A stretch of 54,835 bases of DNA, from the IMG/VR virus record IMGVR_UViG_3300042503_000400, positions 1-54,835 of that record; one strand, written 5' to 3'. Each line of letters begins with the position of its first letter. Positions within the stretch are counted from its first letter, which is position 1. The stretch comes from a virus. A program made the position numbers and the translations under genes. Positions 1 to 54,835 of the stretch are shown here, piece by piece. The notes beneath the pieces were generated by a model. That model did no database searches. It saw only the letters and a program-made list of their open reading frames with translations, and was not told the DNA's origin.

Positions 1-77
1 CTTCGATCTACGCCTACGACGGCGACGACGACTACGACATCACGGACTTCCGCGTGGTGTTCTGGTTCGACAACTAA
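1..77 (+). CDS. C-terminal fragment of an unknown protein
   Basis: An open frame starts at base 3 and ends at TAA 75-77, giving about 24 residues rich in Asp and Tyr (YAYDGDDDYDITDF) and ending in WFDN. The next gene has its own ribosome site 20 bases downstream, so this is the tail of a gene that begins outside the window. The fragment is too short to assign to a family. Confidence 0.5.
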   Translation, partial: SIYAYDGDDDYDITDFRVVFWFDN

Positions 78-97
78 TCACATCAAGGAGACACACA

Positions 98-694
98 ATG
101 GAACACGCATACCCCCACCTCGTCCCGGTCGAGACCGCTTTGGTCATCGCCAATGTGCTGCCCTCAGGGTCAGCGTTCGGTGTCCGCATGGACAACGGAG
201 AGAACTGCTACATCCCAGTCAACGTCGCCACGGCAACGCATGTCACAGTGGGCATGGAGGTCACCGCCAAGCTGGTGCCCAACCGCTTCCCTGACAAGGC
301 CGAGCGCACACCTTGGTTGACTGTGTTCCTGTCCCGCAACCCCGCCCCTGTTAGGACGTCAGTGCCTGTGCAGTATGCCATGCCCTTCGAGCAGTTCGAC
401 ATCGAGCCCTCGGTCCCGGCGGCACCGTCGATGGCAGACAGGGTGCGACGCACCATGCGTAACGGCGGGGTGTGGACAGTGGGGTCCCTCTATGAGGAGC
501 TTGTGCCCGGTAAGGTTCGGGTCGATGGCCTGACGGAATACAACTCCATCTCGGCCGCGGTCCGGGCGATGTATGCCAAGGGTGAGTGCGCCAAGTTCCA
601 ACTGTGGCGGACCTCTGACCAGAGCAAGCCGAGCCGGGAGTGGTTCACCTGTCACCCCGACCGGGCTGACGTTGATGAATGGGAGGCAGTGTGA
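98..694 (+). CDS. Hypothetical early protein with OB-like N-terminus and possible winged-helix C-terminus
   Basis: 198 residues. The start has a clear AAGGAGA site 8 bases upstream. Residues about 10-80 are beta-rich (ENCYIPVNVATATHV, then GMEVTAKLVPN) and look like a small cold-shock or OB-type barrel. A proline-rich linker leads to a C-terminal part (about 110-185) whose helix-helix-strand pattern (RVRRTMRNGGVWTVGSLYEEL) resembles a winged helix. That would suit nucleic-acid binding, but both folds are inferences and no catalytic motif is seen. It heads a tightly overlapping cistron series. Confidence 0.8.
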   Translation: MEHAYPHLVPVETALVIANVLPSGSAFGVRMDNGENCYIPVNVATATHVTVGMEVTAKLVPNRFPDKAERTPWLTVFLSRNPAPVRTSVPVQYAMPFEQFDIEPSVPAAPSMADRVRRTMRNGGVWTVGSLYEELVPGKVRVDGLTEYNSISAAVRAMYAKGECAKFQLWRTSDQSKPSREWFTCHPDRADVDEWEAV

Positions 695-906
695 TGCCTG
701 TCTATCGAGTGACTGTCTCGGTCCGCACGCTGGACCACATCGAGCCTGATACAATGGCCAACCACGTGGCCGATGCAGTGTCCTGTTGGGGTGGGCAATA
801 CCACCCCGACGACCCCCTGTTCTCAGCGCATGTCAGGAGCAAGGCCACATGCCGGGGGGTAACCATGCAAGACGCAGACTACGACACATTCTTGGAGGAT
901 AACTGA
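694..906 (+). CDS. Small hypothetical protein
   Basis: 70 residues from ATG 694, which overlaps the previous stop as TGATG and has GGGAGG upstream. A longer reading from 679 would add five residues but has no better ribosome site. The N-terminus (MPVYRVTVSVRT) looks like the first strand of a small alpha/beta fold. The protein has two cysteines and an acidic end. No family recognised; translation is probably coupled to the upstream gene. Confidence 0.7.
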   Translation: MPVYRVTVSVRTLDHIEPDTMANHVADAVSCWGGQYHPDDPLFSAHVRSKATCRGVTMQDADYDTFLEDN

Positions 907-907
907 A

Positions 908-1516
908 ATGACACGAATAACAAACAACCTGCGCACCGCAATGGAGCGCGAGATCATGAAAGACCTGCCGAGCAGGGACTACGTTAAGGAGATTCACGCG
1001 CTGGTGCAGGAGGTCGTGATTGCCCACGCCCCGGAGCAGATAAGGGTTATGTATGACGACCCTGACCTGCGCGGATACCTAAAGACTGTCGGGCTCGAGG
1101 TAAAAATTGGGAACAAATACGTCTTGATGAACAGAATTGGTGAGGGTCACGGCGAGGTCTATGGGATCAAGTCTGGGAGACTTAGCATCCGCATGGACGA
1201 TGCCGAGAACGCCAGCAGGCTACCCGAGGGTTCCCTATATCGGGACATCGTGACCAAGCTGCATGAGGCTGGCCTTGTCGCTGCCTACTTCGCACAGGAT
1301 GAGCTGCGGGCCAATGTGCAGGTTCGCCTGCGGGCTAACCTTAAAGCGTCCAAGACCTTCAAGCAGCTCTACGAAATCCTCGAGCCCGAGCTGCACCACT
1401 ACATCCCCAAGGACGAGGTCAAGGCACAGCTGCCTGCCTGTGTTGCACCCGTGGTGGACGACCTGCGTAAGCTGGGTGCAGTGCTGCCTTCGGTACCGAA
1501 GGTGGAGGATAACTGA
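908..1516 (+). CDS. Nmad5-like protein (nucleotide modification associated domain 5), tentative
   Basis: 202 residues. The opening MTRITNNLRTAMEREIMK and the late segment KTFKQLYEILEPELHHYIP follow the layout of Nmad5 proteins, which open with MTRLTxDxR and end with a TxKQLLExWPE-type segment. The Nmad families were defined from phage operons linked to base modification, but their biochemistry is unknown. The middle is divergent. This is recognition of pattern, not alignment. It lies in the early operon five genes or more upstream of a nucleotide pyrophosphohydrolase, which is at least compatible with nucleotide metabolism. Confidence 0.55.
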   Translation: MTRITNNLRTAMEREIMKDLPSRDYVKEIHALVQEVVIAHAPEQIRVMYDDPDLRGYLKTVGLEVKIGNKYVLMNRIGEGHGEVYGIKSGRLSIRMDDAENASRLPEGSLYRDIVTKLHEAGLVAAYFAQDELRANVQVRLRANLKASKTFKQLYEILEPELHHYIPKDEVKAQLPACVAPVVDDLRKLGAVLPSVPKVEDN

Positions 1517-1737
1517 TGTTCGGAAGGAAACAATCTGACGTTCCGTTTCTGCGGGACATGAAGTCCACTGCTGCCAGTGCCGTCATGGTGATGGATGGTA
1601 TCCGGGCGCTGCCATCGAAGCCTGCGTGCAACTCTGTCTACACAGCACTGGCCGACAAGGGTGACCTGAGTGCCGCCGATCTGGAGGAACTGGCCAACAA
1701 GCTCGGCCGACTGGCATGGGAAAGGGGGCGGAAATGA
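1516..1737 (+). CDS. Small hypothetical protein
   Basis: 73 residues. The start codon overlaps the preceding TGA as TGATG, with GGAGGAT just upstream. It is predicted to be mostly helical, with KGDLSAADLEELANKLGRLA near the C-terminus resembling an amphipathic helix. The last codons overlap the next gene as ATGA. No motif identifies a function. Confidence 0.7.
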   Translation: MFGRKQSDVPFLRDMKSTAASAVMVMDGIRALPSKPACNSVYTALADKGDLSAADLEELANKLGRLAWERGRK

Positions 1738-1937
1738 AAGGGTTAGTTTACACTGGGGCGACCGACGCGCAGGTGCGGTGGGGCGGCAACAGCGATCCTC
1801 GTGGGGTTCTCGTTGAAGGCCGCGTGTATACTGTTGAGCATACAGATGTTCACACATGGCACACCAAGATTAAACTCGTAGGCATTGATGGCTGGTTCAA
1901 TAGCGCGTGCTTTGAAGACGCAAAGGAGCCGATGTAA
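1734..1937 (+). CDS. Small conserved phage-type protein, beta-rich
   Basis: 67 residues from ATG 1734, which overlaps the previous TGA and is preceded by AAAGGGGGCGG. An ATG 18 bases upstream exists but lies inside the previous gene without a better site. The pattern GATDAQVRWGGNSDPRG, then VLVEGRVYTVEHTDVHTWHT and FNSACFE, is typical of small beta-barrel-like proteins common in phages and prophages of Alphaproteobacteria. Function unknown. Confidence 0.75.
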   Translation: MKGLVYTGATDAQVRWGGNSDPRGVLVEGRVYTVEHTDVHTWHTKIKLVGIDGWFNSACFEDAKEPM

Positions 1938-2374
1938 TGAGTGACGAAGAACTGGTGAAGCGGCTGCTGGATTTTGACAAGGTGACAGTTGGGGATGCCC
2001 GCGATGCCGCACTCCGCATCGAAGCCCTGACGGCCAAGGTCAAACTTATGGACGACCTCGACGTTATCAACGGGGAGAAGATCGAAGCCCTGACAGAGCA
2101 ACTCGAAGCCGCACGTGCTGACGCCAAGGAGGCCGAGGCTTATGCGGAGGAGTTGGAGGCCAAGAATGGAAACTTGTGCGATCTTGCCGTTAACGAACAT
2201 GGGCGGGCAGAACGGGCAGAAGCCAAGCTGTCGAAGGCGGTAAAGGCGCTTCTCCTTGCCCGTGTCCATGTCGCCAACAATGAGCAGGGATGGAGCGTGG
2301 GTCGGGCCTCTGCGCGATCTGACCTAAAGATTATCAACGCCACGCTGGCCGAGGTTGAGGGAGAGAAGACATGA
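1937..2374 (+). CDS. Coiled-coil hypothetical protein
   Basis: 145 residues. Residues about 25-110 form a long Ala/Glu/Lys heptad region typical of a coiled coil. The C-terminus (about 110-140: VANNEQGWSVGRASARSDL) looks globular. The last 31 bases of coding sequence are nearly repeated at the end of the following gene and carry the ribosome site for that gene. No enzyme motif; possibly a structural or regulatory early protein. Confidence 0.75.
   Translation: MSDEELVKRLLDFDKVTVGDARDAALRIEALTAKVKLMDDLDVINGEKIEALTEQLEAARADAKEAEAYAEELEAKNGNLCDLAVNEHGRAERAEAKLSKAVKALLLARVHVANNEQGWSVGRASARSDLKIINATLAEVEGEKT
2338..2368 (+). repeat. Gene-end direct repeat, copy 1
   Basis: 31 bases encoding ATLAEVEGEK and including GAGGGAGAGAAG, the ribosome site for the gene starting at 2371. 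Copy 2 at 2769-2799 differs at two positions. Both copies sit at the same place relative to a stop codon and to a downstream ATGAGTGA. Confidence 0.85.
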
Positions 2375-2802
2375 GTGACAACGATCTGATCCGGCGCGGG
2401 GATGCCCTAGCAGTTTTGCGCGATGAAATCGACTTGGCGCGAATTGCCATGCCGCAGTGCGTCCCGATCTTGGCCGCTGATATGCGCGCCATCGCCGCCC
2501 TGCCCGCCGCCGATCCTCTAGCAGACCCACGGGTGAAGGCGTTGGTGGAGGCAAAGCTGGAAAAGGTGCTGAACCATATCAGAAAAATGCAAGGTTACGT
2601 TCAAGAGTATCTTGAGCCGGGGCCGTACGTTGCAAAGCACGGAAATGGCGGAACCTTTAGCGAGCCACACCCGTACCAAGATGAGGCTTATGCGTATTTC
2701 ATGCGGCAACAGATGCGCGAGGCTGTGCTAAACGACCTAATTCACATGTTGGATGGACCAGAAGAACGCGCCACGCTGGCCGAAATTGAGGGAGAGAAGT
2801 GA
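2371..2802 (+). CDS. Hypothetical early protein
   Basis: 143 residues, starting 4 bases inside the preceding gene. The N-terminus (SDNDLIRRGDALAVLRDEI, then IAALPAADPLADPRV) is a module often seen in small alphaproteobacterial phage proteins, joined to a helical region around residues 55-95 and an aromatic, acidic C-terminal part. The ending ATLAEIEGEK nearly duplicates the end of the previous gene. Function not recognised. Confidence 0.75.
   Translation: MSDNDLIRRGDALAVLRDEIDLARIAMPQCVPILAADMRAIAALPAADPLADPRVKALVEAKLEKVLNHIRKMQGYVQEYLEPGPYVAKHGNGGTFSEPHPYQDEAYAYFMRQQMREAVLNDLIHMLDGPEERATLAEIEGEK
2769..2799 (+). repeat. Gene-end direct repeat, copy 2
   Basis: Second copy of the 31-base repeat (29 of 31 identical to 2338-2368). 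It encodes ATLAEIEGEK and supplies the GAGGGAGAGAAG ribosome site for ATG 2802. Confidence 0.85.
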
Positions 2803-3026
2803 TGAGTGAACCACTGTGCGCGACATTCAGCACCCAACGAGAGGAGGAGTTCCTCACCAAAGTGCAGGATGCCCGCATCAAACTGGCTGACTTCAAGCTG
2901 GCGATGCGGCACGTCCGGCTCACGGTAAGTAAAGAGGAGGAGATCGAGGACTTCGCCGAGGACATGGCAGACACGCTCTGTAAGCTGGAGCGTAGCTGCC
3001 TGCGGAACCTCAAAGGCCGGGATTGA
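2802..3026 (+). CDS. Small helical hypothetical protein
   Basis: 74 residues from ATG 2802, which overlaps the preceding stop as GTGATG; a GTG at 2799 is possible but unnecessary. The protein is strongly helical and charged (EEEFLTKVQDARIKLADFKL, then EEEIEDFAEDMADTL) and contains three cysteines. It may be a small coiled-coil oligomer. No known family. Confidence 0.7.
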   Translation: MSEPLCATFSTQREEEFLTKVQDARIKLADFKLAMRHVRLTVSKEEEIEDFAEDMADTLCKLERSCLRNLKGRD

Positions 3027-3034
3027 GGGAAGCA

Positions 3035-3217
3035 ATGCCCCGTGACCCATCCAACAGCCCCGGTGCGAGAGCCCTGAGGCTGGCAGGGTACGTCAAGTTG
3101 CCTGCGTGGTGGGTCACGCAGGAGCAGTTCGAGTTGATAGAGTACATGGCTAAACAAAACAAAGACGACATCGACGCAATTAAGGAGAGAGCCTATGACT
3201 GGCCGCAGGATTATTAG
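3035..3217 (+). CDS. Small hypothetical protein
   Basis: 60 residues from ATG 3035 with GAGGGA 4-5 bases upstream; a TTG at 3023 would add four residues. The sequence PGARALRLAGYVKLPAWWVT followed by QFELIEYMAKQNKDDI suggests a short strand-helix protein. It overlaps the next gene by 23 bases. Function unknown. Confidence 0.65.
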   Translation: MPRDPSNSPGARALRLAGYVKLPAWWVTQEQFELIEYMAKQNKDDIDAIKERAYDWPQDY

Positions 3218-3512
3218 TCGTGACATGATGGAAGCAGCACGAGACAAAGGGTGGAACGCAACACAAACTTCCCGGCACTACGGGTTCCACCGCAAGTCCA
3301 TCGAGGATGCGTGTGAACGGTTTGGTATCATCCTACCACTGGGCACGACATGGGCACCGCCGCCCAAGCCCAAGCCCCTCGTTGTCTGGACCGACGAGGT
3401 CGAGCCCAAGACCAAGGAGAAAGTCAGGCTGTCAGCCGGCTCGGCCGCTATCGAAAGAGCACTGGCCAAGCTGGTCGCCGAGAAGAAATCGCGGTTGCAG
3501 GCTACCACCTGA
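3195..3512 (+). CDS. Small helix-turn-helix protein
   Basis: 105 residues. Residues about 8-36 (DMMEAARDKGWNATQTSRHY, then GFHRKSIEDACERFGI) have the spacing of a helix-turn-helix in which WNATQTSRHYG is the turn and GFHRKSIEDAC the recognition helix. A proline-rich linker and a Lys-rich tail follow. This suggests DNA binding, perhaps control of the early operon; no target site is identified. The start has GGAGAG upstream within the previous gene. Confidence 0.65.
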   Translation: MTGRRIISRDMMEAARDKGWNATQTSRHYGFHRKSIEDACERFGIILPLGTTWAPPPKPKPLVVWTDEVEPKTKEKVRLSAGSAAIERALAKLVAEKKSRLQATT

Positions 3513-3525
3513 CCCGCTACCAATC

Positions 3526-3616
3526 TCGTGAGGGGCGCATACGAAACCTGCGGTTTTGTGTTGGTCGAAGATCAGACTGCGCTACGGCTCATCATCCACC
3601 ATCGCGCCCCTCACGA
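3526..3616 (+). promoter_or_regulatory. Long inverted repeat in the leader of the MazZ-like gene
   Basis: TCGTGAGGGGCGC at 3526-3538 is exactly complementary to GCGCCCCTCACGA at 3604-3616, giving a 13-base-pair stem with a 65-base loop. The loop can itself form AAACC-TGC-GGTTT. The structure lies between the stop at 3512 and the GGAGG of the next gene at about 3625. It could be an RNA control element or a protein site. There is no T-run after it, so it is not a normal terminator. Confidence 0.6.
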
Positions 3617-3635
3617 TCCCCACTGGAGGATCGAC

Positions 3636-3995
3636 ATGACTAAATCTGCACAAGACGAATGGGAAGACGAGCGCATCCTGATGCGATCAGAAGGCGTCAA
3701 GTTCGACGGCGACAAGCCACGTTACGACCTGATCCCCCCGGAACTTCTGGAGGAGACGGCAATCGTATTGACTTACGGTGCTGTTAAGTATAGTGAAAGG
3801 AACTGGGAGAAGGGTATGGCGTGGCACCGTCCGTTCGGTGCACTCATGCGTCATATGTGGTCGTGGTGGAGAGGCGAGAACGTAGACCCTGAGACAGGGT
3901 TTTCACATCTTGCACATGCAGCATGTTGCATTGCCTTCCTCATCACATACGAGCGCCGTAGTATCGGCAAAGACGACAGGCATAAGACAGGGTGA
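3636..3995 (+). CDS. MazZ-type dATP/dGTP pyrophosphohydrolase (dGTP_diPhyd_N family)
   Basis: 119 residues from ATG 3636, preceded by TGGAGGA; the frame is open back to 3528, but that stretch overlaps the inverted-repeat leader. The core KFDGDKPRYDLIPPELLEET, then YGAVKYSERNWEKGMAWHRP and the distal HLAHAACCIAFL, is the signature of the MazG-like family that includes cyanophage MazZ. MazZ converts (d)GTP to (d)GMP, the substrate for PurZ in the 2-aminoadenine (Z) pathway. Many phages carry the family without PurZ, and no PurZ or DatZ is visible here, so the role may be general dNTP-pool control. Confidence 0.85.
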   Translation: MTKSAQDEWEDERILMRSEGVKFDGDKPRYDLIPPELLEETAIVLTYGAVKYSERNWEKGMAWHRPFGALMRHMWSWWRGENVDPETGFSHLAHAACCIAFLITYERRSIGKDDRHKTG

Positions 3996-4001
3996 GACAG
4001 G

Positions 4002-4292
4002 ATGAATCCAGATGACATTAAGAGCGCAATACAAGCACAGATTAGCATACCTGATCTGAATGTACGCGTATACAAAGACGCAATGACTATGAGTAATACT
4101 ATATCTGCAGAGCTAGACAGCAGGCTGGCAGCGCAGGTAGCAGAGCGTGCGCTTGATATGCTGGCAGCTAAGAGCAACATGTCCGCCAGCGGGCTGGTGC
4201 AGATGCTGCAGTTCCTATCAGAAGATCACGAAACGCAGATGAGATACACAGCGTGGCGTACAGCGCGGCGCCTTAGGGGGGATAGGGTGTGA
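4002..4292 (+). CDS. Hypothetical protein with atypical codon use
   Basis: 96 residues, mostly helical, no recognised family. Its codon choice (many ATA, GCA, AGT and other A/T-ending codons) contrasts with the strongly C/G-ending codons of the polymerase gene that follows, which suggests separate origin. The end overlaps the polymerase start as GTGATG. GACAGGATG upstream provides a modest ribosome site. Confidence 0.7.
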   Translation: MNPDDIKSAIQAQISIPDLNVRVYKDAMTMSNTISAELDSRLAAQVAERALDMLAAKSNMSASGLVQMLQFLSEDHETQMRYTAWRTARRLRGDRV

Positions 4293-6157
4293 TGGACATC
4301 GTAACAATCGACTTCGAGACATACTACGACAGGGACTACTCGCTGTCCAAGATCACGACAGAATCCTACGTCCGCAGCCCACTGTTCGAGGTGATCGGTG
4401 TGGGCGTCAAGGTCAACGATGGGCCCGTCGATACTTACAGTGGTGACAACGCGGGCAGGTTCCTCAAGTCACTGGACTACAGCGACAAGGCCATCCTCTG
4501 CCACAACACCATGTTCGACGGGGCTATCCTCTCGTGGCACTACGGCATCAAGCCCAAGCTGTGGCTGGACACGCTATCTATGGCACGTCCTCTGCATCAG
4601 GCGACGGTGGGCGGCAGCCTCAAGGCACTGGCTCAGCACTACGGGCTGGGGGCCAAGGGCGACGAGGTCATCCAAGCACTGGGCAAACGGCGCAAGGACT
4701 TCTCCTCGGCGGAGCTGGCTGCGTACATGAAGTACTGCGCCAACGACATCGACCTGACCTACGCCCTGTTCAAGAAGCTGCGCAAGGGGTTCCCTGTCTC
4801 GGAGATGCGCGTCATCGACACCGCCATCCGGATGTACACCGAGCCGACAGTGGAGTTGGACGAGGACAAGCTGGCTGCGCACCTCGTTGTGGTGCAGGCA
4901 GAGAAGCAGGCGCTGCTCGACACCCTTGGTGGCAAGGGCAAAGAGTACATCATGTCGAACGACAAGTTCGCCAAGCTGCTGCGCAAGCGTGGGGTGGAGC
5001 CACCGACCAAGACCAGCGCGACCACGGGCAAGGAGACTTATGCCTTCGCCAAGACCGACCTCGCCTTCACTGCACTGCAAGAGCACCACGACCCCATTGT
5101 TCAGACACTGGTGACCGCACGGCTGGGGCTCAAGTCCACTCTGGAGGAGACGCGCACAGCAGCGCTGATCGGGGTGCAGTCACGTGGTCGGCTGCCCATC
5201 ATGCTCAACTACTATGGCGCCCACACTGGCCGCTTCTCCGGCGGGGACAAGCTCAACCTGCAGAACCTGCCCCGTGGTGGTGTGCTGCGCCATGCCCTCC
5301 GGGCACCCGAGGGACACAAGATCATCAGCTGTGACAGCAGCCAGATCGAAGCCCGCATGGTGGCTTACCTTGCCGGGCAGGCTGACCTTGTGCAGTGGTT
5401 CCGTGAGGGCCGGGATGTTTACTCGGAGTTCGCCACGACGTTCTACGGCCGCAAGATCACCAAGGCTGACAAGCTGGAGCGTCACGTGGGCAAGGCAGCC
5501 ATCCTTGGGCTGGGCTACGGCATGTCGGCCGACAAGTTTGGACTGACGCTCAAGCGCGGCAAGCCGCCCGTCAACCTGCCAGAGGAGGACATCGAGCGTC
5601 TGGTTCGCACCTACCGCACGGGCTATCACCAGATCGTCAAGCTCTGGGGTGAGTGCGGCTACGCCCTGTCCAGCATGGTGGCTGGGCGCAAGGGGCGGAT
5701 CGGTAACATCCTGACCTATGATGCCGATGGTATCTTCCTGCCCAACGGGATGAAGCTGCGCTACCACGGCCTGTCGGCCACCGATCGGAACTTCACCTAC
5801 ATCCAAGACCGCCGCATGTTCGATCGGGCGATGAAGGCCCGGCTCGACGGCAGTAAGGTTGACACTGGCAAGGGCCAAATCCCCGGCCAGAGCCGCATCT
5901 ATGGTGCGATGGTGGTGGAGAACGTGACCCAAGCACTGGCACGCATCGTTGTAGCAGAGCAGATGCTGGCGATCCAAGACGCTGGCTACCACGTCGCCTT
6001 CCAAGTGCATGACGAGAACGTCTGCGTGGTGCCTGAGGACAAGGCTGAGCAGGCGCAGAAGGACATCGTCGAGATCATGTCCACCGCCCCGACTTGGGCA
6101 CCCGACTTGCCCGTGGCCTGCGAGGCAGGCACGGCTGACAACTATGGAGACACGTGA
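4292..6157 (+). CDS. polA: Family A DNA polymerase (PolA-like) with 3'-5' exonuclease domain
   Basis: 621 residues; replicates the phage genome. The exonuclease domain is N-terminal: motif I DFET at 7-10, motif II around HNTMFDGA, motif III in KYCANDIDLTYALF. Polymerase motif A is CDSSQIEAR with Asp348. Motif B runs from Arg397 through Lys401 to Tyr409-Gly410. Motif C is VHDE at 572-575. There is no 5'-3' exonuclease domain, as in most phage PolA. The residue matching E. coli Phe762 is Leu405. ATG 4292 is chosen over GTG 4289 because DFET then sits at the usual distance from the N-terminus. Confidence 0.97.
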   Translation: MDIVTIDFETYYDRDYSLSKITTESYVRSPLFEVIGVGVKVNDGPVDTYSGDNAGRFLKSLDYSDKAILCHNTMFDGAILSWHYGIKPKLWLDTLSMARPLHQATVGGSLKALAQHYGLGAKGDEVIQALGKRRKDFSSAELAAYMKYCANDIDLTYALFKKLRKGFPVSEMRVIDTAIRMYTEPTVELDEDKLAAHLVVVQAEKQALLDTLGGKGKEYIMSNDKFAKLLRKRGVEPPTKTSATTGKETYAFAKTDLAFTALQEHHDPIVQTLVTARLGLKSTLEETRTAALIGVQSRGRLPIMLNYYGAHTGRFSGGDKLNLQNLPRGGVLRHALRAPEGHKIISCDSSQIEARMVAYLAGQADLVQWFREGRDVYSEFATTFYGRKITKADKLERHVGKAAILGLGYGMSADKFGLTLKRGKPPVNLPEEDIERLVRTYRTGYHQIVKLWGECGYALSSMVAGRKGRIGNILTYDADGIFLPNGMKLRYHGLSATDRNFTYIQDRRMFDRAMKARLDGSKVDTGKGQIPGQSRIYGAMVVENVTQALARIVVAEQMLAIQDAGYHVAFQVHDENVCVVPEDKAEQAQKDIVEIMSTAPTWAPDLPVACEAGTADNYGDT

Positions 6158-6516
6158 TGTCGTTTGCCGGACTCGAACATATACTGGCGGAGGTTGCCGC
6201 CAAAGCTGACGCGGAGCAATTCGTGATTGATTTCGTCGGCGTTAGGGACGACTGGGTGTCGCCCGGTGACTACATAGTAACCATAGGGCTACATAGAACT
6301 GACCTACAGTTGAACCACGAGTTCATAATAAGGAGCAACGGTAAGTATGTGAGCAATGCAAGTCCTACGTCTTTGCGCACTAAGGTACGTAATAGATACA
6401 GGCAAATCGTCGGGAAGCTGGAACGCAGGCTGAACCGAACAGCGCCAGATGCTGATGGGTTTTACAGGCGCACACTGTTCTACGACAACGACAAGTATTA
6501 CCTTGGAGATTCGTGA
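6157..6516 (+). CDS. Hypothetical protein with atypical codon use
   Basis: 119 residues from ATG 6157 (GTGATG overlap with the polymerase stop). Helical N-terminus, then beta-strands around WVSPGDYIVTIGLHR and a basic segment (VRNRYRQIVGKLERRLNR) that could bind nucleic acid. It uses AGG, AGA and ATA codons that the polymerase and nuclease genes on either side avoid. This suggests a recently inserted small gene. No family recognised. Confidence 0.7.
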   Translation: MSFAGLEHILAEVAAKADAEQFVIDFVGVRDDWVSPGDYIVTIGLHRTDLQLNHEFIIRSNGKYVSNASPTSLRTKVRNRYRQIVGKLERRLNRTAPDADGFYRRTLFYDNDKYYLGDS

Positions 6517-7187
6517 TGACAACTAAACTCGCTCACTCGTACACCGCCCTCAAGATGTATGAGAACTGCCCCAAGAGGTACTACCACCAGCGCATCACCA
6601 AGGAAGTGGTGGACCAGCCGGGCACGGCGACAGTCTACGGTGAGCGGGTGCACAAGCAGCTGGAGGAATACCTCAAGGCCCCGGCCGTTGGCCTGCCCGA
6701 GGAGACGGCTGCGCTCAAGCCACTGTGCGATCAGGTGACAGCGGGTGCCAATGGTGGCGGGATGCTGCTCGTCGAGCAGGAGTACACCCTGACCAGTGAC
6801 CTGCAACCCACCAGCTGGTTTGCCAAGGACGCATGGCTGCGCTTCAAGCTCGACGTCCTCGTGATCCGCGGCAACTCCACGGCTGTGGTGGTGGACTGGA
6901 AGACAGGCAAGCGCCGCCCCGACTTCGACCAGCTGGAGATGTTCGCCCTCGCTGTGTTCAGCTTCTGGCCGTCGATCACCAAGGTCTCCTCCATGTTTGT
7001 GTGGACCAAGGAGAACGCCATCGACAAGGAGATGTACCGGGTCGAGCACAAGGACGAGATGTGGACGCGACTGATGACGCGCATCAATCGGGTGGAGAAG
7101 TCCTTGGAGACCGACAACTGGCCGGCCAAGCCCAGTGGGCTGTGCAAATTCTGCCCGTGCAAGGGCTTCTGTGAGTTCGCTGCTTGA
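6516..7187 (+). CDS. PD-(D/E)XK nuclease, RecB/Cas4-like
   Basis: 223 residues from ATG 6516. The nuclease core has Asp113 (FKLDVL) followed by Asp127-x-Lys129 (VVDWKTGK), then a Gln/Leu-rich helix (QLEMFALAVF) as in RecB motif QxxxY-like segments. Cys18 (YENCPKRYYHQ) and a C-terminal cluster C210, C213, C215, C219 (CKFCPCKGFC) match the iron-sulfur clamp of Cas4, AddB and related exonucleases. Likely DNA end processing or recombination during replication. The neighbouring VRR-NUC and helicase support this. The family is secure; polarity and substrate are not. Confidence 0.9.
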   Translation: MTTKLAHSYTALKMYENCPKRYYHQRITKEVVDQPGTATVYGERVHKQLEEYLKAPAVGLPEETAALKPLCDQVTAGANGGGMLLVEQEYTLTSDLQPTSWFAKDAWLRFKLDVLVIRGNSTAVVVDWKTGKRRPDFDQLEMFALAVFSFWPSITKVSSMFVWTKENAIDKEMYRVEHKDEMWTRLMTRINRVEKSLETDNWPAKPSGLCKFCPCKGFCEFAA

Positions 7188-7189
7188 CG

Positions 7190-7519
7190 ATGGCTACTCC
7201 AGAGGGCAAGATCAAGGCAGCGTTAGACCGGATGTTGAAGGCTGAGCGGGTGTGGTTTTACCCCCCGCAGGCCGGACCATTTGGTAGCGCAGGCATCCCC
7301 GACCGAGTTGCGGTCGTGGCAGGTTTGTTCGTGGGTATCGAGTGTAAAGCTGACGCCACCAAAAAGCCCGCCGCCCTGCAGATAAAGTGCATGGCGGACA
7401 TCGAAGCTGCGGGTGGCAAGTGTTTCGTGGTCTATGACAAGGCCACAATCGAGCAGGTAAGGGAGTGGATACATGCTTGTCGTCGAGTCCGCGAGGGCCG
7501 TAGCCCTCAAACTGAGTGA
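7190..7519 (+). CDS. VRR-NUC domain nuclease
   Basis: 109 residues. The family signature is visible as IPDRV (Pro37-Asp38) and GIECKA (Glu51-x-Lys53), followed by a Gln/Lys helix and the distal strand KCFVVYD. VRR-NUC proteins of this size are structure-specific nucleases. In phages they often lie beside SNF2-like helicases, as here, where the genes overlap by 47 bases. The start ATG 7190 follows the upstream TGA by two bases; TTG 7184 is possible. Confidence 0.9.
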   Translation: MATPEGKIKAALDRMLKAERVWFYPPQAGPFGSAGIPDRVAVVAGLFVGIECKADATKKPAALQIKCMADIEAAGGKCFVVYDKATIEQVREWIHACRRVREGRSPQTE

Positions 7520-9020
7520 CCCGCACCGGGTCCTAGAGTGCATACCCAAGGCGCGACAACTGCCGTCCGATCCACGCATCGTCGTGGTGCCCCACCGGGT
7601 GAAGGAGATGCAGCGTCTCAAGGAACTGGGGTTCAACCCGCCGTCACCCATTGCCTACCAGTACGACTGGCCCGGGCGCTTCACGCCATACGAGCACCAG
7701 AAGTCCACGGCTGAGTTCCTTACATTGCACAAGCGCTGCCTTGTGCTGAACTCGATCGGCACAGGCAAGACTGTCAGCGCCCTGTGGGCTGCCGACTACC
7801 TGATGAACATGGGCCTCATCAAGAAGGTGCTGATCCTGTCGCCCCTGTCCACCCTTGAGCGGGTGTGGGGTGACGCTGTGTTCAAGGAGTTGTACCACCG
7901 CAAGTCGGTGACCCTCTATGGTGACGCCAAGCGCAGGCTCAAGCTGCTCAAGACCGAGGCGGACTTCTACATCATCAACCACGACGGCTTCCCCATCATC
8001 GCCAAGGAAGCACTGGACATGTTCGACCTCGTCATCATCGACGAGGCGGCGGTCTACCGGAACCCATCGACCCGGCGCTTCAAGCAGTTCTATCGCTGGC
8101 TGCAGGTGCAGCCGAAGATGAACCTGTGGCTGATGACGGGCACACCCACCCCGAACGAGCCCACCGATGCGTGGGCGCTGGCCAAGCTGGTCGACAGCCC
8201 GCACATGAGCAAGAGCTACACCGGGTTCCGCGAGCAGGTCATGATGAAGATGGGCCAGTGGAAGTTCATCCCCCGCCCGGACAGCGTGGACATTGTGAAG
8301 CACGTGCTCCAGCCATCCATCCGCTTCACCCGGGAGGAGTGTCTCGACCTGCCGGACACCATCACGCAGACCCGCAAGGTGTCGCTGACCCCCGAGCAGG
8401 CCAAGCACTTCAAGCAGATGGTCAAACAGCTGGTCACCGAGGTGGCAGGCGGCACGATCACTGCCGTCAACGAGGCGGTCAAGGCGCAGAAGCTGATCCA
8501 GATCGCACTGGGTGTAGCTTACGGGGAGAATGGAGAGCTGCTCGAACTGGACTGTGGTCCACGGATCAGCGCCGTGAAGGAAGTCATCGAGGAAGCAGGC
8601 GAGAAGGTCATCCTGTTTGTTCCCCTGACGGGAACTCTGCGCATGCTGGAGCGCGAACTGTCCAAGGACTGGACGGTGGGCGTGGTCAACGGCGAGGTGT
8701 CATCCGCCAAGCGCAACGACATCTTCCACAACTTCCAGAACGCGCGTGACCCTCGTATACTTATTGCGCATCCTGCGACAATGGCGCATGGATTGACCTT
8801 GACAGCGGCGTCAACCGTTGTATGGTATGGTCCGATCACTAGTAATGAACAGTATGTTCAAGCTAACGGTCGTGTCGAACGTATCGGCAAGAAGCATGTG
8901 TCGAACGTCGTACACATTGAAGCAACTGAGGTGGAGCATCGCATCTATGAACGCCTGCAGAATAAGCAGAAGTTACAGGGTGTGCTGCTAGACCTGATAG
9001 CCCAGATGGGAAAGGAATAA
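7473..9020 (+). CDS. SNF2/SF2-type DNA helicase
   Basis: 515 residues. Motif I GTGKT at 96-100 (NSIGTGKTVSA), motif II DEAA at 190-193, motif III LMTGTPTPN, and a C-terminal lobe with the motif VI segment QANGRVERIGKK. The domain order is that of SWI2/SNF2 translocases. The enzyme probably moves along DNA to help replication or recombination and may deliver the overlapping VRR-NUC nuclease. From about base 8750 codon choice changes abruptly to A/T-ending codons, so the C-terminal lobe may have come from another lineage. Confidence 0.95.
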   Translation: MLVVESARAVALKLSDPHRVLECIPKARQLPSDPRIVVVPHRVKEMQRLKELGFNPPSPIAYQYDWPGRFTPYEHQKSTAEFLTLHKRCLVLNSIGTGKTVSALWAADYLMNMGLIKKVLILSPLSTLERVWGDAVFKELYHRKSVTLYGDAKRRLKLLKTEADFYIINHDGFPIIAKEALDMFDLVIIDEAAVYRNPSTRRFKQFYRWLQVQPKMNLWLMTGTPTPNEPTDAWALAKLVDSPHMSKSYTGFREQVMMKMGQWKFIPRPDSVDIVKHVLQPSIRFTREECLDLPDTITQTRKVSLTPEQAKHFKQMVKQLVTEVAGGTITAVNEAVKAQKLIQIALGVAYGENGELLELDCGPRISAVKEVIEEAGEKVILFVPLTGTLRMLERELSKDWTVGVVNGEVSSAKRNDIFHNFQNARDPRILIAHPATMAHGLTLTAASTVVWYGPITSNEQYVQANGRVERIGKKHVSNVVHIEATEVEHRIYERLQNKQKLQGVLLDLIAQMGKE

Positions 9021-9021
9021 C

Positions 9022-9249
9022 ATGTCGTTTAGCATTGAGAAGGACGTCCCGCTGCCGGAGAAGAACGTGCGCTGGAAGTATCCGTTCGACCAGATGGAAG
9101 TTGGCGACAGCTTCTTCGTCGTGAACAAGGACACCACGCAGATGTCTGCGCTGTGCAAGCGGGCGGGCAAGCGGCTCGAAGCACGGTTCGTCACCGCCAA
9201 GTCGGAAAAGAATGGGGCGCAGGGCGTCCGGGTGTGGAGGATGGAATGA
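9022..9249 (+). CDS. Small conserved phage protein
   Basis: 75 residues, one base after the helicase stop, with a GGAAAGGAA ribosome site. The layout (DVPLPEKNVRWKYPFDQMEV, then GDSFFVV, a basic helix CKRAGKRLEARF, and a final strand VRVWRME) is a short beta-helix-beta protein seen in many phage replication regions. It may bind DNA, but that is inferred only from the basic helix and context. Confidence 0.75.
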   Translation: MSFSIEKDVPLPEKNVRWKYPFDQMEVGDSFFVVNKDTTQMSALCKRAGKRLEARFVTAKSEKNGAQGVRVWRME

Positions 9250-9647
9250 GCTTTACAGTCGAGCAGGTGGTGGAGACTTACCTCAAACTGCGGAGGAAGA
9301 AGGAGGCAGTCGAGAACGAGACCAAGGATAAGGTCGCGGAACTCAAGGCCAAGATGACCAAGCTGGAGTCGTGGCTGATGCAGAAGGCAGACGACGAGGG
9401 TGTCACCTCGTTCAAGACTTCGGCGGGCACGGCCTTCGTGACCAGCACTGACTTCGCCAACGTCGCAGACTGGGATGCTGTGCTCACCTTCGTCAAGGAG
9501 CATGATGCGTTCGACATGCTGGAGAAGCGCGTGGCCAAGGCTGCGGTGCGGGCTCACATGGAGGAGACTGGCGACGTGCCACCGGGCATCACCTATGGTA
9601 CCAAGCTGGGCATCAACATCCGCAAGGCGTCAGGGGGTGACGAATGA
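9246..9647 (+). CDS. Conserved phage protein with N-terminal coiled coil
   Basis: 133 residues from ATG 9246, an ATGA overlap with the previous gene; the frame is open upstream only as a shadow. Residues about 10-45 are a Lys/Glu coiled coil (KLRRKKEAVENETKDKVAEL). A compact region around VTSFKTSAGTAFVT and DWDAVLTFVKEHDAFDMLEK follows, ending with ITYGTKLGINIRK. Similar genes often sit in phage replication modules, but the activity is unknown. Confidence 0.8.
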   Translation: MSFTVEQVVETYLKLRRKKEAVENETKDKVAELKAKMTKLESWLMQKADDEGVTSFKTSAGTAFVTSTDFANVADWDAVLTFVKEHDAFDMLEKRVAKAAVRAHMEETGDVPPGITYGTKLGINIRKASGGDE

Positions 9648-9925
9648 GGTGGCTTCGCAGAATGGTGCGCCGCTGGCTGGAAGGTCCCACGGTGGAGGCG
9701 GTTGGTCGCGGCGGCAACGCAGAGAGCATGGCTCTCCACATGCTGAGCTCCGCGGATAACTCGGTGGCGCACGTCGTGACGCCGATCCGCAATGGCTTCC
9801 TTGTCAGCACCCGCGCCTACAACCCCAATGGTCCGGACAAAATCGACGCAGTCTACGCAGCAAGCGCAGACGAACTCGGGCCCCTGCTCGTCGCCGAGAT
9901 GGCGACGCGGCGTCTCACCAAGTAA
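9644..9925 (+). CDS. Small hypothetical protein
   Basis: 93 residues; ATGA overlap with the previous stop and AGGGGGTGA upstream. A very basic N-terminus (MRWLRRMVRRWLEG) precedes a beta-rich section (VAHVVTPIRNGFLVSTRAY). The basic helix could bind nucleic acid or a membrane surface. No family recognised. Confidence 0.7.
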   Translation: MRWLRRMVRRWLEGPTVEAVGRGGNAESMALHMLSSADNSVAHVVTPIRNGFLVSTRAYNPNGPDKIDAVYAASADELGPLLVAEMATRRLTK

Positions 9926-9942
9926 CGCTCAGAGAGGACAAC

Positions 9943-10941
9943 ATGAGCAACATCGTACCTTCCAACATCCAAATCCCGGCGCACCTCGCACGTGTGGTCG
10001 GTCAACCCTCTGCACTGTCGGCCGCTCTGGCCGGTGGTCTGGCAGGTGGCGCAGAGTACCCGCGCATCTCCATCAAGGGCAGCCGCTTCCGCATCATCGA
10101 GGGTGGTGCTGAGACTGTGCTTGAGGACACCAAGCTGTCGGTCGTGATCGTGGGTGCCAACCCGCGCCTGTCCAAGACGTTCTATGCCAAGCAGTGGACC
10201 CCGGACAGTGAGCCCTCGTCGCCTGACTGCTACTCGCTGGATGGCGTCCGCCCGCATGGTGAGAGCACCGACCCGCAGAACGACACCTGCGCTGGCTGCC
10301 CGATGAACGCATGGGGTTCCAAGATCACGCCGATGGGCCAGCAGATCAAAGCCTGCGCCGACCAGAAGCGTCTGGCTGTCGTGGCATCCAACGACCCCGA
10401 GGGTCCGGTGTACCTGCTGCAGATCACCCCGGCCGCGCTCAAGGGTCTGGGTTCCTACCAGAAGGAACTGCAGATGCGGGGCATCCCGGTCGAGGCAGTC
10501 AAGACCGTGGTCACCTTCGACACTGACGCCAGCTTCCCGAAGCTGATGTTCAAGTTCGGCGGCTTCCTTGACGAGGGTGAGTACGCTGCGGTCGAAGGGC
10601 TGTTCGGTTCGGACAAGGTGCTTGAGATCACTGGCGAGAAAGAAACCGCCGCTGAACCCAAGGGCGAAGCCAAGCCGAAGGCAGCTGCCAAGCCCGCCGC
10701 TGTCGCTGCCAAGCCGAAGCCTGCTCCGGTCGAGGAGGAAGAAGCCCCGGCACCCAAGCGTGGGTTCGGTGCGAAGGCAGCCGCTCCGGTCGAGGAGGAA
10801 GAAGCTCCGGCCCCCAAGCCGAAGCCTGCCGCCAAGGCCGCAGCACCCAAGGCCGCAGCACCCAAGGTGGAGAAGGCTGGTGCCAGCTCTCTCGCCGACG
10901 AGATCGCTGATCTGATGTCGGACATGGACGACGATGACTGA
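9943..10941 (+). CDS. Single-stranded DNA-binding-like protein with cysteine cluster and acidic tail
   Basis: 332 residues. Residues about 1-225 form a globular core with Cys96, Cys116, Cys119 and Cys138 spaced as a possible zinc site (DTCAGCP holds the central pair). Residues about 230-305 are a low-complexity Ala/Pro/Lys/Glu linker with repeated PVEEEEAPAPK. The C-terminus ends DLMSDMDDDD, the kind of acidic tip by which SSBs recruit partners. Location between nuclease/helicase and primase genes supports an SSB or annealing role. The start has GAGAGGAC upstream. Confidence 0.75.
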   Translation: MSNIVPSNIQIPAHLARVVGQPSALSAALAGGLAGGAEYPRISIKGSRFRIIEGGAETVLEDTKLSVVIVGANPRLSKTFYAKQWTPDSEPSSPDCYSLDGVRPHGESTDPQNDTCAGCPMNAWGSKITPMGQQIKACADQKRLAVVASNDPEGPVYLLQITPAALKGLGSYQKELQMRGIPVEAVKTVVTFDTDASFPKLMFKFGGFLDEGEYAAVEGLFGSDKVLEITGEKETAAEPKGEAKPKAAAKPAAVAAKPKPAPVEEEEAPAPKRGFGAKAAAPVEEEEAPAPKPKPAAKAAAPKAAAPKVEKAGASSLADEIADLMSDMDDDD

Positions 10942-11218
10942 GCAGAAGCGGATCACGTTCGAGAAGATCGACGCGCTCCGTAGGCACATGCTGCTCACGC
11001 ACACCCAGATGGCAAGGTTACTCGGGGTATCCCGGGTAACCTACTACAACTGGAAAAAAGAGGGCCACCCTGCCGAGCGCAACGCCACGAAAACGCGGGC
11101 TATCCTAAAGGACATGCTCCGTGTTATGACAGAACACGAGTGGCCGGCACCGGCCATCGTGGCAATGGATCAGGACGACAGACTGATTGCATTGCAGAAG
11201 TTGCTTCTCGTAAAATAA
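10934..11218 (+). CDS. Helix-turn-helix DNA-binding protein
   Basis: 94 residues. TQMARLLGVSRVTYYNWKKEG (shown in part) at about 23-43 has the exact Cro/CI-type helix-turn-helix layout: MARLLGVS, then RVTYYNWKKEG as recognition helix. The remainder is helical. It overlaps the SSB gene by 8 bases and is followed by a GC-rich hairpin. It may regulate phage promoters or act as a replication accessory protein. Confidence 0.8.
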   Translation: MTEQKRITFEKIDALRRHMLLTHTQMARLLGVSRVTYYNWKKEGHPAERNATKTRAILKDMLRVMTEHEWPAPAIVAMDQDDRLIALQKLLLVK

Positions 11219-11220
11219 AG

Positions 11221-11243
11221 GTGGGGGGTGTCGAGCCCCCCAC
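11221..11243 (+). terminator. GC-rich hairpin between HTH and primase genes
   Basis: GTGGGGGG (11221-11228) pairs perfectly with CCCCCCAC (11236-11243) around a seven-base loop, two bases after the HTH stop codon. No T-run follows, so it may attenuate or stabilise the RNA rather than end transcription. Confidence 0.55.
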
Positions 11244-11263
11244 ACACCGAGCAGGGTAGGGAC

Positions 11264-14131
11264 ATGGACACAGCAGAGTTCTTGGGCAGGGTGCTGCCCG
11301 GCGAAGGGTATTATGTAGCGACAGTTATCAACCCGGACAGACGTGCGCAGAAGTCTTACGAGACCATAGACGCGCTGTCCAACGCGGTCATCCGGATCGA
11401 CATTGCTGGTGGTAACGTGTACTACGCAATGTCCTCGTTCACCGAGGCGGGCAACCGCAAGCAGGTGAACGTCAAGCAGACCAAGGCCCTGTTCATCGAC
11501 ATCGACTGCGGTGAGGACAAGCCCTTCGCCGACCAGCGCGAGGGCGCCAAGGCCCTCAAGACATTCCTCAAAGCCAGTGGCCTGCCACCACCCATGATCG
11601 TCAACTCGGGCCGTGGTCTCCACGTGTACTGGCCGTTGACCGAGGCGCTTGCGCCCGCTGACTGGCAGCCTCTGGCTGATGCACTCAAGGAGTGCGCGAA
11701 GCAGCATGGCTTCGAGATCGACCCGGCGGTGACCGCGGACAGCGCCCGGGTGCTGCGCCCAGTGGGTACCCACAACCCCAAGAACGGGGCGGAAGTGGTG
11801 CTCATCAAGGACGCACCTGACAACGACCCCGATGATCTGCGCCAGCTCCTAGCAAACTACATGTACCGTGCCCCCACCAAGCGGGGCTTCGCTGCGCAGG
11901 CCAAGCCTGTGTCCAGCATCACGGGAGCACTTGCGTCCGGGCAGGAGTACGAGCCTGCTATCGCGGGCAACATCATCGAAGGCTGCGCACAGGTACGCTG
12001 GGCTGCCAACAACCAAGGGGATGTGGAGGAGCCGTTCTGGTACGCGCTGCTCGGCATCGCTGCCTTCTGTGACGACCCGGAAGGGACGGCCATCGCGTGG
12101 TCAGACCAGCACCCGGACTACGACTATAGTCGTACTGTCCTCAAGGTGGAGCAGTGGAGAGGCAAGGCCACGGGACCAACCACCTGCGCCAAGTTCAAGG
12201 ACCTGCGCTCGACGGGCTGCAACAAGTGTCCCTTTGCTGGCAAGATCACCTCCCCCTGTCAGATCGGCCGCAAGCTGACTGAGGCCGAGGGCCCGGCCGA
12301 GGATGCACTTGACGAAGTGGCACATGAAGTGCCCATGCCTGCGGGCTTCAAGCGTGTGGCCAAGGGTGGCATCGCCCAGACCATCGACGACACTGACATC
12401 ATGGTCGTACCGTTCGACCTGTACCCCGTGAGCTACGGCAAGGACGAAGCGCTGGGGTACGAGGTGGTCCGCTTCCACTGGAAGCGCCCGCACAAGGGCT
12501 GGCAGGAACTCAAGTTCAGGCAAGCCTACCTCGCCGACGGGAACCGCGAGTTCCCCACAGCCATCGCTGACCAAGGTATCGTGCTGCCCTTCAAGGGCAT
12601 AACCGAGAGGTTCCAATACATGCTCCGTTCCTACATGGATGAACTCCGCAAGCTCAAGACGACCACCAACCTCTACACCACGCTCGGGTGGAAGGAGGAG
12701 AACTCCCTGTTCGTGCTCGGCGACAAGCAAGTCCGCAAGGACGAGCAAGGCCAGACCGTGGTCGAGGATGTCGTGCTGTCCTCTGCGGTGCAGCGCATCG
12801 GCACTGGGATGTATGGCACCAAGGGTGACCACGAGAAGTGGATCAAGATCACCAAGCTCATGGAAGCTGCCGGGCTCAAGGCTCACATCTTCGCCATGGG
12901 CGTGTCCATGTCCGCGCCGCTCTACCAGTTCACCGGGCTCAAGGGTGCGGTGCTGTCGCTCTACGGGCCGACAGGTAGCGGCAAGTCGCTGGCTCAGCTG
13001 GCGATGCAGTCTGTCTGGGGCAACCCTGTCGAGCTGCACTTCCAGTCTAAGTACACACAGAACGCGCTGTTCACCCGCCTGTCGTTCCTGAACAACCTGC
13101 CCATGACGATCGACGAGACCACCATGATGCCCGACAAAGAGGTCGGCGACTTCATCTACGGTGTGACGCAGGGCCGGGACAAGAGCCGCCTCAATGCCCG
13201 GGTGGAGGAGCGTGATCCGCGGACGTGGGCTACGCCTGTGACCCTGTCAACCAACCGTCCGATGGGCGGCAAGCTGCTGGCTGGTAACTTCGAGACTGAC
13301 GCGCAGATGGCCCGGATGTTGGAGCTTTCGCTGGAGAGTTCGGACATCTTCACCAAGAGCACGGATGTGGGGCGCAAGTTCTACAACACCATCACCCGCA
13401 ACTACGGCCATGTCGGCCTGCTGATCCTCCAGTGGCTGGTGGACAAGGGCGAGGTCGCCATCGTCAAGATGATCGCCGACCACATGGTCGCCTTCGAGAA
13501 GAAGTACAAGGTTCGGTTCAGCGGCGAGGAGCGGTACTGGGAAGTCATGATCGTGCTGGCTGACCTGATGAACAAGGTCGCGGTAGAGAACGGCTGGGTG
13601 GACTACGACTACACCAAGGCCACTGAGTTCGCACTAGAGCAGGCAGGCATGATCCGCCGCAGCATCAGCGCCGCCAAGCTGGATGAGTTCGACTTGCTGG
13701 GCGAATACCTCAACGAGATGCGTGCTGCCACTGTCCTCGTCTCCCACATCGACGGCCACGACCTGCCGATCTACGACCCCAGCAGGCTGCCACGCGCAGA
13801 AGTCCGGGTGCGGTTCGACCTGTACCGCAAGGCCACCAATGCCAAGAACGATCGGGGCATCCTGCTTGTGGACCGCACCCACTTCCGTCAGTGGATGGCC
13901 AGCCGGGGCGGGGACTGGAAGAAGTTTAGCGACGTGCTCGTGTCGGAAAGCGTCGACGCCACGCCGTCATCCAAGAAGGCCATCCTCGGCCGGGGCATCC
14001 CAGAACTGCGGCTCCCTCAGACCTACGTGGTCGGCATCAACCTTGCCCACGACCGGCTCCATACTCTCTTGGAGAATGAGGATAACCGGCCGGAGAGCAT
14101 GACGCTGGGTCAGCTGCGGGCAATGCCCTAG
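11264..14131 (+). CDS. Primase-helicase: AEP-type primase fused to DUF927-like helicase
   Basis: 955 residues from ATG 11264 with GGGTAGGG upstream; GTG 11228 lies in the hairpin and is unlikely. The primase half has the metal pair Asp79-x-Asp81 (LFIDIDCGED), the strand NSGRGLHVYWPL with its catalytic His, and DSARVLRPVGTHN, as in archaeo-eukaryotic-type primases. Cysteines 308, 319, 322 and 332 form a likely zinc or iron-sulfur knot between domains. The helicase half has Walker A GPTGSGKS (568-575) and TIDETTMM with the DUF927 layout. It would prime and unwind DNA at the phage fork. Its stop shares CTAG with the convergent giant gene. Confidence 0.92.
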   Translation: MDTAEFLGRVLPGEGYYVATVINPDRRAQKSYETIDALSNAVIRIDIAGGNVYYAMSSFTEAGNRKQVNVKQTKALFIDIDCGEDKPFADQREGAKALKTFLKASGLPPPMIVNSGRGLHVYWPLTEALAPADWQPLADALKECAKQHGFEIDPAVTADSARVLRPVGTHNPKNGAEVVLIKDAPDNDPDDLRQLLANYMYRAPTKRGFAAQAKPVSSITGALASGQEYEPAIAGNIIEGCAQVRWAANNQGDVEEPFWYALLGIAAFCDDPEGTAIAWSDQHPDYDYSRTVLKVEQWRGKATGPTTCAKFKDLRSTGCNKCPFAGKITSPCQIGRKLTEAEGPAEDALDEVAHEVPMPAGFKRVAKGGIAQTIDDTDIMVVPFDLYPVSYGKDEALGYEVVRFHWKRPHKGWQELKFRQAYLADGNREFPTAIADQGIVLPFKGITERFQYMLRSYMDELRKLKTTTNLYTTLGWKEENSLFVLGDKQVRKDEQGQTVVEDVVLSSAVQRIGTGMYGTKGDHEKWIKITKLMEAAGLKAHIFAMGVSMSAPLYQFTGLKGAVLSLYGPTGSGKSLAQLAMQSVWGNPVELHFQSKYTQNALFTRLSFLNNLPMTIDETTMMPDKEVGDFIYGVTQGRDKSRLNARVEERDPRTWATPVTLSTNRPMGGKLLAGNFETDAQMARMLELSLESSDIFTKSTDVGRKFYNTITRNYGHVGLLILQWLVDKGEVAIVKMIADHMVAFEKKYKVRFSGEERYWEVMIVLADLMNKVAVENGWVDYDYTKATEFALEQAGMIRRSISAAKLDEFDLLGEYLNEMRAATVLVSHIDGHDLPIYDPSRLPRAEVRVRFDLYRKATNAKNDRGILLVDRTHFRQWMASRGGDWKKFSDVLVSESVDATPSSKKAILGRGIPELRLPQTYVVGINLAHDRLHTLLENEDNRPESMTLGQLRAMP

Positions 14132-17100
14132 TTCAGCGTCATCAAGTCGATTAGGTTCTGCAGATCACGCTCGGCAGCATTAGGCGCGGACCGCAAGGTC
14201 CGCTCCATAGCTGGACGATCTGCTTCTTTTAACGCACGCTGAGAGTTCTTGACGAAGTTCTTGATCTCCAGACCAGTGCCCTTGGACCCTGCGTTCCACG
14301 TGTCAACTTCCGCTTCGATCTCACGCGCCCGCGCCCGGTCGCCCTCCATCATGGCCTTGACCCATCCAGTCCTGTACGCCGTAGTTTGCTCACGCTGGTA
14401 GTCCGTGATGCGTTTGGCCATACCGATCATCTCGTACTGACGGGAAGCCGCGACTGGGTAGAACCCAAGCACCCGCGTCAGAACGACACCGGCACTCATC
14501 TCCGGCGACACAGTGTAACCGCGCCGATCAGTAATTGCACCGTTCTGCATGTAGACGTAGGCTTCACCAGCCGCACGCATCATGGTTACGGGGGACTCGC
14601 GCAGTACATCTTCAACATCCACCGTGGCGGTGAATGGGGCCGTGAGCGCCTGTTTGGCAAACGTACCTGTAGCACCAATCATGCCTGCAGCAGGACCGAG
14701 GATTTCCATGACAGACCGGAACGGGTCAGCCCCAGCTATGAGAGCGCCCGAGCCCGGCAGCAAATCCCCGAGTGAGGTCTTGGCGGCCACGTCTCCGGGT
14801 ACGAACTGGTTGACCAAGCCCTGCATAAGCAGCGGCGACATCCCCGGGAAGATGCTGTCCAACATCTGCGCTGCTTCGTAACGGGCGCCCTGCCATCCGG
14901 AGATTTTTAGGGTCTGCGCGATGGTGTCGATGACATCTTCAAGGTCTTCCGCGAAGGGCAGACCCGCCAGACCTGTCAGCATCCACAAGGACCCCAACAT
15001 AAAAATCTGTCCCTTGCGGTCCATGTTGGCCAGCAGCTGGACAGACGTGGTGACGAACACCTTGTACATGTAGGCAAAAGACTGGATGCCCGAGCGCCAT
15101 GCAGGCGGACGGTTAAGGACGGCGTAGTCACCAAGCGTAAGGTCCAGTGCTTGCAGCGAGAACTGTGTCGCTTGGTCGTGCGCCTCGGCTTCTGTCTTAC
15201 CGGCTGCCAGCTTGCGGGCGTATTCAAGCCGATAGGCTGTAAGACCTGCAGTCTGGCGCGACGCGCGTTCAAACGAGTTGAACGTCCACATCCATACGTC
15301 GATGGCTTTCTGGGTAGCCCCGCGAGTTACCCGCCCGCGGGATGTACCGATGAGCGAGTTGGTCTGGGCGGGCGTTAGCTTGCCGTCAAGGATACCTTCC
15401 TTGAGGAACTGTGCTTCTCTGGCCGACAGACCAAACTGTTTCTGGAGTTTGTCACTGGCTTCCACCTCAGCAAAAAACTCAGCGGTATCGAACCGACTGT
15501 CAACAATACTGCGCCCACCTACCTGCACAGCAGCACGAACCATCTCCTTGTGGACGTTACCGAGACCGAAGCCCCCACCGAAAGCGGTTTTGCTGTTGTA
15601 TGAAGCGAGATAGGGGACGACGTTGGTCTCCAGCGCTACGAAGTTCATAGCCCCCGTTGCAACAGAGCCGCCCAGCTGGACCATAGAAGTAATTGCCCGC
15701 AAGGCGGACACCCAAGGCTTCGCCCCGAAGTCGGATTCGTCAACGCTTCTGTTGCCCTCGACAAACTCCATCGTCTTAGCGGCTTCGCCGTAGAACTGGT
15801 TGGCGCGGTTGGCGGGACCGCCACGGGTCTGCTGTACCATGTGGGCGTAGGCTTCATAGATACGGCGTGCGTCCACCTTGGCCTCACGGGAGACCGTGGG
15901 GTCTGCGTCCATAGCATCGGCGCGTTCTTTCAGAACCTCCGCCCAGTCGCGCCCGGTGCGCGGGTCCTTGAGCTCCGCGTTCCACAGTTCATTCGTGGAC
16001 CTCATGCTGCGGTCCATAAGCTCTGACCTACGCACACGCGTGGCGATCTTGGCCACAGTAGATGCGCGACCTTCAATGTGACGAGATGCAGCCATGATCG
16101 CGTCCGGGTCGGCGCCGGGGGTAAACGCCCGCATCAGGCGGTTACGAGCTGAGCTGTTCTGCCGAGTGAGCGCGACGACCAACTGTTCCAATTTTTGCGG
16201 CGACAGGTTGATGTCAAACTGCCGGATGCCGCGAAGGAACTCGTTAAGGTTGAGGTCCGGCGGCGCAGCTACGGTTTCCAGCGCGGTTTCAGGCACAGCC
16301 TGTAGCGTTACATTGCCGAGCACGTAGCCTTGTGCGGCGTCGCTGTAGTACATCACCTCGAACGGGGTGTTACCAAAGGCTTCGTTGGCCTTGCCCGACA
16401 TCTCCACAGCTTCCGACAACGAGTCAAACTGGGAGTAGACCAGTTGCTCCCGGTAGGAGTCCTTGACCTGCACCGGCTTGCCACCGACTAGGGCTACGAC
16501 ACGCATCTGGAACCGCCCCTCCCGAAGGATAGGAACGTACCCGGTGAACAGCGTGCGCTTGGTGTAAGCGTCCGCGTCTTGGTTGGCGATCTCGGCGGTG
16601 ATGATTTGCTTCACCTTGTCCTGCACCGCGAACTTGTCACCCTTGAGGGATAGGCGCTGCCGGAAGCCCTTGAGCTTGGCAATTAGATCGTCTGCGATCT
16701 GGGCTTCCATGGCAGCAGGTAGAGTTCTGTCTACTTCGCTGCCTGCCTCGCCCTTGATGAACACACGCGGCTCTACGAGCAGCTTGCGCAGTGCATCGAA
16801 ACGATCTGTCGACTCCCCAATGAGCGCCATGTTTGTCTGGCGCAGCACATCGTTGGCGTAGGTCTGATAGTCGGGGTCGAGCCTAGCGCCGCCGGACTCG
16901 CTCACGGTGACGTCTGTGGTGTACAAGTTACTGTACGTTTCGGCCACCGTTACGAGCGCTGCCCGCTCATCCGCAGTTAGCTCTCCATCCGTGACAGACT
17001 GCGCCAGTTTGCGGAACATAAGATCGCGGTTGTCGATCAGGCTCTGGTAGTGCGCCTCCAAAAGTTCAAGCTCAATACCGTCCATGGCTTTACGGACGGA

Positions 17101-20100
17101 TTCATAGCTACGCCACTCGGTGCTGTTCTCGGTCAGACCCTCGATCCCCGGGAAGCGCTCCTTCTTCTTGACGGTCTTGCCGCCCTCCTCGAACTCCACG
17201 TCGTAGTCAAACCCGTCGCGCATCTGTTCAAAGGTGCGAGTGCCGTTCTTCTGCAGCCGTTCAATCTCGGGGGTGTTGCGGGTAAGTTTGTCCCCGTCGA
17301 TCCGGAACAGTGGCACACGACCAAGATCACCGCCTGCTTTCGCGTAGTCAGAGGCGCCGCGGCGAAGACCCGCCATCAACATTTTACTGACGGTGCTGCG
17401 CTGCGCGTTAGAAATACCGCCAAGCTCTCCGTATACGGCGCGGCTTAGCGCCACCCGCATCATCTCGTTGTACTTGGTCTTGAGCGACATAGAGATGTCG
17501 CGGGCTTGCTTTAGGGAGTCATCAAACGCAGCGGACCCGGGGTTAATCCGTGCACGGTAGTTGGCGAGACTGAGCACCTGAGCCTTGAACCGGTCTAGGG
17601 AGTCAATCGTGTTGATGTTGCGAGCTTTGATGAAGTCCCACGCTTCGCCAAAAGACTGCGGAGCCGCGCCCAAATCGTCGCGCATCAGCCCCACTTCGAT
17701 GTTCACGTCACGCAGGGACTTGCCGGTTGAGAACCGCCCTGTATCACCCGAGGTTTCCACGTTGTGCAAGCGTTGCCCTACAGACCCCGCGTCGAAAGTA
17801 ACCCCCGTGCCGTAGCGCACATAGCGCCGGGACTGGTCGAGCAGGTAGCGGGTCATCTCATCGCCGTAACGCACGCCGAGCTTGTTTAGGATGCTCTTGA
17901 TAGAGTTCCACACCCGGGCCACGAGACTGGTGTCGAGGATGGCTGCGTAGTCCGACAAGTATTCTTCCACGGCCTCGGCTCTGGAGAGACCGGGACGCGC
18001 AGCCATAGCTGCGTCGGCTGCCCGTGACACGCGCTCATCAAGGTTGTACACCGCTTCCATCAGAGCGTCGAACTTCGCGCCGGGCATGATGGCCCGCAGG
18101 CCATAGTGGCCCATGCTCTCGTGGGCGAGGACGAAGTTAAGCTGCTGCTCGGTGGCAATGCGATCGGTGAAGACGACGACCTGACCGTCGCCGAAGGAGT
18201 AACCCATGGCCTGAGCGGTGTCGAAGTCGCCCTGCGGGCGGGCTGCCACGGCGCGGGCGTAAAGCTGTGGGAACTTGGCCTTGAGGTCAGCCTGATTGCG
18301 GACCACGGTGACCTTGGGTGCACGTGCCAGCTTGCTGAGGAAGTTCCTGACCAAGAGCTGCACGCGGCCGGGCGCGATGGCAGTGATGGGTTTGCCGTCC
18401 AGATCGACGACACCCTCGATGGTGTTCCAGTTGGCGAGGGCGAAGCCGCCACGAGCAGTCAGTTCGCCACGCTGAACATTCGGTTCGTTCTGGGCGTTGA
18501 CGTAGGCCAGCAGTGGGACGTTACCCCGACCCCGCAAGGCGGTACGACCTTCTTCGCCAAGGGCTTTAACCGCCACAGCGGTCTCACGAAATGCCTTTAT
18601 AAACCCAGACGGTAGATCGGTATTGCTCGCACGGCTCGCGGCAAATACGTCAAGCATCGTGTTCAACGTGTGGATTGCAGTAGACCCACCGACTTGAGAT
18701 TCTAGAGCTTCACCTGCGGCTTCCATCTCGGGTACAGACCCGACACTTTTATATTTATCCCAGAGTTCTTTCGCATAGGTCTGGTCAGCAGATGACAGCG
18801 TAGCAACGTACTCTTTGGCACGCCGTAGGCGAGCACGATAGGCAGCGGCCAGTTCCGGATCAGTGTCCTTGAGCCCCTTGGGGGTACGACCTTCGGCGAT
18901 TGCCATCACGCCAAACAACGCTTGGTCCCGCTCATCAGCGGCCAACTCGGGGTCTGCCAGTTCCTCGATGTACCCGTCCAGTTCGGCATTTAGCAACTCT
19001 GCGTCAGACACGGCCTGCGCACCGGCCTCGTCTTTGGCCCGTTCAACGGCTTGCTCAAAGGTAACCGCTTCGCGGGTCTGTACTGCGGTTGGCGCTGTAC
19101 GTTCTGCCTCCCGGCGGGCTGCTATAGCCTCTCTATTCTGACGCGGTGTCCTGTAGGTCCCGCCAGCAGTAAACTTGTCAAGTACAGCTTCCACATTGGC
19201 TGCAGCGGTGGCTTCTCTACCACCAGTTCTCGTGGTTCCTTTTTCGGCAAGCGCGGCAAACGCACTCGGCCGTGTTGGTGCCGTAGTTACTTCGGTAAAG
19301 ATCGAAGATGGCTCAGCCCGAGGTTTGGGTTGGGCAGGCACACCCGGGCCCTCGGGCACCGCCTCGGCCCGAGGTTTAGGTTGGGCGGCAGCGCCTCGCC
19401 GGACTGTCGCCGCCTTGGGTGCAGCAGCTTTGGGCGCACCCTGACGCTGGATGCCGGCCTTGCCGGTTGGTTTGGTCGGCGCCGGAGGCGGTGGCGGGGG
19501 CGCAACAGCGCGGTCGATCGCAGCGTTCACTGCGTCGGGGTCACTGGCGATTAGGGTACCAATGCCCTGCGCATCCGTGCCGAGGTCGGCGAGGACAGCC
19601 TGCTGCTGCTCCGGGGTGAGGGCACCCAAGCGCTCGATGACGTCACGCTGCTTCTTCGGCAGCGGCTTGGCTTTCAGCGGGGCCTTGGCCTTGGGCGCGG
19701 GTGTGGCCTTCGCCGCCGCCGCTCTCTGTGCCTTGGTGAGCGGTCGCGCTACGGGAGCGGCAACAGGAGTAGGTACAGGCGGCACTCGCGTGTCCGGCGT
19801 AACTCCCGCACCCACGTCCTCGATCCGACTGCGCAGCCCCGCGAGCACCCTAGTGGCGTCAGTGTATTCTGCCCCCGCCCGTTGCTGCTGGACCCTGTCA
19901 CCGGTCGCACGCGCTTGGATGAGGGCTCGGTTCGCAGCCTCGACCCGTGCCTCAGCCTCCATCAGGTTGTTGTAGTACAGCCGATCGGCAGGAGTGGCGG
20001 CTCCTGCTACCTGCTCCGCTACCGACATGTCGGCAGCCCTACCACGCGCAGCAAGTTCCTCCCCGCGGGCGGCACGCTGTAGCGATCGGCCGGCTGCAGC

Positions 20101-21894
20101 CTGCGCGACTTCGCCCTCTAGTGCTGCATCAAGCGCAGCACCCTGCCTGTTGGCTGCGGCTGAGCGACTGCCGCGAAGTAGGTTGCGGGCCATCGCGCCC
20201 CGGGCGACGTCTACGGCCTGCGTAGCGTCAAGCGCAGCATCGCGTGCTTCCACCGCGGCTCTCCGCTCGTTCGCGCGCAGCAGCGTGATAGGGGCAGGCG
20301 GACCCTGCATCGGGCCAAGCGGAGCAGGCCCTTGCATCTCGCCGAGCGGCGCGGGCCCCTGCATCGGGCCAAGCGGAGCAGGCCCTTGCATCTCACCAAG
20401 CGGCATCGGCCCCTGCATCGGGCCAAGCGGAGCAGGCCCTTGCATCTCACCAAGCGGCATCGGCCCCTGCATCGGGCCAAGCGGAGCAGGCCCTTGCATG
20501 TAGTCTTCTAGCCGCGGACCCTGCATCGGTCCAAGCGGCGCTGTGTCGGCCGGTGCCTCTTTCTCAGCCGCCTGCTCAGTGGCAGTGGTGTTCAGATCGA
20601 GCGGCTTGTCAGTAGGAACTGGTGGCTTGGGAGCGCCACGCGCAAACGCACCCTGTGGGAGCGCGACACCAACACCGCCACCGAGGAGGGCACCAGCACC
20701 TGCTGCCACGAGCATCTGCTCGCCGTACCGTTCGGCGATATAGGGGGCCAGTACTTTCCAGTCCTGCGGGGACAGGTTGTCGTGTACCATGGGGTCGAAC
20801 AGCACAGACTCAAGGAAGGTCTGCGCCACTTCCGTGCCAGCTTCCGCAAAGCCAGTGGCAACACCAGAGGTCAGTCGACGGCGAACCGCACTCTTGGCTG
20901 CGTTCTCAGCTGCGGCTTTAACGACCGGGCTCAGCAGTCGGCTTTCGATACCGAACGTGTCGAGGTAGGAGTTAGCCAGTGCGCCGCCGAGGACGCCCAC
21001 CTTAACCAGTGGATCGCTCAGGTCCTGCTGGTTGCGGACAGCCGCGTCGTACATACCGGCGAGGTGGATGGGGAAGTTAGCCCCAGCTGCGCCAGCAGTA
21101 GCGGCGCGTGTTACACCTTGAGTAGCCATACCGGCACGAGAAGCCAGCGACGCGGCACCCATACCACCCGCTAACGACCCCACCAGCAGCGGGATGGACT
21201 CGATGGACCCGTCGACGATCTGCTCCCACAGAGAGCTGTTCTCAGCAATGAGCGCGGAGCGCAGCTGTTCGTTCTCAGAGTCACCAAGAAGCGACTCGAC
21301 CGGAGCACGCAGCGCAGCACCCGTTTCCTCGAAGCCCGCCAGTGTCGCGGCCGTACCCGGCAGCGTGCCAAGACCGTAGGCTAGGTTCTTGAGACCACGA
21401 CCCAGCAGTTCCCCGGTGCCACGGCGCTCGGAAAACGACGCGAGGTACTGCCCGAACGCGTTACCGGGTAGAGCAACCCACCCAGCGCCAGTAGGGCGAG
21501 TGGTATTCCCCGGCGTCTGAGCAGCTTCAAGCGCAGAGCGGACGTCATCAGCTTTGAACACACGGTCGCCAGCGAACATTTCGTTCGTGGCTTGGTTGAA
21601 GTAGGCCGTGGCGGGAGGACGCACTGGCGTACCAGCGGGGGTACCAAGAGTCGGTCCCTCGAACAAACTCGCTGCGCGGGCGTCCCCGGCCGCACGGGCT
21701 TCGTTAAGCGTAGTCAGTGCCGAAGGCGCTTGCCGCGGAACCACGCGGCCGGAAACGAGTGTGTCTGCGTCTGTCGGTTGAAGACTACCGGCGCCCATGC
21801 GGGTTGCCGGATCATCCCCGAAACGAGCGGACGGGACACGAAGCCCCGTCCCCATAGCTTGGCTGACCGGCCTGTCAAAAAACATTTCAGCCAT
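14128..21894 (-). CDS. Giant polyvalent-type internal virion protein
   Basis: 2588 residues, the last gene of the late operon. In order: an N-terminal region with small-residue hydrophobic stretches; a Pro/Gly/Met/Gln nonapeptide repeat (about 450-537); an Ala/Pro/Lys linker region (to about 880); HESMGH at 1258-1263 inside LAHESMGHYGLRAIM; long helical regions; and a C-terminal part around FNSFERASRQTAGLTAYRLE with a hydrophobic segment near residue 2300, resembling LPD38-type domains of large polyvalent proteins. Such proteins are packaged and injected with phage DNA. HExxxH is not the classical HExxH metalloprotease motif, so catalysis is uncertain. Position after the other internal proteins supports ejection. 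Confidence 0.85.
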   Translation of the reverse strand: MAEMFFDRPVSQAMGTGLRVPSARFGDDPATRMGAGSLQPTDADTLVSGRVVPRQAPSALTTLNEARAAGDARAASLFEGPTLGTPAGTPVRPPATAYFNQATNEMFAGDRVFKADDVRSALEAAQTPGNTTRPTGAGWVALPGNAFGQYLASFSERRGTGELLGRGLKNLAYGLGTLPGTAATLAGFEETGAALRAPVESLLGDSENEQLRSALIAENSSLWEQIVDGSIESIPLLVGSLAGGMGAASLASRAGMATQGVTRAATAGAAGANFPIHLAGMYDAAVRNQQDLSDPLVKVGVLGGALANSYLDTFGIESRLLSPVVKAAAENAAKSAVRRRLTSGVATGFAEAGTEVAQTFLESVLFDPMVHDNLSPQDWKVLAPYIAERYGEQMLVAAGAGALLGGGVGVALPQGAFARGAPKPPVPTDKPLDLNTTATEQAAEKEAPADTAPLGPMQGPRLEDYMQGPAPLGPMQGPMPLGEMQGPAPLGPMQGPMPLGEMQGPAPLGPMQGPAPLGEMQGPAPLGPMQGPPAPITLLRANERRAAVEARDAALDATQAVDVARGAMARNLLRGSRSAAANRQGAALDAALEGEVAQAAAGRSLQRAARGEELAARGRAADMSVAEQVAGAATPADRLYYNNLMEAEARVEAANRALIQARATGDRVQQQRAGAEYTDATRVLAGLRSRIEDVGAGVTPDTRVPPVPTPVAAPVARPLTKAQRAAAAKATPAPKAKAPLKAKPLPKKQRDVIERLGALTPEQQQAVLADLGTDAQGIGTLIASDPDAVNAAIDRAVAPPPPPPAPTKPTGKAGIQRQGAPKAAAPKAATVRRGAAAQPKPRAEAVPEGPGVPAQPKPRAEPSSIFTEVTTAPTRPSAFAALAEKGTTRTGGREATAAANVEAVLDKFTAGGTYRTPRQNREAIAARREAERTAPTAVQTREAVTFEQAVERAKDEAGAQAVSDAELLNAELDGYIEELADPELAADERDQALFGVMAIAEGRTPKGLKDTDPELAAAYRARLRRAKEYVATLSSADQTYAKELWDKYKSVGSVPEMEAAGEALESQVGGSTAIHTLNTMLDVFAASRASNTDLPSGFIKAFRETAVAVKALGEEGRTALRGRGNVPLLAYVNAQNEPNVQRGELTARGGFALANWNTIEGVVDLDGKPITAIAPGRVQLLVRNFLSKLARAPKVTVVRNQADLKAKFPQLYARAVAARPQGDFDTAQAMGYSFGDGQVVVFTDRIATEQQLNFVLAHESMGHYGLRAIMPGAKFDALMEAVYNLDERVSRAADAAMAARPGLSRAEAVEEYLSDYAAILDTSLVARVWNSIKSILNKLGVRYGDEMTRYLLDQSRRYVRYGTGVTFDAGSVGQRLHNVETSGDTGRFSTGKSLRDVNIEVGLMRDDLGAAPQSFGEAWDFIKARNINTIDSLDRFKAQVLSLANYRARINPGSAAFDDSLKQARDISMSLKTKYNEMMRVALSRAVYGELGGISNAQRSTVSKMLMAGLRRGASDYAKAGGDLGRVPLFRIDGDKLTRNTPEIERLQKNGTRTFEQMRDGFDYDVEFEEGGKTVKKKERFPGIEGLTENSTEWRSYESVRKAMDGIELELLEAHYQSLIDNRDLMFRKLAQSVTDGELTADERAALVTVAETYSNLYTTDVTVSESGGARLDPDYQTYANDVLRQTNMALIGESTDRFDALRKLLVEPRVFIKGEAGSEVDRTLPAAMEAQIADDLIAKLKGFRQRLSLKGDKFAVQDKVKQIITAEIANQDADAYTKRTLFTGYVPILREGRFQMRVVALVGGKPVQVKDSYREQLVYSQFDSLSEAVEMSGKANEAFGNTPFEVMYYSDAAQGYVLGNVTLQAVPETALETVAAPPDLNLNEFLRGIRQFDINLSPQKLEQLVVALTRQNSSARNRLMRAFTPGADPDAIMAASRHIEGRASTVAKIATRVRRSELMDRSMRSTNELWNAELKDPRTGRDWAEVLKERADAMDADPTVSREAKVDARRIYEAYAHMVQQTRGGPANRANQFYGEAAKTMEFVEGNRSVDESDFGAKPWVSALRAITSMVQLGGSVATGAMNFVALETNVVPYLASYNSKTAFGGGFGLGNVHKEMVRAAVQVGGRSIVDSRFDTAEFFAEVEASDKLQKQFGLSAREAQFLKEGILDGKLTPAQTNSLIGTSRGRVTRGATQKAIDVWMWTFNSFERASRQTAGLTAYRLEYARKLAAGKTEAEAHDQATQFSLQALDLTLGDYAVLNRPPAWRSGIQSFAYMYKVFVTTSVQLLANMDRKGQIFMLGSLWMLTGLAGLPFAEDLEDVIDTIAQTLKISGWQGARYEAAQMLDSIFPGMSPLLMQGLVNQFVPGDVAAKTSLGDLLPGSGALIAGADPFRSVMEILGPAAGMIGATGTFAKQALTAPFTATVDVEDVLRESPVTMMRAAGEAYVYMQNGAITDRRGYTVSPEMSAGVVLTRVLGFYPVAASRQYEMIGMAKRITDYQREQTTAYRTGWVKAMMEGDRARAREIEAEVDTWNAGSKGTGLEIKNFVKNSQRALKEADRPAMERTLRSAPNAAERDLQNLIDLMTLN
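20303..20540 (-). repeat. Tandem 27/54-bp repeat coding a P-L-G-x-M-Q-G-P nonapeptide
   Basis: The string GGAGCAGGCCCTTGCAT recurs at 20321, 20375, 20429 and 20483, a period of exactly 54 bases. Each period encodes two nonapeptides, APLGPMQGP and MPLGEMQGP, with slight variants at the ends. The repeat lies in frame in the giant gene. Confidence 0.95.
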
Positions 21895-21897
21895 GGT

Positions 21898-23820
21898 TTA
21901 CCCCCCGATGTCGACAAGCACGGTCTGCGGCCCTGCGGCTGTATCTTGCACCTGTAGTTGGAACGCTGCAACCTGTTGTCCGTTGGAGAGCACCACAATC
22001 GTGTCCTCCCCGAGCTTCTGGTAGTTATAGTCTGCGGCCGGGCCGGGCAGCTTGCCGCTGGCAACCAACGCCGCCTTGAGCTGCTCGACCTGCACATCAT
22101 TCAGCTTGGTGCCGAGGTCTTGCTCGATTGCCAGCGCCATGTCGAAGGCTTTTTGGTCAGCGTCCAAGGCGGCTTGGTTCTGGTCGATCGTGGTCTGCTG
22201 ACGGATAGCTTCATCAGTTTTGAAGGTTTCCTTAGCGCGTTCTGCTTCCGCAGCAGCAACCTGTGCACGGTAGCCAGCGTCAATCGTCTGCAGCATTTCA
22301 TCGCCCATACCGGCAAGGTCAGCGTCAGCTTGCGACAGTTGACCGTTCATGTAAACGTCGCCCAGCCCATTACCCTTCGGGATAATGACGACGTCAGCGC
22401 CGCCATACACCATGGATGCCACTGCACTCAGGCGCTGCGCACTGTTGAAGTTGGTAGCCTCGTTAACGCCCAGCGTGAGCTGCTGCGTAAGGATCATGGT
22501 TTCCAGCTCGCGCACCTTGCTGACGGCGGTCATGTAACCATTGAGGTCGCCTCTGTTCATAGCATCTTCGGCCGCGTAGGCGTACAGCGCACGCTCTTGT
22601 TCGGCGATGGCCGAGAAGTTCGGGTCGAACACAGGACTGTTCTGCTGCGAGACAAGTGCCGGCAGGTCCACATTGCCTGCCGGAGTCCTGCCGATGTCGG
22701 CGAAGAACATCTCTGTCGGGGTCGGTGCTGCGCCAAGGCGCTCACCAAACGTCATGGTCTGGCCGGTCGGTTGCTGCGCCGTTCCGACGCCCGCACCGAA
22801 CCCCAAGGTGTAATCACCCAGTGGCTGATACGGTGCGGGCTCTGGTGGGCGTACACCCGCGGGCGGGAAGCGCATAGCGTCACCGCCCATGTCCTCCACG
22901 GGCACCCTGATAGGTCCGTTAGGTCCTTGGATGGTAATCATCTGCGGCGGCACGTAGCCTTCTGGGTAGTACGGACCCGCCGGTACTTGACGTGCACCGA
23001 GAACTTCGGGGCCTTCCAGAGCAGTGGCGCCGCGAACGGACACGGCCCCGGGCCGCTGTCCCGCCTCGGCAATCAGAGCATCTAGCGCCCGCTCTTCGGC
23101 AACGAGTGCGTCAAGGTCCTCCGACCCCCGTCCGCCTTCTTGCCGCGCGGCTACGTCATCAGCCCGGCGCCGTTGGATGTCTCTCTTAATCTCCTGCATA
23201 AGCGGCAAAGCATTGCTGTCCAGCCACACGTCACCATAGCCCGGTATGCTGACGAATTGCTCCTCCAGCCGCCCTTGCGTTGCTCGCGCAGCAAAGTCGC
23301 CCGGGCGTGCAGACAGGTCACCGGCTCCCGGTGTATAGAATGTCGGTGTCATCAACGCGCCAAGCGTGTCAGTACCCGCGCCGCCGCTTACAGAAGTCGA
23401 CCCCGCCCCACCAGAGATATTGGCGTTAGCTGCTGCAGGCGCGGCAGGAGCCCTAGTACCCATGCTTAGCGGTATACGAACACCGCCCTGTGGGGCAGAA
23501 GGTGCGCCGGGGACGGTAGCACCACTGCCAGTGGCTGGCGCCCCAATACGAAAGAACGGTTGCGCAGTTCCAATACCGGCGAGTGCTGCTTTGTTGGCAG
23601 CTCTAGCAGCGGCTGCCTCAGCTGTTGCCGCCGCACGGCGACGCTTGGCTTCCTCACGGTCTTCGACCTTGAACTGCTGGTCCTGCGCGCGGATGTTCAT
23701 CTCCTGACGCGATGACCGCTGGCCGAGGGCAGTGGTTACACCCGTACCAAACGCCTCAGACATACGCGGATCGGGCGCACCGACGCCGCCAATGATGCGG
23801 TTACCGAAGACTTGGACCAT
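21898..23820 (-). CDS. Internal virion protein, coiled-coil rich
   Basis: 640 residues. A Gln/Arg/Glu-rich N-terminal segment (EMNIRAQDQQFKVEDREEAK) leads into an Ala-rich coil at about 40-85. Then come Gly/Pro-rich linkers (about 90-360) and a second helical region at about 400-560 (RVELETMI-like and ERAKETFKTDEAIRQQTT). It sits between a glycine-zipper protein and the giant polyvalent protein, the usual place for podoviral ejection proteins. Function is inferred from position and composition. Confidence 0.75.
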   Translation of the reverse strand: MVQVFGNRIIGGVGAPDPRMSEAFGTGVTTALGQRSSRQEMNIRAQDQQFKVEDREEAKRRRAAATAEAAAARAANKAALAGIGTAQPFFRIGAPATGSGATVPGAPSAPQGGVRIPLSMGTRAPAAPAAANANISGGAGSTSVSGGAGTDTLGALMTPTFYTPGAGDLSARPGDFAARATQGRLEEQFVSIPGYGDVWLDSNALPLMQEIKRDIQRRRADDVAARQEGGRGSEDLDALVAEERALDALIAEAGQRPGAVSVRGATALEGPEVLGARQVPAGPYYPEGYVPPQMITIQGPNGPIRVPVEDMGGDAMRFPPAGVRPPEPAPYQPLGDYTLGFGAGVGTAQQPTGQTMTFGERLGAAPTPTEMFFADIGRTPAGNVDLPALVSQQNSPVFDPNFSAIAEQERALYAYAAEDAMNRGDLNGYMTAVSKVRELETMILTQQLTLGVNEATNFNSAQRLSAVASMVYGGADVVIIPKGNGLGDVYMNGQLSQADADLAGMGDEMLQTIDAGYRAQVAAAEAERAKETFKTDEAIRQQTTIDQNQAALDADQKAFDMALAIEQDLGTKLNDVQVEQLKAALVASGKLPGPAADYNYQKLGEDTIVVLSNGQQVAAFQLQVQDTAAGPQTVLVDIGG

Positions 23821-23832
23821 GGGTGCCTCCTA

Positions 23833-24723
23833 TTAGGCGATGTTACCGTACATTTGCCCGAAACCACCAGCCAAGTCACGACCAAAATCCGCCCGGCGTT
23901 TGTACAGGTCTTCGTAGATGGCCATGTTAAGCTCGGCTCCCGTGGTCGGGACGTTGGTTGGGAGTTGCGCAAGCCCTGCGGCTTTAGTTTGCGCAGCACG
24001 AGCCTGTTCGCCAGTGACAGCAGCGGTGCCAAGACGGGCACCCTCGATCGAAGCGCGACGACGCTCCGCGGTCTGGAGACCCGGGCGACCAGAGATGGCG
24101 GCAGTACGCTCGACATCACGCAGGCCGCGCTGAGTGCCCATCTGGGCCTCAGCAAACGCACGCTCCGGGTTGGCCTCGCCAGCTTGGAGGAGAGAACGTG
24201 CGCCTGCTAGGCGCTCGTCGAAGACACCACGCTCAGTGGCGGCGGTCTCGGCATTACGCGCAACAGCCTCGCGTTCTTCGGGGGTCAAGTTCTGCGGCGC
24301 CTTACCAAACATGGCCATGGCCACCGGTGCAAGGTTGCCGATGTTAAGGCCTGAGAAGAACCCGCCACCTCCCCCGCCCGCAACCGCCGGGGCTGTTTTT
24401 ACCAGCGCGTCACCTACTGCAGCCCCGGTCTCCGCACCACCTGTGATACCGCCAAACATGCCTTTAGCGGCTTGTCCGATCTGGCCGAAGCCACCTGCTG
24501 CACCAAAGCCACCAAGCCCACCAAGCGCTGCTCCGATCCTTGGGTCTACCCCAGCTGCGGCCGCACCAAGTCCGCCGATGGCGGCACCCGTCAGTGCTGA
24601 GCCGAGCGCCCCGGAGATACCGATGGCGCCAGCGATGGGGGCAGCGATGAAGGGGGCAGCGATCATGGCCACAGCCCCGGCTACTTTCTTAATGCCGCGC
24701 CACACTTTCGACAGGAAGCCCAT
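23833..24723 (-). CDS. Glycine-zipper internal virion / DNA-ejection protein
   Basis: 296 residues from ATG 24723 (ATGA overlap with the upstream gene). After a short basic start (GFLSKVWRGIKKVAGAV) come about 100 residues of Gly/Ala-rich hydrophobic sequence with GxxxG spacing (AIGGLGAAAAGV, GGLGGFGAAGGFG), typical of membrane-inserting ejection proteins. The C-terminal half is charged helix (NLTPEEREAVARNAETAATE). It probably forms part of the channel by which DNA crosses the envelope. No sequence family is certain. Confidence 0.8.
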   Translation of the reverse strand: MGFLSKVWRGIKKVAGAVAMIAAPFIAAPIAGAIGISGALGSALTGAAIGGLGAAAAGVDPRIGAALGGLGGFGAAGGFGQIGQAAKGMFGGITGGAETGAAVGDALVKTAPAVAGGGGGGFFSGLNIGNLAPVAMAMFGKAPQNLTPEEREAVARNAETAATERGVFDERLAGARSLLQAGEANPERAFAEAQMGTQRGLRDVERTAAISGRPGLQTAERRRASIEGARLGTAAVTGEQARAAQTKAAGLAQLPTNVPTTGAELNMAIYEDLYKRRADFGRDLAGGFGQMYGNIA

Positions 24724-26012
24724 CACATCTCTCCTTTATCTTCTGCGCCACGCGTTTTGGCAATCATCTTGTCGAGGTGGTCAGTCCCCAGCCTCCGAAC
24801 CACGTCAGCAGGGATGACGTACTCACCCTCGTGGGCGTTGATCGGGATCGACCCATCCGGGTTCTTGCTCTTGGCCGGCAGTGCGCCGCCCTTAGCCATC
24901 GACATCTGGGGTGCCTGTCCTGCGGACATCGGCATGCCGCCTTGCTCTGGCGCAGGCGTGGTCATCTGTCCACCACCCATGGTCTTGCCAATGATGTAGA
25001 GGATGATGAGGAACCCTTGGTCGTACTCCGCGCCGACGTCCTCGGCGTCCAGCATGCCCTGCTGGATCAGAACTTGGCGCAGCTGCGGCCACATGTCGGG
25101 GTTCTGCAACGCCGTCGTGGCGACCTGAACAAACATGTTGAGGCTTTGGGCGTCGATCTCACCAGCCGCCATGGCTTGCTGGACTTGCGCCTTGATCTGT
25201 TCAACCTGCTGCGGGTTCTGCTGCATGAACTGCTGCGCCTGCTGGTCGATGGCAGCGAAGTTAAGCGGACGGCCCTGACCGCCCTGCGGAGCGAGACCAA
25301 CCACAGGAGCGCCGCCTTGCTGGGCGACGTTCATAGCCATGGGAGAAGCCATCGGGCGCTGTGGCATGCCGCCGGGGCCGACCATCCCGCCCTCAGCATA
25401 GGACTGCATGGGCATGTCGAGCATACGCGCCAGCGCGGGCGGCAGATCAAGCGACGCCGTCGACGGGCGGATGGGGGCGCCATCCTTGCCCACGTAGCCA
25501 CCGGCCTCATAGGTCGGGACGCGCGAACGCTCGGCGTTGCGGCGGCTGATCTCCTCGCCGATCAGAAGCAGGTTACTGGAGTCGATCAGGTCGGAGCCCC
25601 CGCTCGGGGGAACCACGGCCGGAGTCGTGACCGGCAGGTCTACGACAGGCAGTACGGGTACCACAGGCTGAGCCGAACGACCTTCGCGCTCGCTACGTAC
25701 TGGCATGGCCGCGCGAGGTGCAGGTTCTGGTGTGGTCCGGGTTACCGGCCGGTCTTGCGCCGTCGGCGCACCCTGCGGGGCGCTAAGCGCCGCGGCCGTG
25801 CGGTTCAGTCTGCTGCTTGGGTCGTTGGTATTAACACCACCGGGGTTGTAGCTACCGCCGCCGCCCTGTCCGGCCGGGGCAATACCCATAGCGTTACCAG
25901 CGCGAGACAACGCGCCGCCGCCTGAGAACGTGGCACCGGACCGGCCAGCACCACCGCCGTCGAACATGTCACGAAGGCCAGTGTATCCGCCGCGAGAGGG
26001 GGCTTTTGCCAT
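24723..26012 (-). CDS. Virion structural protein, disordered N-terminus
   Basis: 429 residues. The first 200 are Gly/Ser/Pro-rich and probably disordered. A Gln-rich helix follows (NFAAIDQQAQQFMQQNPQQV), then a helical domain, and a C-terminal motif NAHEGEYVIPADVVRRLGTD that is recurrent in phage tail-end virion proteins. Short motifs SYAEGGMV and YEAGGYVG repeat within it. Located directly upstream of the ejection proteins, it is probably internal or tail-associated. Confidence 0.75.
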   Translation of the reverse strand: MAKAPSRGGYTGLRDMFDGGGAGRSGATFSGGGALSRAGNAMGIAPAGQGGGGSYNPGGVNTNDPSSRLNRTAAALSAPQGAPTAQDRPVTRTTPEPAPRAAMPVRSEREGRSAQPVVPVLPVVDLPVTTPAVVPPSGGSDLIDSSNLLLIGEEISRRNAERSRVPTYEAGGYVGKDGAPIRPSTASLDLPPALARMLDMPMQSYAEGGMVGPGGMPQRPMASPMAMNVAQQGGAPVVGLAPQGGQGRPLNFAAIDQQAQQFMQQNPQQVEQIKAQVQQAMAAGEIDAQSLNMFVQVATTALQNPDMWPQLRQVLIQQGMLDAEDVGAEYDQGFLIILYIIGKTMGGGQMTTPAPEQGGMPMSAGQAPQMSMAKGGALPAKSKNPDGSIPINAHEGEYVIPADVVRRLGTDHLDKMIAKTRGAEDKGEM

Positions 26013-26025
26013 ACCGGGTATCCTT

Positions 26026-26373
26026 TCAGCGTCTCAACTGTGAGATCAGAGTATTCAATGCTGCCCTTAGTTGGGCCACGTCATTTGTCAGAGACTGCAC
26101 GTCACGAACCAGCAACTGATAGTCGGACAAGGATGGCACCTGTGCACCACTGATTGTAAACCCCGATCCTACAGCAGATACTGCACGAATGGAAGGTTCT
26201 GGTGCACTGGTAATAGCGACCGACGACTTTAGCAATGCTCTGCTGGACAGGTCCTGTTCACCACGGGTGCCAATCAGAAGCTCGATGTTCTGTTTCATGG
26301 CGTTGAGGACACGAACCTGCCACTCCTCTACGCCAATCTGTGGCAGTGAGGGTATACCTGTAAACCGTGCCAT
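26026..26373 (-). CDS. Small virion-associated protein
   Basis: 115 residues. A short domain with the pattern IPSLPQIGVEEWQVRVLNAM is followed by Ser-rich linker and a C-terminal coiled coil (LLVRDVQSLTNDVAQLRAAL). The ATG abuts the stop of the nozzle-like gene. It may be a small trimeric tail component; no family is recognised. Confidence 0.7.
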   Translation of the reverse strand: MARFTGIPSLPQIGVEEWQVRVLNAMKQNIELLIGTRGEQDLSSRALLKSSVAITSAPEPSIRAVSAVGSGFTISGAQVPSLSDYQLLVRDVQSLTNDVAQLRAALNTLISQLRR

Positions 26374-28811
26374 TACGACCTCGCCAGTGACGCCGGTGTT
26401 TCACCCAGATGGACTGCGCGAACCCGGACTGTGCCTGTAATCTGGAACTCGTAGGTGTCCGTCTTATAACCCGCCGGCAGCCGGAACACATCGCTCGACG
26501 CCCGCGTCGTCGTGAGCACCGCGGTCTTGTTCGCAAAGAGCGTGAAGGTGACCGGCTCTGTAACGGACCAAGTCACATCGGCATCTTCCCAGTCCACGTC
26601 GTACTGCCCCCAGATGGGGGACGGCGTCACGCCGGCGTAGTCACCGACCACACGCGCGGCGCCGAGGTTGAACGGCACCTGCGACACGAACACCTTGGAC
26701 TTCCACGCATAGTCCGAGTTCGGCTGGGTCGGATCATCCCAGCGCACGATGTCACCGTTGGTGCCGGTGACGTAGTAAAGCGCCCCGTCAATAGGGTCGA
26801 ACCACGCAGCGGTGAACGTCAGGTCGTAGTCAACGAAGTCGCCCGGGGCTTGCCCGTCTTGCGATCGGCGGTAGAAGAACGCACCCGTGCTGTGAGAGCC
26901 GAAGTACATGCTGTCGTAGAACGCGCCCACGATCGTGTTAGGGTCCAGTGCCTCGTTCCATGTGTCCGGGCTATGCGCCGGGGCCGTGGCGATCTGGACG
27001 CCACCAACAAACGATGCCAGCGCCAGCCCCTCATGGGTGGCGTACATTACACCGACGTCAGTCTGCACGATGCTGCGCTTGCTCAGGCACGGGTAGTTGG
27101 TTGAGTACCGCGTGGTCGACAGGACCGACGGATCAGACCCGGAGATCACATAAGGGAAGCCCTCAGTCATCACGAGCAGGTCGCTGCCAAGAGCGACCAT
27201 GCCTACGATGTTGTACTCCAGCGAGATTTTGTACTTGTTAGGCCAAGCGTGGAACTCGCCCGGCTCAGAGAAGTAGACGTCGTTGCCTACGAACCCGGCC
27301 ATGATGTTGTTCTGGATCACCGTGATCCCCTGCAGGTCGACCGGCGGCGGGTCGTACTCATTCGACACCAGTGTGTCGAGCAAGCTGCGGTAGTTGAAGT
27401 CGTCGGTGAAGTTGTACGAAGCATCGCCCCAGTAGCGAGCAGCGTCCCCCGGGGGGTTCTCAGCCACGTCGTAGTAGACCGTACCAGTGGCAGATGTGAT
27501 GGCGGTGTCCGCCCCGACTTGGGCGTAGGCGATCGAAAATCTGTCGATCACGCTGGTGACAACTCCACCAGTGATGTCGAACCCAGCCTCGCTGCACCCG
27601 GACAGCTTGAACCGGTCGCCCTCGATGAACTTGTGTGGCTCGGCAAACCTGATGGCGGATACGTCCGACTGTCGTGCCACGGCGTCGATAGCCTGCGGGA
27701 ACCACAGTGTGGCCAAGCGGAAGTAGTCCGCCTCAGCTGTCTGAGCAGTCGTGGCCAACGTCCGGTAGAGCCGGATGCCACGGATGAAGTTGTCGCCGGC
27801 TGGCGGAGCAGTCGGCAGACCAGAGACTGTGACGATCTGGCCCTCCTTGATGAAGATAGCAGACGATGGTTCTGAGCCGATCGACTCCTCATCCCACGGC
27901 GTGTACCACGTGTAGAGGTAGTTGCGAGACTGGACCAACCCGCCAAGGTCTAGGCGACCGTCTGTGTTCGTGGTCAGTGCGATCTGCGCCCCGGGCGAGA
28001 AGTAGGTCAGCGTCGTGGAGTTGATGACCGTCGCCGTCGTGGTGACGTTAAGATCACGGATGTCCCACCGGCAGTCACCAGATGTGGAGCCTGATACCGT
28101 GTCGGCCACGGTGAAGGTGTTAGCCCCTGTGACCGTGACAGCGTAAGCGTTGGTTGTAGCGCCACCGGAGGTGAACTCGATGTAGATGCGCGTCCCGTTG
28201 ACCAAGCCGTGATCGTTGATTGTCACCGTGATCGTGGTGCCAGTGCGCGAGTACGTCCCGGTGCGATAGGCAAAGCCGGACACAGTAACCAGAGCGCCGT
28301 CTTTGACGTTGTGCGCAGTGCCAGTGACAAGCGTCACGTTCCCGCCGCCGTCGCGGGCGAAGCTCGCGGAGTTGACCGTGGTGAACGATGTCGGCGTCGC
28401 CGTAGGGGTGGCGGTAGGCAGCGGCAGCCCCAGTTCGTAGTAGCCACCCGTGGCTGGGTAGGGGGCGAGACCAGCAGTGGCCAGTGCATAGGTGCTGACC
28501 TTGGGTGTGCCGTCGCCGGTGTAGTAGAACCGCTGCTCGTTCAGCTCGTCTGCCGCGGGGGTAGCAATGTCGATCTCGCCCGCCCAAGTCAGCCACTTGA
28601 GTGCGCTCGTCGACGGGTCACGCAGTGCGTAGAGCGTCTTGATCGTGCCAGTCCGGCCCGCGGCCGCAGCCACCACCGGGACAGGGGTGGGAATAAGATC
28701 GCCGGAGTAGAGCTTTGCGTCGACCGCAATCTGCGCCGCTGTCCCCGGAAGAAGCTCCGGGGAGATGCGCGGCAACGTCCCTTTGAACTCGGCGATCTTA
28801 GTCGTTGTCAC
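26373..28811 (-). CDS. Tail nozzle-like structural protein (T7 gp12-type role)
   Basis: 812 residues from GTG 28811, overlapping the small upstream ORF as GTGA; the frame extends to 28835 but without a better start. The opening FKGTLPRISPELLPGTAAQI, with the later WDEESIGSEPSSAIF and many beta-strands, is the layout of large podoviral tail proteins that form the nozzle. Residues about 130-280 look like an inserted Ig/adhesin-type domain rich in Thr and Val. Context between lysis genes and ejection proteins supports the role. Confidence 0.75.
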   Translation of the reverse strand: MTTTKIAEFKGTLPRISPELLPGTAAQIAVDAKLYSGDLIPTPVPVVAAAAGRTGTIKTLYALRDPSTSALKWLTWAGEIDIATPAADELNEQRFYYTGDGTPKVSTYALATAGLAPYPATGGYYELGLPLPTATPTATPTSFTTVNSASFARDGGGNVTLVTGTAHNVKDGALVTVSGFAYRTGTYSRTGTTITVTINDHGLVNGTRIYIEFTSGGATTNAYAVTVTGANTFTVADTVSGSTSGDCRWDIRDLNVTTTATVINSTTLTYFSPGAQIALTTNTDGRLDLGGLVQSRNYLYTWYTPWDEESIGSEPSSAIFIKEGQIVTVSGLPTAPPAGDNFIRGIRLYRTLATTAQTAEADYFRLATLWFPQAIDAVARQSDVSAIRFAEPHKFIEGDRFKLSGCSEAGFDITGGVVTSVIDRFSIAYAQVGADTAITSATGTVYYDVAENPPGDAARYWGDASYNFTDDFNYRSLLDTLVSNEYDPPPVDLQGITVIQNNIMAGFVGNDVYFSEPGEFHAWPNKYKISLEYNIVGMVALGSDLLVMTEGFPYVISGSDPSVLSTTRYSTNYPCLSKRSIVQTDVGVMYATHEGLALASFVGGVQIATAPAHSPDTWNEALDPNTIVGAFYDSMYFGSHSTGAFFYRRSQDGQAPGDFVDYDLTFTAAWFDPIDGALYYVTGTNGDIVRWDDPTQPNSDYAWKSKVFVSQVPFNLGAARVVGDYAGVTPSPIWGQYDVDWEDADVTWSVTEPVTFTLFANKTAVLTTTRASSDVFRLPAGYKTDTYEFQITGTVRVRAVHLGETPASLARS

Positions 28812-28909
28812 TTCTTCGCAGCCTTCTTCATGCACTTACCCATGGCGGTGCACTTCTTGGGGTTGGGGCAGCCCGGGCAGGGCTTGAACTTAGGCATCGG
28901 CGCTTTCAT
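28808..28909 (-). CDS. 33-residue cysteine-rich micro-protein
   Basis: ATG 28909 to TGA 28808-28810, 33 residues, with GGAG nine bases upstream and a 4-base overlap with the GTG start of the nozzle gene. Cysteines at 11, 14, 20 and 25 (PCPGCPNPKKCTAMGKC) could hold one metal ion, and the ends are Lys-rich. The overlap, spacing and Cys pattern argue it is real. It may be a tiny zinc-knuckle protein or act chiefly to couple translation. Confidence 0.6.
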   Translation of the reverse strand: MKAPMPKFKPCPGCPNPKKCTAMGKCMKKAAKK

Positions 28910-28944
28910 CTGCGTCACTCCGTTTGGGTTTCAGTTACCTTACA

Positions 28945-29796
28945 TCAACCGAGCAGCTTAGCCAATGTCTTAGGGCCAGCTACGCCGTCGGCGGTAAGTC
29001 CGTTTGCGGCCTGCCACTTCTTGAGTGCGGCCTCAGTGCCGGGGCCGAAGTCGCCATCGGCTGCGAGACCCAGCTTGGCCTGCATCCTCTTGACGTCCTC
29101 GCCCTTGGAGCCACGGCGCAGCGTGCCGCCCGAGGCGGCAGCGACAGCCGGCGCAGCAGCTGTGATCTTGCCACCGAGGGCTGCCATGGCGCGGGTGTAG
29201 CGGGCCTGACGGTCGGCGAGGCCGATGTCGCCGCCGTTGATCTTCTTCGTCAGCGCCGGGACGCTGCCCGTGTCAGCGATGGGGTTGAGCTTGTTGGTGT
29301 TCCAGAACCACAGTGCCGATGCCAACGCACCTTCCTTGGTCTCCACCCACACGGCAGCTTCTTCGGCGGTCATGTCGTAGTCTTTGGCGAAGCGGGTGTA
29401 GTTGTCCCGCCCGGTCAGCTGTTTGAGCCCGCGGCCGCGGAAGCGCCATCCGTCGCCGGGCTGGGTGTTGCCCAGCTTGGAAGTGCGGAACTCATCCATG
29501 TAAACGTAGTTGGCGATCTTCTCGGGGTTGCGGGCGTACTCGGCCGCGCTGCGCTTGCCGGGGCCGAAGTAACGCGGGAAGACCTTGTTCAGGGTCTCCT
29601 CCCGGTAGTTCAGGTTCTCGGACATGGCGGTGAAGTCCATCGACTCGTGAGCGCACTGCGAGATGAACCCGGCGATGCGCTGGTCGGTGGTGATGTCGTA
29701 CTTCGGCAGCGCCTTGTTCAGCTCCTCGCACCAAGCCTCGACCTCTTTGTTGTTTGGGATCATGGCACGCAGCTGGTCTACGGTAATCAGGCTCAT
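28945..29796 (-). CDS. Endolysin: GH19-type lysozyme with C-terminal peptidoglycan-binding domain
   Basis: 283 residues. Residues 1-205 form the glycoside hydrolase 19 fold: FISQCAHESMDF with catalytic Glu51, NYREETLNKVFPRYF with the second acid at 66-67, and WRFRGRGLKQLTGRDNY. After an Ala-rich linker, residues about 220-283 are a PG_binding_1 domain (RRGSKGEDVKRMQAKLGL, then DGDFGPGTEAALKKWQ). No signal peptide, so it needs the holin. It cleaves the glycan backbone at lysis. ATG overlaps the next upstream gene by four bases. Confidence 0.93.
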   Translation of the reverse strand: MSLITVDQLRAMIPNNKEVEAWCEELNKALPKYDITTDQRIAGFISQCAHESMDFTAMSENLNYREETLNKVFPRYFGPGKRSAAEYARNPEKIANYVYMDEFRTSKLGNTQPGDGWRFRGRGLKQLTGRDNYTRFAKDYDMTAEEAAVWVETKEGALASALWFWNTNKLNPIADTGSVPALTKKINGGDIGLADRQARYTRAMAALGGKITAAAPAVAAASGGTLRRGSKGEDVKRMQAKLGLAADGDFGPGTEAALKKWQAANGLTADGVAGPKTLAKLLG

Positions 29797-30008
29797 TTCT
29801 TCTTGCCCCTCTTGGTGATGGCGCCGAGGACAGCCTCTCGCCCCATGTCCTTGCCCATGCCACCGAGCAGGTCACCCACGTTGCCAGTGGCTGCGACCTT
29901 GATCGCGTTCTCCACCGGGTCAGGTAGGTTCACCTTGTCCAGCACTGCGTCCACGGCCTTCTCTTTGAGCTTGCGGCCAACAAGCATCCCAACCATGCGT
30001 CCGATCAT
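29793..30008 (-). CDS. Small hypothetical protein of the lysis block
   Basis: 71 residues, basic at both ends (GRKLKEKAVDAVLDKVN and ITKRGKKK), with a Gly-rich amphipathic middle. It overlaps both the holin-like and endolysin genes by four bases, so the three are probably translated together. It may be an accessory of lysis, but nothing in the sequence proves it. Confidence 0.75.
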   Translation of the reverse strand: MIGRMVGMLVGRKLKEKAVDAVLDKVNLPDPVENAIKVAATGNVGDLLGGMGKDMGREAVLGAITKRGKKK

Positions 30009-30289
30009 TCTTGATACTCCTGTGGGGCGGGCGGTTCATCATTGCCACCCTTGTTGCGGTTGTTGCCTGCTGCCATGACGCCGCCCAAGGCACCCACGAT
30101 GAACGAGGCGATGGGGGTCAGCAGCTCGAAGAACTTGCGGTCGTTCTCGCTGGAGTCGCCAAGAGGCTGGGTCACGAAGATCAGGCTGTAGAGGATGGAG
30201 AAGATCACCCCACCGAGGATCACGGTCAGCGCCACGCCGATGAAGTAGCGCAGCTTGGCTTCCATCACGTCTGGATCGTTGTTGCTCAT
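30005..30289 (-). CDS. Holin-like two-helix membrane protein
   Basis: 94 residues. Two hydrophobic segments are clear: about 16-38 (FIGVALTVILGGVIFSILYS) and about 56-75 (LLTPIASFIVGALGGVMAAG). Short charged ends flank them and the tail is hydrophilic (NNRNKGGNDEPPAPQE). This size, two-helix layout and position just upstream of the endolysin fit a holin that opens the inner membrane. No holin family could be confirmed by eye. Confidence 0.75.
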   Translation of the reverse strand: MSNNDPDVMEAKLRYFIGVALTVILGGVIFSILYSLIFVTQPLGDSSENDRKFFELLTPIASFIVGALGGVMAAGNNRNKGGNDEPPAPQEYQE

Positions 30290-30477
30290 TGCGAAGCTCC
30301 TGTCAGGTCAGTGGCGCACATGCCGGTGCGCAGGCAGATCGGGGGAGTGCACTCCAGTGCAGTCCAGTTCACGGGGTCTTGGCAGGGGTAGCGATAGAAC
30401 CCGTCACCAGACAGGTAGAAGACCGCCCCCAAGGCGGCAATGAAGCCTAGCCAGACGAAGTTCTCAAGTTTCATCAT
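30286..30477 (-). CDS. Small single-pass membrane protein with cysteines
   Basis: 63 residues from ATG 30477 (a second ATG follows at 30474); the ATGA overlaps the upstream stop. One transmembrane segment at about 7-22 (FVWLGFIAALGAVFYLSG) precedes a periplasmic part with four Cys (YPCQDPVNW, ECTPPICLRTGMC). Disulfides in the periplasm are likely. It lies in the lysis block; no family recognised. Confidence 0.75.
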   Translation of the reverse strand: MMKLENFVWLGFIAALGAVFYLSGDGFYRYPCQDPVNWTALECTPPICLRTGMCATDLTGASQ

Positions 30478-30905
30478 CGCATCGGGTTCCTTACTAGGTC
30501 GTCCATGGCCTTCCAAAGGTCTTCGATCTCGGCGTCGTACTTCTCCAGCTTGCCCTGCAGGCCGGAGGCCACACTGTCCGACTTCTCTACCATGGAACGA
30601 AGGTCCATCAACTCTTTCTGTTGCTCAAGGATCGTCCCCATCTGGGTCGAGATTGCCGACAGCTTCGGTGCAAGGCCCCGGACGTCATTGTCTTGGATCG
30701 CTTGCTCCAGAGTTTGCACCCGGCTCTCAACGCCCAAGACGCCATCCACGCTCTCCTCGACAGCCCAGAAACGGTTGACGGTATCGTAGCCCACATAGAT
30801 CGTGCCGCTCAAGCCTGACAGCACGGGCAGGGCGGCGGCAAGCCACCAGCCCTTGATGTCAAAACCTGCGATCCGCAGGCCGTTGGTTTCAGCCTCCTCG
30901 CTCAC
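30474..30905 (-). CDS. Membrane-anchored coiled-coil protein
   Basis: 143 residues. One membrane segment at about 19-41 (GWWLAAALPVLSGLSGTIYV) is followed by a long coiled coil (VESRVQTLEQAIQDND and later LQGKLEKYDAEIEDLWKAMD). The topology matches i-spanin or other lysis accessories, but no lipoprotein partner directly adjoins it. Starts four bases inside the upstream gene. Confidence 0.7.
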   Translation of the reverse strand: MSEEAETNGLRIAGFDIKGWWLAAALPVLSGLSGTIYVGYDTVNRFWAVEESVDGVLGVESRVQTLEQAIQDNDVRGLAPKLSAISTQMGTILEQQKELMDLRSMVEKSDSVASGLQGKLEKYDAEIEDLWKAMDDLVRNPMR

Positions 30906-31651
30906 GAGCCATATCCCGCAGCGTAGACATCAGACAGTGACACCGCGTCAGCGCCAAGCAAGCCCTGCAGGCCGATGCTGTAGACCTGACCCATGCTCAC
31001 GTTGATGATGTCAGCCGTGGCGCTGTAGGCCACCGTCGCGCCATAGAGGCTGACCCCGGTGTTGGCCGCGTAGTTGTCCACTGAGCTGGTCATGGTGGCG
31101 TTGCGGGACGCGGCAAGGAAGGCACCGGCATCGCGGGCGTAAGTCTGCACCGCGCCAAGGGCCGAGTTGTAGTTGCTCACATCGGCGGCGGTGATGGTCA
31201 TGTCGTTGTTGGTCAGGATCGTCTGGAAGGCCATCTGCTCCTGAACCGTGTCGGCCTGCGCCGCCATGTTGGCGACGGCCTGTACCTCCATCAGAACCGC
31301 AGTCGCGGCAACGAGCTGATCGACAGCCGTATCGAGATTTGCCATCGCTGCGTTGTGCTGATCCTGAAACAAAATCTCGGCGTTGTAGTACGTCGCGTCG
31401 ATTACCCCCTGAATGTCGGAGTTGTAGTCGAGCCGCATTTGCTCGGTGACGACGGCTGTCTCCATGATGCCGGGGTCGATGATGCCGCCGTCCGCTGCGT
31501 AATAGGTCACACCAGCCGTCAGGCTCTGGGCTGCCGACAGCTGGTTAAGGATTGTCTGGGCTGACCCCTGCAGGTTCGTCATCGTTGGCTCGGCGTGAGC
31601 GGCGGAAGCGCTCAGACAGAGTAGGGCCAGTGCTTTCTTGAGGTACGACAT
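30902..31651 (-). CDS. Sec-exported helical protein of unknown function
   Basis: 249 residues from ATG 31651 with GAGAGGA upstream; the frame is open to 31669. A classic signal peptide MSYLKKALALLCLSASAAHA ends with a likely signal peptidase I site. The mature part is Ala/Gln/Thr-rich helix without cysteine. It should act in the periplasm or beyond. Its first 107 bases lie inside the gene upstream, in another frame, an unusually large overlap for this genome. Confidence 0.75.
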   Translation of the reverse strand: MSYLKKALALLCLSASAAHAEPTMTNLQGSAQTILNQLSAAQSLTAGVTYYAADGGIIDPGIMETAVVTEQMRLDYNSDIQGVIDATYYNAEILFQDQHNAAMANLDTAVDQLVAATAVLMEVQAVANMAAQADTVQEQMAFQTILTNNDMTITAADVSNYNSALGAVQTYARDAGAFLAASRNATMTSSVDNYAANTGVSLYGATVAYSATADIINVSMGQVYSIGLQGLLGADAVSLSDVYAAGYGS

Positions 31652-32258
31652 CGGGCAGTTCCTCTCCAATGCGAAGGAAGGTGTCCCAGAAGGACCGATC
31701 TTGGGCGTATCCTACCACATATGTGTGCGGGTTGTCACGCATGGCCAGATAGCCTTCTCGACCCACCAATAGCTTACCAGTTTCGATGCTATAGATAGGG
31801 CAGGGCGTCGATGCCAAGGCCATCGCTTTGTAGATTTCCGGGCTGTCGCACATGACGGATATGCCACTGACCTGCAGGCCCAGACCCCCAGCTTCTTGTG
31901 GTGTGCCGAGCAGCCTTGCATCCTTGCGGCGGTTGCACTCTGGGTCTTGCTCCATCTTACCCTCGGCCCTGCCGAAGATGCTGACTTGGAACGCCTGCTG
32001 GTAGGGGATCAGGCAGGAGTCATTGCCACCGCCACCCATGACTGTCGGCGCCGCGGCAGTCGGAACGGGCTGCGAGAAGGGCGAGGAGCCAGCGCCGTTG
32101 TAGTTCTTGGTCTCGCTGGTCGAGACATTACCACTGTCGATGGTGGAGTTGGTGTTGCCACTGTTGGTGTTCAGATCACCGCTGACTTGGGCGTTGGCGG
32201 TAGCTGTCAGTAGACAGAGCAGAGCGCACCCATAACGTCCCGCGTATCGCCAGAGCAT
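31545..32258 (-). CDS. Exported cysteine-containing protein of unknown function
   Basis: 237 residues from ATG 32258, giving a signal peptide (YAGRYGCALLCLLTATANA) at the N-terminus; reading from 32327 would bury it. Then comes a Ser/Thr/Asn-rich stretch (GDLNTNSGNTNSTIDSGN) and a globular part with four Cys (SCLIPYQQAF, ECNRRKD, VMCDSPE, TPCPIY). The end is charged. Probably periplasmic or surface-exposed. It overlaps the lipoprotein gene by 52 bases and the next exported gene by 107. Confidence 0.75.
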   Translation of the reverse strand: MLWRYAGRYGCALLCLLTATANAQVSGDLNTNSGNTNSTIDSGNVSTSETKNYNGAGSSPFSQPVPTAAAPTVMGGGGNDSCLIPYQQAFQVSIFGRAEGKMEQDPECNRRKDARLLGTPQEAGGLGLQVSGISVMCDSPEIYKAMALASTPCPIYSIETGKLLVGREGYLAMRDNPHTYVVGYAQDRSFWDTFLRIGEELPDVVPQESTGPTLSERFRRSRRANDDEPAGVSPDNP

Positions 32259-32422
32259 AGCAGTTCGTTGGCCGCATCGCCGTGCGCCATGTAATACAGG
32301 GTCTCTGCGTTCTGTCGTATCTCGCACTGGCGGTCACCTTTCGGGCAGGCCGTCGTGTAGGCCACGGACGATACAGTAACAGGGCCGCAGCCGGCGACCA
32401 AGAGGACAAGGATTAGTCTCAT
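32207..32422 (-). CDS. Small lipoprotein, candidate o-spanin
   Basis: 71 residues. MRLILVLLVAGC carries a lipobox (LVAGC), so Cys12 is probably lipid-modified. The mature part has five more Cys and no long proline run. It overlaps the upstream membrane-coil gene by four bases, as Rz/Rz1-like pairs often do, but the sequence does not resemble known o-spanins. Confidence 0.7.
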   Translation of the reverse strand: MRLILVLLVAGCGPVTVSSVAYTTACPKGDRQCEIRQNAETLYYMAHGDAANELLCSGDTRDVMGALCSVY

Positions 32423-32661
32423 TTGGCAAGGCTCCGCATCAGTTCGTCGATCTTCTTGTCGAGGTTATCCAGCCGCGAGATCACCCGATTCATGTCGGTG
32501 TGCATGTCGGCCCGGGTGACGTAGTCACGGGCTACTTCTTCGCGGGTACGGTTCAGCAGGATTTGCAGCCGCTTCACTTCCTCGACATGGTTCTTTAGCA
32601 CCCAGCCGATCAGGCCGAGTGCTCCGCTGAGGACGAAGTTCCAGAGTATCTCGGGGGTCAT
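32419..32661 (-). CDS. Membrane-anchored coiled-coil protein, candidate i-spanin
   Basis: 80 residues. An N-terminal hydrophobic helix at about 6-22 (LWNFVLSGALGLIGWVL) precedes a charged coiled coil to the end (HTDMNRVISRLDNLDKKIDE). With the lipoprotein next to it, the pair has the topology of a two-component spanin that would join the inner and outer membranes at lysis. XhlA-type holin accessories share this layout, so it may instead be one of those. Confidence 0.7.
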   Translation of the reverse strand: MTPEILWNFVLSGALGLIGWVLKNHVEEVKRLQILLNRTREEVARDYVTRADMHTDMNRVISRLDNLDKKIDELMRSLAK

Positions 32662-33155
32662 TGCGCGACCGCTTTGAAGTGGATGGCGATGGCACCCTCG
32701 GGGATCACGACCTCGACTGCGCGGTCCTCCGGCAGGTACGCGAACTTCTTAGCCGAGATTTCCGCCCCGCCCGCCGTGACTGTGCCGCTGGCAACAAACA
32801 CCGTTTCTGCGGTGCTACCCTTGGTCAGGCTGTAGGTGCCCGGCGTGAGCAGCGTTGCTCCCAAGTCCAGCGACGGGTCCGCGACAGAGAAAACGATGCA
32901 CATTGCAACATCGGAAGTGATCTCGATGTCTGCGTCCGTCGAAGTTTTGTGTGCGTGAAGGTCGAAGAAATCCCCCGCCACGAAAGGCAGGCTGACCCCG
33001 AGGTCGTGGTACCGGATCGAGCCAGTCCCCATCACAGCGTAGCCAAAGCGCTGCTTGCTGACCCCAGCTCCGTTCCGTACCGGGCTATCCGCCAACGTGA
33101 CAGAGTTATAGCATGCGTAGCACGTGCCGACGTTCCTGATTTCATTCACGATCAT
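32658..33155 (-). CDS. Hypothetical beta-rich protein
   Basis: 165 residues, largely beta-strand, with a Cys pair at residues 12-15 (GTCYACYNSVTL) and Gly-rich turns (GAGVSKQRFGYAVMGTGSI). It may be a small cupin- or jelly-roll-like virion protein. It overlaps both neighbours by four bases, linking the fibre block to the lysis block. No family recognised. Confidence 0.7.
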   Translation of the reverse strand: MIVNEIRNVGTCYACYNSVTLADSPVRNGAGVSKQRFGYAVMGTGSIRYHDLGVSLPFVAGDFFDLHAHKTSTDADIEITSDVAMCIVFSVADPSLDLGATLLTPGTYSLTKGSTAETVFVASGTVTAGGAEISAKKFAYLPEDRAVEVVIPEGAIAIHFKAVAQ

Positions 33156-33433
33156 AGGACAACCTCGTCTGGCAGCGGTGCTTGCGTTGTTTGCGATGCC
33201 ACATGGCTAGTGTCAACAGTCCCACTTGCGCCAACTTGCGGCGCGACGACCGCAAGCTCTAGCTCCCTCCAGTAGGCTGCTGGAGAGTAGGCTTGGATAA
33301 CTGCCTCTAGGGACTCTCCCTCGAAGGGTAGCCGTGCGCCGACAAGCACGGAGCCGTGGGTCTCATGAGTGTAGACAACCTCCATCACGCGGGCCTGTTC
33401 GTCTACGTTTGTGATTTCGTAGGTGTATCTCAT
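33152..33433 (-). CDS. Small tail-fibre-associated protein
   Basis: 93 residues from ATG 33433 (ATGA overlap with the adhesin stop); the upstream part of the frame is shadow of the adhesin gene. MRYTYEITNVDEQARVMEVV then ETHGSVLVGARLPFEGES forms a short beta-meander, and the tail is Val/Ala/Thr-rich. Such small genes after fibre genes often encode attachment or assembly factors. This is context only. Confidence 0.65.
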   Translation of the reverse strand: MRYTYEITNVDEQARVMEVVYTHETHGSVLVGARLPFEGESLEAVIQAYSPAAYWRELELAVVAPQVGASGTVDTSHVASQTTQAPLPDEVVL

Positions 33434-34413
33434 GTGATCGCTCCGAGTCTGGTGCCAGTGGCAATCCAAGTAATGTTTGAGTTTCCAGCAATGGCTGCAC
33501 CACCTGCGCCTCCGGTAGATGTCAACGTTACCGTTGAACCTGCGTACGGGACTGCTGATAGACTTTGACCAGAAGCACCCCATTCGCCACCGCTCCCGCC
33601 AACTCCAACTAATGTTGAAAGACCTAGTGGCCGTGTTTGTAGAACGGGGTCAGGGGCCTGAGCAATAAAGACAAAACCACGCCCCCCGCTCCCAGCAGAT
33701 ACTAGCGTACCAGCAGTGCCGTTCTCAGCACTGCCGTTGGCGCTAGTGGCGGTTACGTTGCGGCCACTTGCGACTCCGCCCACCCCGCCAGCCGCGTTCG
33801 AAAGACTACTCCTGCCGCCGCCGCCGCCGCCGCCGACATATTGCCCATTAAACTTAAGGTCACTGAACACTATCCCGCCAGCGCCGCCGCCGCCGCCGCC
33901 AGCAATTCGACCAGCGTTATTGATAGAGACTGCTGACTGGACGAGTAAACCCGGTCCGCCAGAGGCCCCCGGAGTCTGGGCTGTGTCTTGAAGGTTACCG
34001 GCAACTATGGCGCTACTACCACCGTTACCACCAGCACCGCCCATACCCTGAATGGCACCGTTGTTGACGAGGGTCAGGCCACCGGGGAAGCTGCCGCTGA
34101 TCGTCATGGCGTAACTGCCAGTGGAGGTCGCGGAGATCGTAACGCCAGATGCAACGGTTATGGTGGCGGCAGAGGCGCCGTTCCAGCCATTGGCCAGCAT
34201 GTAATTGCGAAGGTTGAGGTTGTTCTGGTTCGAGCTGATAGTGTTGAGGAAGGCGTTGGCCTTGCCTTGCAGGCTGCTCATCCCAATAGCGCCGGATGCC
34301 ACGCCTGCAAGGGAGCGCAGAGCAGCATCGTTCATGCTGATCTCGGCAGTCGCAGAGCGACCAAGCTCTACGTTCACTTCGGACAGGGAGATTGTGCCTG
34401 TTGGCAGCGGCAT
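33430..34413 (-). CDS. Glycine-rich tail fibre / adhesin
   Basis: 327 residues. The opening TGTISLSEVNVELGRSATAEIS and INDAALRSLAG-type segment is common to receptor-recognition tail proteins. Residues about 110-300 carry long Gly runs (AGGGGGGAGG, VGGGGGGGRSS, GSGGRGFVF, VGVGGSGGEWG), the hallmark of polyglycine-II sandwich adhesins in T2 gp38-like tips. The runs occur where variable loops would face the receptor. Likely sets host specificity. Confidence 0.85.
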   Translation of the reverse strand: MPLPTGTISLSEVNVELGRSATAEISMNDAALRSLAGVASGAIGMSSLQGKANAFLNTISSNQNNLNLRNYMLANGWNGASAATITVASGVTISATSTGSYAMTISGSFPGGLTLVNNGAIQGMGGAGGNGGSSAIVAGNLQDTAQTPGASGGPGLLVQSAVSINNAGRIAGGGGGGAGGIVFSDLKFNGQYVGGGGGGGRSSLSNAAGGVGGVASGRNVTATSANGSAENGTAGTLVSAGSGGRGFVFIAQAPDPVLQTRPLGLSTLVGVGGSGGEWGASGQSLSAVPYAGSTVTLTSTGGAGGAAIAGNSNITWIATGTRLGAIT

Positions 34414-34414
34414 G

Positions 34415-34930
34415 TCAGCCCTCCAGCCTGCGCGCTAGCTCGTCGATCTGCGCCTGCTGTTCCTTGATGGCCTCGATCAAAACTCCGACGATGTTACCGT
34501 AGGCTACTGACTTGTATTCGCCGTCACGAACCACCTCGGGCAGCACAGCTTCCATCTCTTGGGCGATGACACCCACGTTCGGCTCACCGTCTTTATCGAA
34601 GAATACGCCACGCATTGCCTGCACCAACGAAAGGGCGCCGGGGACAGTGCGGATGTTGGTCTTGAGGCGCTCGTCGGAGAAAGCCGTAACGTTGCCCGTG
34701 GCCAAGATGTTCCCAGAAACATTCAGCCGCTCTGTCGGCGAAGTGAGCCCAAGCCCCAGACGGCCGCTGCTGTCAAAGCGGGCAACCTCTGCACCCCCCT
34801 CCGCAAAGGCAATAGTATCCGCAGCGGGGAAGAAGATGCCCGTGTTGGCGTCGTCGCCTCTCAGAGCAGGGGTGGCGGCAGAGCCGTCATTACCTGAGAT
34901 GCCCGCGGTTCCGTCGATGACAACGCTCAT
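34415..34930 (-). CDS. Tail fibre with C-terminal S74 intramolecular chaperone
   Basis: 171 residues. The N-terminal part shares the NTGIFFPAADTIAFAEGG and ARFDSSGRLGLG module with the fibre gene at 36526-37212. The C-terminus (about 80-171) is an intramolecular chaperone of peptidase family S74: FSDERLKTNI contains the expected Ser85-Lys90 pair, then GVIAQEMEAVLPEVV and a final coiled coil. It should trimerise and clip itself. Confidence 0.9.
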   Translation of the reverse strand: MSVVIDGTAGISGNDGSAATPALRGDDANTGIFFPAADTIAFAEGGAEVARFDSSGRLGLGLTSPTERLNVSGNILATGNVTAFSDERLKTNIRTVPGALSLVQAMRGVFFDKDGEPNVGVIAQEMEAVLPEVVRDGEYKSVAYGNIVGVLIEAIKEQQAQIDELARRLEG

Positions 34931-35112
34931 GCTTGGGTCTCCTGTTCAATCACCAGATCGCCAGCGTCTACCTGTGCCATGATCTCGTCGTAGTGGCGGT
35001 TGCCGGGGGTCAAAGGCACGGACCACTCTTGCCCGTCGATGGTGGCAAGGATGCTGGACGGTTGGCCTGTGAAGCTGACGTATTGGGCCGATGTGATGTT
35101 CATGGTGTTCAT
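34927..35112 (-). CDS. Small tail-fibre-linked protein
   Basis: 61 residues. YVSFTGQPSSILATIDGQEW, then VPLTPGNRHYDEIM and a short acidic tail, is a compact beta fold seen downstream of phage fibres. It probably serves as a minor fibre component or assembly factor. The next gene overlaps by four bases. Function is inferred from position. Confidence 0.7.
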   Translation of the reverse strand: MNTMNITSAQYVSFTGQPSSILATIDGQEWSVPLTPGNRHYDEIMAQVDAGDLVIEQETQA

Positions 35113-35115
35113 GGT

Positions 35116-36147
35116 CTAAAGCTCCGCGTCTGCTGAGACAAGTTCGCTAAACTGCTGCTGCGAGGCAGAGTTCGAACACCCACGATACGCGATCCCGCCG
35201 TAGAGGCTGCCAATGTGATTTGACGAGGTGCTTGATACCCCAACTTGTGAGTAGAGATAATTGTTTGTCACTTGGGCAAAGGCTGGCTGTCCGCGCTTTG
35301 TGACAGCAAACACAAACGGCGCAGCTAGCGTTGCCGTGCTTGCGCTAGACGGGATTGATGCGCTGGCAGGAACATACTCAAAATACCTCTGGCACCGCGC
35401 CAACTCAGGCCCCAATTCGGGCTGCTTGTAGAGGTCCACAGCCGCCGTGGTGTGAGTGCCAACCTTGATGTGGACGCCCCAGAAATCGACCCCAATGGTT
35501 TGGGGGCCGAGGGAGTTGGAACCCGTACTGTAAGAACTGCCTGCACTAGTGAAAAAAGTTAAAGTCAACTTGTCGTTTCCGTTGGTGCCGAGCGTTTTTC
35601 CAGTGATCGAAGGGACACTGAAAGTAACGGCAAACGGGGCAAATGAAGAAGTGAGCGTCACAGTCTGACCTGAAAGAACGACACCCGCTGACGGTGAGCC
35701 GCCAGTACCGAAATTTTGATCTACCGTAACTGCCATATTGCCAGAACCAGACGACCGACGCGCCCACCCAAGGACAGTAATGGTCTGACCTGCATAAGAA
35801 CGAACCCCTTCAACGGCTTGCTGGACAGCGGCAAGATCGCCAGAATTTACTTGCCCGCTTACAGTTTGGCGCAAGAAGTAGGTTGGATTGTTTGACCCGA
35901 GAGTGTCACCCAGTGCAAAGGCTTGGCGGGACATAGTAACCGTACCGCCGGAAATGGTGTTCGCCCAACGATCAGCCGCAACATACCCACCCGAAGTGCC
36001 GCTCGTCCCCCGCTGCCAGAAGTCGAAGGCCCCGTTGATGATGCGGTTCTCAGGGTCAAGAACACCGGGGCGCAGAGGCACAGTGTTGATCGTAGCCGTG
36101 TTGCCACCAGAGGCGTCGAGGATCGCGTTTGTGCGGAGTGTGGACAT
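35116..36147 (-). CDS. Tail fibre with carbohydrate-binding-type jelly roll
   Basis: 343 residues. MSTLRTNAILDASGGNTATI is a fibre-start motif of phage tail proteins. DPENRIINGAFDFWQRGTS and the following strands (YFLRQTVSG, ITVLGWARRSSGSGNMAVTV) are typical of carbohydrate-binding modules in phage tail proteins. RCQRYFEYVPASASIP near the C-terminus is another recurrent fibre segment. It probably binds a host surface glycan. Confidence 0.85.
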   Translation of the reverse strand: MSTLRTNAILDASGGNTATINTVPLRPGVLDPENRIINGAFDFWQRGTSGTSGGYVAADRWANTISGGTVTMSRQAFALGDTLGSNNPTYFLRQTVSGQVNSGDLAAVQQAVEGVRSYAGQTITVLGWARRSSGSGNMAVTVDQNFGTGGSPSAGVVLSGQTVTLTSSFAPFAVTFSVPSITGKTLGTNGNDKLTLTFFTSAGSSYSTGSNSLGPQTIGVDFWGVHIKVGTHTTAAVDLYKQPELGPELARCQRYFEYVPASASIPSSASTATLAAPFVFAVTKRGQPAFAQVTNNYLYSQVGVSSTSSNHIGSLYGGIAYRGCSNSASQQQFSELVSADAEL

Positions 36148-36176
36148 TAGTTGGCCTCCAATGCGGTGATGGTCAT
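36147..36176 (-). CDS. Possible 9-codon leader ORF before the fibre gene
   Basis: ATG 36176 to TAA 36147-36149 encodes MTITALEAN, with GAGGAG upstream and a TAATG overlap with the fibre start. It also includes the GGAGG that serves the fibre gene. It may only couple translation, or be the relic of a shortened gene. Confidence 0.35.
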   Translation of the reverse strand: MTITALEAN

Positions 36177-36187
36177 GGCTCTACTCC

Positions 36188-36514
36188 TCACCATGAAAAC
36201 GCTGCCGGAGCAGCCTGCGAGAGAGCCGGGACGCTCTCCTCTCGTTTTGCGACAAGCTCGGACAGCTCACGCTCCATGTCTGCGACCGCCTGCTCACCTA
36301 GAGCCTGCTTGACCCAAGACACAACGGTGTCCTTGCTCAGGTCACCAAGAGCCGTAAACGACGAAGGATTGGGCGCTGCGAGGGTCACGGAGCCATGGGC
36401 ACCCTGCACTACCTCTGCGTCAAACTTCTGGTACAGGGAGTAGCCGACCTCAACAGCAACCTGCCCGAGGGTGGCATCCTCAACGACCTTAGGTCCGTAT
36501 ACGTTCCATTCCAT
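36188..36514 (-). CDS. Small tail-fibre-associated protein (DUF7936-like layout)
   Basis: 108 residues. MEWNVYGPKVVEDATLGQVA opens a beta sheet; the motif ALGDLSKDTVVSWVKQALG followed by a charged helix (MERELSELVAKREES) is typical of small proteins beside fibres in marine and proteobacterial phages. Probably a fibre attachment or assembly protein. Recognition is by pattern only. Confidence 0.65.
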   Translation of the reverse strand: MEWNVYGPKVVEDATLGQVAVEVGYSLYQKFDAEVVQGAHGSVTLAAPNPSSFTALGDLSKDTVVSWVKQALGEQAVADMERELSELVAKREESVPALSQAAPAAFSW

Positions 36515-36525
36515 GGTGTCACCCC

Positions 36526-37212
36526 TCAGTTCAAAAAGACGATTTCGGCCCAGTAATTAGGCGTACCGCCACTGCCGTTAGTTACAGTAATACGTGGAGA
36601 ACCCCCGTTATTAGTAAAGGTTGCAGTGCCGTTAAACTCGTATTGAGCAACTTTGCTCAAGGCCAGCGCATGCCCGTTAAAGTTAGTTGTGTATAGGCCG
36701 ACAGCTTGAACTTGGTGGTTGAATGTAAGAGAGGTCATCGTAACAAAGAAAAACCGAGATTGGTTTTCTGCACTCCCAGAGCCTTGGCCAACAAAACCTG
36801 AAATGTCTATGTTGTAGGTTCCGGTTGTTCCAGCACTCACTCCAGCAGCGTAAATAAAGCCTCTGCGCCGTTGAGGGAAGAGAACTTCCCCGTTCACATG
36901 TAATAGGGTGCTAGGCGAAGTTGTCCCGACCCCAAGCCGCCCGCTGCTATCAAACCGAGCAGCCTCAACGCCACCCTCAGAGAAGGCAATCGTATCAGCC
37001 GCCGGGAAGAAGATACCCGTGTTGCTGTCACCCGTGGGGTAGATCGCAGGCGCACCCGCGCTGCCCGCTGGCACCTCGTTGGCGAGACCCGAGACGTTCA
37101 CAGTCCCCGTCGCATCCGGCAGCGTCAGCGTCCGATCCGTGTTGCTATTGGGCGAGGCGAGGGTGAAGTTCCCCGTGCCAGAGGCGTTCGGCGTGAGTGC
37201 GATTTTGCTCAT
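36526..37212 (-). CDS. Tail fibre protein, paralogous module
   Basis: 228 residues from ATG 37212, a one-base overlap with the preceding stop; the frame extends upstream only as shadow. The opening KIALTPNASGTGNFTLASPN and TLTLPDATGTVNV are common fibre repeats. The block NTGIFFPAADTIAFSEGG, then AARFDSSGRLGVG, matches the S74 fibre at 34415-34930 almost exactly, but the chaperone is absent and the C-terminus is a beta-rich tip. Confidence 0.85.
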   Translation of the reverse strand: MSKIALTPNASGTGNFTLASPNSNTDRTLTLPDATGTVNVSGLANEVPAGSAGAPAIYPTGDSNTGIFFPAADTIAFSEGGVEAARFDSSGRLGVGTTSPSTLLHVNGEVLFPQRRRGFIYAAGVSAGTTGTYNIDISGFVGQGSGSAENQSRFFFVTMTSLTFNHQVQAVGLYTTNFNGHALALSKVAQYEFNGTATFTNNGGSPRITVTNGSGGTPNYWAEIVFLN

Positions 37213-37787
37213 CAGATCACCACGTATCTTGCGCCGGATTCGACCGTAACGGTGATGCCGGAGTTGATAGTTATTGGGCCAGTAGACATCCCATTGCGAC
37301 CGGTCACAAGCGTGACGTTCTCGGTGACCGTAGCCGAGTTCTCGTAGATCGCGTCCGACGTAGCACCGCCGCCGCCACCAATCGCCCCCCACGCCGTACC
37401 GTCATAGCCCTCGAAGGATGCAGCGTCGGTGTTAAACCGGAGGTAGCCAGCCGAGGGAGAGCCATCACGTTCCGACTCGTCGCCGGTGGGTATAACTGCA
37501 GAACCAGTTGCAGAAGTCTGCGCAACCGCATCTCCCGGCTGGAGCGCACTGTCAGCTGTACTACCCTGCGCCGCAGTGGCGTAATCCGTCGCATCGGTAG
37601 TGGCTGCAGTGCCCAACCCGAGGGTCGTGCGCGCGGCACCAGCATCCGCGTCGTCGATCAGGCTTGCACCAAACGTGGAGATGGTCGAGGTCTCGACCTT
37701 GTCGCTGTTCAGGTTGTTGAAGTTGGCGTCCACCTCAGCGTTCGTTAAGGGGGCGCCTTTGCCGGATCGCGTTACGATGGTCGCCAT
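37212..37787 (-). CDS. Tail fibre protein
   Basis: 191 residues. MATIVTRSGKGAPLTNAEVD followed by ANFNNLN is a very common fibre N-terminus in phages. The middle (TLGLGTAATTDATDYATAAQ) is a fibre repeat of the short collagen-like or beta-helix kind. The C-terminal strands (VTLVTGRNGMSTGPITI) are a small head. Located with the other fibres in the leftward operon. Confidence 0.85.
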   Translation of the reverse strand: MATIVTRSGKGAPLTNAEVDANFNNLNSDKVETSTISTFGASLIDDADAGAARTTLGLGTAATTDATDYATAAQGSTADSALQPGDAVAQTSATGSAVIPTGDESERDGSPSAGYLRFNTDAASFEGYDGTAWGAIGGGGGATSDAIYENSATVTENVTLVTGRNGMSTGPITINSGITVTVESGARYVVI

Positions 37788-37795
37788 GTATCACC

Positions 37796-38257
37796 TCATG
37801 CCGCCGACAGGGTCACGGTCCACGTGATCTGCAGGGTGTCGCCAGCCTGCTTGTTGACCACCGGGAACACAGTGCGGCAGAGCATCGTGCCGCTCGTAGA
37901 GGCGTTGAAAATGCCGGCCTCCGTCACTGCACCGGTGGCTTCGCCGGGGTCGAACGTCGTCGCGTAGACAATGCTCTCGTTGCTGCCGCCACTCTGCGTG
38001 GCGCTGCCCAGCGCTTTGCGCGAGCCGATCAGCGAGCCGAGGTTGGTGTCACCCGCAGCGGCCGGGCTAGTTCCGGCGCCTAGCCCCATGTGGCTCATGA
38101 CCCCAGACGACGTGCCCAACATACGGCTGGTGATGTGCGCAAGCCCAGTGGTCACGATCAAGTTCTTGATCTCGCGCTGGTCCTTGACCGCGCCGTCCGA
38201 CCCGGTGAGGACAATGGTCAGGCGTCCGGAGAGGCCGAGTCTTTCTTTCGAGTTCAT
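37796..38257 (-). CDS. Tail fibre or tail-tip structural protein
   Basis: 153 residues. RLTIVLTGSDGAVKDQREIK then NLIVTTGLAHITSRML and VTEAGIFNASTSGTMLCRTV are hallmarks of phage tail structural proteins related to prophage tail-fibre segments. The mix of strands fits a beta-sandwich. Starts 11 bases after the preceding gene with AAGGAGATA upstream. Confidence 0.8.
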   Translation of the reverse strand: MNSKERLGLSGRLTIVLTGSDGAVKDQREIKNLIVTTGLAHITSRMLGTSSGVMSHMGLGAGTSPAAAGDTNLGSLIGSRKALGSATQSGGSNESIVYATTFDPGEATGAVTEAGIFNASTSGTMLCRTVFPVVNKQAGDTLQITWTVTLSAA

Positions 38258-38268
38258 CTAGTATCTCC

Positions 38269-39069
38269 TTAGAAGGTTCGGGCTTCGCCGACATAGTCCT
38301 CTGCGAAGTATGTAAAATCGCAGTAGTCTTGCATCCGGATAGAACCGCTATCCGCGATAGACGCTGCGTCCACAATACCAAGATTTGCGGCGATTACAAC
38401 AGTGTCGACTGCACCTGCGCCATCCACGATGCGCTTGTTCGGCACCACGTTCGGGAAGTCAGCCACTGTGTACTGATCGGCGAAGGGTTTGGCCGCTGAC
38501 AGTTCAGATACCGACAGCACATCAGCCGCGTCTGCGAACGCAAGGATGCGCGTGAATACAATACTGTCCACCATCGACACTGCGTCGGTGGGGCCTATCA
38601 GCATGTTCAGCGCGAAAAGCGTGTCCGCAGCAGCGACGCTTTCGCTGAGCGGTTTGGTGAACGACAGCTCGATCGAGACGATCGTGTACCCCGGGTCGGT
38701 ATAGTCCTCCGCGAAGTACGCACCCTCCTCGATCTTGGGGTTCTCGAATAACCCCTTGCTGATCTGGAACGGCGACAGTGCATCGTCGACCTCCACAGCG
38801 TCGGCGAAGCGCTTGTTTGGCACCACATCAGGGAAGTCGGCCACGGTGTACTGATCGGCGAACGGCTTCGCCATAGACATGTCAGTGTCGGAAAACAGCC
38901 TGACCACATCGGCGCGTGTCAAAAATTTGACAAACACGCCGAGCACATAGTTGTAGACGATGTACGGGACCTGAACCGCAGCAGACATGACAGGTACCGC
39001 GGCCGCAGCCCGGACCTGTACCGCTGAGATCGCCGCGCGGATGCGCGGTATGGTCTCGTTTATCTTCAC
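38269..39069 (-). CDS. Repeat-containing tail protein
   Basis: 266 residues from GTG 39069, a 4-base overlap with the upstream stop; a reading from 39195 would run through the upstream gene. Two long imperfect repeats are visible, each with SxAKPFADQYTVADF followed by VVPNKR, and related segments with YFAEDYTD or YFAEDYVGE. The repeats are Asp/Ala/Val-rich like fibre shafts. Probably a tail fibre shaft or connector. Confidence 0.75.
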   Translation of the reverse strand: MKINETIPRIRAAISAVQVRAAAAVPVMSAAVQVPYIVYNYVLGVFVKFLTRADVVRLFSDTDMSMAKPFADQYTVADFPDVVPNKRFADAVEVDDALSPFQISKGLFENPKIEEGAYFAEDYTDPGYTIVSIELSFTKPLSESVAAADTLFALNMLIGPTDAVSMVDSIVFTRILAFADAADVLSVSELSAAKPFADQYTVADFPNVVPNKRIVDGAGAVDTVVIAANLGIVDAASIADSGSIRMQDYCDFTYFAEDYVGEARTF

Positions 39070-39413
39070 TCGAAGTCGTCTCTGATCCGGAACTGCAGCG
39101 GGTCGTACACAGTCTGGCGCACGCCGGTCTGCAAGAGCACCTCGACCTCGCCCTCGTAGTACCCCGCCGGGTGATCGAGGTCGCCTGCCTGCCACACGAT
39201 AATAGCCACGCCCTGCGTCGCCGTTGGCGACGGGATCGTCAGCGCACGAGAGAACAGCGTGTCGCCCCCGACTGCGCGGAAGTGCAGCGTCGCCGTGGCG
39301 CCGGACAAGTTGATCGCGGCACCCGTGGACTCGTCTGTCAGCGTGAGGCTGACCTGCGGGCCGGTGTCGTTGCGGACCAGCTTGATCCGGGTGTCAGAGA
39401 TGCGTGGGTCCAA
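39066..39413 (-). CDS. BppU-like Ig-fold tail protein
   Basis: 115 residues. IKLVRNDTGPQVSLTLTDES, INLSGATATLHFRAVGGD, GVAIIVWQAGDLDHPAGYYE and the ending PLQFRIRDDFE match the N-terminal domain of BppU-type baseplate/tail proteins (DUF2479-like). Such small beta-sandwiches anchor fibres. In this gene order it may join the adaptors to the fibre set. Confidence 0.8.
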   Translation of the reverse strand: MDPRISDTRIKLVRNDTGPQVSLTLTDESTGAAINLSGATATLHFRAVGGDTLFSRALTIPSPTATQGVAIIVWQAGDLDHPAGYYEGEVEVLLQTGVRQTVYDPLQFRIRDDFE

Positions 39414-39422
39414 TGTTTCCTC

Positions 39423-40094
39423 CTACGCGAACTTGGGGCCGCGGACGACGAGCGCAGAGCGGAACGCGCCGAGGTTGGTCTTGGCCCGCGCCGATGTGAC
39501 GGCGAACAGAAACTGCTTTGCGTGATAGGCAGCAAGTTCCCGATCGGTCCAGTCCACGTTCGGCAGCACCAGCAGATGCTGCAATGCGCCGTGCAGGATG
39601 GCATCCTCGAACTCGTCGAAGACAGCCTGATCCATATCGGACGAGCTGCGGGTCGGCTTGAGCGCGAACGTCATCGACAGCGTGTAGGTACGCTCTGCGT
39701 CGGGCATCGGGAAGACACGGTACCGGTTGGCGCCCACTTGCGCGATCATGCGTGGCTCGGAGCCAAGCTCGGCGATCTCCGCTGGCACTGTGGTGGTGGC
39801 CGGCCACTCCGTAATCATCGCGGCTGCAGCGTCGTAGGACAAGACCTGCGCGGGGGTTCCGTTGATGTCAGTCCGCACCACAGCCTGCACCATCGTGTCG
39901 GGCGGGGCCGCGAAATCATACTCAGCTCGCCCGGGCGTCAGCGTGATGGGTGGGGCAGTGTACCGCCACGCCAAGGTGCGCTCGCAGACCCGGATGGCCG
40001 AGTCGCGGATGTAGTCCACGACCACCGGGTAGGCGCAAGAAGGGGCGCTGGCCGAGACTTTGGCGCTGAGCGTGGAGAAGGCACGCGTTTCCAT
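39423..40094 (-). CDS. Tail adaptor / connector protein
   Basis: 223 residues. The layout CAYPVVVDYIRDSAIRVCER, TLTPGRAEYDFAAPPDTMVQ, RYRVFPMPDAERTYTLSM and a C-terminal helix (FEDAILHGALQHLLVLPN) is that of the short adaptor proteins following DUF6682-type adaptors. It probably sits between portal and nozzle. The ATG overlaps the upstream stop by one base. Confidence 0.8.
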   Translation of the reverse strand: METRAFSTLSAKVSASAPSCAYPVVVDYIRDSAIRVCERTLAWRYTAPPITLTPGRAEYDFAAPPDTMVQAVVRTDINGTPAQVLSYDAAAAMITEWPATTTVPAEIAELGSEPRMIAQVGANRYRVFPMPDAERTYTLSMTFALKPTRSSSDMDQAVFDEFEDAILHGALQHLLVLPNVDWTDRELAAYHAKQFLFAVTSARAKTNLGAFRSALVVRGPKFA

Positions 40095-40735
40095 CAGGCA
40101 CCTCTGCTTTGCGTGGGCATCGTTTCTTTGTCGGTGACGACGCGCGCCTGCAGGTCAACACCAAGCGACTGGCTGAACGAGTCCATGAACAGCTTGGCGC
40201 GGCCGGAGTCGACGTTCTCGTCGTCGATCGACGAGGCGAGGAACACCACACCGTCCACCAGTTGCGGCAGGTAGCCGTCGGACGGAGCGTCCATCACCTC
40301 GTCTAGGGCGTAGTCCCCCGGCACCGCGACGTACTCCAGCATGACCGTCGTGTTGGGCAGCGGCTTGGGGTACACGAAGAACTTGGTCGGGTTGCGCTCG
40401 TGGCGCATGAAGTTAAGGGGCGTGCCCGCCGGATCAGAGACCCACTGCGGATACGCACGCTGGAACATCGGCCGCTCGACCTCCGTGACGGAGTTGCGCC
40501 CCACGACGTAGTAGATGTCCACCAGTCGGTGAGCGTCGGCCGGGAGTTCCTGCATGACATCATTCGCCGTCAGCGCGACTGTGGTCATCTTGTTGAACAG
40601 ATCAGGGCGCATGCCGAGCATGCGCTTGACGGTCTGGTTCACGTAGCCCAGCAGGTCGGCGTCGCTGTAACGCAGGGGGGCCCGCGTGTCCTGCAGCAAC
40701 TTCCGCGCTTCAACGATGATGTCCGCTGGTGTCAT
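40094..40735 (-). CDS. Head-tail adaptor protein, DUF6682 family
   Basis: 213 residues. TPADIIVEARKLLQDTRAPL, RYSDADLLGYVNQTVKRML, RPDLF and LPADAHRLVDIYYVVGRNS form the DUF6682 signature: an N-terminal helical bundle and central beta sheet as in gp11-like (tail tubular A) adaptors. It should dock on the portal ring. Overlap of four bases with the upstream gene supports co-translation. Confidence 0.88.
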   Translation of the reverse strand: MTPADIIVEARKLLQDTRAPLRYSDADLLGYVNQTVKRMLGMRPDLFNKMTTVALTANDVMQELPADAHRLVDIYYVVGRNSVTEVERPMFQRAYPQWVSDPAGTPLNFMRHERNPTKFFVYPKPLPNTTVMLEYVAVPGDYALDEVMDAPSDGYLPQLVDGVVFLASSIDDENVDSGRAKLFMDSFSQSLGVDLQARVVTDKETMPTQSRGA

Positions 40736-40977
40736 TCAGGCAAGTCCCTTGAGGCGTCGGCCGACAGTTCCGGCGAAGTATACACGGGTTGCTCAGGGAT
40801 GTCATCCGTGGCGAGGTCGAGTTTCTTCACCCGCCGCTTGGCCTTCTCCACCACCGCCGTGGCGAAGCGCTCCGGGTACGCTTCCTCCTCGGTCACCTCC
40901 TCGCACTTCGGGTGCCGAGCGAGTGTTTCGTTCCACTCGTAGATGAAGCCGTCGACTTTGTTCCGCAGGTATCTCAT
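40732..40977 (-). CDS. Small virion-region protein
   Basis: 81 residues. RYLRNKVDGFIYEWNETLAR then HPKCEEVTEEEAYPERF is a short domain common just before head-tail adaptor genes in podoviruses. The tail is charged then proline-rich. It overlaps both neighbours by four bases. Function unknown; likely minor virion component. Confidence 0.75.
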   Translation of the reverse strand: MRYLRNKVDGFIYEWNETLARHPKCEEVTEEEAYPERFATAVVEKAKRRVKKLDLATDDIPEQPVYTSPELSADASRDLPE

Positions 40978-41114
40978 TTCTTCTTCCCCTTCTTGGTGAC
41001 ACCCTTGACGGTGCCCTTGTTCTCGGATGCGTAGAACACCCGCTCGCCTTGCTCTTTCCCGTACTGCTTCTGCATGGCAGCCTTAATCTTCTTGCCCTTG
41101 GCGTTCAGCGGCAT
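40974..41114 (-). CDS. 46-residue Lys/Gly-rich protein
   Basis: ATG 41114 to TGA 40974-40976. The sequence MPLNAKGKKIKAAMQKQYGK, then GERVFYASENKGTVKGV and a KKGKKK end, is a widespread phage micro-protein. It is very basic and probably binds DNA or RNA, or the head interior. ATGA overlap with the following gene and one base after the previous gene show it is a true cistron. Confidence 0.8.
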   Translation of the reverse strand: MPLNAKGKKIKAAMQKQYGKEQGERVFYASENKGTVKGVTKKGKKK

Positions 41115-41115
41115 G

Positions 41116-41346
41116 TTACGTCCTCTTACCCGATGGTTTGACCGGCCACGACTTGCGCGCAGGGCCCGTCTTCTTGGTCGCCATGGTGCGCTTTTCTGTC
41201 GCGCTCATCTTTGCAGCAGCAGCGGCGGGACGACAAGCCGGGTAGGCACGCGAGGACTTCTCAGACCCGGAGCGACCGCACTCCTTGCCAGTCTTGACGT
41301 CGACCCACTTCTCACCAAACCACTTGCCGAGCCCACCCTTGCTCAT
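41116..41346 (-). CDS. Small basic protein, DUF5872 family
   Basis: 76 residues from ATG 41346 (ATGA with the previous stop). SKGGLGKWFGEKWVDVKTGK, then ECGRS and YPACRPAAAAAKMS, is the DUF5872 signature with two conserved Cys. The C-terminal 35 residues are Lys/Arg/Pro-rich. Family members are small DNA-related proteins of unknown role found in phages and giant viruses. Confidence 0.85.
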   Translation of the reverse strand: MSKGGLGKWFGEKWVDVKTGKECGRSGSEKSSRAYPACRPAAAAAKMSATEKRTMATKKTGPARKSWPVKPSGKRT

Positions 41347-41510
41347 TTCTTCACCCGATTGTCCGGGCCGCTCCACCCACCGCCGCGCTTCTTGTACTCC
41401 TTGGCAGCCCACGCGTTGGCGTAGGCAGAGGGGTACACGTCGAACTTGGTCTTAGCCGCGGCTTTGACCTTGGACCAGAGTGCGGGGTTGGTTGGTTTGG
41501 GGCTCGCCAT
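41343..41510 (-). CDS. 55-residue small basic protein
   Basis: ATG 41510 to TGA 41343-41345. MASPKPTNPALWSKVKAAAK, then KFDVYPSAYANAWAAKEYKK and GGGW, is a known recurrent micro-protein of the same set as its neighbours; family members often occur alongside DUF5872. The one-base gap upstream and ATGA overlap downstream support expression. Confidence 0.8.
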   Translation of the reverse strand: MASPKPTNPALWSKVKAAAKTKFDVYPSAYANAWAAKEYKKRGGGWSGPDNRVKK

Positions 41511-41511
41511 G

Positions 41512-41766
41512 TCAGCAGTTCCACGCGCGCAGTGACTTGTTGATCCGGCTGTTCGGGTCGTTGGCCGTTTTCTTCGACGTCAGCTTTTTCTTCATGCCCT
41601 CCATCCGGGCGCAGAAGCTGTCCCGGCGGGGACCGCCCTCAGGCTGCGGGGCCTTGAGTCCCGGCTTGCCGGGGTTGGCCTTGTTGTAGCTGGCCCGACC
41701 CTTGGCGTTGAGCCCGCCGGATTCACTCTTGCCTTCCTTGCGGGTCCACGCTGGAGTCTTGGCCAT
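41512..41766 (-). CDS. Small basic protein, DUF6321 family
   Basis: 84 residues. MAKTPAWTRKEGKSESGGLN, AKGRASYNKANPGKPGLKAP, RDSFCARMEGMKKKLTS and NDPNSRINKSLRAWNC give the complete DUF6321 signature with the two Cys. Function unknown. With three other basic micro-proteins it forms a four-gene cluster between head and tail genes. TAATG overlap with the upstream gene. Confidence 0.88.
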   Translation of the reverse strand: MAKTPAWTRKEGKSESGGLNAKGRASYNKANPGKPGLKAPQPEGGPRRDSFCARMEGMKKKLTSKKTANDPNSRINKSLRAWNC

Positions 41767-42728
41767 TATGCGATCCTCTCAGACACGATGATTGCCGAAG
41801 GAGTTACCGGAGCAATAGCGCCGGCCGCAGTGTGGTCGAGCGTTATAGCTGCGTTTTCTGGCAGCCACAACACCTGCACGTACTGCCCGGCGGTGACCGT
41901 CACATAGAAAACGATCTGGAAATAAGCCGCGCCGCCGTCTCCCGCCTTCGGTACAGTGACTCGGGTGGCAGACCGTGCGATGTTCGTGCCGTCCAGCGCG
42001 AACCAGATCGTGGCGTCGTGATCGTTGGTGTCGGAGTTCGCCAGCTGCAGACTGGGCGCAACCATGTAGGTTCCGGCCGCGGCAAAGGTCAGGCGAGTCA
42101 AGTTGGTACCATCGGTGACCATGGTGATGCCGGCGCCCACAACCTCGGTCGTACCGAACTTGACTGCTGTGGCAGCAGACACACTGCCGGTCTGGTCTGT
42201 CACGTCCGAGAAGCAGGCAAAGGCCCGGCCAGTGATCGTGGTGAAAGGCACTTTACCGCTGAGCACGTCGATGTTCGTTACGTTCACCTCACCCGTACCC
42301 TTGGGCGTGATGTTGATATTGATGTTGGTGTCGGTCCCGTCTGCCGAGATCGTGTTCTCGGTGATCGTGAGACCAGTCTCGGCGTCGCCGGTAGACAGCG
42401 TGTCGGACTCAATGAGAATGATGCCAGTGAAGCTGCCGGGGAACGATGCCCCCGTGATCGTGCCGCCGGTGATCTCCACGTTGTCGATGACGACGGCGCC
42501 GCTGCCGTCCGGGGACAGGATCAAGTCGCCGTTGGTGTTCGTCGTGCTGATGGTGTTCCCGTCGATGCGGATGTTGTCGACCTCGATGTTGGTCGTGCCG
42601 ACCTTGAGCGCAGTCGCCGTGCCCGTGCCGCTGTACACCGTCTTGGGTGTAGCCTCAGGCCCGCCGTCGATGTGCAGCAGTTGCGAGAAGCTGTCTTTAA
42701 CTTTTTCTGCTGTCAGGTTGGTGGCCAT
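41766..42728 (-). CDS. Virion structural protein, fibre-like repeats
   Basis: 320 residues from ATG 42728 with AAGGAG upstream; the frame is open to 42770 through a hairpin. KVKDSFSQLLHIDGGPEATP, then TALKVGTTNIEVDNIRIDGN and DLILSPDGSGAVVIDNVEIT, are repeats typical of beta-helical virion decoration or fibre stems. The C-terminus (about 200-320) is a jelly-roll-like beta domain. May be a head fibre, given its place among head genes. Confidence 0.75.
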   Translation of the reverse strand: MATNLTAEKVKDSFSQLLHIDGGPEATPKTVYSGTGTATALKVGTTNIEVDNIRIDGNTISTTNTNGDLILSPDGSGAVVIDNVEITGGTITGASFPGSFTGIILIESDTLSTGDAETGLTITENTISADGTDTNININITPKGTGEVNVTNIDVLSGKVPFTTITGRAFACFSDVTDQTGSVSAATAVKFGTTEVVGAGITMVTDGTNLTRLTFAAAGTYMVAPSLQLANSDTNDHDATIWFALDGTNIARSATRVTVPKAGDGGAAYFQIVFYVTVTAGQYVQVLWLPENAAITLDHTAAGAIAPVTPSAIIVSERIA

Positions 42729-42746
42729 GGTGCGCTCCTTGAAGAA

Positions 42747-42768
42747 GCGAGGCCCCGAAGGGCCTCGC
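42747..42768 (-). terminator. cUUCGg hairpin between virion genes
   Basis: On the minus strand GCGAGGCCC and GGGCCTCGC close a TTCG loop, a very stable tetraloop hairpin, followed by TTCTTC. It begins six bases after the stop of 42774-43214 and overlaps the leader of 41766-42728. It may be a partial terminator or RNA-stability element. Confidence 0.75.
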
Positions 42769-42773
42769 AATTA

Positions 42774-43214
42774 TTACGACGGCAACAGCGGAATGGTGAA
42801 CCAATCCACGTCGTCGATGGCGACGAACATCGCAGCAGTCTTAGCTGCCATGTTCAACGAGCCGGTGGTGGCCGTGCCGCTGTTGATCTTGTCGCTTGCA
42901 CCGGGGTACACCTTCAAGATCGCGTTGGCTGCGTCAGCGTTTTTCACGATGACGATCTTACCAGCTGCAGCTGCCGGCAGCTTCACACCCTTAGTGCCAT
43001 CAGCACCAGTTGCATGAACCACACCGTAGGCGGCGATGGCGCCAGCGTTCGTGTTGTCCGAACCAGCTGCGGCAACAGCCGCAACCGGAAGGGTCACGTT
43101 GCCCGTGACACCGCCCGAAGCAGTCAAGTCGCCGGTAACAGTCAGCGTCTGCAGGGTTGCATTGCCGCTGTTGATCCGGACGTTGTCCTGCGAGATACCG
43201 CTATAGACACCCAT
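42774..43214 (-). CDS. Head decoration-like protein
   Basis: 146 residues. NVRINSGNATLQTLTVTGDL resembles a fibre entry segment, and LPAAAAGKIVIVKNADAANA, then KINSGTATTGSLNMAAKTAA and VAIDDVDWFTIPLLPS, match decoration or capsid-surface proteins that follow the MCP in many phages. Small, beta-rich, and flanked by TTCG hairpins. Role inferred from position. Confidence 0.7.
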   Translation of the reverse strand: MGVYSGISQDNVRINSGNATLQTLTVTGDLTASGGVTGNVTLPVAAVAAAGSDNTNAGAIAAYGVVHATGADGTKGVKLPAAAAGKIVIVKNADAANAILKVYPGASDKINSGTATTGSLNMAAKTAAMFVAIDDVDWFTIPLLPS

Positions 43215-43236
43215 TTTCAGTCTCCTTTGTTGGGGA

Positions 43237-43258
43237 GGTAGGGGCCGAAGCCCCTACC
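43237..43258 (-). terminator. cUUCGg hairpin after a capsid-associated gene
   Basis: On the minus strand GGTAGGGGC and GCCCCTACC close a TTCG loop immediately after the stop at 43260. There is no T-run, only TCCCC. Probably attenuation or protection of the capsid mRNA end. Confidence 0.75.
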
Positions 43259-43259
43259 A

Positions 43260-43736
43260 TCAGGCCGACGGAATGGTGCCGAGTTCAGCGCCCATGTTGA
43301 CCACTGCCAACGAGACCTTAACGCGAGCTGCGTTGATGCTGTTGGAGTTCAGGGTCAGCAGGATGCTGGTATCGACTGCGCAGTAGTAGGCTGCCGCATC
43401 AGCGTAGCCACCGGTGGTGCCAACCGCAGCGTTCAGGTCGAAGCCATCGACCCAGAAGTCCACGGTGCCGCCGCCGATGCCGACGTCGACGTTACCCGCA
43501 GCGCCTTCGGCGCGAACGAGCGTGGCCACGCCGCCAAGGACGAAGGCGCCTTTGGGCAGGGTGCCGATGACCAGCGTGTCGGTCGCTGCCAGCGCAGCTG
43601 CGCTGGCAGCGGTGCGGGCTGCCGCGATCTTGGCGAAGTCGAGGTCGATCTCGATCACGCTGACGCGGTCAGTGTAGTTGGCCGAGAAGCCGGCCGAGTT
43701 CTTGGCGAACCCAAGGGAGTCAGTGTAAGCAACCAT
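43260..43736 (-). CDS. Capsid-associated structural protein
   Basis: 158 residues. After a polar N-terminus there is an Ala-rich helix (KIAAARTAASAAALAATDTL) and strands including GTLPKGAFVLGGVATLV, TVDFWVDGFDLNAAVG and VKVSLAVVNMGAEL. It lies directly after the major capsid gene with a fresh AAGGAGA site, the usual place of a cement protein. No family match by eye. Confidence 0.7.
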   Translation of the reverse strand: MVAYTDSLGFAKNSAGFSANYTDRVSVIEIDLDFAKIAAARTAASAAALAATDTLVIGTLPKGAFVLGGVATLVRAEGAAGNVDVGIGGGTVDFWVDGFDLNAAVGTTGGYADAAAYYCAVDTSILLTLNSNSINAARVKVSLAVVNMGAELGTIPSA

Positions 43737-43748
43737 GATCTGGTCTCC

Positions 43749-44675
43749 TTATGCGAACTGGACGACGGCTTGTGCCAGCGCCTCGGGCTTCGTGACCTTG
43801 TAGCCGTACACCTGCAGGCCGCGCACGATGTTGCCGAAGGTGGACTGAGCGCGGAGAGTTTCCATCTCAGTCATCTGCGACGCGAAGGTGAAGCCCATCT
43901 TGTGACCGGCGATGATCGAGGTCTTGCCGGACGAGACGTTCAGGTTGTGCGACACGTAGAGCGTGAAGCGGTCGATCATGCCGAGACGGCCGTTACGGAT
44001 CGGGCTCGCGCTGTCGCCCGAGAGCGAAGCGTCCTTGAGTTCCGACTTCTTGATGAGACCAGCCATGCGGGCCGGGATCACGAGGAAGCGGTCCGACTCC
44101 GGCACGTTGGCCTCGTCGAGCACGGTGCCCATGTCAACGATCAGGTCGACGACCGGGGTGGTGGTCGAAGCGCCGTCCTTGGTCACGGTCAGCGGAGCGC
44201 CGGTGGTGCCGAGGTTGAAGGCAGCCGACTGCTGACCAGCGGTCGCGCCTTTGTTGGCAGCAGCGATGTCCGGCAGCATGTCGGTCAGAACGCGCTGGTC
44301 GATCTTGACCTTCATCTGCTCCGAAGCATCCTTCGACCACATGTCCATCAGCTTGATGTCCGACTGAACGCGGTCGATGTCGTCTTCAACGCAGGAGAAG
44401 TACTCGCCTTTGTCGATGAGCAGCTGCAGCTTCGGTGAATCCGGGTTCTCGACGACGAGGTTCTGGCCCTTGACGTACTCGCGGATGGTGATGTTGGGCT
44501 GGGTACGGATGTTAACCGTATCGCCCATGCGGCGGATTTCGCCTTCGTAGTCGGTGTTCGAGATCGCCGACAGCACGGTGGCGTCGTAGAAGTTCTCGAT
44601 CAGTTTGCCGGACCAAATCTCGGGGATGAAGTTACCCGAGTAGTTGGGGCGGCCGGGAGCAACGGGATAGGCCAT
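43749..44675 (-). CDS. Major capsid protein
   Basis: 308 residues from ATG 44675 with AAAGGA eight bases upstream. PNYSGNFIPEIWSGKLIENF, then YEGEIRRMGDTVNIRTQPNI and TIREYVKGQN, and the later SDRFLVIPARMAGLIKKSEL with GMIDRFTLYVSHNL and AGHKMGFTFASQM, match phage coat proteins of the HK97 fold. Position after a scaffold gene and its strong ribosome site agree. Confidence 0.92.
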   Translation of the reverse strand: MAYPVAPGRPNYSGNFIPEIWSGKLIENFYDATVLSAISNTDYEGEIRRMGDTVNIRTQPNITIREYVKGQNLVVENPDSPKLQLLIDKGEYFSCVEDDIDRVQSDIKLMDMWSKDASEQMKVKIDQRVLTDMLPDIAAANKGATAGQQSAAFNLGTTGAPLTVTKDGASTTTPVVDLIVDMGTVLDEANVPESDRFLVIPARMAGLIKKSELKDASLSGDSASPIRNGRLGMIDRFTLYVSHNLNVSSGKTSIIAGHKMGFTFASQMTEMETLRAQSTFGNIVRGLQVYGYKVTKPEALAQAVVQFA

Positions 44676-44699
44676 GTGGTGTCCTTTCACTTAGCCAGT

Positions 44700-45689
44700 T
44701 TATGTAATGCGGCCATCTCGCTGTGCAGCGAAGATGTCGCGTTCGATCCGGTCACGCTCCTGCTCCCGACCCTTATACAGACCTTTGCGCACGTCGTCAA
44801 AGAACTTGGCGACGTCCGCCCGGGCGTAGGTCTTGGCGTCATTGGCGGCAGGAGTGCTCGCCGCTGTACGACCGCGACCCGGTGCGATCTGTTTTTCGAG
44901 TTGGGAACTGGCAACGTTCCGAGGTGATTGAGCAACAGAACCGCCATTCACTGACTGCCACGTCTTGAAGAACCCTGCGACCCGTCGTGCATCCAACTGG
45001 TTCTGCGCGTTATCGAGGTACGACTGCCGGGATACGCCGGACAGCGGGTCGATCTCAAGCAGCCAGTTGTGGAAGCCTTGCTCGGCGTTGATTTCACGCC
45101 AGTCTGGGACTTCCGCCGACAGTTCTGACCAGAACATTTGCTCAGAGTTAAGGGCCTGTCGCTGTACGACGCTCTCCACCTTGGGGACGACGTTGGTCTG
45201 CAACTGCATGACCAAGCGCTTGAGTTCCGCGACCTCCTGCTGCGATGCAGCAACTTCTTCGCGGGCGGCACGGCGCATGACTTCGATCGAGTCGCCGTAA
45301 TCCTCAACGTCCTTGTCGGTGATGAGCTTCGCCGCGGCCGCCTGTGCAGGTGCCTGCTGGGGCGCGGAAAGCGACGCGAGCAGCCGTTCGAGCTGACTGA
45401 CGCGTTGGCCCATCTGATTGTTCTCCGCCTTGAGGCGAGCCGTTTCAGCGTTGTACATTCCTTGCAGGGATCGCCAACGCTGTTCGTAGGTCAGGTCTTC
45501 GTCTGTGTTACCGGATTGCCCTTGCCCTGTAGGCACCGGTGCAGCCGCAGCATCGCCCCCACCGTCGGCTTCGGTCGGCTGCTGGACCTCACCCTCCGCC
45601 GGAGATTGTTCTCCTTCGGTCGGGTTCAAGTCTTCGTACAGCTTCGAAATAGCCTCGGACTGCTTGCGAATTTGTGCGGGAATAGCCAT
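44700..45689 (-). CDS. Capsid scaffold protein
   Basis: 329 residues. Acidic, Gln/Ala/Pro-rich N-terminus, coiled coil at about 70-105 (LQGMYNAETARLKAENNQMG) and again at 135-170 (VAASQQEVAELKRLVMQLQT), followed by a helical domain (DWREINAEQGFHNWLLEIDP) and a basic C-terminus (GREQERDRIERDIFAAQRDG). The acidic/coil/basic layout just before the MCP is that of scaffolds, which organise capsid assembly and then leave. Confidence 0.85.
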   Translation of the reverse strand: MAIPAQIRKQSEAISKLYEDLNPTEGEQSPAEGEVQQPTEADGGGDAAAAPVPTGQGQSGNTDEDLTYEQRWRSLQGMYNAETARLKAENNQMGQRVSQLERLLASLSAPQQAPAQAAAAKLITDKDVEDYGDSIEVMRRAAREEVAASQQEVAELKRLVMQLQTNVVPKVESVVQRQALNSEQMFWSELSAEVPDWREINAEQGFHNWLLEIDPLSGVSRQSYLDNAQNQLDARRVAGFFKTWQSVNGGSVAQSPRNVASSQLEKQIAPGRGRTAASTPAANDAKTYARADVAKFFDDVRKGLYKGREQERDRIERDIFAAQRDGRIT

Positions 45690-45720
45690 TTTTACGCTCC
45701 TCTCGGTGTGCGTGATTGGA

Positions 45721-45948
45721 TCAGCTGCCCCTACGGGGCTGTGCTGCTAAGTCAGGGGACTCACTGACGAGCTTGTAAAGCTCGCCTAAGACCTGACACC
45801 GCCCCTGTGCAAGTGTCACGCTCTGTCCCACGCTTGGCAGCCGTTCAAGCTCAGACATCCGCCACTCTCCCAGCCACTCTTGGATGACTGGGTATTGACG
45901 GACGCTGTTAGCCAGCGCGAGGATTACTTCGGGGGTGGCCTGCTTCAC
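45721..45948 (-). CDS. Small protein between portal and scaffold
   Basis: 75 residues from GTG 45948, overlapping the portal TGA as GTGA. EVILALANSVRQYPVIQEWL then QSVTLAQGRCQVLGELYKLV is helical. Genes of this size and place are common in podoviral head modules but of unknown function. Confidence 0.75.
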   Translation of the reverse strand: MKQATPEVILALANSVRQYPVIQEWLGEWRMSELERLPSVGQSVTLAQGRCQVLGELYKLVSESPDLAAQPRRGS

Positions 45949-47972
45949 TGCGGCCCCCCGTTTATGAGGTTGGTACCACCGGCCGGTGCGCCGGCGAGGT
46001 CCATGTTCTGTGTCGCGGGCTGCCCGCCCCCGGGTGCCGGCATCTGCTGCGCTGCAGCAGCGAGCCGCTCGTTCATCGCCATCTTCTCACGCGACGGGAC
46101 GATGTCGTCAACCGACATCTGTAGTCCCTTAGCGACCTCGCGCAGCAGCGCAGCGCGGCCCTGCGGCCCGATGATGTTGATGTCGAACTCGTTAGCCGTG
46201 GCGTTGAGGAACTCCACCCGGCGGACGTTGACCGTCTCCTTGACAGCGAGGTTAACCGCGCCCTTGGCAACGACCTGTGCATCGCCCTTGATCGACTCGT
46301 CCGGATCGTAGCGCATGTTGTAGACGAACTGGCGCTGCACGATGGTCTTGAGCACGTCGCTGTCGATGTGCATCACCACCTGCCGGATGCCCTTGCCCGC
46401 GGAGCCCATCAGCATGGAGAGGCCCGACGCGGTGCGCCCTGCCCCCTGCACGTTGGTGTCGCCGTAGATGTAGGCCGGGATGCCGCTGTGGTCGTCCGCC
46501 ATGCGCGAGAAGCGGTCGTAGACCCCCACCAACGTGTTGGCGTTGTCGTTGGGCTGGTTGAACCGAACTGCCGGGGCCGACGAACCCAGCGGGTCGTTCA
46601 TCACCTGCCAGATTTTCCACGGCTGCAGCTGGGTGATGTCCTCGTTGGGGGGCAGACGTTCAAGGTTAACCTCGACCTGCGGCCCGGAGGCGATCGCCAT
46701 GTTGTTGACCAGAGCCCGGGCTGCTGCGTTGCAGACGTTCTGGATGTCCTCGATGATCTCGGGGATGGCCTTGCCCCAGAAGGCACCGGGCTGCTTGATG
46801 AAGCTGGTCTTGGCGTAAGGCTTCTCGCCGAGCGGGTCGTAGTTGAGCACCGCCTTGATGATGTAGTTCCCCACGGTCCAGACGTTGGCGTCGTACTCGC
46901 GGTCGACGTCAGGCACTTCCTCCTCGGTCATGCCCCACTCGCGCAGCATCCGGCCGCTGATCTTGCCCCAGAACTCCAGCGTGTCGTAGACCTCGGTCGG
47001 ACGCAGCTCGGTGTGGAACTTGCGCTCCTCCTCCTCGCGTGAGTCCTTCTGCCACTCTTGCACCCATGACTGGGTGTTGCCCACTTCGAGCACCTTGCGG
47101 ATGGCGGCGTCGTCGTAGCCCGGCACACCGATGAGATCGGCCAGCTGGGTGCGGGTCAGTTCGTGGTACTCGAAGATGTAGCCGTCGTTGATCCGGGTGA
47201 TGCCCGGCTCGGGGTAGATGTGGAACGGGCTGACCCGCTCATACTCAGGCGCGATGCGCTCACCGGGGACGAGCTTGCTGCCCTCCCACTTTAGGTACCG
47301 CTGGCGCCGAACGATCGGCCCCTTGATGAAGGCTGCCGGGAAAGTCACGAGATCGGTGATGAACTCGTTAAACGAGTCCGACCAGCCGCCCTGAGCGAAC
47401 TGGTCTTCGATCTTGGTCCGCATCTTGTCGACGCGATTCTGCGCCGCCTGCATGATCTTGAACCGGAACTCCTGCCCGACCATCTCCTTGAGCTCGCTGA
47501 GCTCGGACTTGCTCGGAGCCTGCCCTGACGACTGGAGAATCTCCATCACGCGCTCGGCGAAGGCCAGCTGCAGCTCCTCCGCCTCTTTGGGCGACAGGTC
47601 TGGGATGGGTGTGGGCACGATGTCCCACGGTGGAGTGCCGTTGTCGAGCAGGATGTCCCGCAGCCAGCTCTCCGCAGCGCGGCACTTGACCTCGGTAATC
47701 ATCATGAAGACTTCCGAGCCACCCTGCTCTTGGATGCGCAGGAGCTTGTCGGCCTCGTACTCACCGTTGCGCTGGCGCATGGCCCTGAGCATGATATCGG
47801 TGATGGGGTCACGCGAGATGCGCGCTGCGTCCCAGCACTCCTTGAGGTGCGCTGTCAGACCCACCATGACGGGGCTGCTCTGCCGCGCTGCGAGTTCACG
47901 CTCTGCCTGTTCGCGCTCTTGGCGCACAAGCTCATCGTTACCAACGACGCGGAGAATTGTCAGACCTGCCAT
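45945..47972 (-). CDS. Portal protein
   Basis: 675 residues, the ring through which DNA enters and leaves the head. N-terminal helical region, then RDPITDIMLRAMRQRNGEYE, the clip-and-wing part (WGKAIPEIIEDIQNVCNAAA), and near the C-terminus GAGRTASGLSMLMGSAGKGI with long helices; the end is Gln/Pro/Gly-rich. This is the layout of podoviral head-tail connectors of 60-80 kDa. It follows the terminase and a small gene, the usual order. Confidence 0.92.
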   Translation of the reverse strand: MAGLTILRVVGNDELVRQEREQAERELAARQSSPVMVGLTAHLKECWDAARISRDPITDIMLRAMRQRNGEYEADKLLRIQEQGGSEVFMMITEVKCRAAESWLRDILLDNGTPPWDIVPTPIPDLSPKEAEELQLAFAERVMEILQSSGQAPSKSELSELKEMVGQEFRFKIMQAAQNRVDKMRTKIEDQFAQGGWSDSFNEFITDLVTFPAAFIKGPIVRRQRYLKWEGSKLVPGERIAPEYERVSPFHIYPEPGITRINDGYIFEYHELTRTQLADLIGVPGYDDAAIRKVLEVGNTQSWVQEWQKDSREEEERKFHTELRPTEVYDTLEFWGKISGRMLREWGMTEEEVPDVDREYDANVWTVGNYIIKAVLNYDPLGEKPYAKTSFIKQPGAFWGKAIPEIIEDIQNVCNAAARALVNNMAIASGPQVEVNLERLPPNEDITQLQPWKIWQVMNDPLGSSAPAVRFNQPNDNANTLVGVYDRFSRMADDHSGIPAYIYGDTNVQGAGRTASGLSMLMGSAGKGIRQVVMHIDSDVLKTIVQRQFVYNMRYDPDESIKGDAQVVAKGAVNLAVKETVNVRRVEFLNATANEFDINIIGPQGRAALLREVAKGLQMSVDDIVPSREKMAMNERLAAAAQQMPAPGGGQPATQNMDLAGAPAGGTNLINGGPQ

Positions 47973-47986
47973 GGTGCGGAGCTACC

Positions 47987-48196
47987 TCAGTACATCGGGT
48001 TCTTCTTGGGGCGCGGGCTGGACTTCATGCCAGCCTTGGCCTTAGACTTAGCGTCCATGCGCCCGGCCTCGGCATCCTGCCGCTCACGTGCTGCAGCGCC
48101 ACCCATGGCACGAGTCATGGTCGCATTTGCGCGTCCCGTCTCTGCATCCATAGGGCGCGGGGACTTCTTCGGTGCCAGTGATTTCTTCTTGTCCAT
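47987..48196 (-). CDS. Small basic protein at the head of the capsid operon
   Basis: 69 residues from ATG 48196 with GGGAGGT seven bases upstream; the frame is open to 48244, but that stretch holds the promoter. DKKKSLAPKKSPRPMDAETG, then ANATMTRAMGGAAARERQDA and SSPRPKKNPMY, is very basic and probably disordered. Similar small genes adjoin portals. It is the first gene after a sigma70-like promoter and a terminator. Confidence 0.75.
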   Translation of the reverse strand: MDKKKSLAPKKSPRPMDAETGRANATMTRAMGGAAARERQDAEAGRMDAKSKAKAGMKSSPRPKKNPMY

Positions 48197-48222
48197 GACG
48201 GACCTCCCTTGCAAGTTGACAG

Positions 48223-48251
48223 AATATAACCCGGCCGCGCGCATCTAGCAA
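48223..48251 (-). promoter_or_regulatory. Sigma70-like promoter for the capsid operon
   Basis: On the minus strand TTGCTA (48251-48246) and TATATT (48228-48223) are 17 bases apart, upstream of ATG 48196 and just downstream of the terminator behind the terminase gene. Matches 4/6 and 5/6 to consensus. Confidence 0.55.
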
Positions 48252-48255
48252 GAGA

Positions 48256-48284
48256 AACCCCTCCGGGGGTGGGCCGGAGGGGTT
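48256..48284 (-). terminator. Intrinsic terminator downstream of the terminase gene
   Basis: AACCCCTCCGG and CCGGAGGGGTT form an 11-base-pair stem with a seven-base loop. On the minus strand TTTCTCTT follows. It lies 54 bases after the terminase stop and directly before the capsid promoter. Confidence 0.8.
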
Positions 48285-48337
48285 AGGTCGAGCAGGCAGC
48301 GGACGAGGGAGGAGAATCCGCCGGTACACTTTATGTA

Positions 48338-49735
48338 TCACGCCCACCCTTTGGCGTCAACTCGCTTCACCTCTCGCCGCGTGTGCATCATCGCGCCACT
48401 GTCGAGACTGCCGATGTGCATCATGAGGTAGCTGATGGCGTCGCCGATGTGGCTGTGCTTGCCGGCGTCGCCCGACTTCTCCAGCCCGTCGCCGTTCTTC
48501 TTGAACCGGTAGCCGCCCATCAGGGCTGCCTTAAGCCGGATGCAGCTGGGGTCCATGAGGAACCCCGGGTCACCGTCGACTTGGCGCATGAGGTAGTCGT
48601 CGACCGCGGCGATGCGCGGGGTGATGTTGTTGGTCCGGGCGGGCATGACCCTGAACCCCTCGGCCTTGATGATGTCGACCGCGGAGCGCTCGTCGGTCTG
48701 GGCTCGCTGCGTGCCTGCTGGGTCAACCACGATGATGATGGGCGCCCCGGCGAACTTCTCGTAGAGCAGGGGCTTGAGCACCGTGCGCATGAACCTCTGG
48801 ATGCCCATGTCGTAACTGACGGCTTCTGCGAGCACCAGCGCCCGGCCTCGTGGGTCCTGCTGTCCGATGACAGCCGCGGGCGTGAGCCCGAGGTCCATCC
48901 CCACGATAATCGGTCTCGTGCCATTGGTGATGGCTTTGAGCGGCATCTTGGCCATGTGATAGTCCGGCCGGAAGTATTTGAACACCGGCGTGCCGGCGAG
49001 CGACAGCCCGTACTCCCCGTCGATGAAAACCCTGACGTACTCCTCCGAACGACCTTGGGTGTCGTAGTACCCTTCCGGCAGGTTCTCGATGTTCTCGGCG
49101 TAGGGGCTGCGCCCCGACGGCTGCTTGAACACATCCCACCCGTTGTTGTTGGGGCTGACCCCATCCTTCGGGTCGATCTTCTCCATCTGGTAGAACCACC
49201 ACGTGTCCATGGTCGGCGGGTTGGTGTCCGCCCACATCCCGTGCCACGTCGCCCCGCCATCCTTGGCCGAGGGGAATCGCCCCACCCGCTTAGACATAGC
49301 GTCCACAATGTCAGGGTGGATGTCGCGGCACTCGTTGAACCACGCAAAGGTCAGTTCGAGGGAGTTAAGGTTAGCCACGTCGTCCGCGTCGTCCAGCGCG
49401 CGGAACATGATCTCGCACTCCACGTCGCCCACCTTGAAGAAGTAGGTCTTGGTGGTGCGCATGAAGTGGCCACAGACCCCCGGGGGGAACCAGTCGAGGA
49501 AGGTTTTGATCGTGGTATCGGAGAGTTGGCGGACAGTTTCGCGGACCACAGCGCAGCGGGTCTTGCGGATGCCATTGGCGTTGGGTTTCTGCTGGCTGGC
49601 ACGCCGGATAATCTCAAAGCAGCAGGCCACGGACTTGCCGGAGCCGACAGGACCCATGATGACCCGCATCTTCCTGTCCGATTGCATGAACCGGGTGACC
49701 GTGGGGGTGGGTGTGTAGGAGATGTCGAGGGCCAT
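48338..49735 (-). CDS. Terminase large subunit
   Basis: 465 residues from ATG 49735 (ATGA overlap). ATPase: Walker A GPVGSGKS at 28-35; Walker B-like LTFAWFNECRDI. Nuclease: VGMDLGLTPAAV, VVDPAGTQR and HSHIGDAISYLMM carry the three acidic positions of the RNase H-like fold. It packs DNA into the prohead and cuts it. AAGAGGA upstream gives a good ribosome site. All core motifs are intact. Confidence 0.95.
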   Translation of the reverse strand: MALDISYTPTPTVTRFMQSDRKMRVIMGPVGSGKSVACCFEIIRRASQQKPNANGIRKTRCAVVRETVRQLSDTTIKTFLDWFPPGVCGHFMRTTKTYFFKVGDVECEIMFRALDDADDVANLNSLELTFAWFNECRDIHPDIVDAMSKRVGRFPSAKDGGATWHGMWADTNPPTMDTWWFYQMEKIDPKDGVSPNNNGWDVFKQPSGRSPYAENIENLPEGYYDTQGRSEEYVRVFIDGEYGLSLAGTPVFKYFRPDYHMAKMPLKAITNGTRPIIVGMDLGLTPAAVIGQQDPRGRALVLAEAVSYDMGIQRFMRTVLKPLLYEKFAGAPIIIVVDPAGTQRAQTDERSAVDIIKAEGFRVMPARTNNITPRIAAVDDYLMRQVDGDPGFLMDPSCIRLKAALMGGYRFKKNGDGLEKSGDAGKHSHIGDAISYLMMHIGSLDSGAMMHTRREVKRVDAKGWA

Positions 49736-49977
49736 CAATCGTCCTCTTGCATTTCGGGCGGCAAGTACTGCCCGCTCAACAGATTGTGCTTGAACTTTTC
49801 AATCAGCCACAGGACGTCACCGCCGTCTTTGAGTCCGAGAGTCGCCCGAGCCTCCATGTTGCCGTCCTTGTTCCACCCAATAAGCAGAACCTCGTCGAAG
49901 ACCTCCAGCGCCTGCTCCAACACGTTGTCGGCGCTCTTGGCAGCGTCTTTCGGATAGAATTTCTTGATCTCAGCCAT
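49735..49977 (-). CDS. Small protein before terminase
   Basis: 80 residues from ATG 49977; a TTG at 49983 is in frame. AEIKKFYPKDAAKSADNVLE, then EVLLIGWNKDGNMEARATLG and DVLWLIEKFKHNLLSGQYLP, forms a beta-hairpin and helix that recur before phage terminases. Role unknown. Overlaps both neighbours. Confidence 0.8.
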   Translation of the reverse strand: MAEIKKFYPKDAAKSADNVLEQALEVFDEVLLIGWNKDGNMEARATLGLKDGGDVLWLIEKFKHNLLSGQYLPPEMQEDD

Positions 49978-50119
49978 AGACAAACACCCTGTAAATAGGT
50001 TTTCCGGGCTTCGGACGGGCGGCGCGGGCGGTCCGGTAGGACTTTTGTTCGGCTTTTAGGGTGGCGATGAAGGCTTGCGCTGCAAACAGGCTGTGAAACG
50101 AGTGAACCTCAGTCTTCAT
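49970..50119 (-). CDS. 49-residue basic micro-protein
   Basis: ATG 50119 to TGA 49970-49972, with GGAG eight bases upstream. MKTEVHSFHSLFAAQAFIAT, then EQKSYRTARAARPKPGKPIY and RVFVYG. It overlaps the upstream gene by 11 bases and the downstream start by 8, fitting the tight style of this operon. It may be a DNA-binding accessory of packaging. Confidence 0.75.
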   Translation of the reverse strand: MKTEVHSFHSLFAAQAFIATLKAEQKSYRTARAARPKPGKPIYRVFVYG

Positions 50120-50585
50120 CAGCGTACTCCGCGTCATCCACGGGGATGGCGGGCGGTTTCGCCGTCACATCCAGCGTCTGTCCGCCCAAATTGATGCTGA
50201 TCGTGACGCCACCAGCGGCATTTGCGTTCTCATTGGCAGGGGTGGTGTCCAGCCCAGCCCACTTGACCGTGCTTTTGATGAGGTCGGCCTTCACCGCGGG
50301 GCTTACAATGGGGTCGTGGATGAGAATCCAGCTGGTCTTGAGCAGTTCCTCGGCCTGTGCACGCGCCTTGACCCTGAATGTGAGGCCCTTGGTACGCACT
50401 TCCTCCCTGCAAGCCTCCACCTTCTTGAGGAAAGTGGCGTCGTTCTTGAAGGTGAGGAGGTCTGATGCCTCGAACTCGTGCCGATCCAGCAGTTCGTCGA
50501 GCTTTTCCCCGCTCCCCTCCATCAGAAGGGCGAGGTCAAAGGCGAACCGGTCGGTCCATTTGGTGTGAACAGGGCTCATGTACAT
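50109..50585 (-). CDS. Probable terminase small subunit
   Basis: 158 residues from ATG 50585 (or 50579). The frame is open further upstream, but that part is AT-rich, repeat-bearing and non-coding in composition. LDELLDRHEFEASDLLTFKN, VEACREEVRTKGLTFRVKAR and AQAEELLKTSWILIHDPIVS form a helical core like small terminases of podoviruses, then NAAGGVTISINLGGQTLDV and an acidic tail. Position at the head of the packaging genes agrees. No obvious ribosome site precedes either ATG. Confidence 0.7.
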   Translation of the reverse strand: MYMSPVHTKWTDRFAFDLALLMEGSGEKLDELLDRHEFEASDLLTFKNDATFLKKVEACREEVRTKGLTFRVKARAQAEELLKTSWILIHDPIVSPAVKADLIKSTVKWAGLDTTPANENANAAGGVTISINLGGQTLDVTAKPPAIPVDDAEYADED

Positions 50586-50809
50586 GGGGGGATGGTAACT
50601 CTTGGAGGCGGGGGCGGTCAATAGTGTAAAGATTTGGTTTTTTGGGCCGGGAAAATTTTTTATAAAGTGATAGTAGGGGGGTGTATAGTTGTAAAGTTTG
50701 GTAATTTTGGGTTGTGTTGTAAGGGGTCTACTACAATAGCGGGGGGCTGAAAAAATCCAATCCAACCCCCCACCCCCCTGCCTGCCTGCTATCGCGCGGC
50801 GCGCGTGCT

Positions 50810-50832
50810 ATAGGGCAGGGAAAACGCCCTAT
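50810..50832 (+). other. Hairpin in the divergent control region
   Basis: ATAGGGC (50810-50816) and GCCCTAT (50826-50832) form a seven-base-pair stem with an AGGGAAAAC loop. No T-run; meaning unknown. Confidence 0.45.
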
Positions 50833-50928
50833 GCGACGCCTAATTTGACCCGGACGTCGTGACATGCCATAAAGATTTCACCGAACGGCAAACCACCGCC
50901 GAACGGTAGCGGGAAACCGCGCCGCTCT

Positions 50929-50964
50929 TTGACACTGTTAACCTGACCCTAGACACATAGTGTC
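50929..50964 (+). promoter_or_regulatory. TTGACA box and GACAC-ATA-GTGTC operator candidate
   Basis: A perfect TTGACA (50929-50934) is followed by the palindrome GACAC-ATA-GTGTC (50952-50964). A good -10 at standard spacing is not evident, so this may be a regulated promoter for the 51015 gene or a protein-binding site. Confidence 0.4.
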
Positions 50965-51014
50965 GATGATGGGTGGCACAAGTTTCAACCTTATGCCATA
51001 TGAAAGGAAACACC

Positions 51015-51413
51015 ATGGCCAAGATGTTCGACATTGAACCGGTAGTTCTGTCCCTCAAGCTGACCGTCACCAAAGCGACGGAAAACGGTCTCTTGGGCGG
51101 CGTCACCGACGTCGAAGTGGTAAGCGCCAACGGGGAAGCGGATACCCGCTTCTACGGCTTTGCCAGCAACTGGGGCAGCCTTGTGATGAACTACAAGTCA
51201 GAAGGCCGTCCGGCAAAGCCTGCCAAGGCTGACAAGCCCGCGCCGAAGGCGCTGACTGCGACGCAGAAGGCAATGATCCCGGCCAACGGGACCAAGGCTA
51301 AGGGTAAGGCCAAGGCCGAACCTGCAGCACCTGCAGCACCTGCCACGATTGCGGGCTTTACCCCCGAGCAGCTTGCGAAACTGCAGGCGCTCAAGGATGC
51401 AGGCATCCTCTAA
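51015..51413 (+). CDS. Unknown early protein with Ala/Lys/Pro tail
   Basis: 132 residues from ATG 51015 with GAAAGGAAA upstream; ORF 50973 is longer only because of an in-frame ATG without a site. Residues about 1-60 form a small beta-rich domain (MAKMFDIEPVVLSLKLTVTK, DTRFYGFASNWGSLVMNYK). Residues 61-105 are an Ala/Lys/Pro linker. The C-terminus is GFTPEQLAKLQALKDAGIL. First gene of the rightward arm, followed by a strong hairpin. Confidence 0.8.
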   Translation: MAKMFDIEPVVLSLKLTVTKATENGLLGGVTDVEVVSANGEADTRFYGFASNWGSLVMNYKSEGRPAKPAKADKPAPKALTATQKAMIPANGTKAKGKAKAEPAAPAAPATIAGFTPEQLAKLQALKDAGIL

Positions 51414-51418
51414 GAACA

Positions 51419-51442
51419 GGGCGGACCCACAAGGGTCCGCCC
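51419..51442 (+). terminator. Strong hairpin after the first rightward gene
   Basis: GGGCGGACCC and GGGTCCGCCC form a perfect ten-base-pair stem closing on ACAA, six bases after the stop codon. There is no T-run, so it may attenuate or protect RNA. Confidence 0.65.
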
Positions 51443-51467
51443 AACCTCTCTCACAAGGAAGATAGAA

Positions 51468-51632
51468 ATGCGGAAATACGACGATGTTCAGCGCGCATCC
51501 ATCCAGCGCTCCGAGGCATACCTGCGCAAGAAGGCGATGTCCAAGCCCGTAAGCTATGTCGGCGAGTTTATCGCAGGCATACTGTTCATGGCCTTGATGG
51601 CCCTGCTCGCAGTGATCCTACTGTCGCTCTGA
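51468..51632 (+). CDS. 54-residue membrane protein
   Basis: ATG 51468 with AAGGAAG upstream, TGA 51630-51632. A charged N-terminus (MRKYDDVQRASIQRSEAYLR, KKAMSKPVS) is followed by one hydrophobic segment at about 31-54 (EFIAGILFMALMALLAVILL). An intrinsic terminator follows at once. A short early membrane protein may modify the host envelope or exclude other phages; nothing in the sequence says which. Confidence 0.8.
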   Translation: MRKYDDVQRASIQRSEAYLRKKAMSKPVSYVGEFIAGILFMALMALLAVILLSL

Positions 51633-51638
51633 CCCTGA

Positions 51639-51669
51639 CCCGCCCGGCTCACCACCGGGCGGGTTTTTT
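51639..51669 (+). terminator. Intrinsic terminator
   Basis: CCCGCCCGG (51639-51647) and CCGGGCGGG (51655-51663) form a nine-base-pair stem around CTCACCA, followed by TTTTTT. It ends the short rightward transcript before the repeat region. Confidence 0.93.
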
Positions 51670-51678
51670 GTTGCCCGC

Positions 51679-52234
51679 TTTACACCTTTACACCGCCCGC
51701 ATAGGAGGCAGTTGCGTGCTGCGCGTCGTTAAGTTTTGCTCGTTTCACTCGCCATACGTCGGGGGCCTGTAGCTCTGACACGTAGACATGCTGCCCTTTA
51801 CACACTGTCAGGCCAAACAGTCGGGGGGCTGTAACGTATTGATATTAAACAACTATCTATTTTCGCTTTACACTACCTTTACACAAAATGTGTAAAATTT
51901 AGATGGTTTACATGTTTACACCACGATGGATAGTCCAATGAAACCAAGGGGTTAGCGGATGTAAACCAGTGTGTAGTAGTAGTAAAGTATCTCTACTATC
52001 TATAATATATAGGTTTTTTTTGAAGATACGTGACGGAAATCGTCAATCAACTCGGTTGAGTGTAAACCTTTACAATACAACCGTCCCAGTTGCACAATTT
52101 TAGCGCCGGATATTCTGAAAAATCGTAGATAGTTTAGATACCTACCCACAACCCATTGATTTTCCATACGTTTTACTATCTATCGTGTAAAGATACTTCG
52201 CCTACCCAAACCTCAATTCTTAGATACTTTACAC
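51679..52234. repeat. TTTACAC / GTGTAAA box array
   Basis: Exact TTTACAC on the plus strand begins at 51679, 51687, 51797, 51867, 51878, 51915 and 52228; GTGTAAA begins at 51890, 52060 and 52185. Near copies are TTTACAT 51907, TGTAAAC 51961 and TTTACAA 52069. Two pairs are eight bases apart (51679/51687 and 51907/51915). Two form palindromes: TTTACACA-AAA-TGTGTAAA (51878-51896) and TGTAAA-CC-TTTACA (52061-52074). Confidence 0.9.
51852..52183. repeat. ACTATCTA box family
   Basis: ACTATCTAT at 51852-51860, 51995-52003 and 52175-52183 on the plus strand, and TAGATAGT at 52126-52133 on the other. The last plus copy is two bases from a GTGTAAA box. The boxes are interleaved with the TTTACAC array. 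Confidence 0.8.
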
Positions 52235-52370
52235 TCTATTTCCCCCCTACCCCCCAGATTTGACGCCATCTGGCCCGATCGGCTAGGAAGATGGGGCTGG
52301 CCGAGGTCCACCCAAACCACCTCCGGTCCGGCAAACTTAACAATCTTAACACACACTGGAGACTACCATC

Positions 52371-52643
52371 ATGGCTAACTGGGCCAAACTTGCCGACCTC
52401 TCCGCTGACCTTTACAAGAAAACCCTTACAGTCCGGCCCTTGTGCCGCCCTTACATCAGTCAGGCTGATGCCATCTATGACTACACCGTCGGCCATGAAC
52501 TGGTCGTCGTGGACCAATCGTCCCCCCTTAACAACTGCCGGATCACTGTCTGTGACCGTCATGAGTTGAAGCGGCACTACGACCTGACCCATCTCAACAT
52601 CCAGTTCAACCCCGGCATGGCTCCGGTTGAAGTCACCCTCTGA
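52371..52643 (+). CDS. Hypothetical protein after the repeat region
   Basis: 90 residues from ATG 52371 with GGAG nine bases upstream. ANWAKLADLSADLYKKTLTV, then YTVGHELVVVDQSSPLNNCR, a small beta-rich domain ending APVEVTL. It is first of a new rightward series (52371-54835+). No family recognised. Confidence 0.75.
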   Translation: MANWAKLADLSADLYKKTLTVRPLCRPYISQADAIYDYTVGHELVVVDQSSPLNNCRITVCDRHELKRHYDLTHLNIQFNPGMAPVEVTL

Positions 52644-52655
52644 GGAGTAGGTATT

Positions 52656-52826
52656 ATGGATGCTAACACGGTTCGAATGACTGCCGCGGTGCTTAGCTAC
52701 CTCGGTCTTGACGAGTTCTACAAGCAGGTCGATGCCCATATCGAGGCATACCCCGGTATCTCCTACAAGGATGCCCTTACAGAAGTGGTCCAAATCCATG
52801 TGGATCACATGGGCCACCGGCTCTAA
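52656..52826 (+). CDS. 56-residue hypothetical protein
   Basis: ATG 52656 with GAGGAG eight bases upstream, TAA 52824-52826. MDANTVRMTAAVLSYLGLDE, then FYKQVDAHIEAYPGISYKDA and VVQIHVDHMGHRL. Helical, with His-rich end. The following hairpin and a new ribosome site mark the end of its mRNA segment. Function unknown. Confidence 0.75.
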   Translation: MDANTVRMTAAVLSYLGLDEFYKQVDAHIEAYPGISYKDALTEVVQIHVDHMGHRL

Positions 52827-52831
52827 CAACC

Positions 52832-52858
52832 AGCCCGTCCGGCTCTGTCGGATGGGCT
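52832..52858 (+). terminator. Hairpin with short T-run
   Basis: AGCCCGTCCG (52832-52841) and CGGATGGGCT (52849-52858) pair over ten positions, one a G-T wobble, then TTCCC. Weak or conditional terminator before the 52895 gene. Confidence 0.6.
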
Positions 52859-52894
52859 TTCCCGTTCCTCAACCCTCTAAGGAAGGTCACTAAC

Positions 52895-53668
52895 ATGTTC
52901 GGCTCTAACATCGCCCTGCCCCGTGGCGGCATCACTTCCTATCAGCAAGCTCTGGTTAAGCATGATAGCATCGCTCCCATCAGGGGGCGGTCCACTGACG
53001 TCAGACCTCTTGGTAACCGGAGGAATGACAACCTCACCATCCGCAAACTTGACAACGGCTCCATTGCCGTCCGGCTCTACCAGACTGACATCGTCACTTA
53101 CCATGACGATGGCACCATCGACCTTGAGCCTTACTCGTCCAAGCTGACAGACGAGGCTGTCAGACAGGTGTTTCGCGGTGCTGTCACGGCCAGTTACACC
53201 AACCCTGTTGGGCCTGTCCTGTGGACAAACCACAACGGCACTCGTCGGGGCTATCTGGTCGATGGCTGTGCCTCACTGGACAAAGACCTCAACGTCATCG
53301 CTGGGACCAAGCCCTTCACCCGTTACAGTGTCAGCCGCAAGAAGGCCAACGCTGCCTGCGCCAAGGGCTTCAACCAGTTCAAGCTGTGGGTCGAGACCCA
53401 AGTCAGACTGGGCATTGACCCTAGACAAGGTGAGCGTTGGGGCACAGTCCACCTGTCTAACATGGCCTTGGCCTGTCTCGATGAGCCGGATCGCTACGCT
53501 GACATTGCCCGTGGCATGTCCACTTATGTCACTGTTGACTCTCACCTCGACGCCATCCGGCGCCAAGTGCTGAAATACCACGACTGCGTCGAGGAGACCG
53601 AGGTGCCTTACATCACAGGGTGGGACCAGCTCACTTCCATCCAGTCCAGCAAGAAGCGGTGGGGGTGA
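52895..53668 (+). CDS. Hypothetical protein, 257 residues
   Basis: Start has AAGGAAGG upstream. N-terminus: GGITSYQQALVKHDSIAPIR and LGNRRNDNLTIRKLDNGSIA, a beta-rich part; middle: TSRRGYLVDG-type strands; C-terminal half: helical (NAACAKGFNQFKLWVETQVR, DIARGMSTYVTVDSHLDAIR). Family not recognised, but its early position and size suggest a phage-specific takeover or replication factor. Confidence 0.75.
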   Translation: MFGSNIALPRGGITSYQQALVKHDSIAPIRGRSTDVRPLGNRRNDNLTIRKLDNGSIAVRLYQTDIVTYHDDGTIDLEPYSSKLTDEAVRQVFRGAVTASYTNPVGPVLWTNHNGTRRGYLVDGCASLDKDLNVIAGTKPFTRYSVSRKKANAACAKGFNQFKLWVETQVRLGIDPRQGERWGTVHLSNMALACLDEPDRYADIARGMSTYVTVDSHLDAIRRQVLKYHDCVEETEVPYITGWDQLTSIQSSKKRWG

Positions 53669-53699
53669 AATTACCTATGAGTCGAAACTGGAGAACAAC

Positions 53700-53918
53700 A
53701 TGAACAGATACGTCACCTTTACAACCTACACCGACGAGGACCCACAGGTCCTGACAGAGTCCGAGTTCTTCGACACACCAAAAAACGACACCGACTGGTG
53801 TGAGTGGGTCTGGCAGTATGCCCCCGACAGAGCGACGGCTCTTTCCCAGCACCAGACCAAGATGGACGAATATCAGGCCGACGTCGAAGCTGGTCGGACA
53901 GAGAAGCGAACATACTAA
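53700..53918 (+). CDS. Small hypothetical protein
   Basis: 72 residues; GGAG upstream. MNRYVTFTTYTDEDPQVLTE, then SEFFDTPKNDTDWCEWVWQY and AQALSQHQT-like helix, acidic/aromatic. It ends TAATG, so a downstream start at 53918 is possible. No family recognised. Confidence 0.75.
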   Translation: MNRYVTFTTYTDEDPQVLTESEFFDTPKNDTDWCEWVWQYAPDRATALSQHQTKMDEYQADVEAGRTEKRTY

Positions 53919-53925
53919 TGTCGAA

Positions 53926-53941
53926 ACACCCTTCGGGGTGT
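53926..53941 (+). other. cUUCGg tetraloop hairpin
   Basis: ACACCC-TTCG-GGGTGT, a six-base-pair stem on a very stable loop, lies between the stop of the 53700 gene and the ATPase start. It has no T-run. Confidence 0.6.
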
Positions 53942-54004
53942 CTGTGGCAGGTGGCTCCTGCTGCACTGATGAGACAAGCCAAACAACCTCTTATGGAGAA
54001 CACA

Positions 54005-54835
54005 ATGCGTCCATCCCTTCTGTCTGACACACTTAAAGACCTCATCTCGATCAACCGCACCGTGGCTATCGAGGGGGCACCGGGTGGTGGCAAGACCACC
54101 CTCGTTCAGTCTGTGACTGAGGCTCTCGGTCTGCACTATGTCGAGCGTCACCTGCCGACCATGCTGGTCGAGGACTTCGGCATCCCTGTCATTGGGGGCG
54201 AGACCCTACGTTACATGATCCCCGACTGGTTCCCTGCCAAGGGCTCTCGTTATGACGATGGCCGTGGTGGGGTGCTCTGCTTTGATGATCGGAACCAAGC
54301 TCCGGCCGACATCCAGAAAGTGCTGGCTAACATCTGCCAAGCACGCAACCTCCACGGCACACCCCTTGCCAAGGGCTGGACTGTCGTCTCCACTGGTAAC
54401 CGTCAGTCTGACCGGGCTGGGGCCAACCGGGTGCTGTCTCACCTTCGCAATCGTGAGACTGTCCTAGAGTTCGACACCAACCTCGATGACTGGTCGTCGT
54501 GGGCACTGACACATGGGGTCAAGTCTGAGGTGGTGGCCTTCATCCGCTTCCGTCCCGGTCTGCTCCATGACTTCGATGCCAACAAGGACCAGAACCCTAC
54601 CCCACGCAGCTGGACCGAGGGTGTCAGTGATGTGCTTGGTGTCGTCCCTCCTGAGGCTGAGTTCGACTGCTTCAAGGGCGCCGTTGGTGAGGGGGCTGCG
54701 GCTGAGTTCGTGGGGTTCCTCAAGATTTACCGCAAGCTGCCTAACCCTGATGCTATCTTGCTCAACCCTGACAGTGCCGATGTGCCGTCCGATCCGGCCA
54801 CTCTCTACGCTCTGTCTGGTGCTATCTCCAGCCGC
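54005..54835 (+). CDS. MoxR-like AAA ATPase (truncated by the window)
   Basis: At least 277 residues from ATG 54005, with GGAG seven bases upstream; the frame is also open from ATG 53918, which would add 29 residues. Walker A is EGAPGGGKTTL at about 23-33. GVLCFDDRNQAPADIQKVLA gives the Walker B region, and WTVVSTGNRQSDRAGANRVL the sensor segment. Such ATPases usually work with a VWA-domain partner encoded next to them, which would be outside this window. The frame runs to the last base. Confidence 0.88.
   Translation, partial: MRPSLLSDTLKDLISINRTVAIEGAPGGGKTTLVQSVTEALGLHYVERHLPTMLVEDFGIPVIGGETLRYMIPDWFPAKGSRYDDGRGGVLCFDDRNQAPADIQKVLANICQARNLHGTPLAKGWTVVSTGNRQSDRAGANRVLSHLRNRETVLEFDTNLDDWSSWALTHGVKSEVVAFIRFRPGLLHDFDANKDQNPTPRSWTEGVSDVLGVVPPEAEFDCFKGAVGEGAAAEFVGFLKIYRKLPNPDAILLNPDSADVPSDPATLYALSGAISSR

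Follow-up and report, generated by a model that had tools for sequence, protein, structure and literature searches.

The ori/crr system of the satellite phage P4 combines the alpha protein, a fusion of primase and helicase, with short boxes in both orientations, and its second box site is distant. At lambda ori a phage-encoded initiator is paired with repeated sites beside an AT-rich region, and the O iterons are regularly spaced palindromes inside the O gene. In the scheme of iteron origins, which includes those of pSC101 and R6K, IHF and DnaA assist (PMC5043065). SaPI Rep helicases recognise the iterons of their origin by a C-terminal domain, and the DUF927 protein Cch is related to SaPIbov1 Rep (PMC7581432).

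Here we describe a box array at 51.68–52.24 kb of a 54.8 kb phage contig, an IMG/VR record (termed the window, meaning the whole stretch of DNA analysed), which judged from its sequence is probably an iteron-type replication origin of the phage. This reading rests on the density of the boxes, the presence of the array at a homologous place in relatives, the least stable DNA, IHF sites and the class of the candidate initiator.

The locus has in common with lambda ori a phage-encoded candidate initiator and repeated sites beside an AT-rich region, although its array is intergenic; with P4 it shares a candidate initiator that joins primase and helicase in one protein, short boxes of either orientation and a second, distant box site, but its box sequence, its helicase subfamily and its IHF sites set it apart. 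With the SaPI and SCCmec modules (SaPIbov1 Rep, Cch) the phage shares a DUF927-type self-loading helicase, related by sequence and fold, along with short repeats and an AT-rich origin (PMC7581432); in the phage the helicase is fused to Prim-Pol, the boxes are on both strands, there are IHF sites and, if the genome is circular, the helicase gene follows the array at ∼14 kb, whereas the SaPI origin is directly downstream of rep. Shared with pSC101 and R6K are iterons, IHF site(s), an AT-rich unwinding region and, in some members, a DnaA box (PMC5043065), but no Rep_3-type initiator was identified here, the boxes are shorter and scattered in either orientation, and the window array is without a DnaA box.

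Few environmental phages have a known origin, and a frame consisting of an IHF pair, least stable DNA and a box array can point to one. This frame is shared by the members of a large uncultured family and seems to reach cultured Pseudomonas and Rhizobium phages, for which neither the record annotations nor a Kochitakasuvirus paper mention it. The locus moreover gives a SaPI-Rep/Cch-like Prim-Pol helicase a specific candidate origin, and its drifting box word makes co-evolution of initiator and origin testable. It is a good but precedented example of such an origin, made interesting by its conserved IHF frame, the drift of its word and the helicase link.

GENOME AND RELATIVES

The minus strand of the window carries T7-like portal/adaptor, TerL and capsid genes from ∼14 to 50.6 kb; the replication genes, on the plus strand, encode a PolA-type polymerase, an SNF2-type helicase, a PD-(D/E)XK nuclease and a protein that joins a Prim-Pol to a DUF927 helicase. 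The phage is of lytic type, and its host is probably a proteobacterium. Its two arms diverge at about 50.58–51.01 kb. A previous inspection of the letters and open reading frames (the sequence-only reading) had placed the array between the arms and just after an intrinsic terminator; the terminator is there and the array is near the divergence, but it sits on the rightward side, ∼1 kb in, with a two-gene leader operon before it. The surroundings of the array are:

51015–51632 (rightward): small two-gene leader operon
51637–51665 (+): intrinsic terminator closing the leader operon, 11-bp stem, 7-nt loop and T run
52260–52289 (+): conserved promoter-like element TTGACG-N16-GCTAGGAA for the rightward genes, aligned in relatives
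52371–52643 (+): first gene 3′ of the array, encoding a conserved 90-aa protein

The promoter-like element has the conserved general form TTGAC(A/G)-N16-GGCTA, which we take to resemble alphaproteobacterial housekeeping promoters and which would then hint at the host group.

Eighty relatives were fetched using the terminase as bait. They are mostly uncultured phages from freshwater and other metagenomes; the cultured distant relatives are the Pseudomonas phages Rollin and KPP25 and Rhizobium phage RHph_TM3_14A.

THE BOX ARRAY

The exact word TTTACAC (or GTGTAAA) occurs 13 times in the window, with 10 copies in the 556 bp of 51679–52234 and the others at 1747, 7342 and 50624. Whole-window shuffles contained 2.6 copies in total (maximum 8), the shuffled array region 0.23 (n = 2000, maximum 3), and no 7-mer of any kind exceeded six copies in 500 shuffles of that region. 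The initial claim that ten exact copies are far above chance is thus confirmed, and frequent occurrence of the box elsewhere in the genome, which would have refuted the sequence-only reading, is not seen. Counting the core TTTACA gives 13 occurrences within the array. The box is asymmetric and lies on both strands, and the spaced direct pairs (8 and 11 bp) and the inverted pairs already described are present. The array is gene-free, bounded on one side by the leader-operon terminator and on the other by the gene at 52371. In the following list the main word is termed the A box and a second word, TATCTA, the B box:

51679–51685 (+): A box TTTACAC
51687–51693 (+): A box TTTACAC, direct pair (8 bp)
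51757–51770 (+): conserved CGTCGGGGG..CTGT element, in nearly all aligned relatives
51797–51803 (+): A box TTTACAC
51854–51859 (+): B box TATCTA, within ACTATCTA
51867–51873 (+): A box TTTACAC
51878–51884 (+): A box TTTACAC, direct pair (11 bp)
51890–51896 (−): A box, inverted relative to 51878
51907–51912 (+): A box core TTTACA
51915–51921 (+): A box TTTACAC
51960–51965 (−): A box core TTTACA
51997–52002 (+): B box TATCTA, inside the candidate unwinding element
52060–52066 (−): A box
52069–52074 (+): A box core, divergent from 52060
52126–52140 (−): two B boxes (TAGATAGTTTAGATA)
52177–52182 (+): B box TATCTA
52185–52191 (−): A box
52221–52226 (−): B box
52228–52234 (+): A box TTTACAC, the last of the array

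The G-rich element CCATACGTCGGGGGCCTGTAG at 51757–51770 has an imperfect copy at ∼51819–51833, and is among the best-conserved parts of the array region.

A DNA search of the array region against annotated phages gave no match. Home-made motif discovery, run region by region, drifted to AT-rich noise, and word counts were used instead. Most relatives have a box array at the homologous place, upstream of the conserved 90-aa gene and the early rightward genes, and complete relatives have their boxes concentrated at this one spot; the search among related phages that the sequence-only reading had called for therefore finds the region conserved at the same gene-free position. The word itself drifts: it is CTTTACAC in close relatives, CTTTACA with CTTAACA in G005, CTTGACA with CTTTACA in a second clade and CTATACA in G008. 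The accompanying second word is TATCTA in the first clade and AATCTA or GATCTA in the second. The boxes vary in orientation and have direct spacings of 8, 11 and 14; both properties fit iterons.

The reading of the boxes as sigma-70 −35 elements was rejected: they should be followed by −10 elements, but TATAAT-like sequences at spacings of 16–18 have a frequency of ∼3%, against a background of 3.2%. Phage-specific promoters are argued against by the confinement of the boxes to two spots; a search for a single-subunit RNA polymerase was uninformative on this reading, as its control genomes were silent.

MELTING ELEMENT, IHF SITES AND DnaA BOXES

The IHF consensus used was WATCAANNNNTTR, as in the literature. 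Only two perfect matches occur in the window (0.37 expected genome-wide); both are in the array, 317 bp apart, around the spot where the DNA is least stable. The features are:

51832–51844 (−): IHF consensus site 1 (TATCAATACGTTA), consensus match
51942–51954 (+): IHF-like site 2 (AACCAAGGGGTTA), with one mismatch; L025 and L035 have perfect sites near the corresponding position
51974–52024: least stable DNA of the whole window by nearest-neighbour stability at the 50- and 100-bp scales, candidate unwinding element
52149–52161 (−): IHF consensus site 3 (AATCAATGGGTTG), consensus match

By the same stability measure, each of the nine near-complete relatives has its least stable spot in its array region. 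This spot is likewise intergenic and AT-rich in Rollin, KPP25, the Rhizobium phage and MW202675; MW202675 serves as an analogy only, since its homology is limited to one structural stretch. The words TATGCAA and AAAAGGT cluster at the least stable spot of Rollin, and CGTAACA at that of KPP25.

Across 32 array regions the IHF consensus occurs 52 times, versus 1.3 in shuffles, a count that comes from related regions and does not represent 52 independent events. Because of this shared ancestry the footprint of conservation at site 1 is the stronger argument for IHF: among 14 aligned relatives entropy is zero or nearly so in the consensus columns, while the four spacer columns have 0.9–1.5 bits. 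At site 3 the relatives keep a perfect site in either orientation, and several have one in the opposite orientation a few bases away. Paired IHF sites are also found in contigs G012, G017, G018, G019 and G022. In RHph_TM3_14A, despite the lack of DNA similarity, two sites separated by 318 bp lie where AT content is highest in the 45 kb examined. Perfect sites are missing from a few relatives (L071/G007).

The window array contains no DnaA box TTATCCACA within one mismatch. Since TTTACAC is not a DnaA box either, identification of the array with DnaA boxes, and with a DnaA-dependent origin, was rejected for the window. A perfect DnaA box does occur inside the arrays of L068, L081 and L085, and in KPP25 the sole perfect DnaA box adjoins the AT-richest spot and a cluster of CGTAACA. 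What stays constant while the word drifts is the frame: least stable DNA, IHF sites and, in some relatives, a DnaA box.

In all ten family genomes (G009 having been reoriented before the comparison) the array and the circular GC-skew minimum are separated by 1.3–5.1 kb, a proximity confounded by the nearby change of transcription polarity, so that it counts weakly. In KPP25 and Rollin the minimum is farther away.

Two cultured phages have unannotated, origin-like intergenic regions of their own. That of KPP25 (AB910393, 26179–26900) has eight copies of CGTAACA and the only perfect DnaA box; that of Rollin (OR577172, 1–900) has repeated AAAAGGTAGTAA and TTGCATA words and an IHF consensus site.

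CANDIDATE INITIATOR AND PROPOSED MECHANISM

Two adjacent genes of the replication arm may act at the boxes:

10934–11218 (+): 94-aa HTH protein conserved in the family, candidate box binder or adaptor
11228–14131 (+): 967-aa Prim-Pol and DUF927 helicase (Pfam PF06048, fold match), candidate initiator

In the 967-aa protein an N-terminal Prim-Pol is followed by the DUF927 helicase, a domain present once per genome in 10 of 10 family genomes. A sequence search of solved structures with this protein matched SCCmec Cch (2e-11) and a pathogenicity-island protein (2e-8). Its predicted model has a mean pLDDT of 82.5 and a pTM of 0.47, the placement of the domains being uncertain, and its top fold matches are Cch (5DGK, 5e-19) and the SaPIbov1 replication initiator Rep (8TCH, 1.3e-14). 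We infer that the Prim-Pol/DUF927 helicase is the best candidate for a box-binding initiator, possibly together with the HTH protein, whose gene is directly upstream.

The tip of the HTH recognition helix reads YYNW in every TTTACAC genome tested, YHAW where CTTAACA is mixed in, and mostly YYGW in the second clade. Tip and box word may thus co-vary, a pattern that mostly follows phylogeny, with one case apart.

At the proposed origin, the phage initiator would bind the boxes as iterons, and host IHF, with DnaA in some relatives, would bend the DNA and help to melt the AT-rich element near 51974–52024. The helicase would then load itself, the Prim-Pol domain would prime and the phage PolA would extend the primers, with early rightward transcription beginning just downstream, at ∼52.26 kb. 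Repeats at one locus, an adjacent easily melted element and IHF sites, all features of iteron origins, are found here. Counting against an origin are the distance of the array from the initiator gene, the lack of a DnaA box in the window array, a GC-skew minimum that is close to the array rather than at it, the few relatives lacking a perfect IHF site and the presence of boxes at the left promoter too.

Among the binders that the sequence-only reading had proposed, a phage initiator gains from the low stability, the IHF sites, the DnaA boxes of relatives and the SaPI-Rep/Cch-like helicase in every family genome. Its host factor would by sequence be IHF, at sites other than the boxes; host DnaA as binder of the boxes is not borne out.

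ALTERNATIVE FUNCTIONS

Outside the array, the copy at 50624 to which attention had been drawn is real and has a partner at 50690:

50624–50695 (−): minor site of two A boxes, 50624–50630 and 50690–50695, beside a leftward promoter-like element
50621–50592 (leftward): promoter-like TTGACC-N18-TACCAT, putative left-arm promoter

This minor site lies where duplex stability is second lowest in the window, and both of its boxes are conserved. Because such a pair adjoins the putative left-arm promoter, the boxes may have a regulatory role, in line with the regulator of both arms that the sequence-only reading had also proposed. The array could accordingly be a set of operators through which a regulator, for example the HTH protein, controls the early rightward and left-arm promoters while IHF shapes the promoter complex. 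The last box, 25 bp upstream of the conserved rightward promoter-like element, and the different recognition-helix tips in genomes with different words, mostly phylogenetic as that difference is, agree with such control. We nevertheless consider it unlikely as the main function: an array of ∼560 bp lies mostly far upstream of the promoter and surrounds the least stable DNA of the genome rather than a promoter, relatives have DnaA boxes in it and no −10 element follows TTTACA. Operator and origin roles may coexist. A tentative scheme, which we rate as improbable, lets one box couple two steps: on opening the origin at the array, the initiator complex would also bind the left-arm pair, so that late transcription would be switched on by, or in step with, replication, and box word and HTH recognition helix would evolve together, making the origin of each lineage private.

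IHF and repeated boxes also occur together at lambda cosB, where gpNu1 acts, and the array could likewise be a packaging site (cos/pac) bound by the small terminase subunit with help from IHF; the terminase gene is within 2.5 kb, and the HTH protein has weak PDB similarity to gpNu1-type domains (E 0.03). The distance between array and terminase varies among distant relatives, however, the AT-rich array region being separated from the gene by ∼6 kb in Rollin, 4.5 kb in KPP25 and 8 kb in the Rhizobium phage, which disfavours packaging. The likelier small subunit is moreover the product of a separate conserved 157-aa gene that adjoins TerL, and neither an unwinding element nor DnaA boxes are expected at a packaging site, so that this function is very improbable. 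Lambda attP and P1 parS, with IHF and arm-type or ParB-type boxes, offer a further resemblance, by which the array would be the attachment or partition site of a temperate or plasmid-like phage. The matching enzymes are absent: searches of the window and nine relatives, in which controls matched, found no tyrosine integrase (PF00589), serine recombinase (PF00239), ParA (PF13614) or ParB (PF02195), and no resolvase was found. We therefore give this possibility the least credence of all, close to none.

OTHER FEATURES OF THE GENOME

A giant protein of 2588 aa is encoded at 14128–21894 (−); only its C-terminal part matches phage families, and these are without assigned function. A tRNA-Ala call at 19483–19578, inside this gene, is probably spurious, and the Rfam ar14 match scores below its gathering score.

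A type II hammerhead ribozyme lies at 53919–53984 (+) of the window, on the early strand, 1–2 kb downstream of the array, and recurs in relatives:

G001: 34085–34152
G008: 2037–2101
L017: 3189–3255
L036: 3508–3575
L029, two copies: 96–160 and 589–653
L019, two copies: 3836–3902 and 4334–4398

The paired hammerheads of the latter two relatives are ∼495 nt apart and could free a short RNA.
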